The notes under the pieces were generated by a model, which was not told where the DNA came from, ran no database searches, and was given only the letters and a program-made list of their open reading frames with translations. Shown one piece after another: positions 1 to 46,047 of a stretch of 46,047 nt of DNA (position 1 is the stretch's first letter; every line of letters begins with the position of its first letter). This stretch comes from Bacteroidales bacterium (GTDB taxonomy: Bacteria > Bacteroidota > Bacteroidia > Bacteroidales > Bacteroidaceae), in contig JAQXRG010000016.1 in the NCBI GenBank assembly GCA_029218405.1, forward strand, positions 1-46,047, read 5' to 3'. A program made the position numbers and the translations under genes.

Positions 1-1472
1 ATACCACTCTCCGGGACGGTGAACAGGTGCCAGGCTGCCAGTTGAACACGGTTGAGAAGATTCAGGTGGCCAAGCAGCTGGAAGCTTTGGGGGTGGATGT
101 CATCGAAGCCGGATTCCCCATTTCGAGTCCGGGTGACTTCAATTCCGTCATCGAGATTTCAAAGGCGGTGACATGGCCGACCATCTGTGCCTTGACACGT
201 GCCGTGCAGAAAGATATTGACGTGGCGGCAGAGGCCTTGAAGTATGCCAAGCACAAGCGTATCCATACGGGTATCGGTACTTCGGATTCACACATCAAGT
301 ACAAGTTCAACTCCAACCGCGAGGAGATTATCGAGCGGGCGGTGGCTGCCGTGAAGTATGCCCGCCGTTACGTGGACGATGTGGAGTTCTATGCGGAGGA
401 TGCCGGACGTACTGAGAACGAGTACCTGGCCCGTGTGGTGGAAGCGGTCATCAAGGCGGGCGCTACGGTGGTGAACATCCCCGACACGACGGGCTATTGC
501 CTGCCGAGCGAGTACGGAGCGAAAATCAAGTACCTGATGGAGCATGTGGACGGCATCGACAAGGCCATCATCTCCACGCACTGCCACAATGACCTGGGTA
601 TGGCGACCGCCAATACCATCAGCGGTGTGCTGAACGGTGCCCGTCAGGTGGAGGTGACTATCAACGGCATCGGTGAACGCGCCGGAAACACTTCGTTGGA
701 GGAGGTGGCCATGATTCTGCGCTGCCACAAGCATATCGGCATTGACACGAACATCAACACCCAGAAGATTTGTCCGACCAGCCGTATGGTGTCCAGCCTG
801 ATGAACATGCCGGTGCAGCCCAACAAGGCCATTGTGGGCCGGAATGCTTTCGCGCATTCGTCGGGTATCCACCAGGACGGTGTGCTGAAGAACGTGCAGA
901 CCTACGAGATTATCGACCCGAAGGATGTGGGCATTGATGACAATGCCATCGTGCTGACCGCCCGCAGCGGCCGTGCCGCACTGAAGCACCGCCTGAGTGT
1001 GCTGGGTGTCGAGTTGACCCAAGAGAAGCTGGACAAGGTGTACGAGGACTTCCTGAAGCTGGCCGACAAGAAGAAGGACGTGACCGACGACGACATCCTG
1101 GTGCTGGCAGGGGCGGACCGTACCATGAACCATCACATCAAGATGGAGTACCTGCAGGTGACCAGTGGCGTAGGTGTCCGTTCGGTGGCCAGCTTGGGCC
1201 TGAACATCGCCGGCGAGCACTTCGAGGCTGCCGCTACCGGCAATGGTCCGGTGGATGCCGCCATCAAGGCTATGAAGCAGATCATCAAGCGTCAGATGAC
1301 GCTCAAGGAGTTTACCATCCAGGCCATCAGCAAGGGCAGCGACGATGTGGGCAAGGTACACATGCAGGTGGAATACGACGGTCAGATGTACTACGGTTTC
1401 GGTGCCAACACTGACATCGTGGCGGCTTCGGTAGAGGCATACATCGACTGTATCAACAAGTTCAAGAAATAA
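1..1472 (+). CDS. leuA: 2-isopropylmalate synthase (5' end cut by window edge)
   Basis: This enzyme condenses acetyl-CoA with 2-oxoisovalerate, the first committed step of leucine synthesis, in the cytoplasm. The frame is open from base 3, which reads [12 protein letters not shown], so the true start lies left of the window and the first in-window GTG at 27 is not the start. LRDGEQ and the metal-binding HCHND motif (about 585-600) mark the TIM-barrel catalytic domain. [11 protein letters not shown] and the IHQDG stretch follow. The last 130 or so residues look like the LeuA allosteric dimer domain, ending near [14 protein letters not shown], so leucine feedback inhibition is expected from the family. 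It is the first visible gene of an operon with leuC 31 bp downstream. Its promoter is outside the window. Family assignment is very secure. Confidence 0.97.
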
Positions 1473-1503
1473 CGAACCGGAAAAAACGAGCAACAACAAG
1501 ATT

Positions 1504-2901
1504 ATGGCGAATACATTATTTGATAAGATTTGGGATGCACACATCGTGCAGCAGGTGGAAGACGGGCCTACCCAGTTGTACATCGACCGTCTGTATTGTC
1601 ACGAGGTCACCAGCCCGCAGGCCTTTGCCGGGATGCGTGCCCGGGGCCTGAAGTGCTTCCGTCCGGAACGCATCTATTGCATGCCGGACCACAACACGCC
1701 GACGCATGACCAGGACAAGCCGATTGAAGACCCTGTGTCGAAAACACAGGTCGATACGTTGGCCAAGAACGCCGAAGACTTCGGATTGACGCATTTCGGC
1801 ATGATGAACAAGAAAAACGGTATCATCCATGTGGTAGGCCCTGAGCGTGGCCTGACCCTGCCGGGGATGACCATCGTGTGCGGTGACTCGCACACCTCCA
1901 CGCACGGAGCCATGGGCGCGGTTGCCTTTGGTATCGGTACCAGTGAGGTGGAGATGGTCATGGCTTCGCAGTGCATTCTGCAGGCTCGTCCCAAGACCAT
2001 GCGCATCACCATTGACGGCCAGCTGGGCGAAGGGGTGACCGCCAAGGACGTGGCCCTCTACATGATGTCGAAGATGACTACCAGCGGTGCCACCGGTTAT
2101 TTCGTGGAATATGCCGGAGAGGCCATCCGTAGCCTGACCATGGAAGGTCGTCTGACCCTCTGCAACCTGAGCATTGAGATGGGCGCGCGGGGCGGCATGA
2201 TCGCGCCGGATGAGGTGACCTTCGCTTATATCAAGGGGCGTGAATATGCGCCTAAAGGCGAGGAATGGGACAAGGCTGTGGCTTACTGGAAGACGTTGAA
2301 GAGCGACGAGGACGCCGTGTTCGACAAGGAAGTCCGTTATGAGGCCGCCGATATCCAGCCGATGATTACCTATGGTACCAATCCGGGCATGGGTATGGCC
2401 ATCACCGCCCATATCCCCACCACGGAAGGTATGAGCGAAGTCGAGAAGACCTCGTTCGAGAAATCGATGGGCTACATGGGCTTCCAGCCGGGCGATGCCT
2501 TGCTGGGCAAGCCGGTGGACTATGTGTTCCTCGGTGCCTGCACCAACGGACGCATCGAAGACTTCCGTGCCTTCGCTTCCATCGCCAAGGGACGCAAGAA
2601 GGCTGACCATATCGTGGCTTGGCTGGTGCCCGGCTCCTGGATGGTGGACCAACAGATCCGCGAAGAGGGTCTGGACAAGATACTGGAGGAAGCCGGATTC
2701 GAAATCCGCCAGCCGGGCTGTTCCGCCTGTCTGGCCATGAACGATGACAAGATTCCTGCCGGCAAGTATGCCGTATCGACCAGCAACCGTAACTTCGAAG
2801 GCCGTCAGGGCCCCGGTTCGCGCACGCTGCTGGCCAGTCCGCTGACTGCCGCTGCCGCAGCCGTGACAGGTGTTATCACCGATCCTCGAACACTTCTTTA
2901 A
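1504..2901 (+). CDS. leuC: 3-isopropylmalate dehydratase large subunit
   Basis: LeuC is the [4Fe-4S] aconitase-type subunit that, with LeuD, isomerises 2-isopropylmalate to 3-isopropylmalate. The product is 465 residues, the usual length. [13 protein letters not shown] lies near residue 130. [13 protein letters not shown] (near 345) and [10 protein letters not shown] (near 405) supply the cluster cysteines. [15 protein letters not shown] near the C terminus is the substrate-binding stretch typical of the family. The ATG at 1504 gives the conserved N terminus [13 protein letters not shown]. leuD begins 10 bp after the stop, so the two subunits are almost certainly co-translated. Nothing is missing from the active site as far as can be read. 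Confidence 0.97.
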
Positions 2902-2911
2902 ATGAAATCTT

Positions 2912-3508
2912 ATGAAACAGAAATTCAATATTATAACGAGCACTTGTGTGCCTTTGCCTTTGGAGAATGTCGATACCGACCAGATTATTCCGGCCCGTTT
3001 CCTGAAGGCGACCACCCGCGAAGAGAAATTCTTTGGTGACAACTTGTTCCGTGACTGGCGTTACCGTCCCGACGGGTCGCTCAACGAGGACTTCGTCTTG
3101 AACAACCCTACGTTCGGTGGCCAGGTACTGGTGGCCGGCAAGAACTTCGGTAGCGGTTCCAGCCGTGAGCATGCTGCCTGGGCCATCGCTGGTTACGGTT
3201 TCCGTGTCGTGGTGTCGAGCTTTTTTGCCGACATTCACAAGAACAACGAACTGAACAACTTCGTGTTGCCGGTCGTGGTGAGCGAGTCCTTCCTGCAGGA
3301 GCTCTTCGATTCCATCTACGCTGACCCGAAGATGGAAGTGGAGGTGAACCTGCCGGAGCAGACCATCACGAACAAGGCGACAGGCAAGTCGGAAACTTTC
3401 GAAATCAATGCCTACAAGAAGCACTGTCTGATGAACGGTCTGGACGATATTGATTTCCTCGTGGAAAACAAGGATAAGATTGAGCGTTTCGAGCAAGAAC
3501 GTCGTTGA
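2912..3508 (+). CDS. leuD: 3-isopropylmalate dehydratase small subunit
   Basis: LeuD is the swivel-domain partner of LeuC in the isopropylmalate isomerase heterodimer. The product is 198 residues, normal for the family. DTDQIIPARFL near residue 25 and FGSGSSREHAAWA near residue 73 are the diagnostic motifs; the second lines the active site and binds substrate carboxylates. The gene starts 10 bp after leuC and is followed after 37 bp by a second LeuA-like synthase gene, all on the same strand. No independent promoter box was recognised in the short spacers, so expression as part of the leu operon is inferred. Confidence 0.97.
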   Translation: MKQKFNIITSTCVPLPLENVDTDQIIPARFLKATTREEKFFGDNLFRDWRYRPDGSLNEDFVLNNPTFGGQVLVAGKNFGSGSSREHAAWAIAGYGFRVVVSSFFADIHKNNELNNFVLPVVVSESFLQELFDSIYADPKMEVEVNLPEQTITNKATGKSETFEINAYKKHCLMNGLDDIDFLVENKDKIERFEQERR

Positions 3509-3545
3509 ATCGGTGTGACCCCGAGGCTTAAACACCCCTTACAAC

Positions 3546-5081
3546 ATGAAGAATCCGACGATTGAAATCATGGATACGACGCTCCGTGACGGCGAACAGA
3601 CCAGCGGAGTGTCGTTCGTGCCCCATGAGAAACTGATGATAGCACGGTTGTTGCTTGAAGACCTGAAGGTGGACCGTATTGAAGTGGCTTCCGCCCGCGT
3701 GTCGGACGGAGAACTCAACGCCGTGCGGATGATTTGCGACTGGGCGGCCCGACGCAACATGCTCTCCCGTGTGGAGGTGCTGGGTTTCGTGGACGGCAAG
3801 ACCTCTGTTGACTGGATTTACCGTGCCGGTGGAAGGGTCATCAACCTGCTGACCAAAGGGTCCGAGCGACACTGTACCTACCAGCTCAAGAAGACAGTCG
3901 ATGAGCACATTGCCGATATTCTCGGTGTGGTGGACTACGCGCATGAGAAGGACATGGATGTGAACGTCTATTTAGAGGACTGGAGCAACGGCATGAAGAA
4001 TTCGCCCGACTATGTGTACCGTCTGGTGGATGGGCTCAAGGGAGCGGGTATCCGACGTTTCATGCTGCCTGACACGCTCGGCGTGCTCAATCCTCTGCAG
4101 GTCATTGAGTACATGCGGAAGATGAAGAAGCGTTACCCGGACCTACACTTTGATTTTCATCCCCACAACGACTACGACCTGGCTGTGAGCAATGTCCTGG
4201 CGGCGGTGCTGAGCGGCGTGAAGGGGCTCCACACCACCATCAACGGTTTGGGCGAACGCGCCGGTAACGCGCCATTGGCCAGCGTACAGGCCATCCTGAA
4301 GGACCATTTCCATGCAGTGACGCGCATTGACGAGAGCCGCCTGAACGACGTGAGCCGTGTGGTGGAGTCGTATTCAGGCATTCCCATCCCTGCCAACAAG
4401 CCCATTGTGGGCAACAATGTCTTCACGCAGGTGGCGGGGGTCCATGCCGACGGTGATAACAAGAACAACCTCTACTGCAATGACCTGCTGCCTGAGCGCT
4501 TTGGCCGGGTGCGCGAGTATGCGCTGGGCAAGAACTCCGGTAAGGCGAACATCCGCATGAACCTGGAGAGCCTGGGACTGGACCTGGACGAGGAATCGAT
4601 GAAGAAGGTTACCCAGCGCATCATCGAGCTGGGGGACAAAAAGGAGCTGGTTACTCAGGAAGACTTGCCCTACATCATCTCCGACGTGCTGAAGCACGAC
4701 GTGGGTGGCGAGAGCAAGGTGCGACTGCTTAGTTATTTCGTCACGCTGGCACAGGGACTGAAGCCCATGGCAACGCTGAGCATCGAGATTAACGGCACCA
4801 ATTACCAGGAAAGCTCGTCGGGCGACGGTCAGTACGATGCTTTCGTACGCGCCCTGCGCAAGATTTATAAGGGTACGCTGGGGCGTCCTTTCCCCATGCT
4901 GACCAACTACGAGGTGACCATCCCGCCCGGAGGCCGTACCGACGCCTTCGTGCAGACGGTCATCACCTGGAGCTTCCAGGAGCGAGTGTTCCGGACCCGT
5001 GGACTCGATGCCGACCAGACTGAGGCGGCCATCAAGGCCACGGTGAAGATGCTGAACATGATAGAAAATGATTACAAATAA
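3546..5081 (+). CDS. LeuA-like acyltransferase, candidate (R)-citramalate synthase
   Basis: A second member of the 2-isopropylmalate synthase/homocitrate synthase/citramalate synthase superfamily, 511 residues. The N terminus reads [16 protein letters not shown], the metal site is FHPHNDYDL (near residue 203), and [14 protein letters not shown] and the HADGDNKNN segment follow. A C-terminal regulatory-type domain (about 390-511) is present. It differs clearly from leuA at 1-1472: HPHND replaces HCHND, and [11 protein letters not shown] replaces [11 protein letters not shown]. Its place between leuD and leuB suggests a role in the same or a parallel pathway. LeuCD and LeuB can also process citramalate to 2-oxobutyrate, so a citramalate synthase feeding isoleucine synthesis is an attractive inference. 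A redundant isopropylmalate synthase is the alternative. Substrate cannot be decided from sequence alone. Confidence 0.85.
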
Positions 5082-5104
5082 ACAAAAAACAGAATAAGAA
5101 GACC

Positions 5105-6166
5105 ATGAATTTTAAAATTGCCGTATTGCCGGGCGATGGAATCGGACCGGAAATATCAGTACAGGGAGTCGATGTGATGACTGCCGTTTGCGAGAAATTC
5201 GGACATCAGGTGAGTTACGAGTATGCCTTGTGTGGCGCTGATGCCATCGACAAGGTGGGCGATCCTTTCCCCGAGGAGACGTATGAGATCTGCAAGAACG
5301 CCGATGCCGTGCTGTTCTCGGCGGTGGGCGATCCCAAGTTCGACAACAATCCTACGGCGAAGGTACGTCCTGAGCAGGGGCTGCTGGCTATGCGCAAGAA
5401 GCTGGGCCTCTTTGCCAACATCCGTCCCGTGCAGACCTTCAAGTGCTTGCTCCACAAGTCACCCCTGCGTGCCGATTTGGTGGATGGGGCTGATTTCCTG
5501 TGCATCCGTGAACTGACCGGTGGCATGTACTTCGGCGAGAAGTACCAGGACAACGAGAAGGCGTATGACACCAATATGTACACCCGGCCTGAAATTGAGC
5601 GTATCTTGAAGGTCGGCTTCGAATATGCCATGAAGCGCAACAAGCACCTTACGGTGGTGGATAAGGCCAACGTGCTGGCCTCCTCTCGTCTGTGGCGCCA
5701 GATCGCTCAGGAGATGGCTCCCCAGTATCCTGAAGTGAACACCGACTACATGTACGTGGACAATGCTGCCATGCGCATGATTCAAGAACCCAAGTTCTTC
5801 GATGTGATGGTCACTGAGAACACCTTCGGTGACATCCTGACCGACGAAGGGTCCTGTATCAGCGGCTCTATGGGACTGCTGCCTTCCGCCTCTACCGGCG
5901 AGAGTACCCCCGTATTCGAACCCATCCACGGCTCCTGGCCGCAGGCAAAGGGCCTGAACATCGCCAACCCGTTGGCACAGATTCTGTCTGTAGCCATGCT
6001 GTTCGAGTATTTCGACTGCAAGGAAGAAGGCGCGCTTATCCGTCAGGCGGTGGACGCATCGCTCGACGCGTGTGTGCGCACGCCTGAAATCCAGGTGGAA
6101 GGTGGCGCCAAGTATGGCACGAAGGAAGTCGGTGCTTGGATTGTGGACTATATCCGCAAGGCGTAA
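5105..6166 (+). CDS. leuB: 3-isopropylmalate dehydrogenase
   Basis: LeuB oxidatively decarboxylates 3-isopropylmalate to 2-oxoisocaproate using NAD. The product is 353 residues, normal length. [10 protein letters not shown] opens the protein. [12 protein letters not shown] (near residue 138) and the catalytic [12 protein letters not shown] stretch (near 189) are present. [13 protein letters not shown] (near 240) carries the metal-binding aspartates, and the cofactor loop [17 protein letters not shown] follows near 281. It is the last gene of the leu operon, 23 bp after the LeuA-like synthase, and is followed by a very long inverted repeat at 6191-6250 that separates it from the convergent rsh gene. 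Confidence 0.97.
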
Positions 6167-6190
6167 GCCTCTCTTCCTGCTCTAAATGTC

Positions 6191-6250
6191 CGCAGGCCGG
6201 ATGAGACGGGCGTATCCCAATGCTGGATACCGTGTCTCATCCGGCCTGCG
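6191..6250. terminator. long hairpin between convergent leuB and rsh
   Basis: A perfect 17-bp inverted repeat (6191-6207 with 6234-6250, arm CGCAGGCCGGATGAGAC) continues inward through a small interruption into GTATCC/GGATAC around a 7-base loop. It lies 24 bp after leuB and 21 bp before the 3' end of rsh on the other strand. No long T-run follows on either side. A bidirectional terminator or transcript-stabilising hairpin is inferred from position and stability. Confidence 0.7.
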
Positions 6251-6270
6251 ATTTGAGGGGCATCAGGGTG

Positions 6271-8544
6271 TCAGTCTGCGATTTGGTCGTCGAACCCTTC
6301 GATGCGGGTCACCTTCTTGATGGCCTCCACCTTCTTCAGGTTGTTGCAGATGGTGTTCACATCGTCCACGTCGTGCACGTAGAGCTGGATGCGGCCTTCA
6401 AAGATGCCGTCGTTCACTTCGATGGACAGCTTGTGGATGTTCACACTCAGTTCGTTCGAGATGATTTCTGTCACCTTGTTCAACAGGCCGATGCCGTCAA
6501 TGCCTTGGATATAGACGTTCACGGGGAAGTTCAGCGCCTTGCCGATTTCCCACTGTACGGCCAGCAGCCGGTTGCCGAAACTGCTCTTCAGTTGTGAGGC
6601 GATGGGGCACTGACGCTTGTGGATGATGATACGGTTGTTGTCATCGATGTAGCCCAGCACGTCGTCGCCTGGGATAGGCTTGCAACAGTCGGCGATGATG
6701 TAGTTCTTCTGGATGGCATCGGGAGTGAGCTTCAGCACCTTCTTCTTATCGATGTTCAGTTTCGCCTCGGGCTCCTGCTTGCGTTCCTCCTGTTTCGGCT
6801 TGCCGCCGAAGTTGAAGAACTTCTTCCAGGTGGTGGGGGCCGGCTTGTCCTTCAGTTCGTTCAGGTCGCTGTCGTTCAGCTCGAAAGCGTGCTGGCCCAC
6901 GGCGGCGGCCAGCTCGTCAAAGTCCTTGACGTTGTGCAGTTCGCAGAGCCGTTGCAGCTTCTCCTCTGTCTGTTCGATATGTGCCTGCTGGAAAAAGTCG
7001 TTGATGATGTCCTCTCCCTGCTGCTGCAGTTCCTTCTTCTCCCGTTTGAGGATAGCCAGAATCTTGGCCTTGGCCTTGGCGGTCGTGGCGAAATTGATCC
7101 ACGACGGTTGCACCTTCTGTGACTTCGAGGTAAGGATTTCCACCTGGTCACCGCTCTGCAGCTTGTGGCTCAGCGGCACCAGCTTGTGGTTCACCTTCGC
7201 GCCGATGCAGTGGCTGCCGAGGAAGGTGTGGATGGAGAAGGCGAAATCGAGTGCCGTACAGTTCTGCGGCATGGTCTTGATTTCTCCCTTCGGGGTGAAA
7301 ACAAAAATCTCGGAGGCGAAAAGGTTCAGCTTGATGGTGTCGAGGAAGTCGAGCGCGTCGGGCTGCGGGTCATCCAGGATTTCCTTGATGGTGCGGAGCC
7401 ACTTGCTCAGCTCGCCGTCGCGCTCTTCTTCGTTGTAGTTGCCTGCCTTGTATTTCCAGTGGGCGGCGAAGCCCTGTTCGGCAATGTCGTTCATGCGTTC
7501 ACTACGGATCTGCACCTCTATCCACTGTCCCATGTTGCTCATGAGTGTGACATGCAGGGCGCGGTAGCCGTTGGCCTTGGGATGGCTCACCCAGTCGCGC
7601 AGGCGGTCGGGGTGAGGCTTGTAAATCTTGGAGATGGCTACGTAGATGTTGAAGCAGTCGTTCAGTTCCTCCTCCTCGGTCTTGGGGGTGAAGATGATGC
7701 GGACGGCCAGGATGTCGTAGATTTCCTCGAAGGTGATGTGCTTGGTCTGCATCTTGTTCCAGATGGAGTAGGGCGACTTGACGCGGGCCAGTATCTTATA
7801 GGGGAGGCCCATCTTGTCCAACTGGGCCCGGATGGGAGCGGTGAACGCCTCGAACACGTTCTCGCGTTCTGACTGTGTGGACTTGAGTTTCTCCAGGATT
7901 TGTTGGTAGGTCTCTGGGTGCTCGTACTTGAAGCTTAAGTCCTCCAGCTCGGTCTTGATGCGGTTCAGTCCCAACCGGTTGGCAAGGGGGGCGTAGATAT
8001 AGAGGGTTTCGCCGGCAATCTTGTACTGCTTGCTGGGCAGCATGGAGCCCAGTGTGCGCATGTTGTGCAGGCGGTCGGCTATCTTGATGAGGATGACACG
8101 GATGTCATCGTTCATGGTCAGCAGGAGCTTTTTGAAATTCTCTGCCTGTGCCGAGGCGCGGTCACCGAAGATACCTCCCGAGATTTTGGTGAGTCCGTCC
8201 ACAATCTGGGCGATTTTCGGTCCGAACAGGTTCTCGATGTCCTCTACCGTATAGTCTGTGTCCTCGACCACATCGTGCAGCAGTGCCGCACAGATGGAGG
8301 TAGAGCCCAGTCCGATCTCCACGCAGGCAATGCGGGCCACCGCGATAGGGTGTAGTATATAGGGTTCGCCCGAACGTCGGCGCACGCCTTTGTGCGCCTG
8401 TCGGGCGAAGTTGAAGGCTTTTGTGATAAGCTCCACTTTCCGCCGGTGCCTGCTTGCCAGGTACCGGTCCAACAGTTCCTGAAAAGCCTCGTTGATGAGC
8501 CTTTCGTCTGTCTGCTCCTGAGTCAATTTTTCTTCATCCGTCAT
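6271..8544 (-). CDS. rsh: RelA/SpoT-type (p)ppGpp synthetase/hydrolase
   Basis: A bifunctional-type Rsh enzyme of 757 residues that makes and degrades the stringent-response alarmone (p)ppGpp. The hydrolase domain shows HP near 65 and the HD site LLHDVVEDTDYT near 89, with RLHNMRTL further on, so hydrolase activity should be intact. The synthetase domain contains KANGYRALHVTLM and the WIEVQIRSERMNDIAEQGFAAHWKYK region. A TGS domain follows (VFTPKGEIKTMPQ through GDQVEILTS). The C terminus has the ADCCKPIPGDDVLGY zinc-finger-like region and an ACT domain beginning NVYIQGIDGIGLL. It lies downstream of the parAB unit but has its own promoter (8570-8599), so it can be expressed independently. Confidence 0.95.
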   Translation of the reverse strand: MTDEEKLTQEQTDERLINEAFQELLDRYLASRHRRKVELITKAFNFARQAHKGVRRRSGEPYILHPIAVARIACVEIGLGSTSICAALLHDVVEDTDYTVEDIENLFGPKIAQIVDGLTKISGGIFGDRASAQAENFKKLLLTMNDDIRVILIKIADRLHNMRTLGSMLPSKQYKIAGETLYIYAPLANRLGLNRIKTELEDLSFKYEHPETYQQILEKLKSTQSERENVFEAFTAPIRAQLDKMGLPYKILARVKSPYSIWNKMQTKHITFEEIYDILAVRIIFTPKTEEEELNDCFNIYVAISKIYKPHPDRLRDWVSHPKANGYRALHVTLMSNMGQWIEVQIRSERMNDIAEQGFAAHWKYKAGNYNEEERDGELSKWLRTIKEILDDPQPDALDFLDTIKLNLFASEIFVFTPKGEIKTMPQNCTALDFAFSIHTFLGSHCIGAKVNHKLVPLSHKLQSGDQVEILTSKSQKVQPSWINFATTAKAKAKILAILKREKKELQQQGEDIINDFFQQAHIEQTEEKLQRLCELHNVKDFDELAAAVGQHAFELNDSDLNELKDKPAPTTWKKFFNFGGKPKQEERKQEPEAKLNIDKKKVLKLTPDAIQKNYIIADCCKPIPGDDVLGYIDDNNRIIIHKRQCPIASQLKSSFGNRLLAVQWEIGKALNFPVNVYIQGIDGIGLLNKVTEIISNELSVNIHKLSIEVNDGIFEGRIQLYVHDVDDVNTICNNLKKVEAIKKVTRIEGFDDQIAD

Positions 8545-8569
8545 AATGGTATTCCTTGCAAATTACTTG

Positions 8570-8599
8570 CAAATATATGAAATATATATTACTGTGCAA
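8570..8599 (-). promoter_or_regulatory. Bacteroidetes-type promoter of rsh
   Basis: On the minus strand TATATTTG (8577-8570) matches the -7 box TAnnTTTG, and TTG (8599-8597) lies 19 bp upstream as the -33 element. The start codon at 8544 is 25 bp downstream, leaving a short leader. Confidence 0.6.
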
Positions 8600-8644
8600 G
8601 GATTTGTATGAATTTTATTTCCTCAGTGGTTAATTATCCGTAAA

Positions 8645-9916
8645 TTACCGGATGCGGATACTTTTTCCGGCACGGATGGCCGTACCCTTGATGCCGTTGA
8701 GCCGCTGAAGTTGCGCCACGCTTACCCCATAGCGGGCGGCGATGCTGCCCAGTGTCTCCCCGTTGCGTATCTTGTGATACACGGCCTTTCCCGTGGAGGA
8801 CTTGTCAGCGGCGCGGCTGTCGCTCTTCACGGCGACGGTGGTGCGGCGGCCGATGTAGGTCTCGGGCTTGTAGTTGTAGATGCTGTCCTCCCGGTCGAGG
8901 AAGGTGCTCACGAGCGGGGTGGGCAGTCGCAGGGCATAGGTCTCCTCGTTGCCGGGGATAATGTCCTTCTTGAACTCTGGATTGAGGGCACGCAGCTGGT
9001 CGATGTTGGCGCCGCAGACGGCGGCCACCTGTTGCAGGCTGAGCGGGCGCGAGATGTGGAGGGTGTCCGTGCTTTCGGGCAGCCGCATGTCAAGAGGGCT
9101 GATGTTGTGCTCGCAGTAGTAGGTCATGATGTAGTTGGCGGCGATGAAGGCGGGCACGTAGCCGCGAGTGGTCGAGGGGAGGTAGTCGTAGAGGGCCCAG
9201 AAGTCCTTTTCTCCTCCGGCACGGCGGATGGCCTTGTTGATGACACCCGGTCCGCAGTTGTAGGCGGCCAGTACCAGGTTCCAGTCGTGGTAGATGTCGT
9301 AGAGGTCGCGCAGGTAGCGGGCGGCGGCGCGGGTAGATTTCACGGGGTCACGCCGCTCGTCAACGAGGGAGGTGTTCTTCAGCCCGTAAATCTTGGCGGT
9401 ACCCAGCATGAACTGCCACAGTCCCACGGCTCCTTGGGGAGAGGTGGCCTTGGGGTTCATGGCCGACTCGATGACGGGCAGGTATTTCAGTTCCAGAGGC
9501 AGGTCATAGAGGTCGAACGCCTCTTCGATAATGGGCATGTAGAGGTTGTTCGCGCTCAGCATGAAGGCCACTTTCTGCCGCAGGCGGGTGGCGTACATCT
9601 CGATGAACTCGCGCACTACGCTGTTGAAGGGCATCTCGATCAGGGCAGGGATGCGCTGCAGCCGTTCGATATAGACCGAGTCGCTGACTACGGGGTTCAC
9701 GGCGGTGGCGGTGCAGTTCTCGCCCCAGTCAATGTAGTTTCTTGAAATCCAGTCCAGGTAAAGGCTGTCTGTTTCCGACAGCAGTCCTTCGGGCAGGCCG
9801 ATGACTTCATCCTTGCCTGCTTCGGTCTTGACGGTGATGCTTCTCGCTGTTTTCTGAGCCTGCATTGTGGTGGCAAGGCTCAGGATGGCACATAGTACGC
9901 AAATTAGTTTTTTCAT
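8645..9916 (-). CDS. secreted lytic transglycosylase with C-terminal LysM (MltD-like)
   Basis: A periplasmic murein-cleaving enzyme. The ATG at 9916 is preferred over one 30 bp upstream because it starts a clear signal peptide, MKKLICVLCAILSLATTMQAQ; the product is then 423 residues. The SLT domain includes LPVIESAMNPKATSPQGAVG, with the likely catalytic Glu at about residue 150, followed by GLWQFMLGTAKIYGL and a VLAAYNCGPG motif typical of MltD-type enzymes. One LysM peptidoglycan-binding repeat ends the protein (IRNGETLGSIAARYGVS). It follows the DUF5683 gene by 11 bp in the parA-parB operon. That order links chromosome partitioning genes to cell-wall remodelling, and I believe it is conserved in Bacteroidetes. 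Confidence 0.92.
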   Translation of the reverse strand: MKKLICVLCAILSLATTMQAQKTARSITVKTEAGKDEVIGLPEGLLSETDSLYLDWISRNYIDWGENCTATAVNPVVSDSVYIERLQRIPALIEMPFNSVVREFIEMYATRLRQKVAFMLSANNLYMPIIEEAFDLYDLPLELKYLPVIESAMNPKATSPQGAVGLWQFMLGTAKIYGLKNTSLVDERRDPVKSTRAAARYLRDLYDIYHDWNLVLAAYNCGPGVINKAIRRAGGEKDFWALYDYLPSTTRGYVPAFIAANYIMTYYCEHNISPLDMRLPESTDTLHISRPLSLQQVAAVCGANIDQLRALNPEFKKDIIPGNEETYALRLPTPLVSTFLDREDSIYNYKPETYIGRRTTVAVKSDSRAADKSSTGKAVYHKIRNGETLGSIAARYGVSVAQLQRLNGIKGTAIRAGKSIRIR

Positions 9917-9927
9917 GGTAGTCGAAT

Positions 9928-10722
9928 CTAAAAAGTAATGCTGCATTGCAGTCCGATGGCCTGTGGCCGGTGACGGACCGCGTCATTGAAAAGGGTAGGC
10001 TCGAGCCTCATGCCCAGGTCGTTGGTGATGTCAAAGTTGGACAGCTCCGCATCAACATAGGCATCGATGACCGAGAGGAGATATACACCGATGAAGGCGA
10101 AGATGCTCATGTCTCGTTGCCGACGGTACAGGTCCTTGCGCTTGCGGAACAGTTCTTGGTAATAGCTCTTGCGCTGCATGACCATTTCCTGCGTGTAGCC
10201 GGCAGGCAGGAAGTCCATGTAGCTGTCGTTGTTGGGGTTGTCGCTCATGATGTCCTGGTAAGCCTGCGAGTAATCTTTGTACATGTTGCCGTTCCATGTC
10301 AGGGCGTAGGCACACCCCACGAATCCGCCGTAGATGATGGGCAGTTTCCAGTACTTACGGTTATAGATTTGTCCGGCTCCGGGGATGGCCAATGACAGCC
10401 AGACGGAGCGGTTGGGTACCGGTAGCCAGGTCTTCCGTTCTTTTCGTGCGGGAGAGGGGATGGCAGGGGTACCGGCGGCTGTGGCTAACCGTGCCGTGTC
10501 CACCGGCGCTTCCAGTTCATCGATGGCCATGAGTCGGGTGTCGGTACGTACCGTGTCAAGGAGGGCCAGGCTGTCGGCGGCGGAGCGGGCACGTAGAGAG
10601 TCAGCACTCAGTTGTCCGGTTCGGTGTTTGCGGGCCCGTTGTGCCTGGGCTTCCGGGATGCAGGCGACCGTCAGGGCGGCGAGCAGCACGTACAGTCCGT
10701 ATGTCAATAGTTGCTTTTTCAA
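9928..10722 (-). CDS. DUF5683-domain membrane protein
   Basis: A 264-residue protein of unknown function. It has an N-terminal signal peptide (LLTYGLYVLLAALTVACIPEAQAQ), a low-complexity Arg/Ser/Ala-rich linker and then the family signature around SVWLSLAIPGAGQIYNRKYW near residue 108. A hydrophobic segment follows (LPIIYGGFVGCAYALTW), and another lies at about 217-231 (IFAFIGVYLLSVIDAYVDA). This matches the DUF5683 family common in Bacteroidetes and found next to parAB. VTAC-like lipobox is not convincing, since an AQAQ cleavage site seems just as likely. Spacing is 17 bp from parB and 11 bp to the transglycosylase gene, so co-transcription is likely. A role in envelope biology is only inferred from position. 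Confidence 0.85.
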   Translation of the reverse strand: MKKQLLTYGLYVLLAALTVACIPEAQAQRARKHRTGQLSADSLRARSAADSLALLDTVRTDTRLMAIDELEAPVDTARLATAAGTPAIPSPARKERKTWLPVPNRSVWLSLAIPGAGQIYNRKYWKLPIIYGGFVGCAYALTWNGNMYKDYSQAYQDIMSDNPNNDSYMDFLPAGYTQEMVMQRKSYYQELFRKRKDLYRRQRDMSIFAFIGVYLLSVIDAYVDAELSNFDITNDLGMRLEPTLFNDAVRHRPQAIGLQCSITF

Positions 10723-10739
10723 CGTTTCGTTCGTTTGGG

Positions 10740-11639
10740 TTATTCGTTCGGTTTCAGGGTGTCAAGTATCTCCATGATGCGTTCCAGGTCGGCCTCGCTG
10801 CTGAAGGGGATGCTGATTTTTCCCTTTCCCTTGGGGCTGCACGAGAGCTGCACTTTCGCGCCGAAAAAACTGCACAGGTGGTTCTGGAGCAGGGAGTATT
10901 CTTCGGACAGTTTGGCACCTTTCGGCGCAATTTTCTGTCCTGAGGCTTCCACGCTCTCCCCTTGCGACAGGGCTTTGACCATCTCTTCCACCTTGCGGAC
11001 GGAGTAGCCGTTCTTCACGGTCTCGTTGAAGATGTCTATTTGCGCCTTCGGATCGTCCAGGGCCAGCAGGGCGCGGGCATGTCCCATGTCGATGTCTTTG
11101 TTCTTCAAGGCCATCTGTATGGGGGCAGGAAGCTTGAGCAGGCGCAGGTAGTTGGCGATGGTGGTCCGTTTCTTGCCTACTCGTTCGCTGAGCCGTTCCT
11201 GTGTCAGTCCGTACTGTTCGATGAGGTGTTGGTACGCCAGTGCGATTTCCAGCGAGTTGAGGTCCTCGCGCTGGATGTTCTCAATGAGGGCCATTTCCAT
11301 TACGTTCTCATCGTCGGCGGTGCGGATATAGGCAGGAATGGTAGTCAGTCCGGCCAGTTTGGAGGCGCGGAAACGTCGTTCGCCCGCAATGATTTGGTAG
11401 GCGTCCTCGCTGAGCTGCCGCAGGGTGATGGGTTGTATGATGCCGATTTCGGCAATGGAGTCGGCCAGTTCCTGCAGCGCGATGGGGTCGAACTCCCGGC
11501 GGGGCTGGTGGGGGTTCACGGATATCTTGTCCAGTTCCACCTCGCTGATGGAGGAAGATCCGGAGGTGTGTACCTCCTCGCTGGTGGATATCAGTGCGTC
11601 CAGTCCTCGTCCTAAGGCAAATTTCTTCTGTACGGCCAT
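10740..11639 (-). CDS. parB: chromosome partitioning protein ParB
   Basis: A centromere-binding CTP-dependent clamp protein of 299 residues. The N terminus contains the usual KFALGRGLDALI motif. IIQPITLRQ and IIAGERRFRASKLAGL form the ParB/Srx-like nucleotide domain (about 75-115). LTQERLSERVGKKRTTIANYLRLLKLP is the helix-turn-helix. A C-terminal dimer domain ends EADLERIMEILDTL. The gene follows parA with a 5-bp gap. No convincing parS palindrome was found in this window, although parS sites often lie near the origin and parAB, so the sites may be elsewhere or may have a sequence I did not recognise. Confidence 0.95.
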   Translation of the reverse strand: MAVQKKFALGRGLDALISTSEEVHTSGSSSISEVELDKISVNPHQPRREFDPIALQELADSIAEIGIIQPITLRQLSEDAYQIIAGERRFRASKLAGLTTIPAYIRTADDENVMEMALIENIQREDLNSLEIALAYQHLIEQYGLTQERLSERVGKKRTTIANYLRLLKLPAPIQMALKNKDIDMGHARALLALDDPKAQIDIFNETVKNGYSVRKVEEMVKALSQGESVEASGQKIAPKGAKLSEEYSLLQNHLCSFFGAKVQLSCSPKGKGKISIPFSSEADLERIMEILDTLKPNE

Positions 11640-11644
11640 AGTGC

Positions 11645-12412
11645 TTACTTCGTATTATTGGTGATGATTTCCTTGGCCAGGGCCAGGTGGTTCTTGGCAC
11701 CGGTGGAATCGGCATCGTAAAGAATGGCAGGGATGCCGTGGCTGGGTGCCTCGCTCAGTTTCACATTGCGCTGGATGATGGTCTTGAACACCAGTTCCTG
11801 GAAGTGGCGTTTCACTTCGTCGTAAATTTGGTTGGCCAGGCGCAGGCGCGAGTCGAACATCGTGAGCAGGAAACCCTCAATCTCCAACGCGGTGTTCAGC
11901 TTGGTCTTGATAATCTTGATGGTGTTGAGCAGTTTGCTGATACCCTCCAGCGCGAAGTACTCGCACTGCACAGGGATGATGACCGAATCGGCGGCAGTGA
12001 GCGCGTTGATGGTAATCAGGCCCAACGAGGGCGAGCAGTCTATCAAGATGTAGTCGTACGCCTCCTTCATCGGTTCCAGCGCCTTCCGCATGATTTTCTC
12101 ACGGTTGTCGAGGTTCAGCATTTCAATTTCGGCACCCACCAGGTCGATGTGTGAAGGGATGATGTCCAGTCCTTCGATGTCGGTGGTATAGATGGCTTCC
12201 CGGATGTCCGTGTGGTTGATCAGGCACTCGTAGATGGAGCAGTCTATATCTTTGATGTCCACGCCCAGTCCCGACGAAGCGTTTGCCTGCGGGTCAGCGT
12301 CCACTACCAGCACTTTCTTTTCCAGTGTGGCCAATGAGGCGGCCAAGTTGATGGTGGTGGTGGTCTTGCCCACACCTCCCTTTTGGTTGGCCAAAGCAAT
12401 TGTTTTTCCCAT
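11645..12412 (-). CDS. parA: chromosome partitioning ATPase ParA/Soj
   Basis: A Walker-type ATPase that moves ParB-parS complexes. The ATG at 12412 is chosen because it gives the canonical N terminus MGKTIALANQKGGVGKTTTT with the deviant Walker A box KGGVGKT; an in-frame extension to 12481 would add an atypical 23-residue leader. VLVVDADPQANASSGLG is the A' motif and YILIDCSPSLGLITINAL the Walker B region. The protein is 255 residues, normal for Soj. It is divergent from surE, with 147 bp between the start codons. No minus-strand -7 box of good quality was recognised there. Confidence 0.95.
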   Translation of the reverse strand: MGKTIALANQKGGVGKTTTTINLAASLATLEKKVLVVDADPQANASSGLGVDIKDIDCSIYECLINHTDIREAIYTTDIEGLDIIPSHIDLVGAEIEMLNLDNREKIMRKALEPMKEAYDYILIDCSPSLGLITINALTAADSVIIPVQCEYFALEGISKLLNTIKIIKTKLNTALEIEGFLLTMFDSRLRLANQIYDEVKRHFQELVFKTIIQRNVKLSEAPSHGIPAILYDADSTGAKNHLALAKEIITNNTK

Positions 12413-12527
12413 ATTCATCTGTTTTATCGGGTGCGAAGTAACGAATAATCGGCGAGATAGCCTATTAAAAAATGGTAACAATGACTGAAATGTTGATAAC
12501 TTACCGTATCTGTTAATAACTTCTTCT

Positions 12528-12535
12528 TAACTTTG
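12528..12535 (+). promoter_or_regulatory. putative -7 box of surE-lpxB
   Basis: TAACTTTG matches the Bacteroidetes -7 consensus TAnnTTTG and lies 24 bp before the surE ATG at 12560. The -33 region is not a good match (around TGTTAA, 12511-12516), so this is a position-supported but weak call. Confidence 0.5.
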
Positions 12536-12559
12536 CCGCCAAATCAAACGAAAAACAGA

Positions 12560-13327
12560 ATGATGGAAAACAGACCTTTGCTATTGCTGTCGAACGATGA
12601 CGGTGTGCAGGCCAAGGGGCTGCAGGAGCTGGTAAAGACGCTCCGCCCTCTTGCTGACTTGGTGGTGGTAGCCCCCGATGGGCCTCGGTCGGGCGCTTCG
12701 GCGGCGATTACTTCCGAATTCCCCCTGCGGCTTACCTTATTAAATAACGAGCCCGGGCTCACGGTGTACCAGTGTAACGGTACACCGGTGGATTGTGTGA
12801 AACTGGCGTTGCACGCGGTAATGCCCCGCCGTCCGGACCTGGTAGTGGGCGGCATCAACCATGGTGACAACTCGTCGGTCAATGTCCACTATTCCGGTAC
12901 CATGGGGGTGGTGATTGAAGGCTGCCTGAAACAGTTGCCGGCTGTGGGCTTCTCGCTGTGCAACCATGCCCCCGACGCAGACTTCGGTCCGGTGCTGCCC
13001 TACGTGCGGCGCATCACGGAGACTGTGCTTCGGGAAGGACTTCCAGAAGGTACGTGCCTGAACGTGAACTTTCCCGATGCACCGACTTTTCAGGGCGTGC
13101 GTATCTGTCGCCAGACCCATGGAGTGTGGAGAGGCGAGTACGAGGCGCACCGTCATCCCAAGGGAGGAGAGCGGTATTGGCTCACCGGCTGGTATGATAA
13201 CCTGGAGCCGGACAGTGAGGATACTGACCACTGGGCGCTGGACCACGGCTATGTGGCTATCACGCCCACCCAGATTGACATGACGGCCTACGGGCTGATG
13301 GACACGATGAAAGACTGGCGGTTATGA
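12560..13327 (+). CDS. surE: 5'/3'-nucleotidase SurE
   Basis: SurE is a metal-dependent nucleoside-monophosphate phosphatase. The ATG at 12560 yields MMENRPLLLLSNDDGVQAKG, with the catalytic Asp pair in the SNDDG motif. A TTG 27 bp upstream would overlap the predicted -7 box and is rejected as the start. GASAAIT, VVGGINHGDNSSVNVHYSGTMGVVIEG and the terminal DMTAYGLMDTMKDW are family hallmarks. The product is 255 residues. Its stop codon overlaps the lpxB start as ATGA (13324-13327), so translation of the two is coupled. Confidence 0.95.
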   Translation: MMENRPLLLLSNDDGVQAKGLQELVKTLRPLADLVVVAPDGPRSGASAAITSEFPLRLTLLNNEPGLTVYQCNGTPVDCVKLALHAVMPRRPDLVVGGINHGDNSSVNVHYSGTMGVVIEGCLKQLPAVGFSLCNHAPDADFGPVLPYVRRITETVLREGLPEGTCLNVNFPDAPTFQGVRICRQTHGVWRGEYEAHRHPKGGERYWLTGWYDNLEPDSEDTDHWALDHGYVAITPTQIDMTAYGLMDTMKDWRL

Positions 13328-14475
13328 AGTATTATTTGATAGTAGGCGAAGCGTCGGGCGACCTCCACGCCTCGAACTTGATGAAAGCCTTGCTGCAGGA
13401 AGACCCTGCGGCTGAGTTTCGCTTCTTCGGCGGAGACCTGATGCAGGCGGTGGGCGGTACCTTGGTAAAGCACTACCGAGAGATGGCCTACATGGGTTTC
13501 ATCCCTGTGCTGCTCCATCTGCGTACCATTTTCCGCAACATGGACCAGTGCCGTCGCGATATTGTCGGCTGGTGCCCCGATGTGCTGATTCTGGTCGATT
13601 ATCCGGGTTTTAACCTCAAGATAGCCAACTATATCCGTCGGCATACCCGCATCCCTGTCTATTACTACATCTCTCCCAAGATATGGGCCTGGAAGGAGTA
13701 CCGTATCCGAGACATCCGACGCGACGTGGACGAGCTGTTCTCTATCCTGCCTTTTGAGGTGGACTTTTTCGAGCAGAAGCACCACTATCCAATTCATTAC
13801 GTGGGAAATCCATGTGTGGATGCGGTGGAGGAGTTCCGGACCGCCCAGGCACTTTCGCCCCACGAGTTTGCCGCGAGGAACGGCCTTGATGACCGCCCTG
13901 TCATTGCGTTGCTGGCGGGTAGCCGTCGGCAGGAAATCAAGGACAATCTGGTCCGCATGGTGGAGGCGGCGAAGGTGTTCACCGGACACCAGTTGGTAGT
14001 GGCCGGCGCGCCCGGCATTGAACCGGAGTATTATAGGCGTTTCATGGCCGATGGCGTGAAGATTGTCTTCGGACAGACCTATGGCCTGCTCCAGCATGCT
14101 GAGGCGGCGTTGGTCACTTCGGGAACCGCTACGTTGGAGACCGCTCTTTTCCGGGTACCTCAGGTGGTGTGCTATTACACCCCAGTCGGCCGCTTGGTAT
14201 CGTTCCTGCGACGTCGGCTGTTGAAGGTGCCCTACATCTCGTTGGTCAATCTTATTGCAGGACGCGAGGTCGTGAAAGAACTGGTGGCGGACGCTATGAC
14301 TGTTCATAACATCCGCCACCAGTTGGAGGCCGTCCTTGAAGGAGGAAGCGGCCGTACCCTTCAGTTGGAAGGCTATGCCGACATGGCCCGGAGGTTAGGA
14401 GAGGCAGGCGCTTCCCGACGTGCCGCGCAGGCGATGCTCCGTTGCCTCACCAAGACAGTGCATACAGGTAAATGA
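13324..14475 (+). CDS. lpxB: lipid-A-disaccharide synthase
   Basis: LpxB joins UDP-2,3-diacylglucosamine and lipid X to make the lipid A disaccharide at the inner face of the inner membrane. The product is 383 residues. The N terminus YYLIVGEASGDLHASNLM is the family signature, followed by DVLILVDYPGFNLKIANY, YYISPKIWAWKEYR, YVGNPCVDAV and LLAGSRRQEIKDN. ALVTSGTATLETAL near the C terminus is the sugar-nucleotide binding site. It is coupled to surE by a 4-bp overlap. Its last 29 bp (14447-14475) overlap the 3' end of the convergent cdsA gene, so there is no room for a terminator between them. Confidence 0.96.
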   Translation: MKYYLIVGEASGDLHASNLMKALLQEDPAAEFRFFGGDLMQAVGGTLVKHYREMAYMGFIPVLLHLRTIFRNMDQCRRDIVGWCPDVLILVDYPGFNLKIANYIRRHTRIPVYYYISPKIWAWKEYRIRDIRRDVDELFSILPFEVDFFEQKHHYPIHYVGNPCVDAVEEFRTAQALSPHEFAARNGLDDRPVIALLAGSRRQEIKDNLVRMVEAAKVFTGHQLVVAGAPGIEPEYYRRFMADGVKIVFGQTYGLLQHAEAALVTSGTATLETALFRVPQVVCYYTPVGRLVSFLRRRLLKVPYISLVNLIAGREVVKELVADAMTVHNIRHQLEAVLEGGSGRTLQLEGYADMARRLGEAGASRRAAQAMLRCLTKTVHTGK

Positions 14476-15283
14476 CCGCTGCCGGAACGGCCATCAGTGT
14501 GCTGTCGAAACGGTCGAGCATCCCTCCGTGTCCCGGCAGGATGTTTCCCGAGTCCTTGATGCCCAGCGTGCGTTTCAGCAACGATTCCGTAAGGTCTCCC
14601 CACGTGCCGAACACTACCACCGTCAATGCCAGTCCCATCCAATGGAGCAACGGGAGGAAGGGGAAGAAATGCGCCAGTACGGTGGCGGCGATGAGGCTGA
14701 ACGCCGCTCCGCCGATGGAGCCTTCCCACGACTTTTTGGGCGAGATGCGCTCAAAAAGGCGGTGCCGTCCGAACAGCATGCCCGTGCAGTAGGCTCCCGT
14801 ATCGTTCACCCAGGTGAAGATGAAGATGGACAGCGGCAGGACGGGGTTGTATTCCGTGCTACCGTCGGTTCCTGCTGAATGGTAAGCCAGCACGTTGAGC
14901 AGCGAGAAGGCCAAAGCTATGTACAGCTGGCTCATCATGGCGTACGCCCAGTTCTGGATAGGGTCTTTCCGCTTCTTGTACAGCTCGCTGATGAACAGGT
15001 AGAGCAGTAGGCCGAGGTACGGGATGAAGACCCCGTTGTTGCCCGGCGCTACCCCAATATAGCCAAAGCAAAGAAAGAGGAACACGCCTGCCAGTATCGA
15101 GATGGGCAGGTTCATCTGCACGTTTCCCGTCCGGTTGACCAACGCACCAAACTCTTGAATGGTCAGTGCCGTAATCACGGTGAACAGGAGGGTGAACGGT
15201 ACAGGACCTCCTACCATGCAGCCGATGAGAACGGCTACAAAGAGGAGTCCTGTAATGGCTCGTTGAATAAAGTTATTTTTCAC
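14447..15283 (-). CDS. cdsA: phosphatidate cytidylyltransferase
   Basis: CdsA makes CDP-diacylglycerol from CTP and phosphatidate at the inner membrane, the branch point of phospholipid synthesis. The product has 278 residues and about eight hydrophobic segments, starting with ITGLLFVAVLIGCMVGG. The signature LKRTLGIKDSGNILPGHGG followed by MLDRFDS lies near residues 237-262. RLFERISPKKSWEG is also typical. It is the last gene of the rsfS-ftsH-cdsA unit, 36 bp after ftsH, a gene order I recall from other Bacteroidetes. The 3' end overlaps lpxB on the other strand by 29 bp. Confidence 0.95.
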   Translation of the reverse strand: MKNNFIQRAITGLLFVAVLIGCMVGGPVPFTLLFTVITALTIQEFGALVNRTGNVQMNLPISILAGVFLFLCFGYIGVAPGNNGVFIPYLGLLLYLFISELYKKRKDPIQNWAYAMMSQLYIALAFSLLNVLAYHSAGTDGSTEYNPVLPLSIFIFTWVNDTGAYCTGMLFGRHRLFERISPKKSWEGSIGGAAFSLIAATVLAHFFPFLPLLHWMGLALTVVVFGTWGDLTESLLKRTLGIKDSGNILPGHGGMLDRFDSTLMAVPAAVIYLYALSW

Positions 15284-15319
15284 GGTCGTATAGATTTAGA
15301 GTGATAGGTACTACGTTTC

Positions 15320-17308
15320 TCACGCCTCACTGGCGGTGTCCGGTGCAGAGGCAGCCGAGCTGTCCGGCAGGGCAGGGGTGGTCTTTTCCTCTTCCGCCAT
15401 GATTTCCTCCGAGCGGGATGTCCAGGGGCGCTTGCCGAAAATCCGTTCCACATCTTCGGCGAAGATGACCTCCTTTTCGATGAGCAGTTCCGCCAGTTGG
15501 TTGTGGCCTGCCGCGTGCTCACGCAGCAGCTCCTTGGCCCGGGCGTACTGTCCGGCAATCATCTTGCCCACTTCCTCGTCAATCCGCTCAGCGGTTCGCT
15601 CGCTGTAGGGCTTGTTGAACATATACTCGTCTGAGCTGCTGTAATAACACAGGTTGGGCAGTTCGTCGCTCATGCCGGCGTAGGCAATCATACCGTATGC
15701 CTGCTTCGTCACCCGTTCCAGGTCGTTCATGGCACCCGTTGAGATGCGTCCGATGAACACCTCTTCGGCAGCACGTCCGCCCAGAGTGGCACACATTTCG
15801 TCCAGCATTTGCTCCTTGGTCGTAATCTGCCGTTCCTCGGGCAGGTACCAAGCGGCTCCCAATGCCCTTCCTCGGGGGACAATGGTCACCTTTATCAGCG
15901 GGTTGGCATGTTCCAGGAACCACGAGATGGTGGCGTGTCCCGCCTCGTGCAGGGCAATGGCCCGCTTCTCGTCGGCAGTCATCACCTTTGTCTTCTTCTC
16001 CAGGCCTCCTACAATACGGTCAATAGCGGCCAGAAAGTCCGTTTTCCCCACAGCTGCCTGTCCGTGCCGGGCGGCAATGAGGGCCGCCTCGTTGCAGACG
16101 TTGGCGATGTCCGCTCCGCTGAAGCCCGGTGTCTGTCGGGCCAGCAGGTCCACGTCCACGGTATCGTCGAGCTTCAGCGGCCGCAGGTGGACGCCAAACA
16201 CTTCCTTGCGCTCGTTCAGGTCGGGCAGGTCCACGTAAATCTGCCGGTCAAAGCGTCCGGCCCGCAGCAGTGCCTTGTCGAGGATGTCCACGCGGTTGGT
16301 AGCCGCCAGGATGATGACCCCACTGTTCGAACCGAATCCATCCATTTCTGTCAACAGCTGGTTCAGGGTGCTTTCGCGCTCATCATTGCCGCCCATACTG
16401 GCGTTCTTCCCGCGTGCGCGGCCCACGGCGTCAATCTCGTCAATGAAGATGATACACGGCGCTTTTTCCTTGGCCTGTCGGAAAAGGTCGCGTACGCGCG
16501 ATGCGCCCACGCCCACGAACATCTCTACAAAGTCCGAACCCGACATGGAGAAGAACGGCACGTCTGCTTCACCGGCCACAGCTTTGGCCAACAAGGTCTT
16601 ACCGGTTCCCGGAGGGCCGACCAGCAAGGCTCCCTTAGGAATCTTGCCTCCCAGTTCGGTGTATTTCTGTGGCTGTTTCAGGAAGTCTACGATTTCCTGC
16701 ACTTCCTGTTTGGCGGCCGCCTGGCCCGCTACGTCCTTGAAGGTAATCTTGTTGGCGGCCCCTTTCTCAAAGAGTTGCGCCCGGCTCTTGCCCACACTGA
16801 ACACGTTGGCCGCTCCACCCGGTCCTGCTCCTCCTCCCATGCGTCGCATGATGAACATCCACAGGCCCACCAGCAGGAAGATGGGGAAGATGTTCCAGAA
16901 AATCATGCCCAGGTAGTTGCCCTGCTTCTTGTAGCTCAGCGAGCCGGTGAAGTGCCCGTCCTTCTGTTCCTGGTCCAGGAACTTCTCCAGGGCTTCCATG
17001 GATCCTCCCTGTACTTTTACAAAAGGGCTTCGTCCTACCTTCGAGGCATCTTTCTTGAACACGTCCACGATGTGCTCGGGCTGGATATACATTTCGATGG
17101 AATTGTCGTCGTAGGCTACGATACGACTGGCGTAGCCGTTCGATACCATCTGCTGGAATTCCGTATAGGTCACCTCCTTACTGCCACTGCCCTCCTCGCC
17201 GGTCAGGTAGAGGTAGCCGATGACCAGCGCGATGATGACATACAGCCATGTCAGGCTGGGACGGGGCATGTTCATTTTCGGTTTGTTTGAATTGAAGTTC
17301 TCGCTCAT
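15320..17308 (-). CDS. ftsH: ATP-dependent zinc metalloprotease FtsH
   Basis: A membrane-anchored AAA+ protease of 662 residues that degrades misfolded and regulatory membrane proteins. The first membrane segment is near residues 19-36 ([17 protein letters not shown]) and the second near 131-151 ([20 protein letters not shown]), with a periplasmic domain between. The AAA domain has Walker [10 protein letters not shown] (near 230), Walker [14 protein letters not shown] and the second region of homology [22 protein letters not shown]. The protease domain has the zinc motif HEAGH near 452. The C terminus is a variable Glu/Ala/Thr-rich tail. It lies 22 bp downstream of rsfS and upstream of cdsA. 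Confidence 0.97.
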
Positions 17309-17330
17309 TGTTTCACTCCTTTTTGGTTAA

Positions 17331-17690
17331 TCAGTCCAGATCGGGGATATGTGTCAGCCGCGCGTCGGCCCAGAGGTGCTCCAGGTTATAGAACTCGCGG
17401 ATATCAGGCAGGAAGATGTGCACCATCACATCTCCGTAGTCCAGCGCCACCCATTGTGCGTTGCGCACACCGTCTGTCGCGTATGCCTTCTGCCCGGTAT
17501 GCTCGCGTACATACTCCTTTACCGAGTCGGTGAGTGCCAGCACCTGGCTGGGTGAGTTACCCTGACAGATGACGAAATACTTGCAAATGGTGTCGCCGAT
17601 GTTGGTCAGGTCGGCCACCACGATGCTTTTTCCTTTCTTCTCTTGAATCCCTTCTATGATTTTCTGTACTAAATCTTTTGTTTCGTTCAT
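17331..17690 (-). CDS. rsfS: ribosomal silencing factor RsfS
   Basis: RsfS binds ribosomal protein uL14 and blocks subunit joining when nutrients are short. The product is 119 residues. IVVADLTNIGDTICKYFVICQGNSPSQV and the later WVALDYGDVMVHIF and REFYNLEHLWADA stretches are characteristic. It is the promoter-proximal gene of the rsfS-ftsH-cdsA unit. A -7 box TATCTTTG lies 34-41 bp upstream of the start. Confidence 0.95.
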   Translation of the reverse strand: MNETKDLVQKIIEGIQEKKGKSIVVADLTNIGDTICKYFVICQGNSPSQVLALTDSVKEYVREHTGQKAYATDGVRNAQWVALDYGDVMVHIFLPDIREFYNLEHLWADARLTHIPDLD

Positions 17691-17723
17691 TCTTACTTCT
17701 TCGTTTTAATCATTGAATGCGGA

Positions 17724-17755
17724 CAAAGATACTTTCTTTTCCGCATACGACGAAA
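17724..17755 (-). promoter_or_regulatory. putative promoter of rsfS-ftsH-cdsA
   Basis: Minus-strand TATCTTTG (17731-17724) fits the -7 consensus TAnnTTTG. A TTTCG (17755-17751) lies 19 bp upstream and resembles the -33 TTTG. The rsfS start codon at 17690 is 34 bp downstream. Confidence 0.55.
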
Positions 17756-17854
17756 GAAACCGTCTCTTTTCTCTTGTTTTTAGTGTTTTTTGGGGGATAA
17801 ATCTGCCCCTAAACAAAAAAAATGCGCTTTTTACGAAAAAAAATGCCGAAAAAG

Positions 17855-17885
17855 TTTGGTGGGTTCCAAAAAAGCCGTACCTTTG
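17855..17885 (+). promoter_or_regulatory. promoter of the tRNA-Gln gene
   Basis: TTTG (17855-17858) and TACCTTTG (17878-17885) are separated by 19 bp, a near-perfect Bacteroidetes housekeeping promoter. Transcription should begin around 17892, about 34 bp before the mature tRNA. Confidence 0.75.
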
Positions 17886-17925
17886 CAGCGTCAAAACGAA
17901 AGGGATGACAAATAAGATATGATTT

Positions 17926-17999
17926 TGGACTATGGTGTAATGGTAACACAACAGATTCTGGTCCTGTTTTTCCTGGTTCGAGTCCGGGTAGCCCAACCA
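17926..17999 (+). tRNA. tRNA-Gln (anticodon CUG, CCA encoded)
   Basis: The fold is acceptor 17926-17932 with 17989-17995, D-stem GTGT/ACAC (17935-17938 with 17946-17949), anticodon stem 17951-17955 with 17963-17967, and T-stem 17972-17976 with 17984-17988 around TTCGAGT. The discriminator is A17996 and CCA is encoded at 17997-17999. The loop TTCTGGT places anticodon CTG at 17958-17960, reading CAG for glutamine. The 5' U1 (T17926) is usual for tRNA-Gln. Two A-C mispairs are visible: position 4-69 in the acceptor (A17929, C17992) and position 31-39 in the anticodon stem (A17955, C17963). The gene has its own promoter and terminator. Confidence 0.92.
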
Positions 18000-18036
18000 A
18001 AAGTGAACGCCAATGACTGACGTTCACTTTTTTTTC
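17999..18036 (+). terminator. Rho-independent terminator after tRNA-Gln
   Basis: AAGTGAACG (18001-18009) pairs with CGTTCACTT (18021-18029), followed by an eight-T run from 18028. It starts directly after the encoded CCA. Confidence 0.9.
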
Positions 18037-18046
18037 TGTCCGGATG

Positions 18047-18078
18047 TTTGCACAGTTGCCACTAATGCTGTATATTTG
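18047..18078 (+). promoter_or_regulatory. promoter of the YitT-family gene
   Basis: TTTG (18047-18050) and TATATTTG (18071-18078) are spaced by 20 bp, matching the Bacteroidetes consensus. The ATG at 18099 is 20 bp after the -7 box, giving a very short leader. Confidence 0.7.
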
Positions 18079-18098
18079 CCGAATAAATATCTGAATGT

Positions 18099-19061
18099 AT
18101 GCGGAAAACAATTTTATCTTGGCTGAACATTTTCTTAGGCTGCGCCATCATGGCCGTCGGCTTTGTGTTCTTTATCAACCCCTACAACATCGTGCCAGGG
18201 GGTGTCTATGGTGCCAGCATCGTGCTGCACAACCTTTTTCCATCCGTGCAGGTGGGAACGTTCGGATATATGTTCGACATTCCCCTGCTCATCCTTTCTG
18301 TCCTTGTGCTGGGCTCTAAGCTCGGGGGGCGCACCATCGCCGCTGCCCTGAGCACCCCTTTCATTATGAATGCCATCTCTTGGCTGGTCTATCCCACCAA
18401 GGAGGCACTGGAGGCACTCGACCCTACGCAGCTGATGGGAGGCACGATGGACATGACGAACCATCTCATGCTTACTACCCTCATGGGGTCTGTGGTCATC
18501 GGTGTGGGGCAGGGTATCGTGGTACGCAACCAGGCCACTACGGGGGGAAGTGACATCATCGCGATGATTCTGCAGAAATACGCTCATATCAAGTTCTCTA
18601 CCGGCATTCTGCTGGTGGATGCGGTCGTGGTAGCCTTCGGTCTGTTGGTCATCGGTTTTGGTATCGGGGCCACTGACGATGGTGCGCAGCCCTCGTGGCA
18701 CCTGTCGTTCTACTCGCTCATCGCCATCTACGTTTGTTCACGGGTGCTGGCCCGTGTGCTCAATGGCGCGAAGAACGACAAACTGCTCTTTGTCATCAGC
18801 GACAAGAACCTGCAGGAGTTGCATCGATATATCCTGGAGGAACTGGACCGCACCGCCACCTGCATTGAGAGCAGTGGCCTTTACAGCGGACAGGAGAAGG
18901 AGATGATTTTCCTGGTGGTGAGCTATAAGGAGGTGACGGGCGTGAAGCAGGCCATCAAGGAGGTGGATCCCCGCGCTTTCGTGGTGGTGACCGACGCGTA
19001 CGACACGTATGGAGAAGGCTGGAAGTCGCTTCCCGACAAGGGAGAGGTACAGCCTGAGTAA
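18099..19061 (+). CDS. YitT-family membrane protein (DUF161/DUF2179)
   Basis: An integral inner-membrane protein of 320 residues with about five hydrophobic segments. Early family motifs are MAVGFVFFINPYNIVPGGVYG and a conserved QGIVVRNQATTGGSDIIAMIL stretch near residue 138. The C-terminal DUF2179-type cytoplasmic domain runs from about 225 to 310 (KNLQELHRYILEELDRTATCI through DPRAFVVVTDAYDTYGEGW). Transport function is not established for the family as far as I know. The gene stands alone between its own promoter and a strong terminator hairpin (19069-19109). Confidence 0.9.
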   Translation: MRKTILSWLNIFLGCAIMAVGFVFFINPYNIVPGGVYGASIVLHNLFPSVQVGTFGYMFDIPLLILSVLVLGSKLGGRTIAAALSTPFIMNAISWLVYPTKEALEALDPTQLMGGTMDMTNHLMLTTLMGSVVIGVGQGIVVRNQATTGGSDIIAMILQKYAHIKFSTGILLVDAVVVAFGLLVIGFGIGATDDGAQPSWHLSFYSLIAIYVCSRVLARVLNGAKNDKLLFVISDKNLQELHRYILEELDRTATCIESSGLYSGQEKEMIFLVVSYKEVTGVKQAIKEVDPRAFVVVTDAYDTYGEGWKSLPDKGEVQPE

Positions 19062-19068
19062 CAAACAG

Positions 19069-19109
19069 GCTGCTGTGCAGGCCGTAAGTTCGCCGGCCTG
19101 CACAGCAGC
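19069..19109 (+). terminator. terminator of the YitT-family gene
   Basis: A perfect 15-bp inverted repeat (19069-19083, GCTGCTGTGCAGGCC, with 19095-19109) is followed by GTTTTG. It lies 8 bp after the stop codon at 19061. Confidence 0.75.
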
Positions 19110-19125
19110 GTTTTGTATCAGTGAG

Positions 19126-19146
19126 AGTCCCGACAAATCCGGGACT
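19126..19146 (-). terminator. small hairpin after the sialidase gene
   Basis: AGTCCCG (19126-19132) pairs with CGGGACT (19140-19146), 5 bp beyond the stop codon of the minus-strand sialidase gene. No T-run follows on that strand, so it may act together with the larger hairpin at 19069-19109. Confidence 0.5.
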
Positions 19147-19150
19147 TTGT

Positions 19151-20521
19151 TTATTTCTTATACTTGTATTGTCCGCTCGTGATGTCTTCTAACGACAGCG
19201 ACTGGAAGGTCATGTCATAGACTTCCATGTTCTGGCTGCCGCAGCGGATCTGCTGGCCGTTGTCCTCGTAGGCGAAGGCGATGCGTCCCTTGCCGTCCAG
19301 CACCATGGTAGAGTAGGCTGAGTTGGCCGCAGTGACTTCGTGGCGTGTCCACCCCGTGAGGAAACAATCGGGTGAGGCGTAGTCGGCCGGCGAGGCCAGT
19401 ACTTTCCAGTAGATGGAGACATGGCTGCGTCGCTCTACGTTGCGCGGACTGCCTTTCGTGTTGCCGAAGGGGATGGACTGCAGGGCAATGTGGACGCGCC
19501 GCTTGTCCTTGCCCATGGCTGGCACAATCAGAATCTCGCCGTTGGTGGCGTTGTCTTGTCCGGCGGTACCGCCGCTGAGAGAGGTCGATGCGGCGGGAGA
19601 GCCCCAGGTACCTGTGGCTTCCTTTTCCGACGAGTAGCTGAAGAGGTTGAAGTAGCGTCCGCCCAGCATCCGGCAGCTCAAGAGCACTCGTCCGTCGGGC
19701 AATTCTTCTACCTTTGCCTCGTCACCTTTCGGGGCGGGACGTGCGTCAGCACCGCCCAATGGAAGCCATGTGCCTCCGAAGTCGTCCGAGAAGACTACGA
19801 GACTACCCTGATTGGTGGTCAGTACGGCGTAGAGGCGGTACGATGTGCCGGCCTTGATAAGGCGGCTCTGGCAGATGCGTCCGCTGGCAAAGAACAGGCG
19901 CTCGACGGCCACCTTGCCCCGTCCTTCGTCGTAGGTGTCTGCCGAGGCAGTGTTGTAGAGGCGGTAGATGTCGGCAGCGATGTTCTCGCCTTTCCAGGTG
20001 CGTCCGCCATCGGAACTGTAATAGCGGCCCACCTGCTGGGCACGGCTCAAGTCGAGCGAATAACGGTAGGAGCCGTCGAGTTGTCCCTCTCGCTTCACTC
20101 TTACGTCGGAGCGTCCGTAGCTCACGTCTCCCGACGCGCAGATGAGCAGTAGTTGGCCGGTTTTCCGGTCGCACACCACGGCCGCGTCGCCGTGTCCACG
20201 GTCAAAGCCGCTGTCGCCTCGTCCCTCGATGGCTATGTCAGGTTCCGGCTGCCAGGTGCGTCCGCCGTCGGTGCTCTTGCGGCAGAGGATGCTGATGTTG
20301 CCTACCGAGCCGATGTCACCCCAGGCAGTGGCGTCGGTCACTTGCGAGCGGTCGTCGGTAAAATACCACAGGGTCTTTCCTTGCGCCACGATGGCGGGGA
20401 TGCGGTAGTGGACATGTTGGTCGGGTTGGCTCTTGAAGAGGACTTGTTGCGCCGGGAGCGGTGCGGAGGACAGGAGCACCACGGCGGTGGTGGCCTGTAG
20501 AAGGAGAGATTTCATGTTCAT
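19151..20521 (-). CDS. secreted sialidase-like enzyme (GH33-type, BNR/Asp-box repeats)
   Basis: A 456-residue protein with a signal peptide (LLLQATTAVVLLSSAPLPAQQ; a start at the Met two codons in is equally possible). The N-terminal part has the arginine motif YRIPAIV and the DDRSQVTDATAWGDIG region expected at a sialidase active site. At least three Asp boxes mark a six-bladed beta-propeller: STDGGRTW, SSDGGRTW and a degenerate SDDFGGTW. GDAAVV and ILLICASGDVSYGRSDV lie between. A periplasmic or surface exo-sialidase releasing terminal sialic acid from host glycans is inferred. No sialic-acid lyase or epimerase gene is in this window. It lies 268 bp behind the GH95 gene on the same strand and seems to have its own -7 box. 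Confidence 0.85.
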   Translation of the reverse strand: MNMKSLLLQATTAVVLLSSAPLPAQQVLFKSQPDQHVHYRIPAIVAQGKTLWYFTDDRSQVTDATAWGDIGSVGNISILCRKSTDGGRTWQPEPDIAIEGRGDSGFDRGHGDAAVVCDRKTGQLLLICASGDVSYGRSDVRVKREGQLDGSYRYSLDLSRAQQVGRYYSSDGGRTWKGENIAADIYRLYNTASADTYDEGRGKVAVERLFFASGRICQSRLIKAGTSYRLYAVLTTNQGSLVVFSDDFGGTWLPLGGADARPAPKGDEAKVEELPDGRVLLSCRMLGGRYFNLFSYSSEKEATGTWGSPAASTSLSGGTAGQDNATNGEILIVPAMGKDKRRVHIALQSIPFGNTKGSPRNVERRSHVSIYWKVLASPADYASPDCFLTGWTRHEVTAANSAYSTMVLDGKGRIAFAYEDNGQQIRCGSQNMEVYDMTFQSLSLEDITSGQYKYKK

Positions 20522-20549
20522 ATTCGTTCAGTATTATAAGGTTTAGCGG

Positions 20550-20557
20550 CAAATATA
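20550..20557 (-). promoter_or_regulatory. putative -7 box of the sialidase gene
   Basis: Minus-strand TATATTTG (20557-20550) matches TAnnTTTG, 29 bp upstream of the sialidase start. No clear -33 element is seen. Confidence 0.5.
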
Positions 20558-20705
20558 GATAAAATCCGCGAGAATCTACACCGGCAGCAGCAAGAAAAGT
20601 TGTTCTGTAAGAGGAAAGATCGTGAAAATTCAGGGAATCGTGCAACGGATGCGGACAATAGGGGGCAAAGACTGTCATTTTAGAATGAGAGTTACAGTGC
20701 GACAT

Positions 20706-20742
20706 TTCCCGTCTGCCCCCTCCTACAGGGAACAGACGGGAA
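20706..20742 (-). terminator. inverted repeat after the GH95 gene
   Basis: TTCCCGTCTG (20706-20715) pairs with CAGACGGGAA (20733-20742), about 50 bp past the 3' end of the GH95 gene. There is no U-run, so termination here is only suggested by position. The rest of the 268-bp gap shows nothing else recognisable. Confidence 0.4.
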
Positions 20743-20789
20743 GTAATGCCTCCGTGTATCCGGACAGAAAACAGGGACGGTCCGTCCTG

Positions 20790-23045
20790 TCAGGAAGCCG
20801 GGATGAGGGAAACCCATTTCCCGGTTTCCGGCGTGAGTTGCAACACCTCGTCGCGTCCAGGGAGGACGATGCGCAAGGGTTGGCCTTGCTCGGAAAAAAC
20901 TTCGAGGCGGACGAGCTGTCCGGCTTTCCGTTCGGCGGACACTAAGAAACCGCCCATGGCACGGAGACGGTGGAACGATACGTTCTGCCAGTCATCTGGA
21001 ATGGCGGGGAAAACACGTATAATGCCAGTGTGGCTTTGCAGCAGCATCTCCTGCACGCCGGCAGCAAAGGCGAAGTTGCCTTCGAGCGTGAACGGACGAT
21101 AGGTGAAGCGTGACTTGCCGGTGCCCGATTGGTCGCCGTTGACGTGGAATGTGTTGGGCAGACAGAAGCACTGGGCGAAGTCGCGCAAGGCGCGTGCCGC
21201 CTCGTTGCCGTTGAAGGCGCGTGCCTGCAGGTTGGCGTACCAACTGTAGCTATAGCCGCACCACCAGTCGGGGCCGCAGTCCTTGAGCCGTTGCAGGGTG
21301 GAGCGGATGATGCGTTGCGAGGCTTCTCCGTCGCTCCAGTCAATCAGTCCCAGCGGATGAATGGCCATCGCGTGCGAGAAATGGCGGTGCGAGGTGTCGT
21401 ACGGGAAGCCCTTGGCGAAGGTAAGACAGCCTTCCGCATCGGTGTCGAACGGGGGAAGCTGTCGCTCGGTTTCCTTCCAGTGGTCCGCTTCAGCAGTGAG
21501 CTGCAGTTCGGCAGCCATTTCGGCGGCGGCACGGAAGAGGAAGCGCATCAGTGCGAGGTCGTAGTTGGTCATGGTGGGGAACCAGGCTTGCAGTGAGTTG
21601 TCGAAGATTTCAGGACTGGAGCTGTATTCCAAGCGGCGGACACCATCGGCATCCACTTGCGACTGTTGCTCCAGGTAGATGGCTACGTCGTGGACGAAGG
21701 GCCAGGCCCGTTCTTCGAGGAAACGGCGGTCGGCGGAGTATTTCCAGTGCAGGTAGAAATGCTGGGCCAGCCAAGCCCCCGTGGTCTGCGACATAGAGTA
21801 TTGTATCCATCCGCCCATCGGTTCACCAGTGAGGGTGCAGACACCGGGGACATTCAGGCCGTCCGTGCCGAAATACTGGCGGGTGAACCGCCGGTAGGTG
21901 TCGCACTGCTCCCACAGGGTGTTCAGGTAGCCCAGTCCCTCCGTGAGGTGGTTGCCGGTGTAGGCGGGCCAGTAGCTGAGCTGGGTGTTCAGGTCGTGGT
22001 GGTAGTCACCTTTCCAGGGAGGGAGGTGTCCGTTGTCGGCGGTCCAGACGGCTTGTAGGGAGATGGGGGTAGAGTGTTCGCGTGAGGCGGAGCCAAACTT
22101 GTACAGCTCGTTGTCGTATTGTTTCTGTAGCACGGTGTCGGGCAGGCAGACGGAGGATTGTGCCCAGTACTCGTTCCAGAAGCGGGCGTGTTCGCGATAG
22201 TCGCGGCGCAGGCCCCGATGCATCGCGTCGGCGGTGGCCTGTTCGGCCTGTTCGTCAGCCAGTGAGGTCGTGACGCTCCAGGTACCCGTCAGCGTTTCAC
22301 CGTCCTGCTCCCAGCGCACGGCCACATCGTAATAGAAGTTGCCGTACCCTTTCTGGTGATAGACGAGGCAGTTGCCGTCCTGGCGCACGCTTCCTTGCTC
22401 GTAGCCCAGCCGTTCCAGGCTCTGCCCAGTCACGGGGCTTTCCGCATCGGTGGTTCGGTCGCTTTGGTACACGGGGGTCTTCAGTGTGGGGGTGAGCGGT
22501 GTCTTCAGTCCTTTGAAGACGAACCATCCCACTGGTTCAGTGGCGTGGACGAAGGTCTGTAGGGTCGTTCCGTCCGCCCATTCCGCCTGGCACAAAGCGT
22601 TGTGGAGGAACAGGTGCACGCGGGTGGGCGTGCCGAGCTGGGCGAGAGGAAACTCCAGGGCGGCTCCGGGTATTTTAGAGGGAGCGGCCTCGCTGTCGTA
22701 AGGGTGGTCGAACTTCCGTTGCACGGGCTGGTAGTCACGGTTGCGGATGTGTTGCTTCACCCATTCAAAACGATAGTTGTCACCCGCGAGGCTGTCGGTG
22801 GGACGGAGGTCCCAGAGGTCGGTGCGGTCCAGCGACAGGCGCAGTGCGTCGCCGTTCTGCCACACCAGCGTGCCGATAGTGGCGTTCCCCAACGGGATGC
22901 CTTCATCCCAGCTTTTGGCCAGGGTGGAAAACACAAGGTCGCTCGCGCCGGGCGTGACCTCACAGCGTTCGATACTTGGCTGGCAGGCCGTCCATGTCAG
23001 GATACCTGCCAGCAGGAAATGCTTGATTTTTAGTTTCATGATCAT
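20790..23045 (-). CDS. GH95-family glycosidase lipoprotein, divergent active site
   Basis: A 751-residue protein with a lipoprotein signal (HFLLAGILTWTAC, Cys near 21). The N-terminal domain has WDEGIPLGNATIGTLVWQ and LSLDRTDLWDLRP, typical of GH95. The (alpha/alpha)6 domain has DYHHDLNTQLSYWPAY near 348-362 and EYSSSPEIFDN, with the likely acid Glu. The C-terminal part has FTLEGNFAFAAGVQEMLLQS and a beta domain. GH95 enzymes cleave alpha-1,2-L-fucose or alpha-L-galactose by inversion. Against the consensus I remember, the NxN motif reads DLN and the IDGNFG motif reads LEGNFA, so specificity or activity may differ. It starts 9 bp after the MFS gene and belongs to the PMI-ROK-MFS unit. Confidence 0.82.
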   Translation of the reverse strand: MIMKLKIKHFLLAGILTWTACQPSIERCEVTPGASDLVFSTLAKSWDEGIPLGNATIGTLVWQNGDALRLSLDRTDLWDLRPTDSLAGDNYRFEWVKQHIRNRDYQPVQRKFDHPYDSEAAPSKIPGAALEFPLAQLGTPTRVHLFLHNALCQAEWADGTTLQTFVHATEPVGWFVFKGLKTPLTPTLKTPVYQSDRTTDAESPVTGQSLERLGYEQGSVRQDGNCLVYHQKGYGNFYYDVAVRWEQDGETLTGTWSVTTSLADEQAEQATADAMHRGLRRDYREHARFWNEYWAQSSVCLPDTVLQKQYDNELYKFGSASREHSTPISLQAVWTADNGHLPPWKGDYHHDLNTQLSYWPAYTGNHLTEGLGYLNTLWEQCDTYRRFTRQYFGTDGLNVPGVCTLTGEPMGGWIQYSMSQTTGAWLAQHFYLHWKYSADRRFLEERAWPFVHDVAIYLEQQSQVDADGVRRLEYSSSPEIFDNSLQAWFPTMTNYDLALMRFLFRAAAEMAAELQLTAEADHWKETERQLPPFDTDAEGCLTFAKGFPYDTSHRHFSHAMAIHPLGLIDWSDGEASQRIIRSTLQRLKDCGPDWWCGYSYSWYANLQARAFNGNEAARALRDFAQCFCLPNTFHVNGDQSGTGKSRFTYRPFTLEGNFAFAAGVQEMLLQSHTGIIRVFPAIPDDWQNVSFHRLRAMGGFLVSAERKAGQLVRLEVFSEQGQPLRIVLPGRDEVLQLTPETGKWVSLIPAS

Positions 23046-23054
23046 ACGGTTTTG

Positions 23055-24188
23055 TTAGTATTGTCTGGATGGTTTGACGGCCAGCAGGTACAGCGTGCCT
23101 GCGGCGGGAATGAGGAGGCTCATTGCCTGGCTGCCTTGGTCGGCGATGAGGCCCATCAGCGGTGGAAACAAGGCACCGCCGGCCACGCCCATCACCATGA
23201 GCGATGAGATGTCGTTGTTGCGTCCGGGGCGGTACTGCAGGGCGGCGGCGAAGAGGATGGAGAACACATTGGCGTAGGCCAGTCCCGCAAGGACGATGGC
23301 GGCATAAAGGGCGATGGAGACATGGCAGAAAGCCAGTCCTGCCAACGCTGCGAGGGCAGCCGCCATGCTTACCCGCAGAAAGGTGTCCGACGGATAGCGG
23401 GTCAGCAGGAGGGCACCGGCAAAAGTGCCTGCCGTACGGGAGAGGAAGTAGAGGCTGGTGCCCAGTCCGGCCTGTTCGAGCGGAAGTCCGGTGTGCGCCA
23501 TCAACAGTGGGGGGATGCAGGTGTTCAGGCTCACGTCGATACCGACAATCATCAGGATGCCGATAAACAGCCGTAGGATGTGTGTGTCGGCGAACAACGA
23601 GAGGGTACTTCCGAAGGTGGAGGCTTCCGCTGTCTCATGGGTAGCCGGTACGGAATGGGCAATCCACAGGGTGTTGGCCAAGGTGATGAGGGCATAAAGT
23701 GCGAAGATGAGCTTCCACTGCCCGGTCCATAGGGCGGCCGCGCTGGCGATGACCGGACCGAGGAAGGCGGAGACAGCCTTGATGAACTGTCCCCAGGTCA
23801 GGACGCTGGCCAGCAGCGAGGGCTGGACGGCGGTGGCGGTGAGTGGGTTGAGCGACACCTGCAGGGCAGTGTTGCTGATGCCCAGCAAGGCGAAGGCTAG
23901 CAGCAGGGTCGGATAAGTGTAGGCGGCCAGCGGCACCAGCAGGGCGACGAGGGTGAGTAGCAGTGATCCGCATACCACGTGCTTCTTGCCGTAGCGGTTC
24001 ATGAGCAGGCCGGTAGGGACTGAGCAGATGGCGAACCAGAGGAACACCGCCATGGGCAGCAGGTTAGCCACGGCGTGGGGCAGACCGAAATCCTGGCGGA
24101 TGTAGTTGGTGGCAATGCCGGTCACGTCAACGAATCCCATGACAAAGAAGCCGGCCAGCAAGGCGAAAAGAGAGGTACGCATAAGCAA
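23055..24188 (-). CDS. MFS sugar transporter
   Basis: A 377-residue major facilitator superfamily protein with about 12 hydrophobic segments. The start MLMRTSLFALLAGFFVMGFVD may be at either Met. FVDVTGIATNYIRQDFGL resembles the first helix of FucP/GlcP-like sugar:proton symporters, and LMNRYGKKHVV is the loop 2-3 motif. Its substrate cannot be read from sequence. Its neighbours (ROK kinase, PMI-type isomerase, glycosidases) make mannose or another hexose the best inference, and fucose is possible through the GH95 gene. It is 41 bp downstream of the ROK gene and 9 bp upstream of the GH95 gene. Confidence 0.88.
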   Translation of the reverse strand: MLMRTSLFALLAGFFVMGFVDVTGIATNYIRQDFGLPHAVANLLPMAVFLWFAICSVPTGLLMNRYGKKHVVCGSLLLTLVALLVPLAAYTYPTLLLAFALLGISNTALQVSLNPLTATAVQPSLLASVLTWGQFIKAVSAFLGPVIASAAALWTGQWKLIFALYALITLANTLWIAHSVPATHETAEASTFGSTLSLFADTHILRLFIGILMIVGIDVSLNTCIPPLLMAHTGLPLEQAGLGTSLYFLSRTAGTFAGALLLTRYPSDTFLRVSMAAALAALAGLAFCHVSIALYAAIVLAGLAYANVFSILFAAALQYRPGRNNDISSLMVMGVAGGALFPPLMGLIADQGSQAMSLLIPAAGTLYLLAVKPSRQY

Positions 24189-24229
24189 TGTTTTGGTGTT
24201 ATAAGAATGTAATAGCTGGTTTTATGGAA

Positions 24230-25324
24230 TTATTGCTTCCCTAACTGGTAAAGGGCGAAGGCCCATGCACCGAGGGAGATGGAGCGGCTGGTGCTGTTGC
24301 GGGCCAGGAGTACGCCGATACGTTTTTGCGTGTCGTACGTCAGGATGCGGCTCGTGCCGGGTACCTCAATGCGTCGTTCCTCGCCCTGGGCGAAGGCGGG
24401 CCATACGGTCTCGTCCTCCAGGCAGTAAGGCTTCATTTGGAGGCGGGGGAAGGTGGTGCCCGCAAAGGTGGACAGCTGTTCGTTGAGCCGTTGCATCAGT
24501 GCGGGCAGGATGTAGCGCGCCGCTCCGGCCAGTCCGCCGCCGATGACGATAAGTCCGTCCACCAAGGTGACGGCGGAGGCCAGCGCCTCACCGGCTGCCG
24601 CTCCCAGTTCGGCGAAGCTGTCACGGGCGGCTTGCCTGTCACCCGGCCGCAGGCCTTCAGCAATGTCGAAGATGTCCTTGGGAGTCAATTCGTCAGTCTG
24701 TCCGGAACGTTCGGCATAGACCCGTCGTACAGCGCGGATGCTGACGCTCTCCTCAATGATGAGGTGGGGAAAGTTCGGATTTCGGAAGCACCACAGGTCG
24801 CCGCCCGACGAGTTGTCGCCGCGCAGTAAGTGTCCGTCGATGACCACACCGCAGCCGAATCCCGTTCCGAACGTCACGCCGATGAGATGGCGGAACCGCT
24901 TGCTGCTGCCGAGGGCTTCCAGCCGTCCGTTGACGTACGGCAAAGCACCTGCCAGTGCCTCGCCGTAGGCGAAGAGGTCGCCGTCGTTGTTGATGAACAC
25001 CGGTACGCCGAACTCTTCCTCCAGGATGGGGCCGAGCGGAACGCCGCCCCGGAAGCAGGGGAAGTTGGGCAGGTCGCCGAGGATGCCGTTCGGATAGTCC
25101 GCCGGTCCGGGAAAGGCGAAGCTGATGGCGGCAGGCTGTAGTCCCGACTGTCGGATGACTTCATGGAAGCCGTGCTTGAGCTGTCCGATACAGGTGTCCA
25201 GGTCGGACGAGTCGGTGGAGAGGTGGACGGGGATGCCTGTTTCCTGTCCGCCTTGCAGGGCGGAGAACAGGAAGTTCGTACCGCCCGCGTCAAGGGTCAG
25301 TATGATGCGTGGGTCGTTTTTCAT
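24230..25324 (-). CDS. ROK-family sugar kinase-like protein
   Basis: A 364-residue protein of the ROK (repressor/ORF/kinase) group without a DNA-binding domain. The phosphate-binding motif LTLDAGGTNFLFSAL is at the N terminus. VFINNDGDLFAYGEAL supplies the probable catalytic Asp, and GVTFGTGFGCGVVIDG and VIGGGLAGAARYILPALM follow. The family zinc motif (GH...CxCGxxGC) is absent: the equivalent region reads NSSGGDLWCFRNPNF. Given the PMI-type gene 47 bp upstream and the sugar transporter 41 bp downstream, a cytoplasmic hexokinase or mannokinase is the working hypothesis. The missing zinc motif leaves the exact substrate open. Confidence 0.85.
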   Translation of the reverse strand: MKNDPRIILTLDAGGTNFLFSALQGGQETGIPVHLSTDSSDLDTCIGQLKHGFHEVIRQSGLQPAAISFAFPGPADYPNGILGDLPNFPCFRGGVPLGPILEEEFGVPVFINNDGDLFAYGEALAGALPYVNGRLEALGSSKRFRHLIGVTFGTGFGCGVVIDGHLLRGDNSSGGDLWCFRNPNFPHLIIEESVSIRAVRRVYAERSGQTDELTPKDIFDIAEGLRPGDRQAARDSFAELGAAAGEALASAVTLVDGLIVIGGGLAGAARYILPALMQRLNEQLSTFAGTTFPRLQMKPYCLEDETVWPAFAQGEERRIEVPGTSRILTYDTQKRIGVLLARNSTSRSISLGAWAFALYQLGKQ

Positions 25325-25371
25325 GATAGGATCGTTTAATTATTAAATAGGTATTGAACATTCGTGGGCGG

Positions 25372-27108
25372 TTATTCCTTGAACCGCACGTAGGCCTTGA
25401 TGGTGCCGCATTCCTTTCCTTCCGACTGTCCGCAAGGACGGATAGTGTAGGCACCGGCAGCGGCAGGAATAATGAAGGTTTCGGCATAGTGGACCGTGAA
25501 GGGTGGGAAAGCGTCGGTGGGGCTCTCCACCACGGCCTCCTCGCCTTCGATGAGGTTCAGTACGTTCACGCCGGTGCCTGCTGGATGCGTCACGGGCTTC
25601 GTGAACCAGTGGCGGCGGGTCTCGATGAATTCGTTCTCGTGCAGTCCGGTACGTTCCTCACGCCATCCGTCGCCTGTGGCGATGGGTTGCACGGCGTTCA
25701 CGAAGTAGCGGCGGATGAGTTCCGTCTGCCGTTCCCACTGGATGACGTTCGCACCGTGACCGATGTTGATGGGGCGGGGGTGTCCGTCCAGTCCCATGCG
25801 GCCCCAGTCGTAGAGTTTGAAGGTGAAGATGCTGGGCGTAGCGCTGATTTCGAGCACCATGGCACCGGCTCCGGAGCAGTGGACCGTTCCGTTCGGAATC
25901 AGGTAATGGTCGTGCTTCTTCGCGGGCCATTTGTTGACAAACTTCTCCACGTCGAAGGCTTCGCCTGTTTCCTGTGCCCGGTTCAGCTCGTCAATCATTT
26001 TCTGCGGACACACGCCGGTCTTCAGTCCCAGGAAGACGGTGGCTTCCGGTTCCGCGTCCAGCAGGTAGTAGCTCTCGTCCTGGGTATAATAGATGCCGAA
26101 GGTGTCGCGGATGTACTGGGTGGTGGGGTGCACCTGTAGGCTGAGGTTGCCGCCGCCCATGGTGTCGAGGAAGTCGAAGCGGATGGGGAAGTCCTGTCCG
26201 AAGCGTGATTCTACCGGCGCGCCCAGCAGCCGCCGTGTCTGGTAGAACACAAGGTTGTTGGAGGGCATTTCAAACCGTTCGCCTTCCACCTGCAGGTAGA
26301 GGCTGTTCTCCTCGGGCACACAGTCGAAGCACCAGCCATAGTTGGACTGCGAGGGATCCAGGCCGCACACCTGTTTCATCCATTGACCGCCCCACGGGGC
26401 CGGGTCGAAGAAAGGCACCACGCGGAAAGGGCGTCCGGCAGCTTTTACCAGTCCGCGGCGCAGGGTATTCCCTGTAATCATTTTCGGATGGTCCGGCGTA
26501 TGGGTGTCCATCCAGAAGTCGGCAATGGGGAGAAGCCGTTTCTTCAGGTGGTCGCACACGTTCCAGTCCACGAAGTAGCCGCGCTTGTAGTGTCGCGAGG
26601 CTTCCTCCTCCCGGTTGTGTATACCCAGTCCGTCGATGGCATGTCGGCGCGAGCGGAGCTGGATTTCCCAGCGGGCCATGTCGATATAGACAATGAGGCC
26701 GGCGTCGGGAGCCACTTCGAAGCCGCCGTGACCATAGACAAGTACCGTGCCTGGTGCGTGGCCGATGGTCTGGCGGGCCTGCTCCACCTTATGGGGATCG
26801 AGGAAGTCGGCATAGGTGAACGGTGCCCGGCGGCCGAACAGGCGGTCATCCGTCACCCACGGCTGGGTCATGCGACGGATTTCCTCTTCCGTCTTGAACA
26901 GGTCATCGGCCTTGATGACCGTGTCGAAACCCATGCGCGTGACGGCTTGCTTTACCTCTTCTATATATACACCTTGATAGCACTCGATGACACAAAGGCG
27001 CTTCGCCTCCGCTTCCTGCCGCAAGGTCTGGCAGATGTCCTCCCATCCCTTAGTCAGTTCCCCTTCCATAGGGATGAAGGGGGATTTGTCGTAATTGCTT
27101 TTTCTCAT
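25372..27108 (-). CDS. class I mannose-6-phosphate isomerase with extra N-terminal domain
   Basis: The ATG at 27108 gives MRKSNYDKSPFIPMEG and a 578-residue product; an open extension to 27192 crosses the -7 box and is rejected. The C-terminal half is a type I PMI: FDPAPWGGQWMK, the zinc-ligand stretch GGNLSLQVHPTTQYI, YYLLDAEPEATVFLGL and IPNGTVHCSGAG. It interconverts mannose-6-phosphate and fructose-6-phosphate. The first 240 or so residues (GWEDICQTLRQEAEAKRLCV, then YGHGGFEVAPDAGLIVYIDM) form a separate domain resembling a degenerate nucleoside-kinase fold without a P-loop. It is the first gene of the unit with ROK, MFS and GH95, divergent from the AraC-type regulator. Confidence 0.88.
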   Translation of the reverse strand: MRKSNYDKSPFIPMEGELTKGWEDICQTLRQEAEAKRLCVIECYQGVYIEEVKQAVTRMGFDTVIKADDLFKTEEEIRRMTQPWVTDDRLFGRRAPFTYADFLDPHKVEQARQTIGHAPGTVLVYGHGGFEVAPDAGLIVYIDMARWEIQLRSRRHAIDGLGIHNREEEASRHYKRGYFVDWNVCDHLKKRLLPIADFWMDTHTPDHPKMITGNTLRRGLVKAAGRPFRVVPFFDPAPWGGQWMKQVCGLDPSQSNYGWCFDCVPEENSLYLQVEGERFEMPSNNLVFYQTRRLLGAPVESRFGQDFPIRFDFLDTMGGGNLSLQVHPTTQYIRDTFGIYYTQDESYYLLDAEPEATVFLGLKTGVCPQKMIDELNRAQETGEAFDVEKFVNKWPAKKHDHYLIPNGTVHCSGAGAMVLEISATPSIFTFKLYDWGRMGLDGHPRPINIGHGANVIQWERQTELIRRYFVNAVQPIATGDGWREERTGLHENEFIETRRHWFTKPVTHPAGTGVNVLNLIEGEEAVVESPTDAFPPFTVHYAETFIIPAAAGAYTIRPCGQSEGKECGTIKAYVRFKE

Positions 27109-27158
27109 AATAGATGATTCTTTATCAATGATTGTCCGAAGTATGTTTTTCTGATAGA

Positions 27159-27166
27159 CAAAGGTA
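27159..27166 (-). promoter_or_regulatory. -7 box of the PMI-ROK-MFS-GH95 unit
   Basis: Minus-strand TACCTTTG (27166-27159) matches TAnnTTTG, 51 bp upstream of the PMI start. The -33 position (around 27186-27190) reads TGCGAA rather than TTTG, so the promoter looks activator-dependent. The direct repeats at 27192-27226 lie just upstream. Confidence 0.6.
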
Positions 27167-27191
27167 AGGAAGAAGATGCGTTTTTTTCGCA

Positions 27192-27226
27192 CATTATTTG
27201 CTGATAAACTTGCATTATTTGCTGAT
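27192..27226. promoter_or_regulatory. direct-repeat operator between PMI and AraC-type genes
   Basis: CATTATTTGCTGAT occurs twice without mismatch, at 27192-27205 and 27213-27226. The copies are 21 bp apart, two helical turns. This is the usual layout for a tandem AraC-family binding site. The repeats begin about 26 bp upstream of the PMI -7 box and flank the -33 element of the regulator gene. Activation of the minus-strand unit and autoregulation are inferred. Confidence 0.7.
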
Positions 27227-27240
27227 TCTGTCTATTTTTG
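27210..27240 (+). promoter_or_regulatory. putative promoter of the AraC-type regulator gene
   Basis: TTG (27210-27212) and TATTTTTG (27233-27240) are separated by 20 bp. The start codon at 27259 is 18 bp after the -7 box. The promoter overlaps the second operator repeat. Confidence 0.55.
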
Positions 27241-27258
27241 TCGTCAAACTACTCGTGT

Positions 27259-28167
27259 ATGGTCAGAATCAAGGAAGGTTTCAAGGGGCAGCGCCTGTTG
27301 TCGCTGCCGGATGACATCCTGCGGAAGTACAGTCAGCTGCCGTTGGTGCGCCCGCTCTATATCCGTAAGATGGGGTTTTTCCCCTTGGTGCAACATCATT
27401 ATGTGCAGAAAGACGTAGGGACGGATTACTGCATGCTGATATATTGTGTGGGGGGATGTGGGTGGTATGCCCTACAGGACCATGAGCCACGCAAGGTGGA
27501 GGCCAACCATTACCTGCTGTTGCCGCCCGACACGCCTTACCGTTTTTGGGCGGACGAGTACCAGCCGTGGACCATCTACTGGATTCATTTCCAGGGTGCG
27601 CTGGCGAAGGACTTCCTGCTGTATCCCGTCCTATCCCGTCCCATCCTGCCGGGCAACATATCTCGGCTACAGGACCGGCTGAATCTTTTTGAGAACATTT
27701 ATGACAGTTTCTCGATGGCTTATACCCGTGAGTACATGACCCATGCCTCGCTCTGCCTCTACGCCCTGTTGTCCACCTTTCTCCATGTTGACGCGTTCCG
27801 CCACTACCTCCTGCCCCAGCATGCCAACGACAGCTTTGCGGTCAAGGTGGTGCATTATATGCAGGAGAACATTGCCAACAACCTTACGCTGGAGGAGCTG
27901 GCGGGGAAATTTCAGTACTCCACCTCCCATTTCTCGGCCTTGTTTCAGAAAGAGACGGGCTATTCGCCCATCAATTACTACATCCAGCTAAAGGTGCGCA
28001 AGGCGTGCGAATACATGGAGCTGACGCATCTCAAACTCTACGAGATTGCTGAGAAGGTGGGCTTCGAGGAACCCTCGTACTTCACCCGTCTGTTCACGAA
28101 AATCATGGGAATGTCGCCCACTGAGTACCGGCGGCGTGAGACTTCCTTTGGACGAGAGAATCGGTAA
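27259..28167 (+). CDS. AraC-family transcriptional regulator
   Basis: A 302-residue cytoplasmic regulator. The ATG at 27259 is chosen because an upstream in-frame start would lie in the -7 box. The N-terminal half is a cupin-like sensor domain (MLIYCVGGCGWYAL, HYLLLPPDTPYRFWADE, WTIYWIHFQG). The C-terminal half holds the two helix-turn-helix motifs: NLTLEELAGKFQYSTSHFSALF and LKLYEIAEKVGFEEPSYFTRLF, ending GMSPTEYRRRE. It is divergent from the PMI-ROK-MFS-GH95 unit and probably binds the 14-bp repeats between them. A sugar released by the local glycosidases is a plausible inducer, but the ligand is unknown. Confidence 0.93.
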   Translation: MVRIKEGFKGQRLLSLPDDILRKYSQLPLVRPLYIRKMGFFPLVQHHYVQKDVGTDYCMLIYCVGGCGWYALQDHEPRKVEANHYLLLPPDTPYRFWADEYQPWTIYWIHFQGALAKDFLLYPVLSRPILPGNISRLQDRLNLFENIYDSFSMAYTREYMTHASLCLYALLSTFLHVDAFRHYLLPQHANDSFAVKVVHYMQENIANNLTLEELAGKFQYSTSHFSALFQKETGYSPINYYIQLKVRKACEYMELTHLKLYEIAEKVGFEEPSYFTRLFTKIMGMSPTEYRRRETSFGRENR

Positions 28168-28172
28168 ACAAC

Positions 28173-28204
28173 AGACGAGGGGGCAATCCCTTGTCCCCTC
28201 GTCT
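28173..28204 (+). terminator. terminator hairpin after the AraC-type gene
   Basis: A 14-bp stem with one G-T pair (28173-28186 with 28191-28204) and a 4-base loop lies 5 bp after the stop codon. It is very stable but has no T-run behind it. Confidence 0.6.
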
Positions 28205-28248
28205 TCCTAACCAAATCATCAACTCAGTATTCGTTACTTGAGTCCAGG

Positions 28249-28274
28249 TACAGCCTGTCCGCTGACAGGCTGTA
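28249..28274 (-). terminator. hairpin facing the minus-strand glycosidase gene
   Basis: TACAGCCTGTC (28249-28259) pairs with GACAGGCTGTA (28264-28274) around a 4-base loop, about 70 bp beyond the 3' end of the gene at 28343-29641. It may serve either of the convergent genes. Confidence 0.5.
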
Positions 28275-28342
28275 TTTACATTCTGTCCGCCGGAGTGCTT
28301 TCGGTAGTCCGACCATTCTGCACCTCTGGCGGCTGTGGGAGA

Positions 28343-29641
28343 TTACTTGTTTTGTTCCGCCCATTCCCGGAAGAGGGCGATGGCCTTGGCCAGTGTGCCG
28401 GCTGAGCCCTTGAAGTGGCCCGATCCACTGGGGACACCGCCCTTGCCGTACCACTCGTAGAATCCCTTGTTGGTAATGACGCGGTCCAGCATCGGTCGCA
28501 CTTCCGCATAGGCTTCCTCCACCTTTCCGTTCACGATGAGCTGCTGGATCATCCGCCCGCCGAACCAGGTCCAGTCGCCGCCGTTCTGATAGACGTACGC
28601 TTCCTTCATGCCGCCGCTGAACAACCCGTCGGGGTAGGGTGGGTAGAGGGTCAGCCCTATGCTCGGCATTCCCGACAGGCGGACGTTCTCCACCATCTGC
28701 CGGTTTACGGTAGCTATCTCGTCGGAGCTCAGTAGGCCGGCCTCGATGGCCACCGCCGTTCCGCCGTGGTAGTGAATCTGATTCTCGTCAAAACCATCTG
28801 GGATGGGTGATTCATCTAAATAAAGGTGGGGGATGAACTTCTGGCGTTCCTCGTCCCACAGGTGCTTTCTTACGTTGGTGGTCACACTTTCGCGGAGCTG
28901 CTTGTACTTGGTGGTCAGTGCTTCTTCGCGGCTCATGCCTTCCAGCTCGCGCAGGGCGATGATGAGCATGGCGTTGTCATACACATCGATGGAACGGAAC
29001 GAATGTTCGTTCAGGTCGCAGGGAAAGCCCTCGCCCGGCTGCACGTCGCCCCAGTCCGCCGTCATGGCACCCCACAGCAGGCCGTATTTCTCCGACCACC
29101 GTTCGCGCAGCAGGTAGTCCACCATGGCATCCATCCGCTGCATCACTGTGCGGCCGGCGATGTCCTCGTTCAGGATGCTGCGGTCGCCCGTCTTGCAGAC
29201 GTACTTGCCCACCAATTGGATGAGCGAGGTTTCCTGGTCGGTCTCCACCGTATTCTTGAAGCCCACGTGATCGGGTGCGTTGTCTGAGTAGTAAGGTGTG
29301 TCATCGTACCAGGTGAAGTCCGGCTTCAGCACGTAGCCGTCCACCATCTCGTCGTTCGGCTGCTGCAGGCGGAAAAAGACCAAGATAGCTCCCCGGATGG
29401 AGGCGGGGTCGTTCACCTCACATGCCGTTTCGATAAAGCTGTTCAGATCGCGGGCCCACACTTGCGAATAGCCGCTGCCTGCGTTGAACCCGCCGCTCAG
29501 CACGCTCCGTGCCAGCGAGTCCACTTGATGCAGGGTCGAGTCGTTCAGCAGCGTCTGTGCCAGCCGCTGTTGGGAGGAAGGCTGCTGGCAAGCTGTCATT
29601 GCTCCGGCCAGCAGGAAGAGGGGTAAGTAATGCTGTTTCAT
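28343..29641 (-). CDS. putative (alpha/alpha)6 glycosidase lipoprotein, family unassigned (copy A)
   Basis: A 432-residue lipoprotein (signal FLLAGAMTAC, Cys near 18). Recognisable blocks are GFNAGSGYSQVWARDLNSFIE, FKNTVETDQETSLIQLVGKYV, GLLWGAMTADWGDVQPGEGF, IDVYDNAMLIIALRELE, IHYHGGTAVAIEAGLLSSDE, YQNGGDWTWFGGRMIQ and GFYEWYGKGG. Helix-rich spacing and the aromatic/acidic motifs suggest a six-hairpin barrel like GH15/GH63-type enzymes, but I cannot place it in a named family. It lacks the TFVxTGDIxAMWLRDS signature of GH125. It is clearly homologous to the divergent gene at 29865-31157. Location between a regulator gene and a GH92 gene suggests host-glycan breakdown. Confidence 0.75.
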   Translation of the reverse strand: MKQHYLPLFLLAGAMTACQQPSSQQRLAQTLLNDSTLHQVDSLARSVLSGGFNAGSGYSQVWARDLNSFIETACEVNDPASIRGAILVFFRLQQPNDEMVDGYVLKPDFTWYDDTPYYSDNAPDHVGFKNTVETDQETSLIQLVGKYVCKTGDRSILNEDIAGRTVMQRMDAMVDYLLRERWSEKYGLLWGAMTADWGDVQPGEGFPCDLNEHSFRSIDVYDNAMLIIALRELEGMSREEALTTKYKQLRESVTTNVRKHLWDEERQKFIPHLYLDESPIPDGFDENQIHYHGGTAVAIEAGLLSSDEIATVNRQMVENVRLSGMPSIGLTLYPPYPDGLFSGGMKEAYVYQNGGDWTWFGGRMIQQLIVNGKVEEAYAEVRPMLDRVITNKGFYEWYGKGGVPSGSGHFKGSAGTLAKAIALFREWAEQNK

Positions 29642-29670
29642 GTCCGTCAGTCAAAGTTGTTTTCTGTGGG

Positions 29671-29678
29671 CAAAGGTA
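29671..29678 (-). promoter_or_regulatory. putative -7 box of glycosidase copy A
   Basis: Minus-strand TACCTTTG (29678-29671) fits TAnnTTTG, 30 bp upstream of the start at 29641. No good -33 is seen, as at the PMI promoter. Confidence 0.5.
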
Positions 29679-29830
29679 GTTGTTTTCAGACAGACCTGGC
29701 ACGTACAATCTTTTGATTTGCTTGTACATTCTTCTGAAAACCTTTCTGCGGTGGGGCTCCCCTTTATCACTTCGTAAGAAAGTGCAACAGTTTCGGCAGA
29801 TTGTCCATCTGTTTTTCCCCGGAAATCCGC

Positions 29831-29838
29831 TATATTTG
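29831..29838 (+). promoter_or_regulatory. putative -7 box of glycosidase copy B
   Basis: TATATTTG fits TAnnTTTG, 26 bp before the ATG at 29865. The -33 region holds only a T-rich TGTTTTT. The 223-bp space between the two divergent genes shows no other obvious signal. Confidence 0.5.
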
Positions 29839-29864
29839 CACCCACGAAAAACACCGAAGGAACC

Positions 29865-31157
29865 ATGAAGAAACAACTGATTTTTGCGGCGGCAGCCCTT
29901 GTGATGGGCGTGCTGGCCGGATGCGGGCACAAGCCCGAAGGACTGGCGGAGAAAATCCTCCGCGACCCGTTGATGGAACAGGTGGACTCGATGGCGCGGG
30001 CCGTCATCTCTACCGGATTCAATGCCGGCGACGGCTACGGCGAGGTCTGGATACGCGACTACAACACCTTTATCGAACTGTCTATGGACGTGCTGCCCGA
30101 TGTGCAGGTGCGCCGGAATCTGAACGTGTTCTGGGGATTCCAGGGACCTACGGGCGATATCGTCGATGGCTTCATCGACCGACGCAACGCCAGTGTGGGT
30201 TACAAGTACCGCTATTCGGACATTGAGCCCGACTATGCCGCCCACAAGAACACCGTGGAGACCGACCACGAGACATCGTTGATTCAGGCCATTTATAAAT
30301 ATGTGAAGAAGAGCGGCAATACCGCTTACCTGCAGACCGAGGTGGCCGGCAAGAAAGTCATCGACCGCATGGAGTGGGCCCTCGACTACCTCTTCCAGGA
30401 AAAGTTCGACCCTGCCTACGGACTCATCATTGGCGCCACTACCGCCGACTGGGGCGATGTACAGCCCGAACACCTCTGGGGCGTGGAAATTGACGAGAAC
30501 ACTCACTACGCCATCGACATTTACGACAACGCCATGCTGGTCATCGCTCTCAACAATTTCATTGAGCTGACCTCCGACAAGGAGAAGGCCGCGCGTTGGG
30601 CAGAACGGCGCGACGAGTTGAAGCGTGACATCCGTCGCCACCTTTGGGATGCTGAGCGCCGGAAGTTCATCCCTCATCTTTACTTGAAAGACTCACCCTT
30701 CCCCGCTACGCTCGACGAGAACGCCATCTACTACCATGGCGGGACGGCAGTGGCCATCCAGGCCGGACTGCTTTCCTCCGATGAAATCGATGAGGCGAAC
30801 CGGAAGATGCTCGACAACATGAAGAAGGCACATGCGCAGACCATCGGACTGACGATGTATCCCACCTATCCTGCCGGTGCCTTCAAGGGGGTGGGCATGT
30901 ATCCTTACGGCTATCAGAACGGCGGTGACTGGACCTGGTTCGGCGCCCGCATGATTCACGCCTTGGTGGACAACGGCAGGATAGAAGAAGCCTATGAGGA
31001 ACTGCAGCCCATGCTCCGGCGTGTGGTGGAGAACCGTGGTTTCTATGAATGGTACACTCCCGCTGGCGAGCCGATGGGATCGGGTACCTTTCGTGGCGAG
31101 GCTGGCGTGCTCTACAAAGCCAACGCCTTGCTTCGCGAATGGGCCAGACAGCAGTAA
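29865..31157 (+). CDS. putative (alpha/alpha)6 glycosidase lipoprotein, family unassigned (copy B)
   Basis: A 430-residue lipoprotein (FAAAALVMGVLAGC, Cys near 20). It shares the blocks of copy A: STGFNAGDGYGEVWIRDYNT, KNTVETDHETSLIQAIYKYV, GATTADWGDVQPEHLW, IDIYDNAMLVIAL, IYYHGGTAVAIQAGLLSSDE, YQNGGDWTWFGARMIHAL and GFYEWYTPAGEPMGSGTF. The conserved RD, E, DWGD and WTWF positions probably line the active site. The GH92 gene starts 56 bp downstream without a clear terminator between, so co-transcription with an alpha-mannosidase is likely. Substrate is unknown; action on mannosidic or related host glycans is inferred from the neighbours. Confidence 0.76.
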   Translation: MKKQLIFAAAALVMGVLAGCGHKPEGLAEKILRDPLMEQVDSMARAVISTGFNAGDGYGEVWIRDYNTFIELSMDVLPDVQVRRNLNVFWGFQGPTGDIVDGFIDRRNASVGYKYRYSDIEPDYAAHKNTVETDHETSLIQAIYKYVKKSGNTAYLQTEVAGKKVIDRMEWALDYLFQEKFDPAYGLIIGATTADWGDVQPEHLWGVEIDENTHYAIDIYDNAMLVIALNNFIELTSDKEKAARWAERRDELKRDIRRHLWDAERRKFIPHLYLKDSPFPATLDENAIYYHGGTAVAIQAGLLSSDEIDEANRKMLDNMKKAHAQTIGLTMYPTYPAGAFKGVGMYPYGYQNGGDWTWFGARMIHALVDNGRIEEAYEELQPMLRRVVENRGFYEWYTPAGEPMGSGTFRGEAGVLYKANALLREWARQQ

Positions 31158-31213
31158 CCGAAGACCGGTTAATCACCGATATTTGAATCCTGAATTTGTA
31201 AACCAACCATCAG

Positions 31214-33583
31214 ATGAACAGATTGAAGACATTGCTCCATGCCGCCCTGCTTACAGCGGGATCATGGCTGGTAGCCTGTACAGGCACCGCCCCTCAACCA
31301 CAGCCGGAGAACCTCTCCCAGTATGTCAATCCCCTCATCGGCAGCGCGCACTGCCGGTGGTTCCACGTCGCTCCCGGCGCCTTGCCTTTCGGACTGGCCA
31401 AGCCTGGCCCTTCCACTAATGGCAGCAAGGGCAACCCCACCGGATGGGAAGCCGTGGGGTATGACTACCGCGACGCTACGCTCGAAGGCTTTCCCTGCCT
31501 CCACGAGTTTCAGGTGGGGGGCATTGTGCTGATGCCCACCAACGGCCCTCTCAAGACCGTTCCCGGCCCCGAGGGCTCCACGGGGGAAGGCTACCGTTCC
31601 GCCTTCTCACACGATGAGGAGACAGCCCAGCCCGGTTATTATGCCGTTCGCCTGAAAGACTACGGCATCCGTGCTGAGGTGACCGCCACCCAGCGTGTGG
31701 CTTACCAGCGCTTCACCTTCCCGGCCAATGAGTCCAGTCACTTGCTCTTCGACATTGGCAACCGCCAAGGCGAGAGCGGACCGGCGGTGGATGCCGAGGT
31801 AAAGGTCAGCGACGACGGACAGACCCTCGAAGGATGGGTAAAGACATTGCCATTCTACAGCAACAAATACCAGTCGGGTGCCACCATCACCCTGTTCTTC
31901 TCGGCGCGGGTGGACCGCAAGCCGGAGGCCGTGGGCACCTTCCTGCACGAGAAGACTTTTGCCGGACAGACGGAAGTGAAGGGGGTAGGAACCGGTGCGT
32001 ACCTCACCTTCAAGACGCAGGAAGGCGACCAGGTGACCGCACAGGTCGGCCTGTCCTATACCTCGGTCGAGAACGCCCGGTCGAACCGTACTGTAGAGAC
32101 GGACAATGGACGGCTCACCTTCGACCAGGTGCGTCAGACCTCTGCCGATACGTGGGAGGAATACCTCAGCCGCATCCGTGTGGAGACTCCCTCGCACGAG
32201 GATAAGGTGAAATTCTATACCGGCCTGTACCATGCTGTGCTGGGCCGCGGACTGGCCAGTGACATCAACGGTGCCTATCCCCGCAATGACGGCGGCATCG
32301 GACAGATTCCGCTGGACGCGGACGGACGCCCGAAGTTCTCGTTCTACAATACCGACGCCATCTGGGGCGGACAGTGGAACCTGCTGCAGGTATGGGCACT
32401 GGCCTATCCTGAATACCTCTCCGACTATGTGAGCACCCACCTGCAGGTCTATAAGGACACGGGCTGGATGGGCGACGGGCTGGCGTGCAGCCGCTACGTG
32501 TCGGGCGTGGGCACCAACCAGGTGGGCATCATTATCGCCGCCGCTTACCTGAGCGGTATCCGCGACTTCGATGTCGAGACGGCCTACGCTGCCGCGCTGA
32601 AGAACGAGCTGGACGGCGAGAACCGGCCCATGGGTGCGGGCAAGCTGGATACCGACCGCTTCGTGAAGTACGGCTATGTGCCCCACCTTGACAAGGGAGG
32701 ACCCGTGGCCGAGTCGTGGATGTTCTCTGCTTCCCACACCCTCGAATACTCTTTCAGTGCTTATGCCGTGGCACAGATGGCCAAGGCCTTGGGCAAGACC
32801 GAGGATTACAAGCAGTTGATGTCTCTCTCCAAGGGCTGGGAGCGCATTTACAACGACGAGACCAACCTCATCCATCCCAAGTGGGAAAACGGCAAGTTCA
32901 TCGACCGCTTCGACCCCATGGAGGTATGGCGTGGTTTCCAGGAAGGCAATGCCTACCAGTATACCTTCTACGTGCCCCACGATGCTCAGGCACTGATTGC
33001 CAAAATGGGTGAAGAGGAGTTCTCCGCCCGCTTGGACAGCATCTTCCTCCGCTCTCAGGAGAATATCTTCAGCGGCGGCAAGACCATCGATGCCTTCGCC
33101 GGCCTGCAGACCTACTACAACCAGGGCAACCAGCCGTGTCTGCACGTGTCGTGGCTGTTCAACCAGGCACACCGCCCATCGCTGACGCAGAAATGGGTGC
33201 GCAGTATCCTGGATGAGTTCTACGGCACCGACGGCATACATGGGTACGGCTACGGACAGGACGAGGACCAGGGCCAGCTCGGTGCCTGGTATGTCATCTC
33301 TTCCATCGGCTTGTTTGATGTGGCGGGACTGGCCAACGAAGACGCGAAGTTTGCCATCGGTAGCCCGCAGTTCGATAAGGTCACCATCCGGCTGAACCCG
33401 GACTACTATCCCGGTGGCAGCTTCGTCATTGAGGCGAAGGACAATAGCCGTACGAACCGTTATGTGCAGCGTTTCATACTCGACGGACAGCCACTCCACA
33501 CGCCGGAAATCTCCTTCCACAAAGTCGTGAAGGGAGGCCGTCTGGAAGTGCAGATGGGCAGTGAGCCGAAGGACGAGTATTGA
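31214..33583 (+). CDS. GH92 alpha-mannosidase lipoprotein
   Basis: A 789-residue calcium-dependent exo-alpha-mannosidase of family GH92 with a lipoprotein signal (AALLTAGSWLVAC, Cys near 22). YVNPLIGSAH and WFHVAPGALPFGLAKPGP open the beta-sandwich domain. The (alpha/alpha)6 domain has FQEGNAYQYTFYVPHD with the probable acid Glu577, and GYGYGQDEDQGQLGAWYVIS with the catalytic aspartates near 683-685. The early CLHEFQVGGIVLMPTNG replaces the more common SHTHLSGTG-type stretch, so this is a divergent GH92 subgroup. It trims alpha-linked mannose from N-glycans or related structures at the cell surface or in the periplasm. A strong terminator follows. Confidence 0.92.
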   Translation: MNRLKTLLHAALLTAGSWLVACTGTAPQPQPENLSQYVNPLIGSAHCRWFHVAPGALPFGLAKPGPSTNGSKGNPTGWEAVGYDYRDATLEGFPCLHEFQVGGIVLMPTNGPLKTVPGPEGSTGEGYRSAFSHDEETAQPGYYAVRLKDYGIRAEVTATQRVAYQRFTFPANESSHLLFDIGNRQGESGPAVDAEVKVSDDGQTLEGWVKTLPFYSNKYQSGATITLFFSARVDRKPEAVGTFLHEKTFAGQTEVKGVGTGAYLTFKTQEGDQVTAQVGLSYTSVENARSNRTVETDNGRLTFDQVRQTSADTWEEYLSRIRVETPSHEDKVKFYTGLYHAVLGRGLASDINGAYPRNDGGIGQIPLDADGRPKFSFYNTDAIWGGQWNLLQVWALAYPEYLSDYVSTHLQVYKDTGWMGDGLACSRYVSGVGTNQVGIIIAAAYLSGIRDFDVETAYAAALKNELDGENRPMGAGKLDTDRFVKYGYVPHLDKGGPVAESWMFSASHTLEYSFSAYAVAQMAKALGKTEDYKQLMSLSKGWERIYNDETNLIHPKWENGKFIDRFDPMEVWRGFQEGNAYQYTFYVPHDAQALIAKMGEEEFSARLDSIFLRSQENIFSGGKTIDAFAGLQTYYNQGNQPCLHVSWLFNQAHRPSLTQKWVRSILDEFYGTDGIHGYGYGQDEDQGQLGAWYVISSIGLFDVAGLANEDAKFAIGSPQFDKVTIRLNPDYYPGGSFVIEAKDNSRTNRYVQRFILDGQPLHTPEISFHKVVKGGRLEVQMGSEPKDEY

Positions 33584-33621
33584 TACAGACCGAAATCGGC
33601 CGGCTGGTGACGGCTGAAAAG

Positions 33622-33676
33622 AGATGCGACGGAAGACTCATCGTGTGTGGGCGTCCGTCGCATCTTTGTTTTATTA
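33622..33676 (+). terminator. terminator after the GH92 gene
   Basis: AGATGCGACGGA (33622-33633) pairs with TCCGTCGCATCT (33654-33665), followed by TTGTTTTATTAT. It lies 38 bp after the GH92 stop and separates it from a convergent gene ending at 33690. Confidence 0.8.
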
Positions 33677-33689
33677 TAGTCGGTCACGG

Positions 33690-34715
33690 TCATCTCAGGG
33701 TGAACGTCACGAGTACTCCCTTATGGTCGGTGGGCCATACGTCGAGCGGAAGCACAAAGGGATCGCGGGAAGTCTCTTCAGTCCGTTCGTTCCGTACGAT
33801 GCAGCCGCGCGGTCCGAAGAGGACAGCTTTCCGCAGCCGCAGCCGGGGGTGGGGACTGAAAAAGACGTAGTCGATGCGGTCGCGCTCGTCGGCCTTGGGG
33901 GCCCATGTCAGCTTCTTTACCGGCACCAGCGGATTGTCCGAGGGGAAGGTGAAGCCGGGGTGGGAGCGCACATCGGGGTGCACTGTACGGTAGGCGTCCG
34001 TGTAGCCTGCGTTGTCGAGGAGCAGCGGAACAGTCCACGGTACGATAAGCCCGTGGTGGTCGAAGAGGTCTTTCGTGTCGCGGGTCCAGTCAAGATGTGA
34101 CGGCTCGTTGAAGTCGCCGCCCAGCATCACGATGCGTCCCTGTTGCCGATCCTTCTCCGCCTCTTTCAGGAAATTCCGGATGGCATCGTCACGCCGCGAG
34201 CAATCATTGCGCTCCAGCACCTCGGCCACAGAGGTGGGGAGGGGGATTTCCTTCCAAGTGGAGCCGTCGTAGCCGCGTACGTTGTAGTAGGCATCGTCCA
34301 GGTAGTCGAGATGTGCGGTATAGACGGCGAACTCCTGTCCGTCCACCTGTGCCACCAGCTTGTGGATGCTGCCGTGGTCATCGTTCAGGGGGAAGACCGT
34401 CAGTGAGTCGGTGATGGGATGACGGCTCAACAGGCCGGAGTCATCGCTGAAGAACGAGTAATAGGTCACGCCCCGCTCGCGCAGGCTGTTCACGATGCGG
34501 TCGCAGAACCGTGTGCCGTGGTAGTTGCGAACTTCGCTCAGGGTCACGAAGTCGGGCTGCAGGCGGGCAATCTCGTCCGCTACGGCCTCGTAGCCGCCAG
34601 GAACCATGGTGCCTTCCTGCCAGATATTCCATTGTAGGACGGTGAGGCGCCGGGCAGCTGCCGGGCCGACAATCAGGCCCAGCAGCAGAACGGTCAGTAG
34701 GAAATGCTTGTTCAT
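33690..34715 (-). CDS. secreted endonuclease/exonuclease/phosphatase-fold protein
   Basis: A 341-residue exported protein (signal FLLTVLLLGLIVGPAAA). The EEP fold is shown by LTVLQWNIWQEGTM, PDFVTLSEVRNYHG (metal Glu), VYTAHLDYLDDAYY, VMLGGDFNEPSHLDW (catalytic Asp and Asn), DRIDYVFF and the terminal WPTDHKGVLVTF (Asp-His). All expected metal and catalytic residues seem intact. The substrate may be a phosphodiester, a phospholipid or a sugar phosphate; the family is too broad to say. It starts 8 bp after the GH20 gene on the same strand, so it is probably expressed with it and may act on phosphorylated glycans or nucleic acid in mucus. Confidence 0.88.
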   Translation of the reverse strand: MNKHFLLTVLLLGLIVGPAAARRLTVLQWNIWQEGTMVPGGYEAVADEIARLQPDFVTLSEVRNYHGTRFCDRIVNSLRERGVTYYSFFSDDSGLLSRHPITDSLTVFPLNDDHGSIHKLVAQVDGQEFAVYTAHLDYLDDAYYNVRGYDGSTWKEIPLPTSVAEVLERNDCSRRDDAIRNFLKEAEKDRQQGRIVMLGGDFNEPSHLDWTRDTKDLFDHHGLIVPWTVPLLLDNAGYTDAYRTVHPDVRSHPGFTFPSDNPLVPVKKLTWAPKADERDRIDYVFFSPHPRLRLRKAVLFGPRGCIVRNERTEETSRDPFVLPLDVWPTDHKGVLVTFTLR

Positions 34716-34723
34716 TTTCTATC

Positions 34724-36643
34724 TTATTGCTTTACGTTCAGGTTGCTCACATGGCTCTTGAACTGACCGGCCTTTTCGAGGGGGAAGACCAGTGTGGGCA
34801 CCATCTTCATGGAGTCTTTCGGCGAGATGAACTGCTTGCGGATGACCTTCTCCTCGATGAGGCGGTCGTTGATGAAGAGGCGCGTGGACTTGTTGTCGCC
34901 TTCTACCTTTACCTTCACCTGTTCCTGCTTCACGCTGTAGGGGAAGGTGAAGAGATAACCGTCGCGGGCGTAACCCAGTAGGCCGCTAATGGGGTCGGAG
35001 AGGTAGAACACAGCCGAGGGAGAACGGAAGAGTTCGGTGCCCGGTGTTTCGCGCGTGCCGTCGAGGTCGAAGCTCACTTGGTAGCCGTAACCCACCTCGC
35101 GCAGGGGCAGGGTCTCGCCGGGGAGCACTTTGTCCTTGTGGAAGGGGGTGTCGATGCGGCCTGCCTGGTTTACCCCCGGCGCTTCGCTCAGCACCTTCCG
35201 CTGGCGGTCGAAGTCAGCGTAGGGCACCGTAGGGTTCGCACCCGTCCACATCTTGACAGCCAGCGTCTGCAGGGCGGGGAAAGTGCGGTCATGGATATCC
35301 TTGGTGGAGATGCCGTTGCCTGTATGGTCGTTCCACACGGCGAACATGCCGCCGAGGATAGAGGGATGTTTCTCCTCGAACTGCTCCTTGCCGATGCGGG
35401 CGGGTGTCCACTTCTCGTAGAGCATGGGACAGTTCAGGTAGTCGTAGTAGTAGCCGGCGGCGGGCACGATATAGAGCCATCCGTCGGGGATGCTGATGAG
35501 CTGGTAACCTTGGCGGATCATCTCATGCGGGTCGGCATAGCCGTTGTACCAGGCACCCATCACCACGTTCTCCGACTTCACCGGGGTTTCTCCCTTGGCG
35601 TGAGTGAGTGCGCCCCATACCACGGCTTGTTTGCCGAAGCTCTCCACGTAGCGGATGAAGTGGTCGGTGAAGTAGCGGAACTTCTCCACCACGGCCTGTT
35701 CCTTGTTCGAGTATTCATCGGTGCCGATGTGCACACGCTTGCCACGGAACACGGGCTCTTCGCCTTCGAGGTATTCCTTCAGCAGTCCCTCCACGAAGGA
35801 GTAGGTCTCGGGCTTGAAGAGGTCGAGGTGGTCCATGCCGTACTTCTCGCTGCCGATTTCAGGCTTGTAGTGGGTGAAGGCGAGTGAGTGGGCGGGCACG
35901 TCAATCTCGGGAATGATATCGACAAAGTGCGCCTCTGCCAGCTTCTGCAGGTCAATGAACTCCTGCTTCGTGTACCAGCCGTCCTGGGCGGCCAGCCCGG
36001 GGTAGGTGTCCGATTCCAAGCGGAAGGCGGCGTAAGTCTTGTTCCAGTCGCGGTCGAAGAAGCGGTGGAATCCGTTGTCGTTCAGGTGAATCTGGAAGGT
36101 GTTCATCTTGTAGTAGGCCATCATCTTCACGTAGTCGCGCAGGTAGTCCAAGGGAATGAACTTGCGTCCGCAATCAATCATGAAGCCGCGTACCGCATAG
36201 TCGGGAAAGTCCTTGACGATGCCGCAAGGAAGGGTACGTTCGGTGTTTTGCTCCGCCATCTGAAGGAGGGAGCGGGTGGCCCAGTACACGCCTATGGGTT
36301 CAGTGGCGGTGACGTTCACGGCCCGTCCGATGGAGATGCGGTAGCCTTCCTTGGGCATCTTGGTGTCCTTGCGCAGGGAGAGGGCGATGTCGCCGGTCTT
36401 GGCCTTTCCCTGCGTCACCGTGAGGGTGCCGCCGCAGAGTTGGCGGTAGTCTTCGGCAAAGGCGCGGGCCACGTCGGCCAGCTGTTCTTGTTCATAAACG
36501 ATGCGGGTCTGTCCGCTGATGGCAAACTCTCCTTCCGCCCCCTTCCATTCCTTCAGTTCAGGAATGACGAAGGGTTTGGCATTCTGTGCGGTGGCCACGG
36601 CCATCCAGCCGAGGAGCACCAGTAATGAGAATAGGTTTTTCAT
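34724..36643 (-). CDS. GH20 beta-N-acetylhexosaminidase, exported
   Basis: A 639-residue enzyme with signal peptide LFSLLVLLGWMAVATAQ. The N-terminal domain ends with YWATRSLLQ and the TIM barrel begins at VRGFMIDCGRKFIPLDYLR. FQIHLNDNGF and EIDVPAHSLAFTHYKP follow. The catalytic Asp-Glu pair is in HIGTDEY, near residues 309-310; most family members have HxGGDE, so the second Gly is Thr here. GYYYDYLNCPM and MFAVWNDHTGNGIS line the substrate pocket. It removes terminal beta-GlcNAc or beta-GalNAc by substrate-assisted catalysis. The C-terminal 130 residues form an extra beta domain. It follows queA by 10 bp. Confidence 0.93.
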   Translation of the reverse strand: MKNLFSLLVLLGWMAVATAQNAKPFVIPELKEWKGAEGEFAISGQTRIVYEQEQLADVARAFAEDYRQLCGGTLTVTQGKAKTGDIALSLRKDTKMPKEGYRISIGRAVNVTATEPIGVYWATRSLLQMAEQNTERTLPCGIVKDFPDYAVRGFMIDCGRKFIPLDYLRDYVKMMAYYKMNTFQIHLNDNGFHRFFDRDWNKTYAAFRLESDTYPGLAAQDGWYTKQEFIDLQKLAEAHFVDIIPEIDVPAHSLAFTHYKPEIGSEKYGMDHLDLFKPETYSFVEGLLKEYLEGEEPVFRGKRVHIGTDEYSNKEQAVVEKFRYFTDHFIRYVESFGKQAVVWGALTHAKGETPVKSENVVMGAWYNGYADPHEMIRQGYQLISIPDGWLYIVPAAGYYYDYLNCPMLYEKWTPARIGKEQFEEKHPSILGGMFAVWNDHTGNGISTKDIHDRTFPALQTLAVKMWTGANPTVPYADFDRQRKVLSEAPGVNQAGRIDTPFHKDKVLPGETLPLREVGYGYQVSFDLDGTRETPGTELFRSPSAVFYLSDPISGLLGYARDGYLFTFPYSVKQEQVKVKVEGDNKSTRLFINDRLIEEKVIRKQFISPKDSMKMVPTLVFPLEKAGQFKSHVSNLNVKQ

Positions 36644-36653
36644 GGATATAATG

Positions 36654-37925
36654 TTAGTGGGTTATGGATTGTCTGGATGTATCCGTTGGAACCTTGTCCT
36701 TGGGGTGTTGGCGGATGAGCAGTGACGAGTCGCCGTAGCTCAGGAAGCGGAAGTCATGGCTCAGGGCATAGTCGTAGATGCTCCTCCAGTCGCCTCCGAC
36801 AAAAGCCGACACCAGGAGCAGCAAGGTGCTCTGTGGCTGGTGGAAGTTGGTCACGATGCGGTCCACTACCCGGAACGTGTAGCCCGGAGCGATGATGATC
36901 TGGGTACTGGTGTGGAGGGTCGTGAGGCCGTGGCGGTCGAGCCAGGCAATGATTTCCCGCAGCGCGTCTTCGGTGGTGAGGTCGGGATGCGTGTCGTAGG
37001 GAGTCCATTGCCCCACGTGGAGCTCCTCCTCATTGGCATCGGGCTGCTGGCGTAGGGTGGCACCGATGTAGTAGAGGCTTTCGAGGGTGCGTACGGAGGT
37101 GGTACCCACCGCCGTGATGTCGCCCAGGTGGGCAAGCAGCTGTAGGAGGGTGGTGCGGCTCACGGCGATGTATTCCGTGTGCATCTCATGTCCTTCCATG
37201 CGTTCGCTCTTCACAGGCTTGAAGGTGCCGGCCCCCACGTGGAGAGTCACCTCCTCCAGGTCAATGCCTTTCTGTCGCAGTGCCTGGATCACTTCTTCGG
37301 TGAAGTGCAGGCCAGCGGTGGGAGCGGCCACAGAACCTTTTATCTTCGAATAGACCGTCTGGTAGGTCTGCTTGTCACTCTCTTCGGTAGCGCGGTTCAG
37401 GTAAGGAGGGATGGGAAGTTCGCCGAACACTTCGAGGATGTCGGCGAAGGTTACCTCGGGGTTGTCCCACCCGAAGTCAATCCAGTGGCTGGTGCCCCGC
37501 GATTCGCCCCGAGTGGCGGTGAGGATGACGGACCGTCCCTTCACGGTCATCTCACGCCGTAGGGGGCCTTCCTTCCATTTCTTGAGGTTGCCCACGAGGC
37601 AGAGCCAGGCGGAGTGGCGGGTCTGCTGGAAGTTTTGGGCGTAGTCAGCAGGCTGTACAGGTTCCAGGCAGAACACTTCGATGAGGGCACCTGTTTCCTT
37701 CCGAAAGTGGAGGCGTGCCTGGATGACCTTGGTGTTGTTGAACACCACGAGGGAGCCTGCAGGGAGCAGTCCGGGGAGGGAGGAGAAGTGGGTCTCGCTG
37801 ATGTCGCCGTTATGATAGATGAGCAGCTTCGACTGGTCGCGCCGCTGCAGGGGAAACTTTGCGATGCGTTCGTCGGGCAGCGGGTACTGGTAGTCACAAA
37901 TCTTGATATGTCTGGTATCTTCCAT
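36654..37925 (-). CDS. queA: S-adenosylmethionine:tRNA ribosyltransferase-isomerase (long variant)
   Basis: QueA moves the ribosyl part of SAM to 7-aminomethyl-7-deazaguanine in tRNA, a late queuosine step. The ATG at 37925 gives MEDTRHIKICDYQYPLPDERIAKFPLQRR; an upstream in-frame ATG at 37973 would cross the -7 box. SKIKGSVAAPTAGLHFTEEVI, LHVGAGTFKPVKSE, MHTEYIAVS and NFHQPQSTLLLLVSAFVGG are family motifs. The product is 423 residues, longer than the usual 340-350, with an extra segment near VGTTSVRTLESLYYIGATLRQ; I recall such a long paralogue in other Bacteroidetes. GH20 starts 10 bp downstream, an unusual partner for a tRNA-modification gene. Confidence 0.92.
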   Translation of the reverse strand: MEDTRHIKICDYQYPLPDERIAKFPLQRRDQSKLLIYHNGDISETHFSSLPGLLPAGSLVVFNNTKVIQARLHFRKETGALIEVFCLEPVQPADYAQNFQQTRHSAWLCLVGNLKKWKEGPLRREMTVKGRSVILTATRGESRGTSHWIDFGWDNPEVTFADILEVFGELPIPPYLNRATEESDKQTYQTVYSKIKGSVAAPTAGLHFTEEVIQALRQKGIDLEEVTLHVGAGTFKPVKSERMEGHEMHTEYIAVSRTTLLQLLAHLGDITAVGTTSVRTLESLYYIGATLRQQPDANEEELHVGQWTPYDTHPDLTTEDALREIIAWLDRHGLTTLHTSTQIIIAPGYTFRVVDRIVTNFHQPQSTLLLLVSAFVGGDWRSIYDYALSHDFRFLSYGDSSLLIRQHPKDKVPTDTSRQSITH

Positions 37926-37948
37926 GTTCTCTATAGTTTTTGTGACGG

Positions 37949-37956
37949 CAAATATA
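37949..37956 (-). promoter_or_regulatory. -7 box of queA-GH20-EEP unit
   Basis: Minus-strand TATATTTG (37956-37949) matches TAnnTTTG, 24 bp upstream of the queA start. No convincing -33 at the right distance. Confidence 0.55.
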
Positions 37957-37975
37957 CGAAAAATCCGGGACAATC

Positions 37976-38006
37976 TTGGTTGTGCGGCGTTCTTTTCGTA
38001 TTTTTG
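37976..38006 (+). promoter_or_regulatory. promoter of the DUF2027-Smr gene
   Basis: TTG (37976-37978) and TATTTTTG (37999-38006) are 20 bp apart. The start codon at 38087 is 80 bp beyond the -7 box, leaving a leader of about 70 nt with no obvious fold. Confidence 0.55.
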
Positions 38007-38086
38007 TCGCAGAATCAGTGGCGTTTTCCGTAGGACGGCGTCGCGCGTGTTTTTGAAGAATAGAAAGAATAACAGATACGACGTAT

Positions 38087-39208
38087 ATGAAAATAGGAGA
38101 TAAGGTGCGCTTCCTCAGCGAAGTGGGAGGAGGCATCGTACGCGGCTTCCAGGGAAAGGATGTCGCGCTGGTGGAAGGGGATGACGGTTTCGAAATCCCC
38201 ATGCTGGTGAAGGAATGTGTAGTGGTGCAGACCGACGAGTACAACATCCCCATCCGTTCGGTGGGCAAGCCCAAGACAAAGGCCGCTCCAGAGGAACCGG
38301 AAGACGGGTTGGAGGCGGAAGAGGAGGAGAAGGAGGACGATCGTCCCGTCACCTGGCGTGACCCGGAGGTGAAGGGCAACGATGCGCTCAACGTATGGCT
38401 GGCGTATGTGCCCGAGGACGTGAAGACCCTCTCGTCCACTGCTTTCGACGCTTATTTGGTGAACGACAGCAACTGCTTCATCGACTACCTCTACCTCTCG
38501 GCCACGGAGGACGGACAGTGGCGGCTCCGCAGCCGGGGCACCGTAAAGCCCAACCGAAAGGAACACCTGGAGGAGTTCACGAAGGCGGACCTGAACGGCA
38601 TGGAGCGAGTGGCGGTGCAGCTGCTGGCCTATAAGGACGATCGTTCCTTCGGACTCAAGTCGGCCGTGAGCCGCGAACTGGATATTGATGTGGTGAAGTT
38701 CTACAAGCTCCACACCTTCCAGGTGAACGAATTTTTCCGGGAGCCCGCGCTGTTGTACGGACTGGTGCGCGATGATGAGACGGTGAGCGAGTTGAAGCCC
38801 TCGGCCGATGAGTTGCGGGAGGCGCTGCTGCAGAAGAATGCCGCTGAGGCCCTGCGGAAGAAGAACGCCGATACCTTTGCCCGGGAACGGCTTCGGAAGA
38901 AGCAGCAGGAGCGGCAGTCGCGTAACGAGCTGCTAGAGGTGGACCTTCACATCCATGCCTTGCTGGATGACACGACGGGCATGGGCAACGCCGAGATGCT
39001 GAATTATCAGCTCGATGTGTTCCGCGCCACGCTCGATGAGTACAGCACCCAGAAGGGAAAGCGCATCGTCTTCATCCATGGCAAGGGCGACGGGGTGTTG
39101 CGCCGTGCCCTGCTTGACGAGCTGAAGCGCAAGTACAAGAATTATACCAGCCAGGACGCTTCCTTCCGTGAGTACGGGTACGGGGCGACCATGGTCACGA
39201 TTCGTTAA
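38087..39208 (+). CDS. DUF2027 and Smr-domain protein
   Basis: A 373-residue cytoplasmic protein. The N-terminal 65 residues ([20 protein letters not shown]) resemble the start of MutS2-linked proteins. A Glu-rich linker (about 68-86) follows, then a beta-rich DUF2027 domain (about 95-235). A basic Lys/Arg-rich coiled-coil stretch lies around 245-282. The C-terminal Smr domain has [14 protein letters not shown] and [16 protein letters not shown], with the DLHxH and HGKG motifs needed for nuclease activity in the family. RNA or DNA cleavage is inferred. The gene is divergent from queA and has its own promoter; a thioesterase gene follows after 33 bp. Confidence 0.9.
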
Positions 39209-39214
39209 CCATCC

Positions 39215-39243
39215 TAACAGAAAGATATCTAACAGAAAGATAT
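39215..39243 (+). repeat. tandem duplication covering a translation start
   Basis: TAACAGAAAGATAT occurs at 39215-39228 and again at 39230-39243, period 15 bp. The second copy runs into the ATG at 39242. The A/G-rich part is the likely ribosome-binding region, so the ribosome site is doubled. Confidence 0.85.
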
Positions 39244-39637
39244 GGAGAAACTGAGACAATTGCTGGCGGGCGACGCATTCGCCGCCCGTGCCGGCGTGGA
39301 ACTGGTAGAAGTGCGTCCGGGCTATGCCAAGGCCCGGATGGAGGTGACACCTGACCATCTGAATGCGGGTGGGGTGTGCCAGGGTGGCGCGCTCTTTACC
39401 TTGGCCGACCTGGCCTTTGCGGCGGTGGCAAACAGCTGCGGACGGCTGACACTGTCCTTGGGTGCCAATATCACATTCCTGCGCTCCGTGGCGCAGGGAT
39501 GGGTCACGGCCGAAGCCGTAGAGGTGTTCGCCCATCCCCGGGTACCTTACGTGGAGGTGCGCCTCACCGATGAGGACGGCCAGTTGGTGGCCGTCCTCAC
39601 CAGTTCGGGTTACCGGAAGTCCAGCAGTTCCACCTGA
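39242..39637 (+). CDS. PaaI-type hotdog-fold thioesterase
   Basis: A 131-residue hotdog-fold protein that probably hydrolyses acyl- or aryl-CoA thioesters. Typical PaaI features are LNAGGVCQGGALFTLADLAFA near residues 40-60, with the conserved HxG-type turn represented by NAGGVCQGG, and SLGANITFLRSVAQG further on. It lies 33 bp after the Smr gene, with a tandem repeat of the ribosome-binding region in between, and is probably co-transcribed with it. The metabolic role and substrate are not indicated by the neighbours. Confidence 0.88.
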   Translation: MEKLRQLLAGDAFAARAGVELVEVRPGYAKARMEVTPDHLNAGGVCQGGALFTLADLAFAAVANSCGRLTLSLGANITFLRSVAQGWVTAEAVEVFAHPRVPYVEVRLTDEDGQLVAVLTSSGYRKSSSST

Positions 39638-39691
39638 CCGGCGGGACGGTCCGTGCCCAGCGTCTTGACAGTAAGCCGGGGTGTGCAGCCG

Positions 39692-41911
39692 TTATTCCTG
39701 CACCTCCGATGTCTGCCATCCGCCCATGACCGATGATTGCCAGGTAGCCGAGGCGGAAAGCGAGGCCGCCTCGCGTACCAAGGTCACGGCATCTTCCAGT
39801 GCACAGGCGGTGGAAGCGATGGGCGACAGTCCCTTGCGTTCCTCCACCCAGTTCCGTTCCCAGGCGGCGAAGTCGAACGGCTGGCCGGTGCGCAGTTGTT
39901 CGAAGTAATGTTGCCAGCGGGGCAGGTAGTAGTCGCGCAGCAGACCCGACCAGATGCGGGCAGAATAGTCATCGACCGGTGGTCCCCATATCGTTACGAT
40001 ACGGCGGGCGTTCCGCTCATAATAGTCGGCCAGCGCATGGTTCTCTCCTGCACAGTGGCGGGCCCAGTCTATCCAGCGGGACAGGTTGTGGGTGGGATGT
40101 CCGGCCAGCAGGCGGTCGGTAGCTTGCATCCAACGTGCGAACCGCTCTTCAAGCGTACGGGCCTTTTCCTTTTCATCCATCAGATAGGTCTCTTCTATCT
40201 GCGCCGTCAGCTCTTCCATCTTGCCCCCCATGTAGGCGGCCGTCCATTCACGGAAGTCGGCTTCGAACAAGGGGCTTCCCTTCAGTTCGTGTGCGCCTTC
40301 TGCCAAGGCTTCCACACCGGCATAGAAGGCGGGTTGGGTCGCGATGCTGCCCTTGCGCACCCGTCCGGGGCGGAACTGCCAGTTATAGCGTGGATGGTCG
40401 GTGAAACTGCCATAGACTGAGGACAGCATCCCCTTCCAGAAGGACTGCAGGGCCGGGGTATAAGCACCGTAGCGGCTGGTGCAGTAGTTGGCGATCCACT
40501 GTTCCACATCCGTTTCTGTGCCGTTCCATCCGGCATCAGCCAGCAGTTCGTAGATGACTTCGTTGTTTTCGATGCCTTCTGGTGCCATGCCGAAGGCGGT
40601 GAGGCAGCCCCGGTTGGGTGAGGCGAGTGCCTCCAGATGGCCGTTCGCGTAGAAGGATAGCATGCCGGTCATGCCCGTCTTTCCACCCATGTTGGGGATG
40701 ACACTATATACCCACGGCTTGCCGAAGAAACCGGGATAGAACTCCCAGTTGACCTCGCTGTTCCAGAAACACTTGTTGTAGTCCACGGCCAGGTCGAGCA
40801 GCAGCATCTTGTCATCGGGCACACGGCTGAGCAGTGCCTGCAGGGTGGGAGCGTCCCAGATGTCGCGCTGGTAGCCGAACATCCATCCCTGCATTACCCA
40901 CACAGCATCGGGATTGCCCGCACGAATGGATTTATAGACCCGTTCGCCGTAAGAAGCCAGCAGCTCGTAGCGGCGCGGGTCTTCCTTGGGTGGGAAAGGA
41001 ATGTCCATCTCGTTGAAGCTGTCCACGATGTAGTGGCTGTTCTTGCCGAACTCCTTCTCCCATTCCTCGATGAACATCTTTCCGAGGGTGTGGAACAGCT
41101 CGTCCTCGGGTGAAAGCATCCAATTGTGAAACGCGCCACCCCACGAGGTCTCGGTCAGCTTCACATCTGGATAGAGCCGCTTCAGGGCTTGGGGTACAAA
41201 GCCGGCGAATCCGGGACAGATGGGGGTCATGCCGAGGCTGCGCATCCGGTCGAGGATGCGGTGCTGTAGGGCGATGGTCCGCTCGTGCCACTGTTCGGGC
41301 AGCGGACCATCGATGCCGCTGATGTTGCCCATGCGCATCCAGGGCAGATGGGCTGGACCCACGAAATACGCGGCGATTTCCTCATCACTCAGTCCCAGTC
41401 GCTTCCATACGCGGGCGGAGATGGCCTCGTTAGCCGTCAGGGCCAAGGGCATGTCGATGCCGTGCAGGGCCATCCAGTCGATTTCCTTTTCCCAGCGTTC
41501 CCAGTCCCAGTAGGGCATGGAGTAGCCATAGGTCACCACGTTGAAGTAGTAGTGGTGGGCGAAGGGGGATATTTTCATCCGGGTGCTGAACGAGGAGAGG
41601 GAGGCCGGTGCTGTCTCGCGGGTGCCGCTCCAGCTGTAAATGCCCAGTCCGTTCTGGCGGATGAAGTCATAAACACCTCGGCAGAGGGCCACTCCACTGC
41701 TCGCCTCGACGGTGAGCCGCTGTCCGTTCACCGACTGGCGGAACATGTCGCGTCCGTCCTGCTTGGCGGCAGGTTTCAGTTGCAGCCGTTCCGCCCATTG
41801 GGGAAAGGTTCGTTCGATGACCTCGCGGGCCGCTTTCATTTCCGTCCGTCGGGGCTGTGCGCTGACGGACAAGACTCCTGACAACAACAGGAGAAACAAT
41901 GTTTTTCTCAT
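39692..41911 (-). CDS. GH89 alpha-N-acetylglucosaminidase, exported
   Basis: A 739-residue enzyme of the NAGLU family, with signal peptide LFLLLLSGVLSVSAQ. An N-terminal small domain is followed by a TIM barrel: HHYYFNVVTYGYSMPYWDW near 119-137, WMALHGIDMPLALTANEA near 146-163, and SFNEMDIPF with likely acid/base Glu301. GMAPEGIENNEV carries the likely nucleophile Glu445. The C-terminal all-helical domain includes WWxP-like RIVTIWGPPVDDYSARIWSGL. It removes terminal alpha-GlcNAc, as found in gastric mucin or heparan. Its upstream region holds a 23-bp-period repeat array instead of a recognisable promoter, and the Rpn-type gene lies beyond that on the same strand. Confidence 0.95.
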   Translation of the reverse strand: MRKTLFLLLLSGVLSVSAQPRRTEMKAAREVIERTFPQWAERLQLKPAAKQDGRDMFRQSVNGQRLTVEASSGVALCRGVYDFIRQNGLGIYSWSGTRETAPASLSSFSTRMKISPFAHHYYFNVVTYGYSMPYWDWERWEKEIDWMALHGIDMPLALTANEAISARVWKRLGLSDEEIAAYFVGPAHLPWMRMGNISGIDGPLPEQWHERTIALQHRILDRMRSLGMTPICPGFAGFVPQALKRLYPDVKLTETSWGGAFHNWMLSPEDELFHTLGKMFIEEWEKEFGKNSHYIVDSFNEMDIPFPPKEDPRRYELLASYGERVYKSIRAGNPDAVWVMQGWMFGYQRDIWDAPTLQALLSRVPDDKMLLLDLAVDYNKCFWNSEVNWEFYPGFFGKPWVYSVIPNMGGKTGMTGMLSFYANGHLEALASPNRGCLTAFGMAPEGIENNEVIYELLADAGWNGTETDVEQWIANYCTSRYGAYTPALQSFWKGMLSSVYGSFTDHPRYNWQFRPGRVRKGSIATQPAFYAGVEALAEGAHELKGSPLFEADFREWTAAYMGGKMEELTAQIEETYLMDEKEKARTLEERFARWMQATDRLLAGHPTHNLSRWIDWARHCAGENHALADYYERNARRIVTIWGPPVDDYSARIWSGLLRDYYLPRWQHYFEQLRTGQPFDFAAWERNWVEERKGLSPIASTACALEDAVTLVREAASLSASATWQSSVMGGWQTSEVQE

Positions 41912-41921
41912 ATTTTCATTT

Positions 41922-42128
41922 TATAATAGGTTGTTCTTGTATCGTAACGACAGGCATTCTTGCACTGGAACAATAGGCATTGTAGTACCTTAACGACAGG
42001 CATTCTTGCACTGTCATGACTGCGGTTGTGATGGTCTGACGACTTCGTTCATGAGATGCTCACGAACGAAGTCGTCAGGGGGTCATGACTTCGTTCGTGA
42101 GGAGGTGACAATCCCATTCGTCAGGGGC
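41922..42128. repeat. array of 23-bp diverged units with inverted half-sites
   Basis: Eight consecutive units of exactly 23 bp start at 41945, 41968, 41991, 42014, 42037, 42060, 42083 and 42106; 41922-41944 matches in its second half only. Units 1 and 3 are identical. Across all eight, positions 3 and 6 are always A and positions 13 and 16 always T; position 4 is always a pyrimidine and position 5 a purine. Positions 1-7 follow TNAYGAC in most units. Positions 12-18 follow its reverse complement, KTCRTNA, best in units 4-8. Half-sites thus alternate in orientation every 11-12 bp. The last two units lie inside the 3' end of the Rpn-type gene. Confidence 0.8.
42036..42078. repeat. 20-bp-arm hairpin within the array
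   Basis: 42036-42055 and 42059-42078 are inverted copies with one A-C mismatch around a 3-base loop. The hairpin spans array units 5 and 6. A direct copy of most of the arm (GACTTCGTTCGTGAG) lies at 42087-42101. It sits just downstream of the Rpn-type gene and could act as its terminator, although no U-run follows on that strand. Confidence 0.75.
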
Positions 42129-43108
42129 GACGCGGATGAATGTTCCAGTGCTTTTATCTCTTGACGGGTGAGTCCGGAGGCTTGTGTGATGGTTTCTACC
42201 GGTACGCCGAGTGACAGGAGGTTGAGGGCTATCTCATACGCTTTCTGCTTGCTGCCTTCTTCCCGTCCCTTTGCCAATCCTTCCTCTCGTCCTTTCGCTA
42301 GTCCTTCCTCTCGTCCTTTGGCTAATCCTTTGGCCAGTCCTTCTTCCCGTCCTTTGGCCAGTCCCTTTGCCAGTCCTTTTTCTTCCGCCGAGTCGATGCA
42401 GTTCTTCAGGTCGCGGTAATGCTTCAGGCTGTCCTCGTACTCGTGTAGTTCGGCAGGGGTGAACTTCGAGACATCCGCCACCTGGAACAGCCGGTCAAAG
42501 ACCTTGTCGCGTAGCGCGTCCGGGCGTCGTTCCAGCCGGGAGAGGTTTTTCAGGGCGAAGAGCCACTTGTCGTAGAGGGTGACCAGCTCTTCCTCCTTCT
42601 TGTCGAACTTGGCTATTTCCACGTAGATGAACTCCAGCTTGTCGTAGAAGACGCGCCGCGTGCCCGTGTCGCAGAGCTTCACGTGGTGCCTGAGCTTCTT
42701 CGCATCGAACGCCGCCTCCTTCATCTCGTAGTTCAGGAGCGCGACGGTATAGACGGGGCTGAGGTGGTAGTCCCAGTGCTTCACCTTTGGTGCCTGCTCC
42801 CTGATGGGGAAGGTGGCGTAGAAAATGGACCTGTCCTTGAAATACTTCTGCGATGCGTTTTGCATCTCCACGATGAACTTCTCGCCGTCCGCTCCCTCAC
42901 AATAGACATCGAAAATGGCCTTTCGTTCCGTGTATAGGTCTCCTACATGCTCCGAGTTTCCGTAGCTCAGGTCCTTGACCACCTTCTTTCCGTTGAAGAG
43001 GCAGTTGAGGAAGTTAATCAGCAGTTCCTTGTTGGGAGCCGTTCCGAAAATTCGCTTGAAGCCGAAGTCGGTCAGCAAACTGATGTAGCGCTCTTCTGTC
43101 TGTCTCAT
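42083..43108 (-). CDS. Rpn-type PD-(D/E)XK nuclease/putative transposase
   Basis: A 341-residue protein of the recombination-promoting nuclease (Rpn) group. The N terminus (ISLLTDFGFKRIFGTAPNKELLINFLNCL) and the nuclease core (RKAIFDVYCEGADGEKFIVEMQ) are typical; IFDVYC and VEMQ supply the Asp and the ExQ active-site residues. Residues 245-285 are ten 4-residue units GLAK/GREE in a charged helix, and a helical tail with a predicted helix-turn (TITQASGLTRQEIKAL) follows. The last 15 or so codons and the stop come from the 23-bp array. Family members are linked to recombination and phage defence. No transposon ends were found. Confidence 0.88.
   Translation of the reverse strand: MRQTEERYISLLTDFGFKRIFGTAPNKELLINFLNCLFNGKKVVKDLSYGNSEHVGDLYTERKAIFDVYCEGADGEKFIVEMQNASQKYFKDRSIFYATFPIREQAPKVKHWDYHLSPVYTVALLNYEMKEAAFDAKKLRHHVKLCDTGTRRVFYDKLEFIYVEIAKFDKKEEELVTLYDKWLFALKNLSRLERRPDALRDKVFDRLFQVADVSKFTPAELHEYEDSLKHYRDLKNCIDSAEEKGLAKGLAKGREEGLAKGLAKGREEGLAKGREEGLAKGREEGSKQKAYEIALNLLSLGVPVETITQASGLTRQEIKALEHSSASPLTNGIVTSSRTKS
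42254..42376 (-). repeat. 12-bp coding repeats (GLAK/GREE) in the Rpn-type gene
   Basis: Ten 12-bp units encode GLAK or GREE in the order G-L-A-K twice, GREE, GLAK twice, GREE, then GLAK-GREE twice. Such expandable charged-helix repeats are common in Rpn-family proteins. Length may vary between strains by slippage or recombination. Confidence 0.85.
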
Positions 43109-43231
43109 GACTCATCTCCTTATAATATTATATGCGAATGTAGTGATTTATGGGGAGAAACTTCCATGAAGGTTCGCTGATTAACTTCTATTTAACATTA
43201 GAGTCATAGCGGTCGGATGCTTGCGTCTCTG

Positions 43232-44503
43232 TTACAACCGGATTACTACGGTCTGCCCTTCGCGGAGTGAGCGTTGGCAGACCACCTGTTCGTCCTCCTT
43301 TATCGTCAGGCGCAGCCGTTGGCCGGAGGTTCGTTCGAGATGGATGTCCCACCGGGTGCCGAAGGCGCGGATGTCGCGCAATGTCATGCGGTCCCATGCC
43401 TGTGGCAGATGGGGGGTAAGGGTAAAACGGTGGAAGCCTGTGGGACGGATGCCGAACAGCCCTTCCGTGACGATACGCCCATAGAGTCCGTTTTGGCCGA
43501 CAAGTGGCACTGGTTGCCTTCCGGCCAGGCTTCGATGGCATAGGGTACGTGGTCACCCAGCAGACGGGTGGCGGAATAGCGGTGCAGGTAATCGGTGGCT
43601 TTCTCTGTCTCGCCGGCCGCATAGACACCACGCAGGGCATAGAGTGTGGAGCGGTCCCAGAAGGTCTTGTCACCGGCTTGGGTCAGGAGGCCGTTTTCGG
43701 TCCACAAGCGGGGAGAGAACAGGGCATCGATGGTGCCTGCCGCACGTTCGGTGATGCGCTGAAGTAGGTGTCGATGGCCTTCCGCAACGTTTGTGCCTGC
43801 TTCCGGTAGGTACGTGCCACAGAGGACCTTTGTCCAGCTCTTCCGCCAGGAAGGCAGCCGACAGCAGCGCGTCGTAGTACAAAGACGAGGTGCAGAGGTT
43901 GGCCTTGCCCGACGGGAAGCGTCCTTCCAGTTCGTCAGAATCAGAGGTTACCACTCCCTGGGGAGTCAGTTTCCGGTGGCAGTATTCCAGACACCAGCTG
44001 ATGAGGGGCCACAGCTGTTCCGCCTCGTTCCGGTCACCCCGTGCCAGTGCGTACCGTGAGGCCCCGTAGGCAATCATGGCAGCGTCTCCTCGGTTGCCTG
44101 CCCCGTTCCAGATGTCTGTGCCTTCCTCTGTCTGCTGCATGCCGTTGAGCTGTATGGCGACGACTTTCTCGTTCTGCAGGGCAAGGCCGTTGACGGTAAT
44201 GAGCCGGAGGGGATCCCAGGCCATCCGCCGCATCAGGCTGGCGTGAGTGTCGTTGGGCACCGTGCGCAGCAGGGGTCATACCATTCCCTTTTCCAGGTGG
44301 AACCGGCCGTCGTTGTCAACGCCGTACAGATAGACTACAGAAACTCTTTTTCCGCTCATCTCAATGTGGTCGGCGTGGGCGTCGCCTTTCGGACGCCACG
44401 TAATCTCGTGGGGGGAAGTCACCTGCCACCGGTGCTGGGCGGTGGCGGCCGAGGCCGCCATCCACCCGCACAGGCAGACAGTCCCTATCAGTGTCTTGTT
44501 CAT
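43232..44503 (-). pseudogene. decayed six-hairpin glycosidase-like gene
   Basis: The start codon at 44503 opens a signal peptide (TLIGTVCLCGWMAASAATAQ). Homologous-looking segments then lie in three frames. An in-frame TGA at 44276-44278 interrupts KGMV-stop-PLLRTVPNDTH, where TGG (Trp) would restore the frame. Near 43810-43830 the sense frame shifts (TYRKQAQTLRKAIDTYF is in a second frame), and near 43755-43765 it shifts again into ERAAGTIDALFSPRLWTENGLL, probably with a deletion. Near 43491-43494, in a four-base T-run, it shifts once more into QNGLYGRIVTEGLFGIRPTGF. The intact core, DIWNGAGNRGDAAMIAYGAS through TSSLYYDALLSAAF, is (alpha/alpha)6-like. The start overlaps the GH29 stop as ATGA. 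Family not assigned. Confidence 0.85.
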
Positions 44504-45996
44504 GGCTTATGGATGATGTGAAGTTCGTAAATGGCAGGGGGAGCGGTCGCTTCCAGCACATGGAGGCGTGCCTGCGAGGTGTGGTACGTTTGAGGCAGAC
44601 GGATGACCTTGCAGTCGCCCATCGGCTGGTCATCACAATAGATGGTGACCCATCCGTTGTTTTTCCAGATGTCGATGGCGTACCGTTGGATACGGTTGGT
44701 GCGGACGTTGGAGAACCCGTCGCTGCCGTTCTTCATGTCACAGTACTCGAAGATGGTAATCTTGTTGAAAGCCTCTTCTTCGTTCAGGGGTATCACCAGG
44801 GTAGCGGTCGTGTCGTTCTTCTCCGCGGCCCAGTAGGTCTGCATGCCGCCGTCTGTTGCTGCGGCTGCCGCATGTTCGGGAGCTTCCGATGTGGCGGTGG
44901 CGGGCTGGATCATGGAGATGAACTTGCCGTTGCGGGGCAGGGGCTTTCCTTTCCGGATGCCTCCCAGTCGCTGGTTCAGTGTGATGATGGCGTTGGCCTC
45001 GTTCTCCCGGATGCGTCCTGTCTGGTCGGGCGGGATGTTCACCACCAGTGTGTTGCCGTTGTCGGTACACCAATAGAACAGCTCCTCCAGTTCGTCAAGG
45101 TCACGGACAGGTACCTGCCGGTCTTTCTGGAACCAGTTCCACGCCTTGCTCAGGCAGATGGTATGCTCGAAAGGCAGGTAATAGGATTTCCCTTCGTGCA
45201 GGTACTGCTTCTTGTCCAGCTTATGGGCGATTTTCGGGTCCCACAGGCGGAAGTCGCTGGGGAAATACTGGAAATAGTACTTGTTGTCCTCGGTCATGAG
45301 GTCTGGCAGGGTGAACTGGCGCTTTCCTTCTTCCAGCACAATGGTGTGGTTTACGCCGACAGCACACTGGGGCTGCAGCCGCTTGATGTGCGAGTAGATA
45401 CGGGGCAGCTGCCATTCTTCCGGTTGCTTGTCCCATCCTCCGTCGAACCACACTTCGTGCACGGGGCCGTAGTGGGTCAGCAGCTCGGTCAGCTGGTTCT
45501 CCATATAGTGGATGTACTTGTTGAAGTCCTTGTCCTTGTAGGACGGTTCGTGCCGGTCCCACAGCGAGTAGTAGATGGCAAAGTCGAGGCCGTATTTCTG
45601 GCAGGCCTTCGCGACTTCGGCCACTACGTCGGTCTTCACCGGCGAGGAGGCGACATCGTAGTCGGTGTACTGACTGTCCCACAGGCAGAAGCCGTCGTGG
45701 TGCTTGGTGATGAGCAGCACGTAGCGGAAACCTGCATCGTGTGCCACTCGTACCCATTGGTCGCAATCAAGCTGCGTAGGATGATAGGCCGAGGCGGGTG
45801 TCGTCCCGTCCGACCATTCGTGGTTGGTGAACGTGTTCACGCCAAAATGGATGAACATACCATACTGGCGCTCCATCAGGGCCTGTTGGGCCGCGTTGGG
45901 CTGGGTAGCGGGCACCAGTTCCGTCGGAGTCTGTCCGGTGGGACGGCATCCTGTGACGAGGGCCAGTAGAAGGAGTAAGGTGATAGCTGTTTTCAT
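44500..45996 (-). CDS. GH29 alpha-L-fucosidase lipoprotein
   Basis: A 498-residue retaining fucosidase with a lipoprotein signal (TAITLLLLLALVTGC, Cys near 17). The barrel shows QYGMFIHFGVNTFTNHEWSDG, YVLLITKHHDGFCLWDS, IYYSLWDRHEP and VHEVWFDGGWDK, with the likely nucleophile Asp185. WNWFQKDRQVP and GNTLVVNIPPDQTGRI follow. After about residue 345 a C-terminal beta-sandwich resembling an F5/8-type carbohydrate-binding domain begins (SEAPEHAAAAATDGGMQTYW through LHVLEATAPPAIYELHII). It removes alpha-linked fucose from host glycans. It is followed by, and translationally coupled to, the decayed glycosidase gene. The 51 bp left upstream to the window edge show no clear promoter. Confidence 0.95.
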   Translation of the reverse strand: MKTAITLLLLLALVTGCRPTGQTPTELVPATQPNAAQQALMERQYGMFIHFGVNTFTNHEWSDGTTPASAYHPTQLDCDQWVRVAHDAGFRYVLLITKHHDGFCLWDSQYTDYDVASSPVKTDVVAEVAKACQKYGLDFAIYYSLWDRHEPSYKDKDFNKYIHYMENQLTELLTHYGPVHEVWFDGGWDKQPEEWQLPRIYSHIKRLQPQCAVGVNHTIVLEEGKRQFTLPDLMTEDNKYYFQYFPSDFRLWDPKIAHKLDKKQYLHEGKSYYLPFEHTICLSKAWNWFQKDRQVPVRDLDELEELFYWCTDNGNTLVVNIPPDQTGRIRENEANAIITLNQRLGGIRKGKPLPRNGKFISMIQPATATSEAPEHAAAAATDGGMQTYWAAEKNDTTATLVIPLNEEEAFNKITIFEYCDMKNGSDGFSNVRTNRIQRYAIDIWKNNGWVTIYCDDQPMGDCKVIRLPQTYHTSQARLHVLEATAPPAIYELHIIHKP

Positions 45997-46047
45997 GTTA
46001 GGATTAAGTAGTTTTAATGAATGATTCTTTGGATAATGTTACGGTTC

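Follow-up and report, generated by a model that had tools for sequence, protein, structure and literature searches.

The 23-bp repeat array situated between an alpha-N-acetylglucosaminidase (NAGLU) gene and an Rpn-type nuclease gene is a single copy of a DNA element that is dispersed and mostly intergenic, and that takes the form of a rigid lattice whose 7-bp half-sites are related by dyad symmetry. The lattice period of 23 bp per pair of half-sites corresponds to about 2.2 helical turns, and we give roughly an even chance to the reading that the array is a cooperative platform for a putative dimeric DNA-binding protein. The window (the whole stretch of DNA that was analysed, 46,047 nucleotides) belongs to a genome of 2.71 Mb in 188 contigs that is 83% complete (G000). 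In total, 126 arrays with 656 units were analysed from seven genomes, representing four genera of one family, and the 23-bp lattice of inverted half-sites is common to all four genera.

The initial annotation had described eight units with an exact 23-bp step, of which units 1 and 3 are identical, and this description was borne out (41945 to 42128), as was the presence of A3, A6, T13 and T16, together with a pyrimidine at position 4 and a purine at position 5, in 8/8 units. Its half-site consensus was slightly overstated: by hand count TNAYGAC is found in 5/8 left halves and KTCRTNA in 4/8 right halves. Each unit consists of an imperfect 18-bp palindrome (7+4+7) and a 5-bp spacer. When the suggested autocorrelation against shuffled sequence was carried out, there was a clear excess at lag 23, with 102/184 positions identical compared to 46.3 +/- 5.9 expected (2000 dinucleotide shuffles, none of which reached the observed value). 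Identity at lag 46 is 96/161, all remaining lags from 5 to 59 are at or below 0.31, and each half of the array, taken alone, shows the 23-bp periodicity. A repeat within a protein is ruled out, as 23 is not divisible by 3. Coordinates of the array, its two classes of unit and its neighbours are given in the table. Elsewhere in the window, a tRNA gene at 17926-17996 is the sole Rfam match (gathering thresholds), and a perfect 15-bp tandem duplication (CTAACAGAAAGATAT) at 39214-39243 separates two genes.

Table. Features of the repeat array and its neighbours (positions in the window).
Feature	Position	Strand	Basis
Ninth unit, degenerate, in phase, at the left end of the array	41922..41944	.	TATAATAGGTTGTTCTTG retains T1, A3, T13, T16
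Eight-unit array, exact 23-bp period	41945..42128	.	Sequence inspection and lag identity
Class A units, TAACGACAGGCATTCTTG type (reverse complement of CAAGAATGCCTGTCGTTA)	41945..42013	.	Unit comparison
Class B units, TCACGAACGAAGTCGTCA type	42014..42128	.	Unit comparison
Rpn-type PDDEXK_2 gene (neighbour, not part of the element)	42083..43108	-	Final ~14 codons and stop lie in array sequence
Alpha-N-acetylglucosaminidase (NAGLU) gene (neighbour, not part of the element)	39692..41911	-	First clear unit ~33 bp upstream of its start

A blastn search of G000 with the window array uncovered additional arrays, among which the better matches have 70-74% identity. With that of the window there are 11 clear arrays, and L170 and L172 are weaker, which makes about 13 in total; each is a 23-bp series of imperfect 18-bp palindromes with 5 bp between them. 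The 11 clear arrays together comprise 82 units; A3 and T16 occur in 82/82, A6 and T13 in 81/82. Several of the arrays appear polar by eye; class A units, as in the window, are found at one end and class B units at the opposite end. Six arrays have a leader of ~130-150 bp beyond their class A end, and a seventh (L003) has part of it. Searching G000 for this leader returned 6 places, every one of them adjoining an array. The core motif of the leader, with at most one mismatch, is found in five places, each adjoining an array, and two mismatches add two more places, which is not above the reversed control. The array of L003 with its flank (L003:1380-1690) has no match in phage and plasmid collections at E 1e-5.

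The numbers of arrays analysed are 13 in G000, 13 in G013, 6 in G119, 26 in G261, 17 in G362, 20 in G369 and 31 in G820; for G261, G362, G369 and G820 these are the arrays that were fetched, and further arrays exist. G820 was used in building no model. Two loci, L171 (weak) and L173 (only two units), were omitted from the counts, and weak matches in G210, G284, G379, G822, G823 and G840 lie outside the analysis. A sequence-only three-unit model (R1) matches at least 3/61 genomes of the genus of the window (G000 and G013 strong, G001 weak) and at least 9/399 genomes of the family, where the genome of the window, G119, G261, G362 and G369 are strong and four are weak. With a broader model (R2), at least 6/41 genomes in the genus of G362 are matched, three of them strongly, and none of 392 other genomes in the order (G000 alone among 393; 13 of several hundred candidates scored). 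The genome counts are lower bounds because the large searches, in the family and in the order, score few candidates per genome (13 of several hundred). Most relatives are without detectable arrays, the 3/61 of the genus including the genome of the window, and any function of the array is therefore dispensable. In G261 (L191-L196, L252-L271), half-sites of other classes (AGTGGA...TCCACT as well as CATTTCAGTTGG...) seem by eye to continue the arrays in ~23-bp steps, and several array copies in this genome are near contig ends.

The initial annotation had also suggested testing whether similar arrays lie beside Rpn-type genes in related genomes. Similar arrays do exist in other genomes, but a link to Rpn-type genes is not supported. 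The right end of the window array supplies the final ~14 codons and the stop (42083) of the Rpn reading frame. Most of the Rpn homologues among the matches listed align only to about residue 321/341, and the array therefore abuts the conserved part of the gene. On the other side, the NAGLU start is ~33 bp from the first clear unit, the unit lying upstream. The best 80 of 307 loci with Rpn relatives in other genomes were kept, with flanks of up to 3 kb (less at contig ends), and within the flanks scanned 0/80 carry an array; the top three-unit score at these loci is 0.9 bits, compared to 44-61 in four co-scanned arrays and a shuffled-locus maximum of 5.8. Moreover, PDDEXK_2 (PF12784) is not matched in the array-bearing genomes G261, G362 and G369. 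That the array might be the target or product of the adjacent nuclease is in keeping with two PF12784 genes of G000 (C16 and C155), which are within ~200 bp of arrays, and with an Rpn-like gene ~400 bp from the array of L005; set against the 80 loci and the three genomes without PF12784, this leaves the idea with almost no probability. The Rpn gene is a bystander, and a nuclease role is refuted as a general rule. Within the Rpn gene itself, in-frame 12/24/36-bp repeats (window 42255-42379) encode tandem repeats of the GLAKGREEG type before the C-terminus.

The position pattern of the lattice was analysed in two ways. With MAFFT, 54 three-unit windows picked by hand in six genomes could be aligned in 64 columns without a gap; A3, A26, T39, A49 and T62 are invariant, and the remaining A/T positions of the lattice are at 90% or above. 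In addition, units were redefined with positions 3, 6, 13 and 16 masked from the score, in order to remove selection by score. Under this masked definition 126/126 loci recover the array in the same place and phase, and the 659 units obtained have A3 in 636, T16 in 634, A6 in 537 and T13 in 515. Windows with a good masked score at array-free control loci (n = 1278) have A3 in 288, T16 in 295, A6 in 387 and T13 in 379. Thus, A3/T16 is the general rule, whereas A6/T13 is pronounced in G000, G013 and G261 but less so in the other genomes.

The centre of the palindrome (positions 7-12) differs between genera. It reads TCGCGA in 16/22 units of G119, AGCACT in 63/81 units of G369, 51/65 of G362 and 145/168 of G820, and is of the ATAC type in 83/116 units of G261; G000 and G013 have centres of several kinds, among which CAGGCA is commonest. 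In the genus of G362 the central dinucleotide is CA or TG in 346/357 units and CG or TA in 9.

Arrays scored here contain 3-11 units, and in the genus of G362, 59/68 arrays have 5 or 6 units at the score threshold used. In this genus the end spacers are distinct: the leftmost is ...TC in 33/68 arrays and the rightmost GA... in 31/68, compared to 11/153 each for inner spacers. Arrays were extended in 23-bp steps only (359 junctions). Past the array ends there are zero units at offsets 19-39, one at 40, one at 43 and three at 46. In 480 kb sampled from G820, 17/17 sites of at least 16 bits and 18/19 sites of at least 14 bits are inside arrays; the shuffled counterpart of this sample contains no site of at least 16 bits and one of at least 14 bits.

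The mix of fixed and freely varying positions had been taken to speak against recent tandem duplication, and this mostly holds, since best matches within the same array and in other arrays are about equal, when equal numbers are compared, in five of the seven genomes. Identities (own versus other arrays) are 0.841 vs 0.806 in G119, 0.82 vs 0.858 in G261, 0.824 vs 0.826 in G362, 0.824 vs 0.805 in G369 and 0.861 vs 0.851 in G820. The exceptions are G000 (0.834 vs 0.795) and G013 (0.787 vs 0.721), in which units of an array are somewhat more alike. Similarly, identity of adjacent units exceeds that of units from other arrays in G000 (0.74 vs 0.59) and G013 (0.71 vs 0.60), and the difference is 0.05 or less in the four other genomes tested. 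The likeness of neighbouring units in G000 and G013 would fit some local duplication.

Arrays at shared loci were compared as 24 same-genus pairs and nine printed sets, all hand-chosen from arrays adjoining similar genes; 22/24 pairs are more than 65% identical, and the two that include L280 are only 51-54% identical. All 24 pairs align in phase, although this is partly forced by the lattice itself. Identity across the pairs is 0.82 in the best register and 0.62 in the next in-phase register, 19 pairs align without a shift, and when gaps are allowed 16 pairs stay ungapped within the array, while 8 require gaps there. Species of the genus of G362 have retained arrays at shared loci, and 11/12 of the G362-G820 pairs have the same register. 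Changes in these 12 pairs are unevenly spread over the unit. Per 64 comparisons there are none at positions 3, 11 and 16, 2 at position 8, 3 at position 12 and 4 at position 7, as opposed to 20 at position 2, 17 at position 4, 21 at position 15 and 18 at position 17, and spacer positions have changed in 8-14/52. Positions 3 and 16 have therefore changed in 0/128 cases, and most free positions and spacers in 15-33%. The overall identity of arrays is about that of their flanks, so that the whole array is not more conserved, and the evidence therefore lies in the position pattern. The masked-position counts and these position changes support the original suggestion of selection on a pattern of the DNA-binding type.

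Half-sites arranged around a genus-specific centre could also be sites of a site-specific recombinase, with positions 7-12 as the crossover region, and CA/TG differences do switch in place in 14/47 compared units of the nine printed pairs. Four of these 14 switches, however, come from the single pair L283/L280, whose arrays are only 54% identical, and no larger inverted segment was seen by eye in the printed pairs. We know of no recombination-site layout that consists of dense 23-bp arrays, and a recombinase seems highly improbable.

Gene calls are crude, and the orientation and intergenic counts depend on them. By these calls, 38 arrays are located between convergent genes, 44 between tandem genes and 9 between divergent genes, and the closest gene end is a 3' end for 95/122 arrays with a called neighbour (60/86 if G820 alone represents its genus). 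The preference for 3' ends is found in five of the seven genomes. It is absent from the genus of the window, with 7 vs 6 arrays (3' vs 5') in G000 and 6 vs 7 in G013. No placement rule along the chromosome emerged from GC-skew samples of two G820 contigs, and the shared-neighbour comparison revealed no gene that recurs beside arrays across genomes. Both L159 and L162 of G013 adjoin HU-like genes and the same small protein family (names here and in the following are by sequence reading).

Loci common to genera are those of tsaE, YihY-like, response-regulator, PlsC-like and ABC-F-type genes, and by a rough estimate of chance overlap five such loci are only mildly unlikely. At tsaE loci (30 of 145 genomes with a match), 23-bp arrays are found only in G362 and G119, both of them already known. 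Other repeats, with a 22-bp period, are found near tsaE in G086, G171, G225 and G150 (L309, L311, L293 and L306), and those of G150 look palindromic by eye. The tsaE site may be a repeat hot spot. The change of centre at loci shared between genera is suggestive of co-evolution; as proof of co-evolution it is undercut by the possible tsaE hot spot and by the chance-overlap estimate.

The initial annotation had considered a structured RNA array, transcribed beyond the end of the gene. In such an RNA a unit or a pair of units would form a hairpin. Indeed, 11/12 folds of array stretches, two of which are both strands of the window array, are better than those of dinucleotide shuffles (z from -2.3 to -6.9), the one exception having z 0.33, and in G000 the pairing of half-sites is above all 500 shuffles. 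In the other five of six genomes, however, half-site pairing is not above that of shuffled halves, and the real arrays fold no better than ones put together from units drawn at random within each genome (genome means of z from -0.18 to 1.56; 5/81 arrays rank 5 of 100 or fewer). Spacers flanking a unit are not complementary above shuffles, and at gathering thresholds Rfam gives no hit on the array. Apart from the pairing in G000, an RNA is thus not supported and is in our opinion very unlikely; the folding seems to be a side effect of a DNA pattern with dyad symmetry.

The absence of a conserved stem, with excess pairing in G000 alone, also bears on palindromes of the REP/BIME type mobilised by a RAYT transposase. 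The GTAG and CGTC families of REP/BIME are short imperfect palindromes that are dispersed and partly clustered (PMC3733652). The arrays resemble them in their gene-end placement in five of the seven genomes, in their alternating palindromes and in forming genus-specific families. Unlike REP/BIME, they have a fixed 23-bp lattice, no conservation of a hairpin, no lone strong sites within the 480-kb sample of G820 and no consistent RAYT. The Y1_Tnp domain (PF01797) is unmatched in G000, G013, G261 and G369, and in G119 and G362 it has one partial match each, barely above the cut-off. RAYT transposases do not track the arrays, and we regard this origin as extremely unlikely.

The statement that no described element has this design proved too strong. 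By length and placement, the closest known element is BrickBuilt of Porphyromonas gingivalis (Klein et al. 2015, PMC4596501), a 23-nt minisatellite within a miniature inverted-repeat transposable element (MITE) with IS5-type ends; strain ATCC 33277 has 19 copies, all intergenic. Its repeats are tandem and imperfect, with 0-6% indels within elements and no spacers, some copies have leader or tail flanks, and homologues are reported for P. gingivalis and P. gulae only (PMC4596501). Like BrickBuilt, the arrays described here are 23-nt tandem repeats in several intergenic copies per genome, as judged from crude gene calls and with the window copy overlapping a gene end. The consensus 23-mer of BrickBuilt is dyad-symmetric as well, and 8/2000 shuffles reach its symmetry. 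Nevertheless, this consensus (AGAYCATARTATCCTCTCRTRTG) is unrelated, since its mean identity in the best rotation and strand is 0.511 to the 656 units and 0.502 to shuffled ones. A literature search that covered few subscription journals found no title or abstract opening that describes the lattice.

The main rival to a binding platform is a selfish minisatellite-bearing MITE like BrickBuilt, without host function, whose copies would be spread by a transposase acting in trans and whose 23-bp period would be a relic of the origin of the element. In its favour, G000 has block copies with conserved flanks, as do, judged by eye, G261 and part of G369, and the 6-31 arrays fetched per genome are compatible with the 10-20 copies cited for bacterial MITEs (PMC4596501). 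The 23-nt repeats, the intergenic copies and the dyad symmetry of BrickBuilt also count in its favour. By eye, many G261 copies have flanks in common, whereas no shared flanks are seen in G362. A neutral satellite, however, should not keep some positions fixed while others vary freely, and species of the genus of G362 keep arrays at the same loci. Terminal inverted repeats like GAGACCTTTGCA, searched for as exact patterns up to 900 bp from the array start, are found as one string, beside L265, so that BrickBuilt-like ends are near only 1/126 arrays. We consider a selfish element of this kind possible, but less likely than a binding platform.

The hallmarks of a binding array, namely fixed base positions, fixed helical phasing and free spacers, are present. 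Cooperative binding of a dimer is proposed because the half-sites are symmetric without a pairing constraint, certain A/T positions are fixed, phasing is kept, spacers are free and there are no single strong sites; the recovery of A3/T16 under the masked definition strengthens this reading. A dimeric or oligomeric DNA-binding protein would dock cooperatively along the lattice, with one dimer per 18-bp palindrome and contact between adjacent dimers over the 5-bp spacer. Such a protein would read the fixed A/T positions and the centre, and not the spacers, and the bound array might act as a gene-end or chromosome-structure site. Against a platform count the conservation of whole arrays, which is not above that of their flanks, the 8/24 pairs with gaps inside the array, the lack of a 3'-end preference in G000 and G013, the greater likeness of units within arrays of these two genomes, which weakens the reading, the scarcity of arrays among relatives, and the fact that A6/T13 is not general (537 and 515/659). 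No array-binding protein was identified. Since block copying is evident in some genomes, a role of the array in the spread of its own element is possible; copying together with the flanks would imply that the element has, or had, a means of spreading.

Half-site arrays to which centromere or replication proteins bind are known from ParR/parC, the omega heptads and plasmid iterons. Iterons are spaced by ~22 bp, and docking on phased inverted or direct half-sites is cooperative. These arrays belong to a single replicon and lie beside the gene of their own protein. The arrays of this family differ in having many chromosomal copies and no linked gene that could be found.

It may be that gene-end lattices, present genome-wide in some genomes of the family (31 fetched in G820), with about 5 palindromes and end spacers of their own, are bound by a cooperative putative protein whose centre specificity shifts by genus while the 23-bp lattice stays constant. 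They would then be a new kind of site for chromosome structure or for the insulation of transcription, an extended proposal that we advance tentatively and consider rather unlikely as a whole. If the arrays are binding platforms, they would constitute a class of repeated chromosomal site in several genera of one family, which belongs to the Bacteroidales according to the listed relatives. The fixed geometry and drifting centre would then offer a natural example of a shift in DNA-binding specificity at many sites simultaneously, and minisatellites like BrickBuilt would deserve to be looked at again as possible binding arrays and not as passive repeats.
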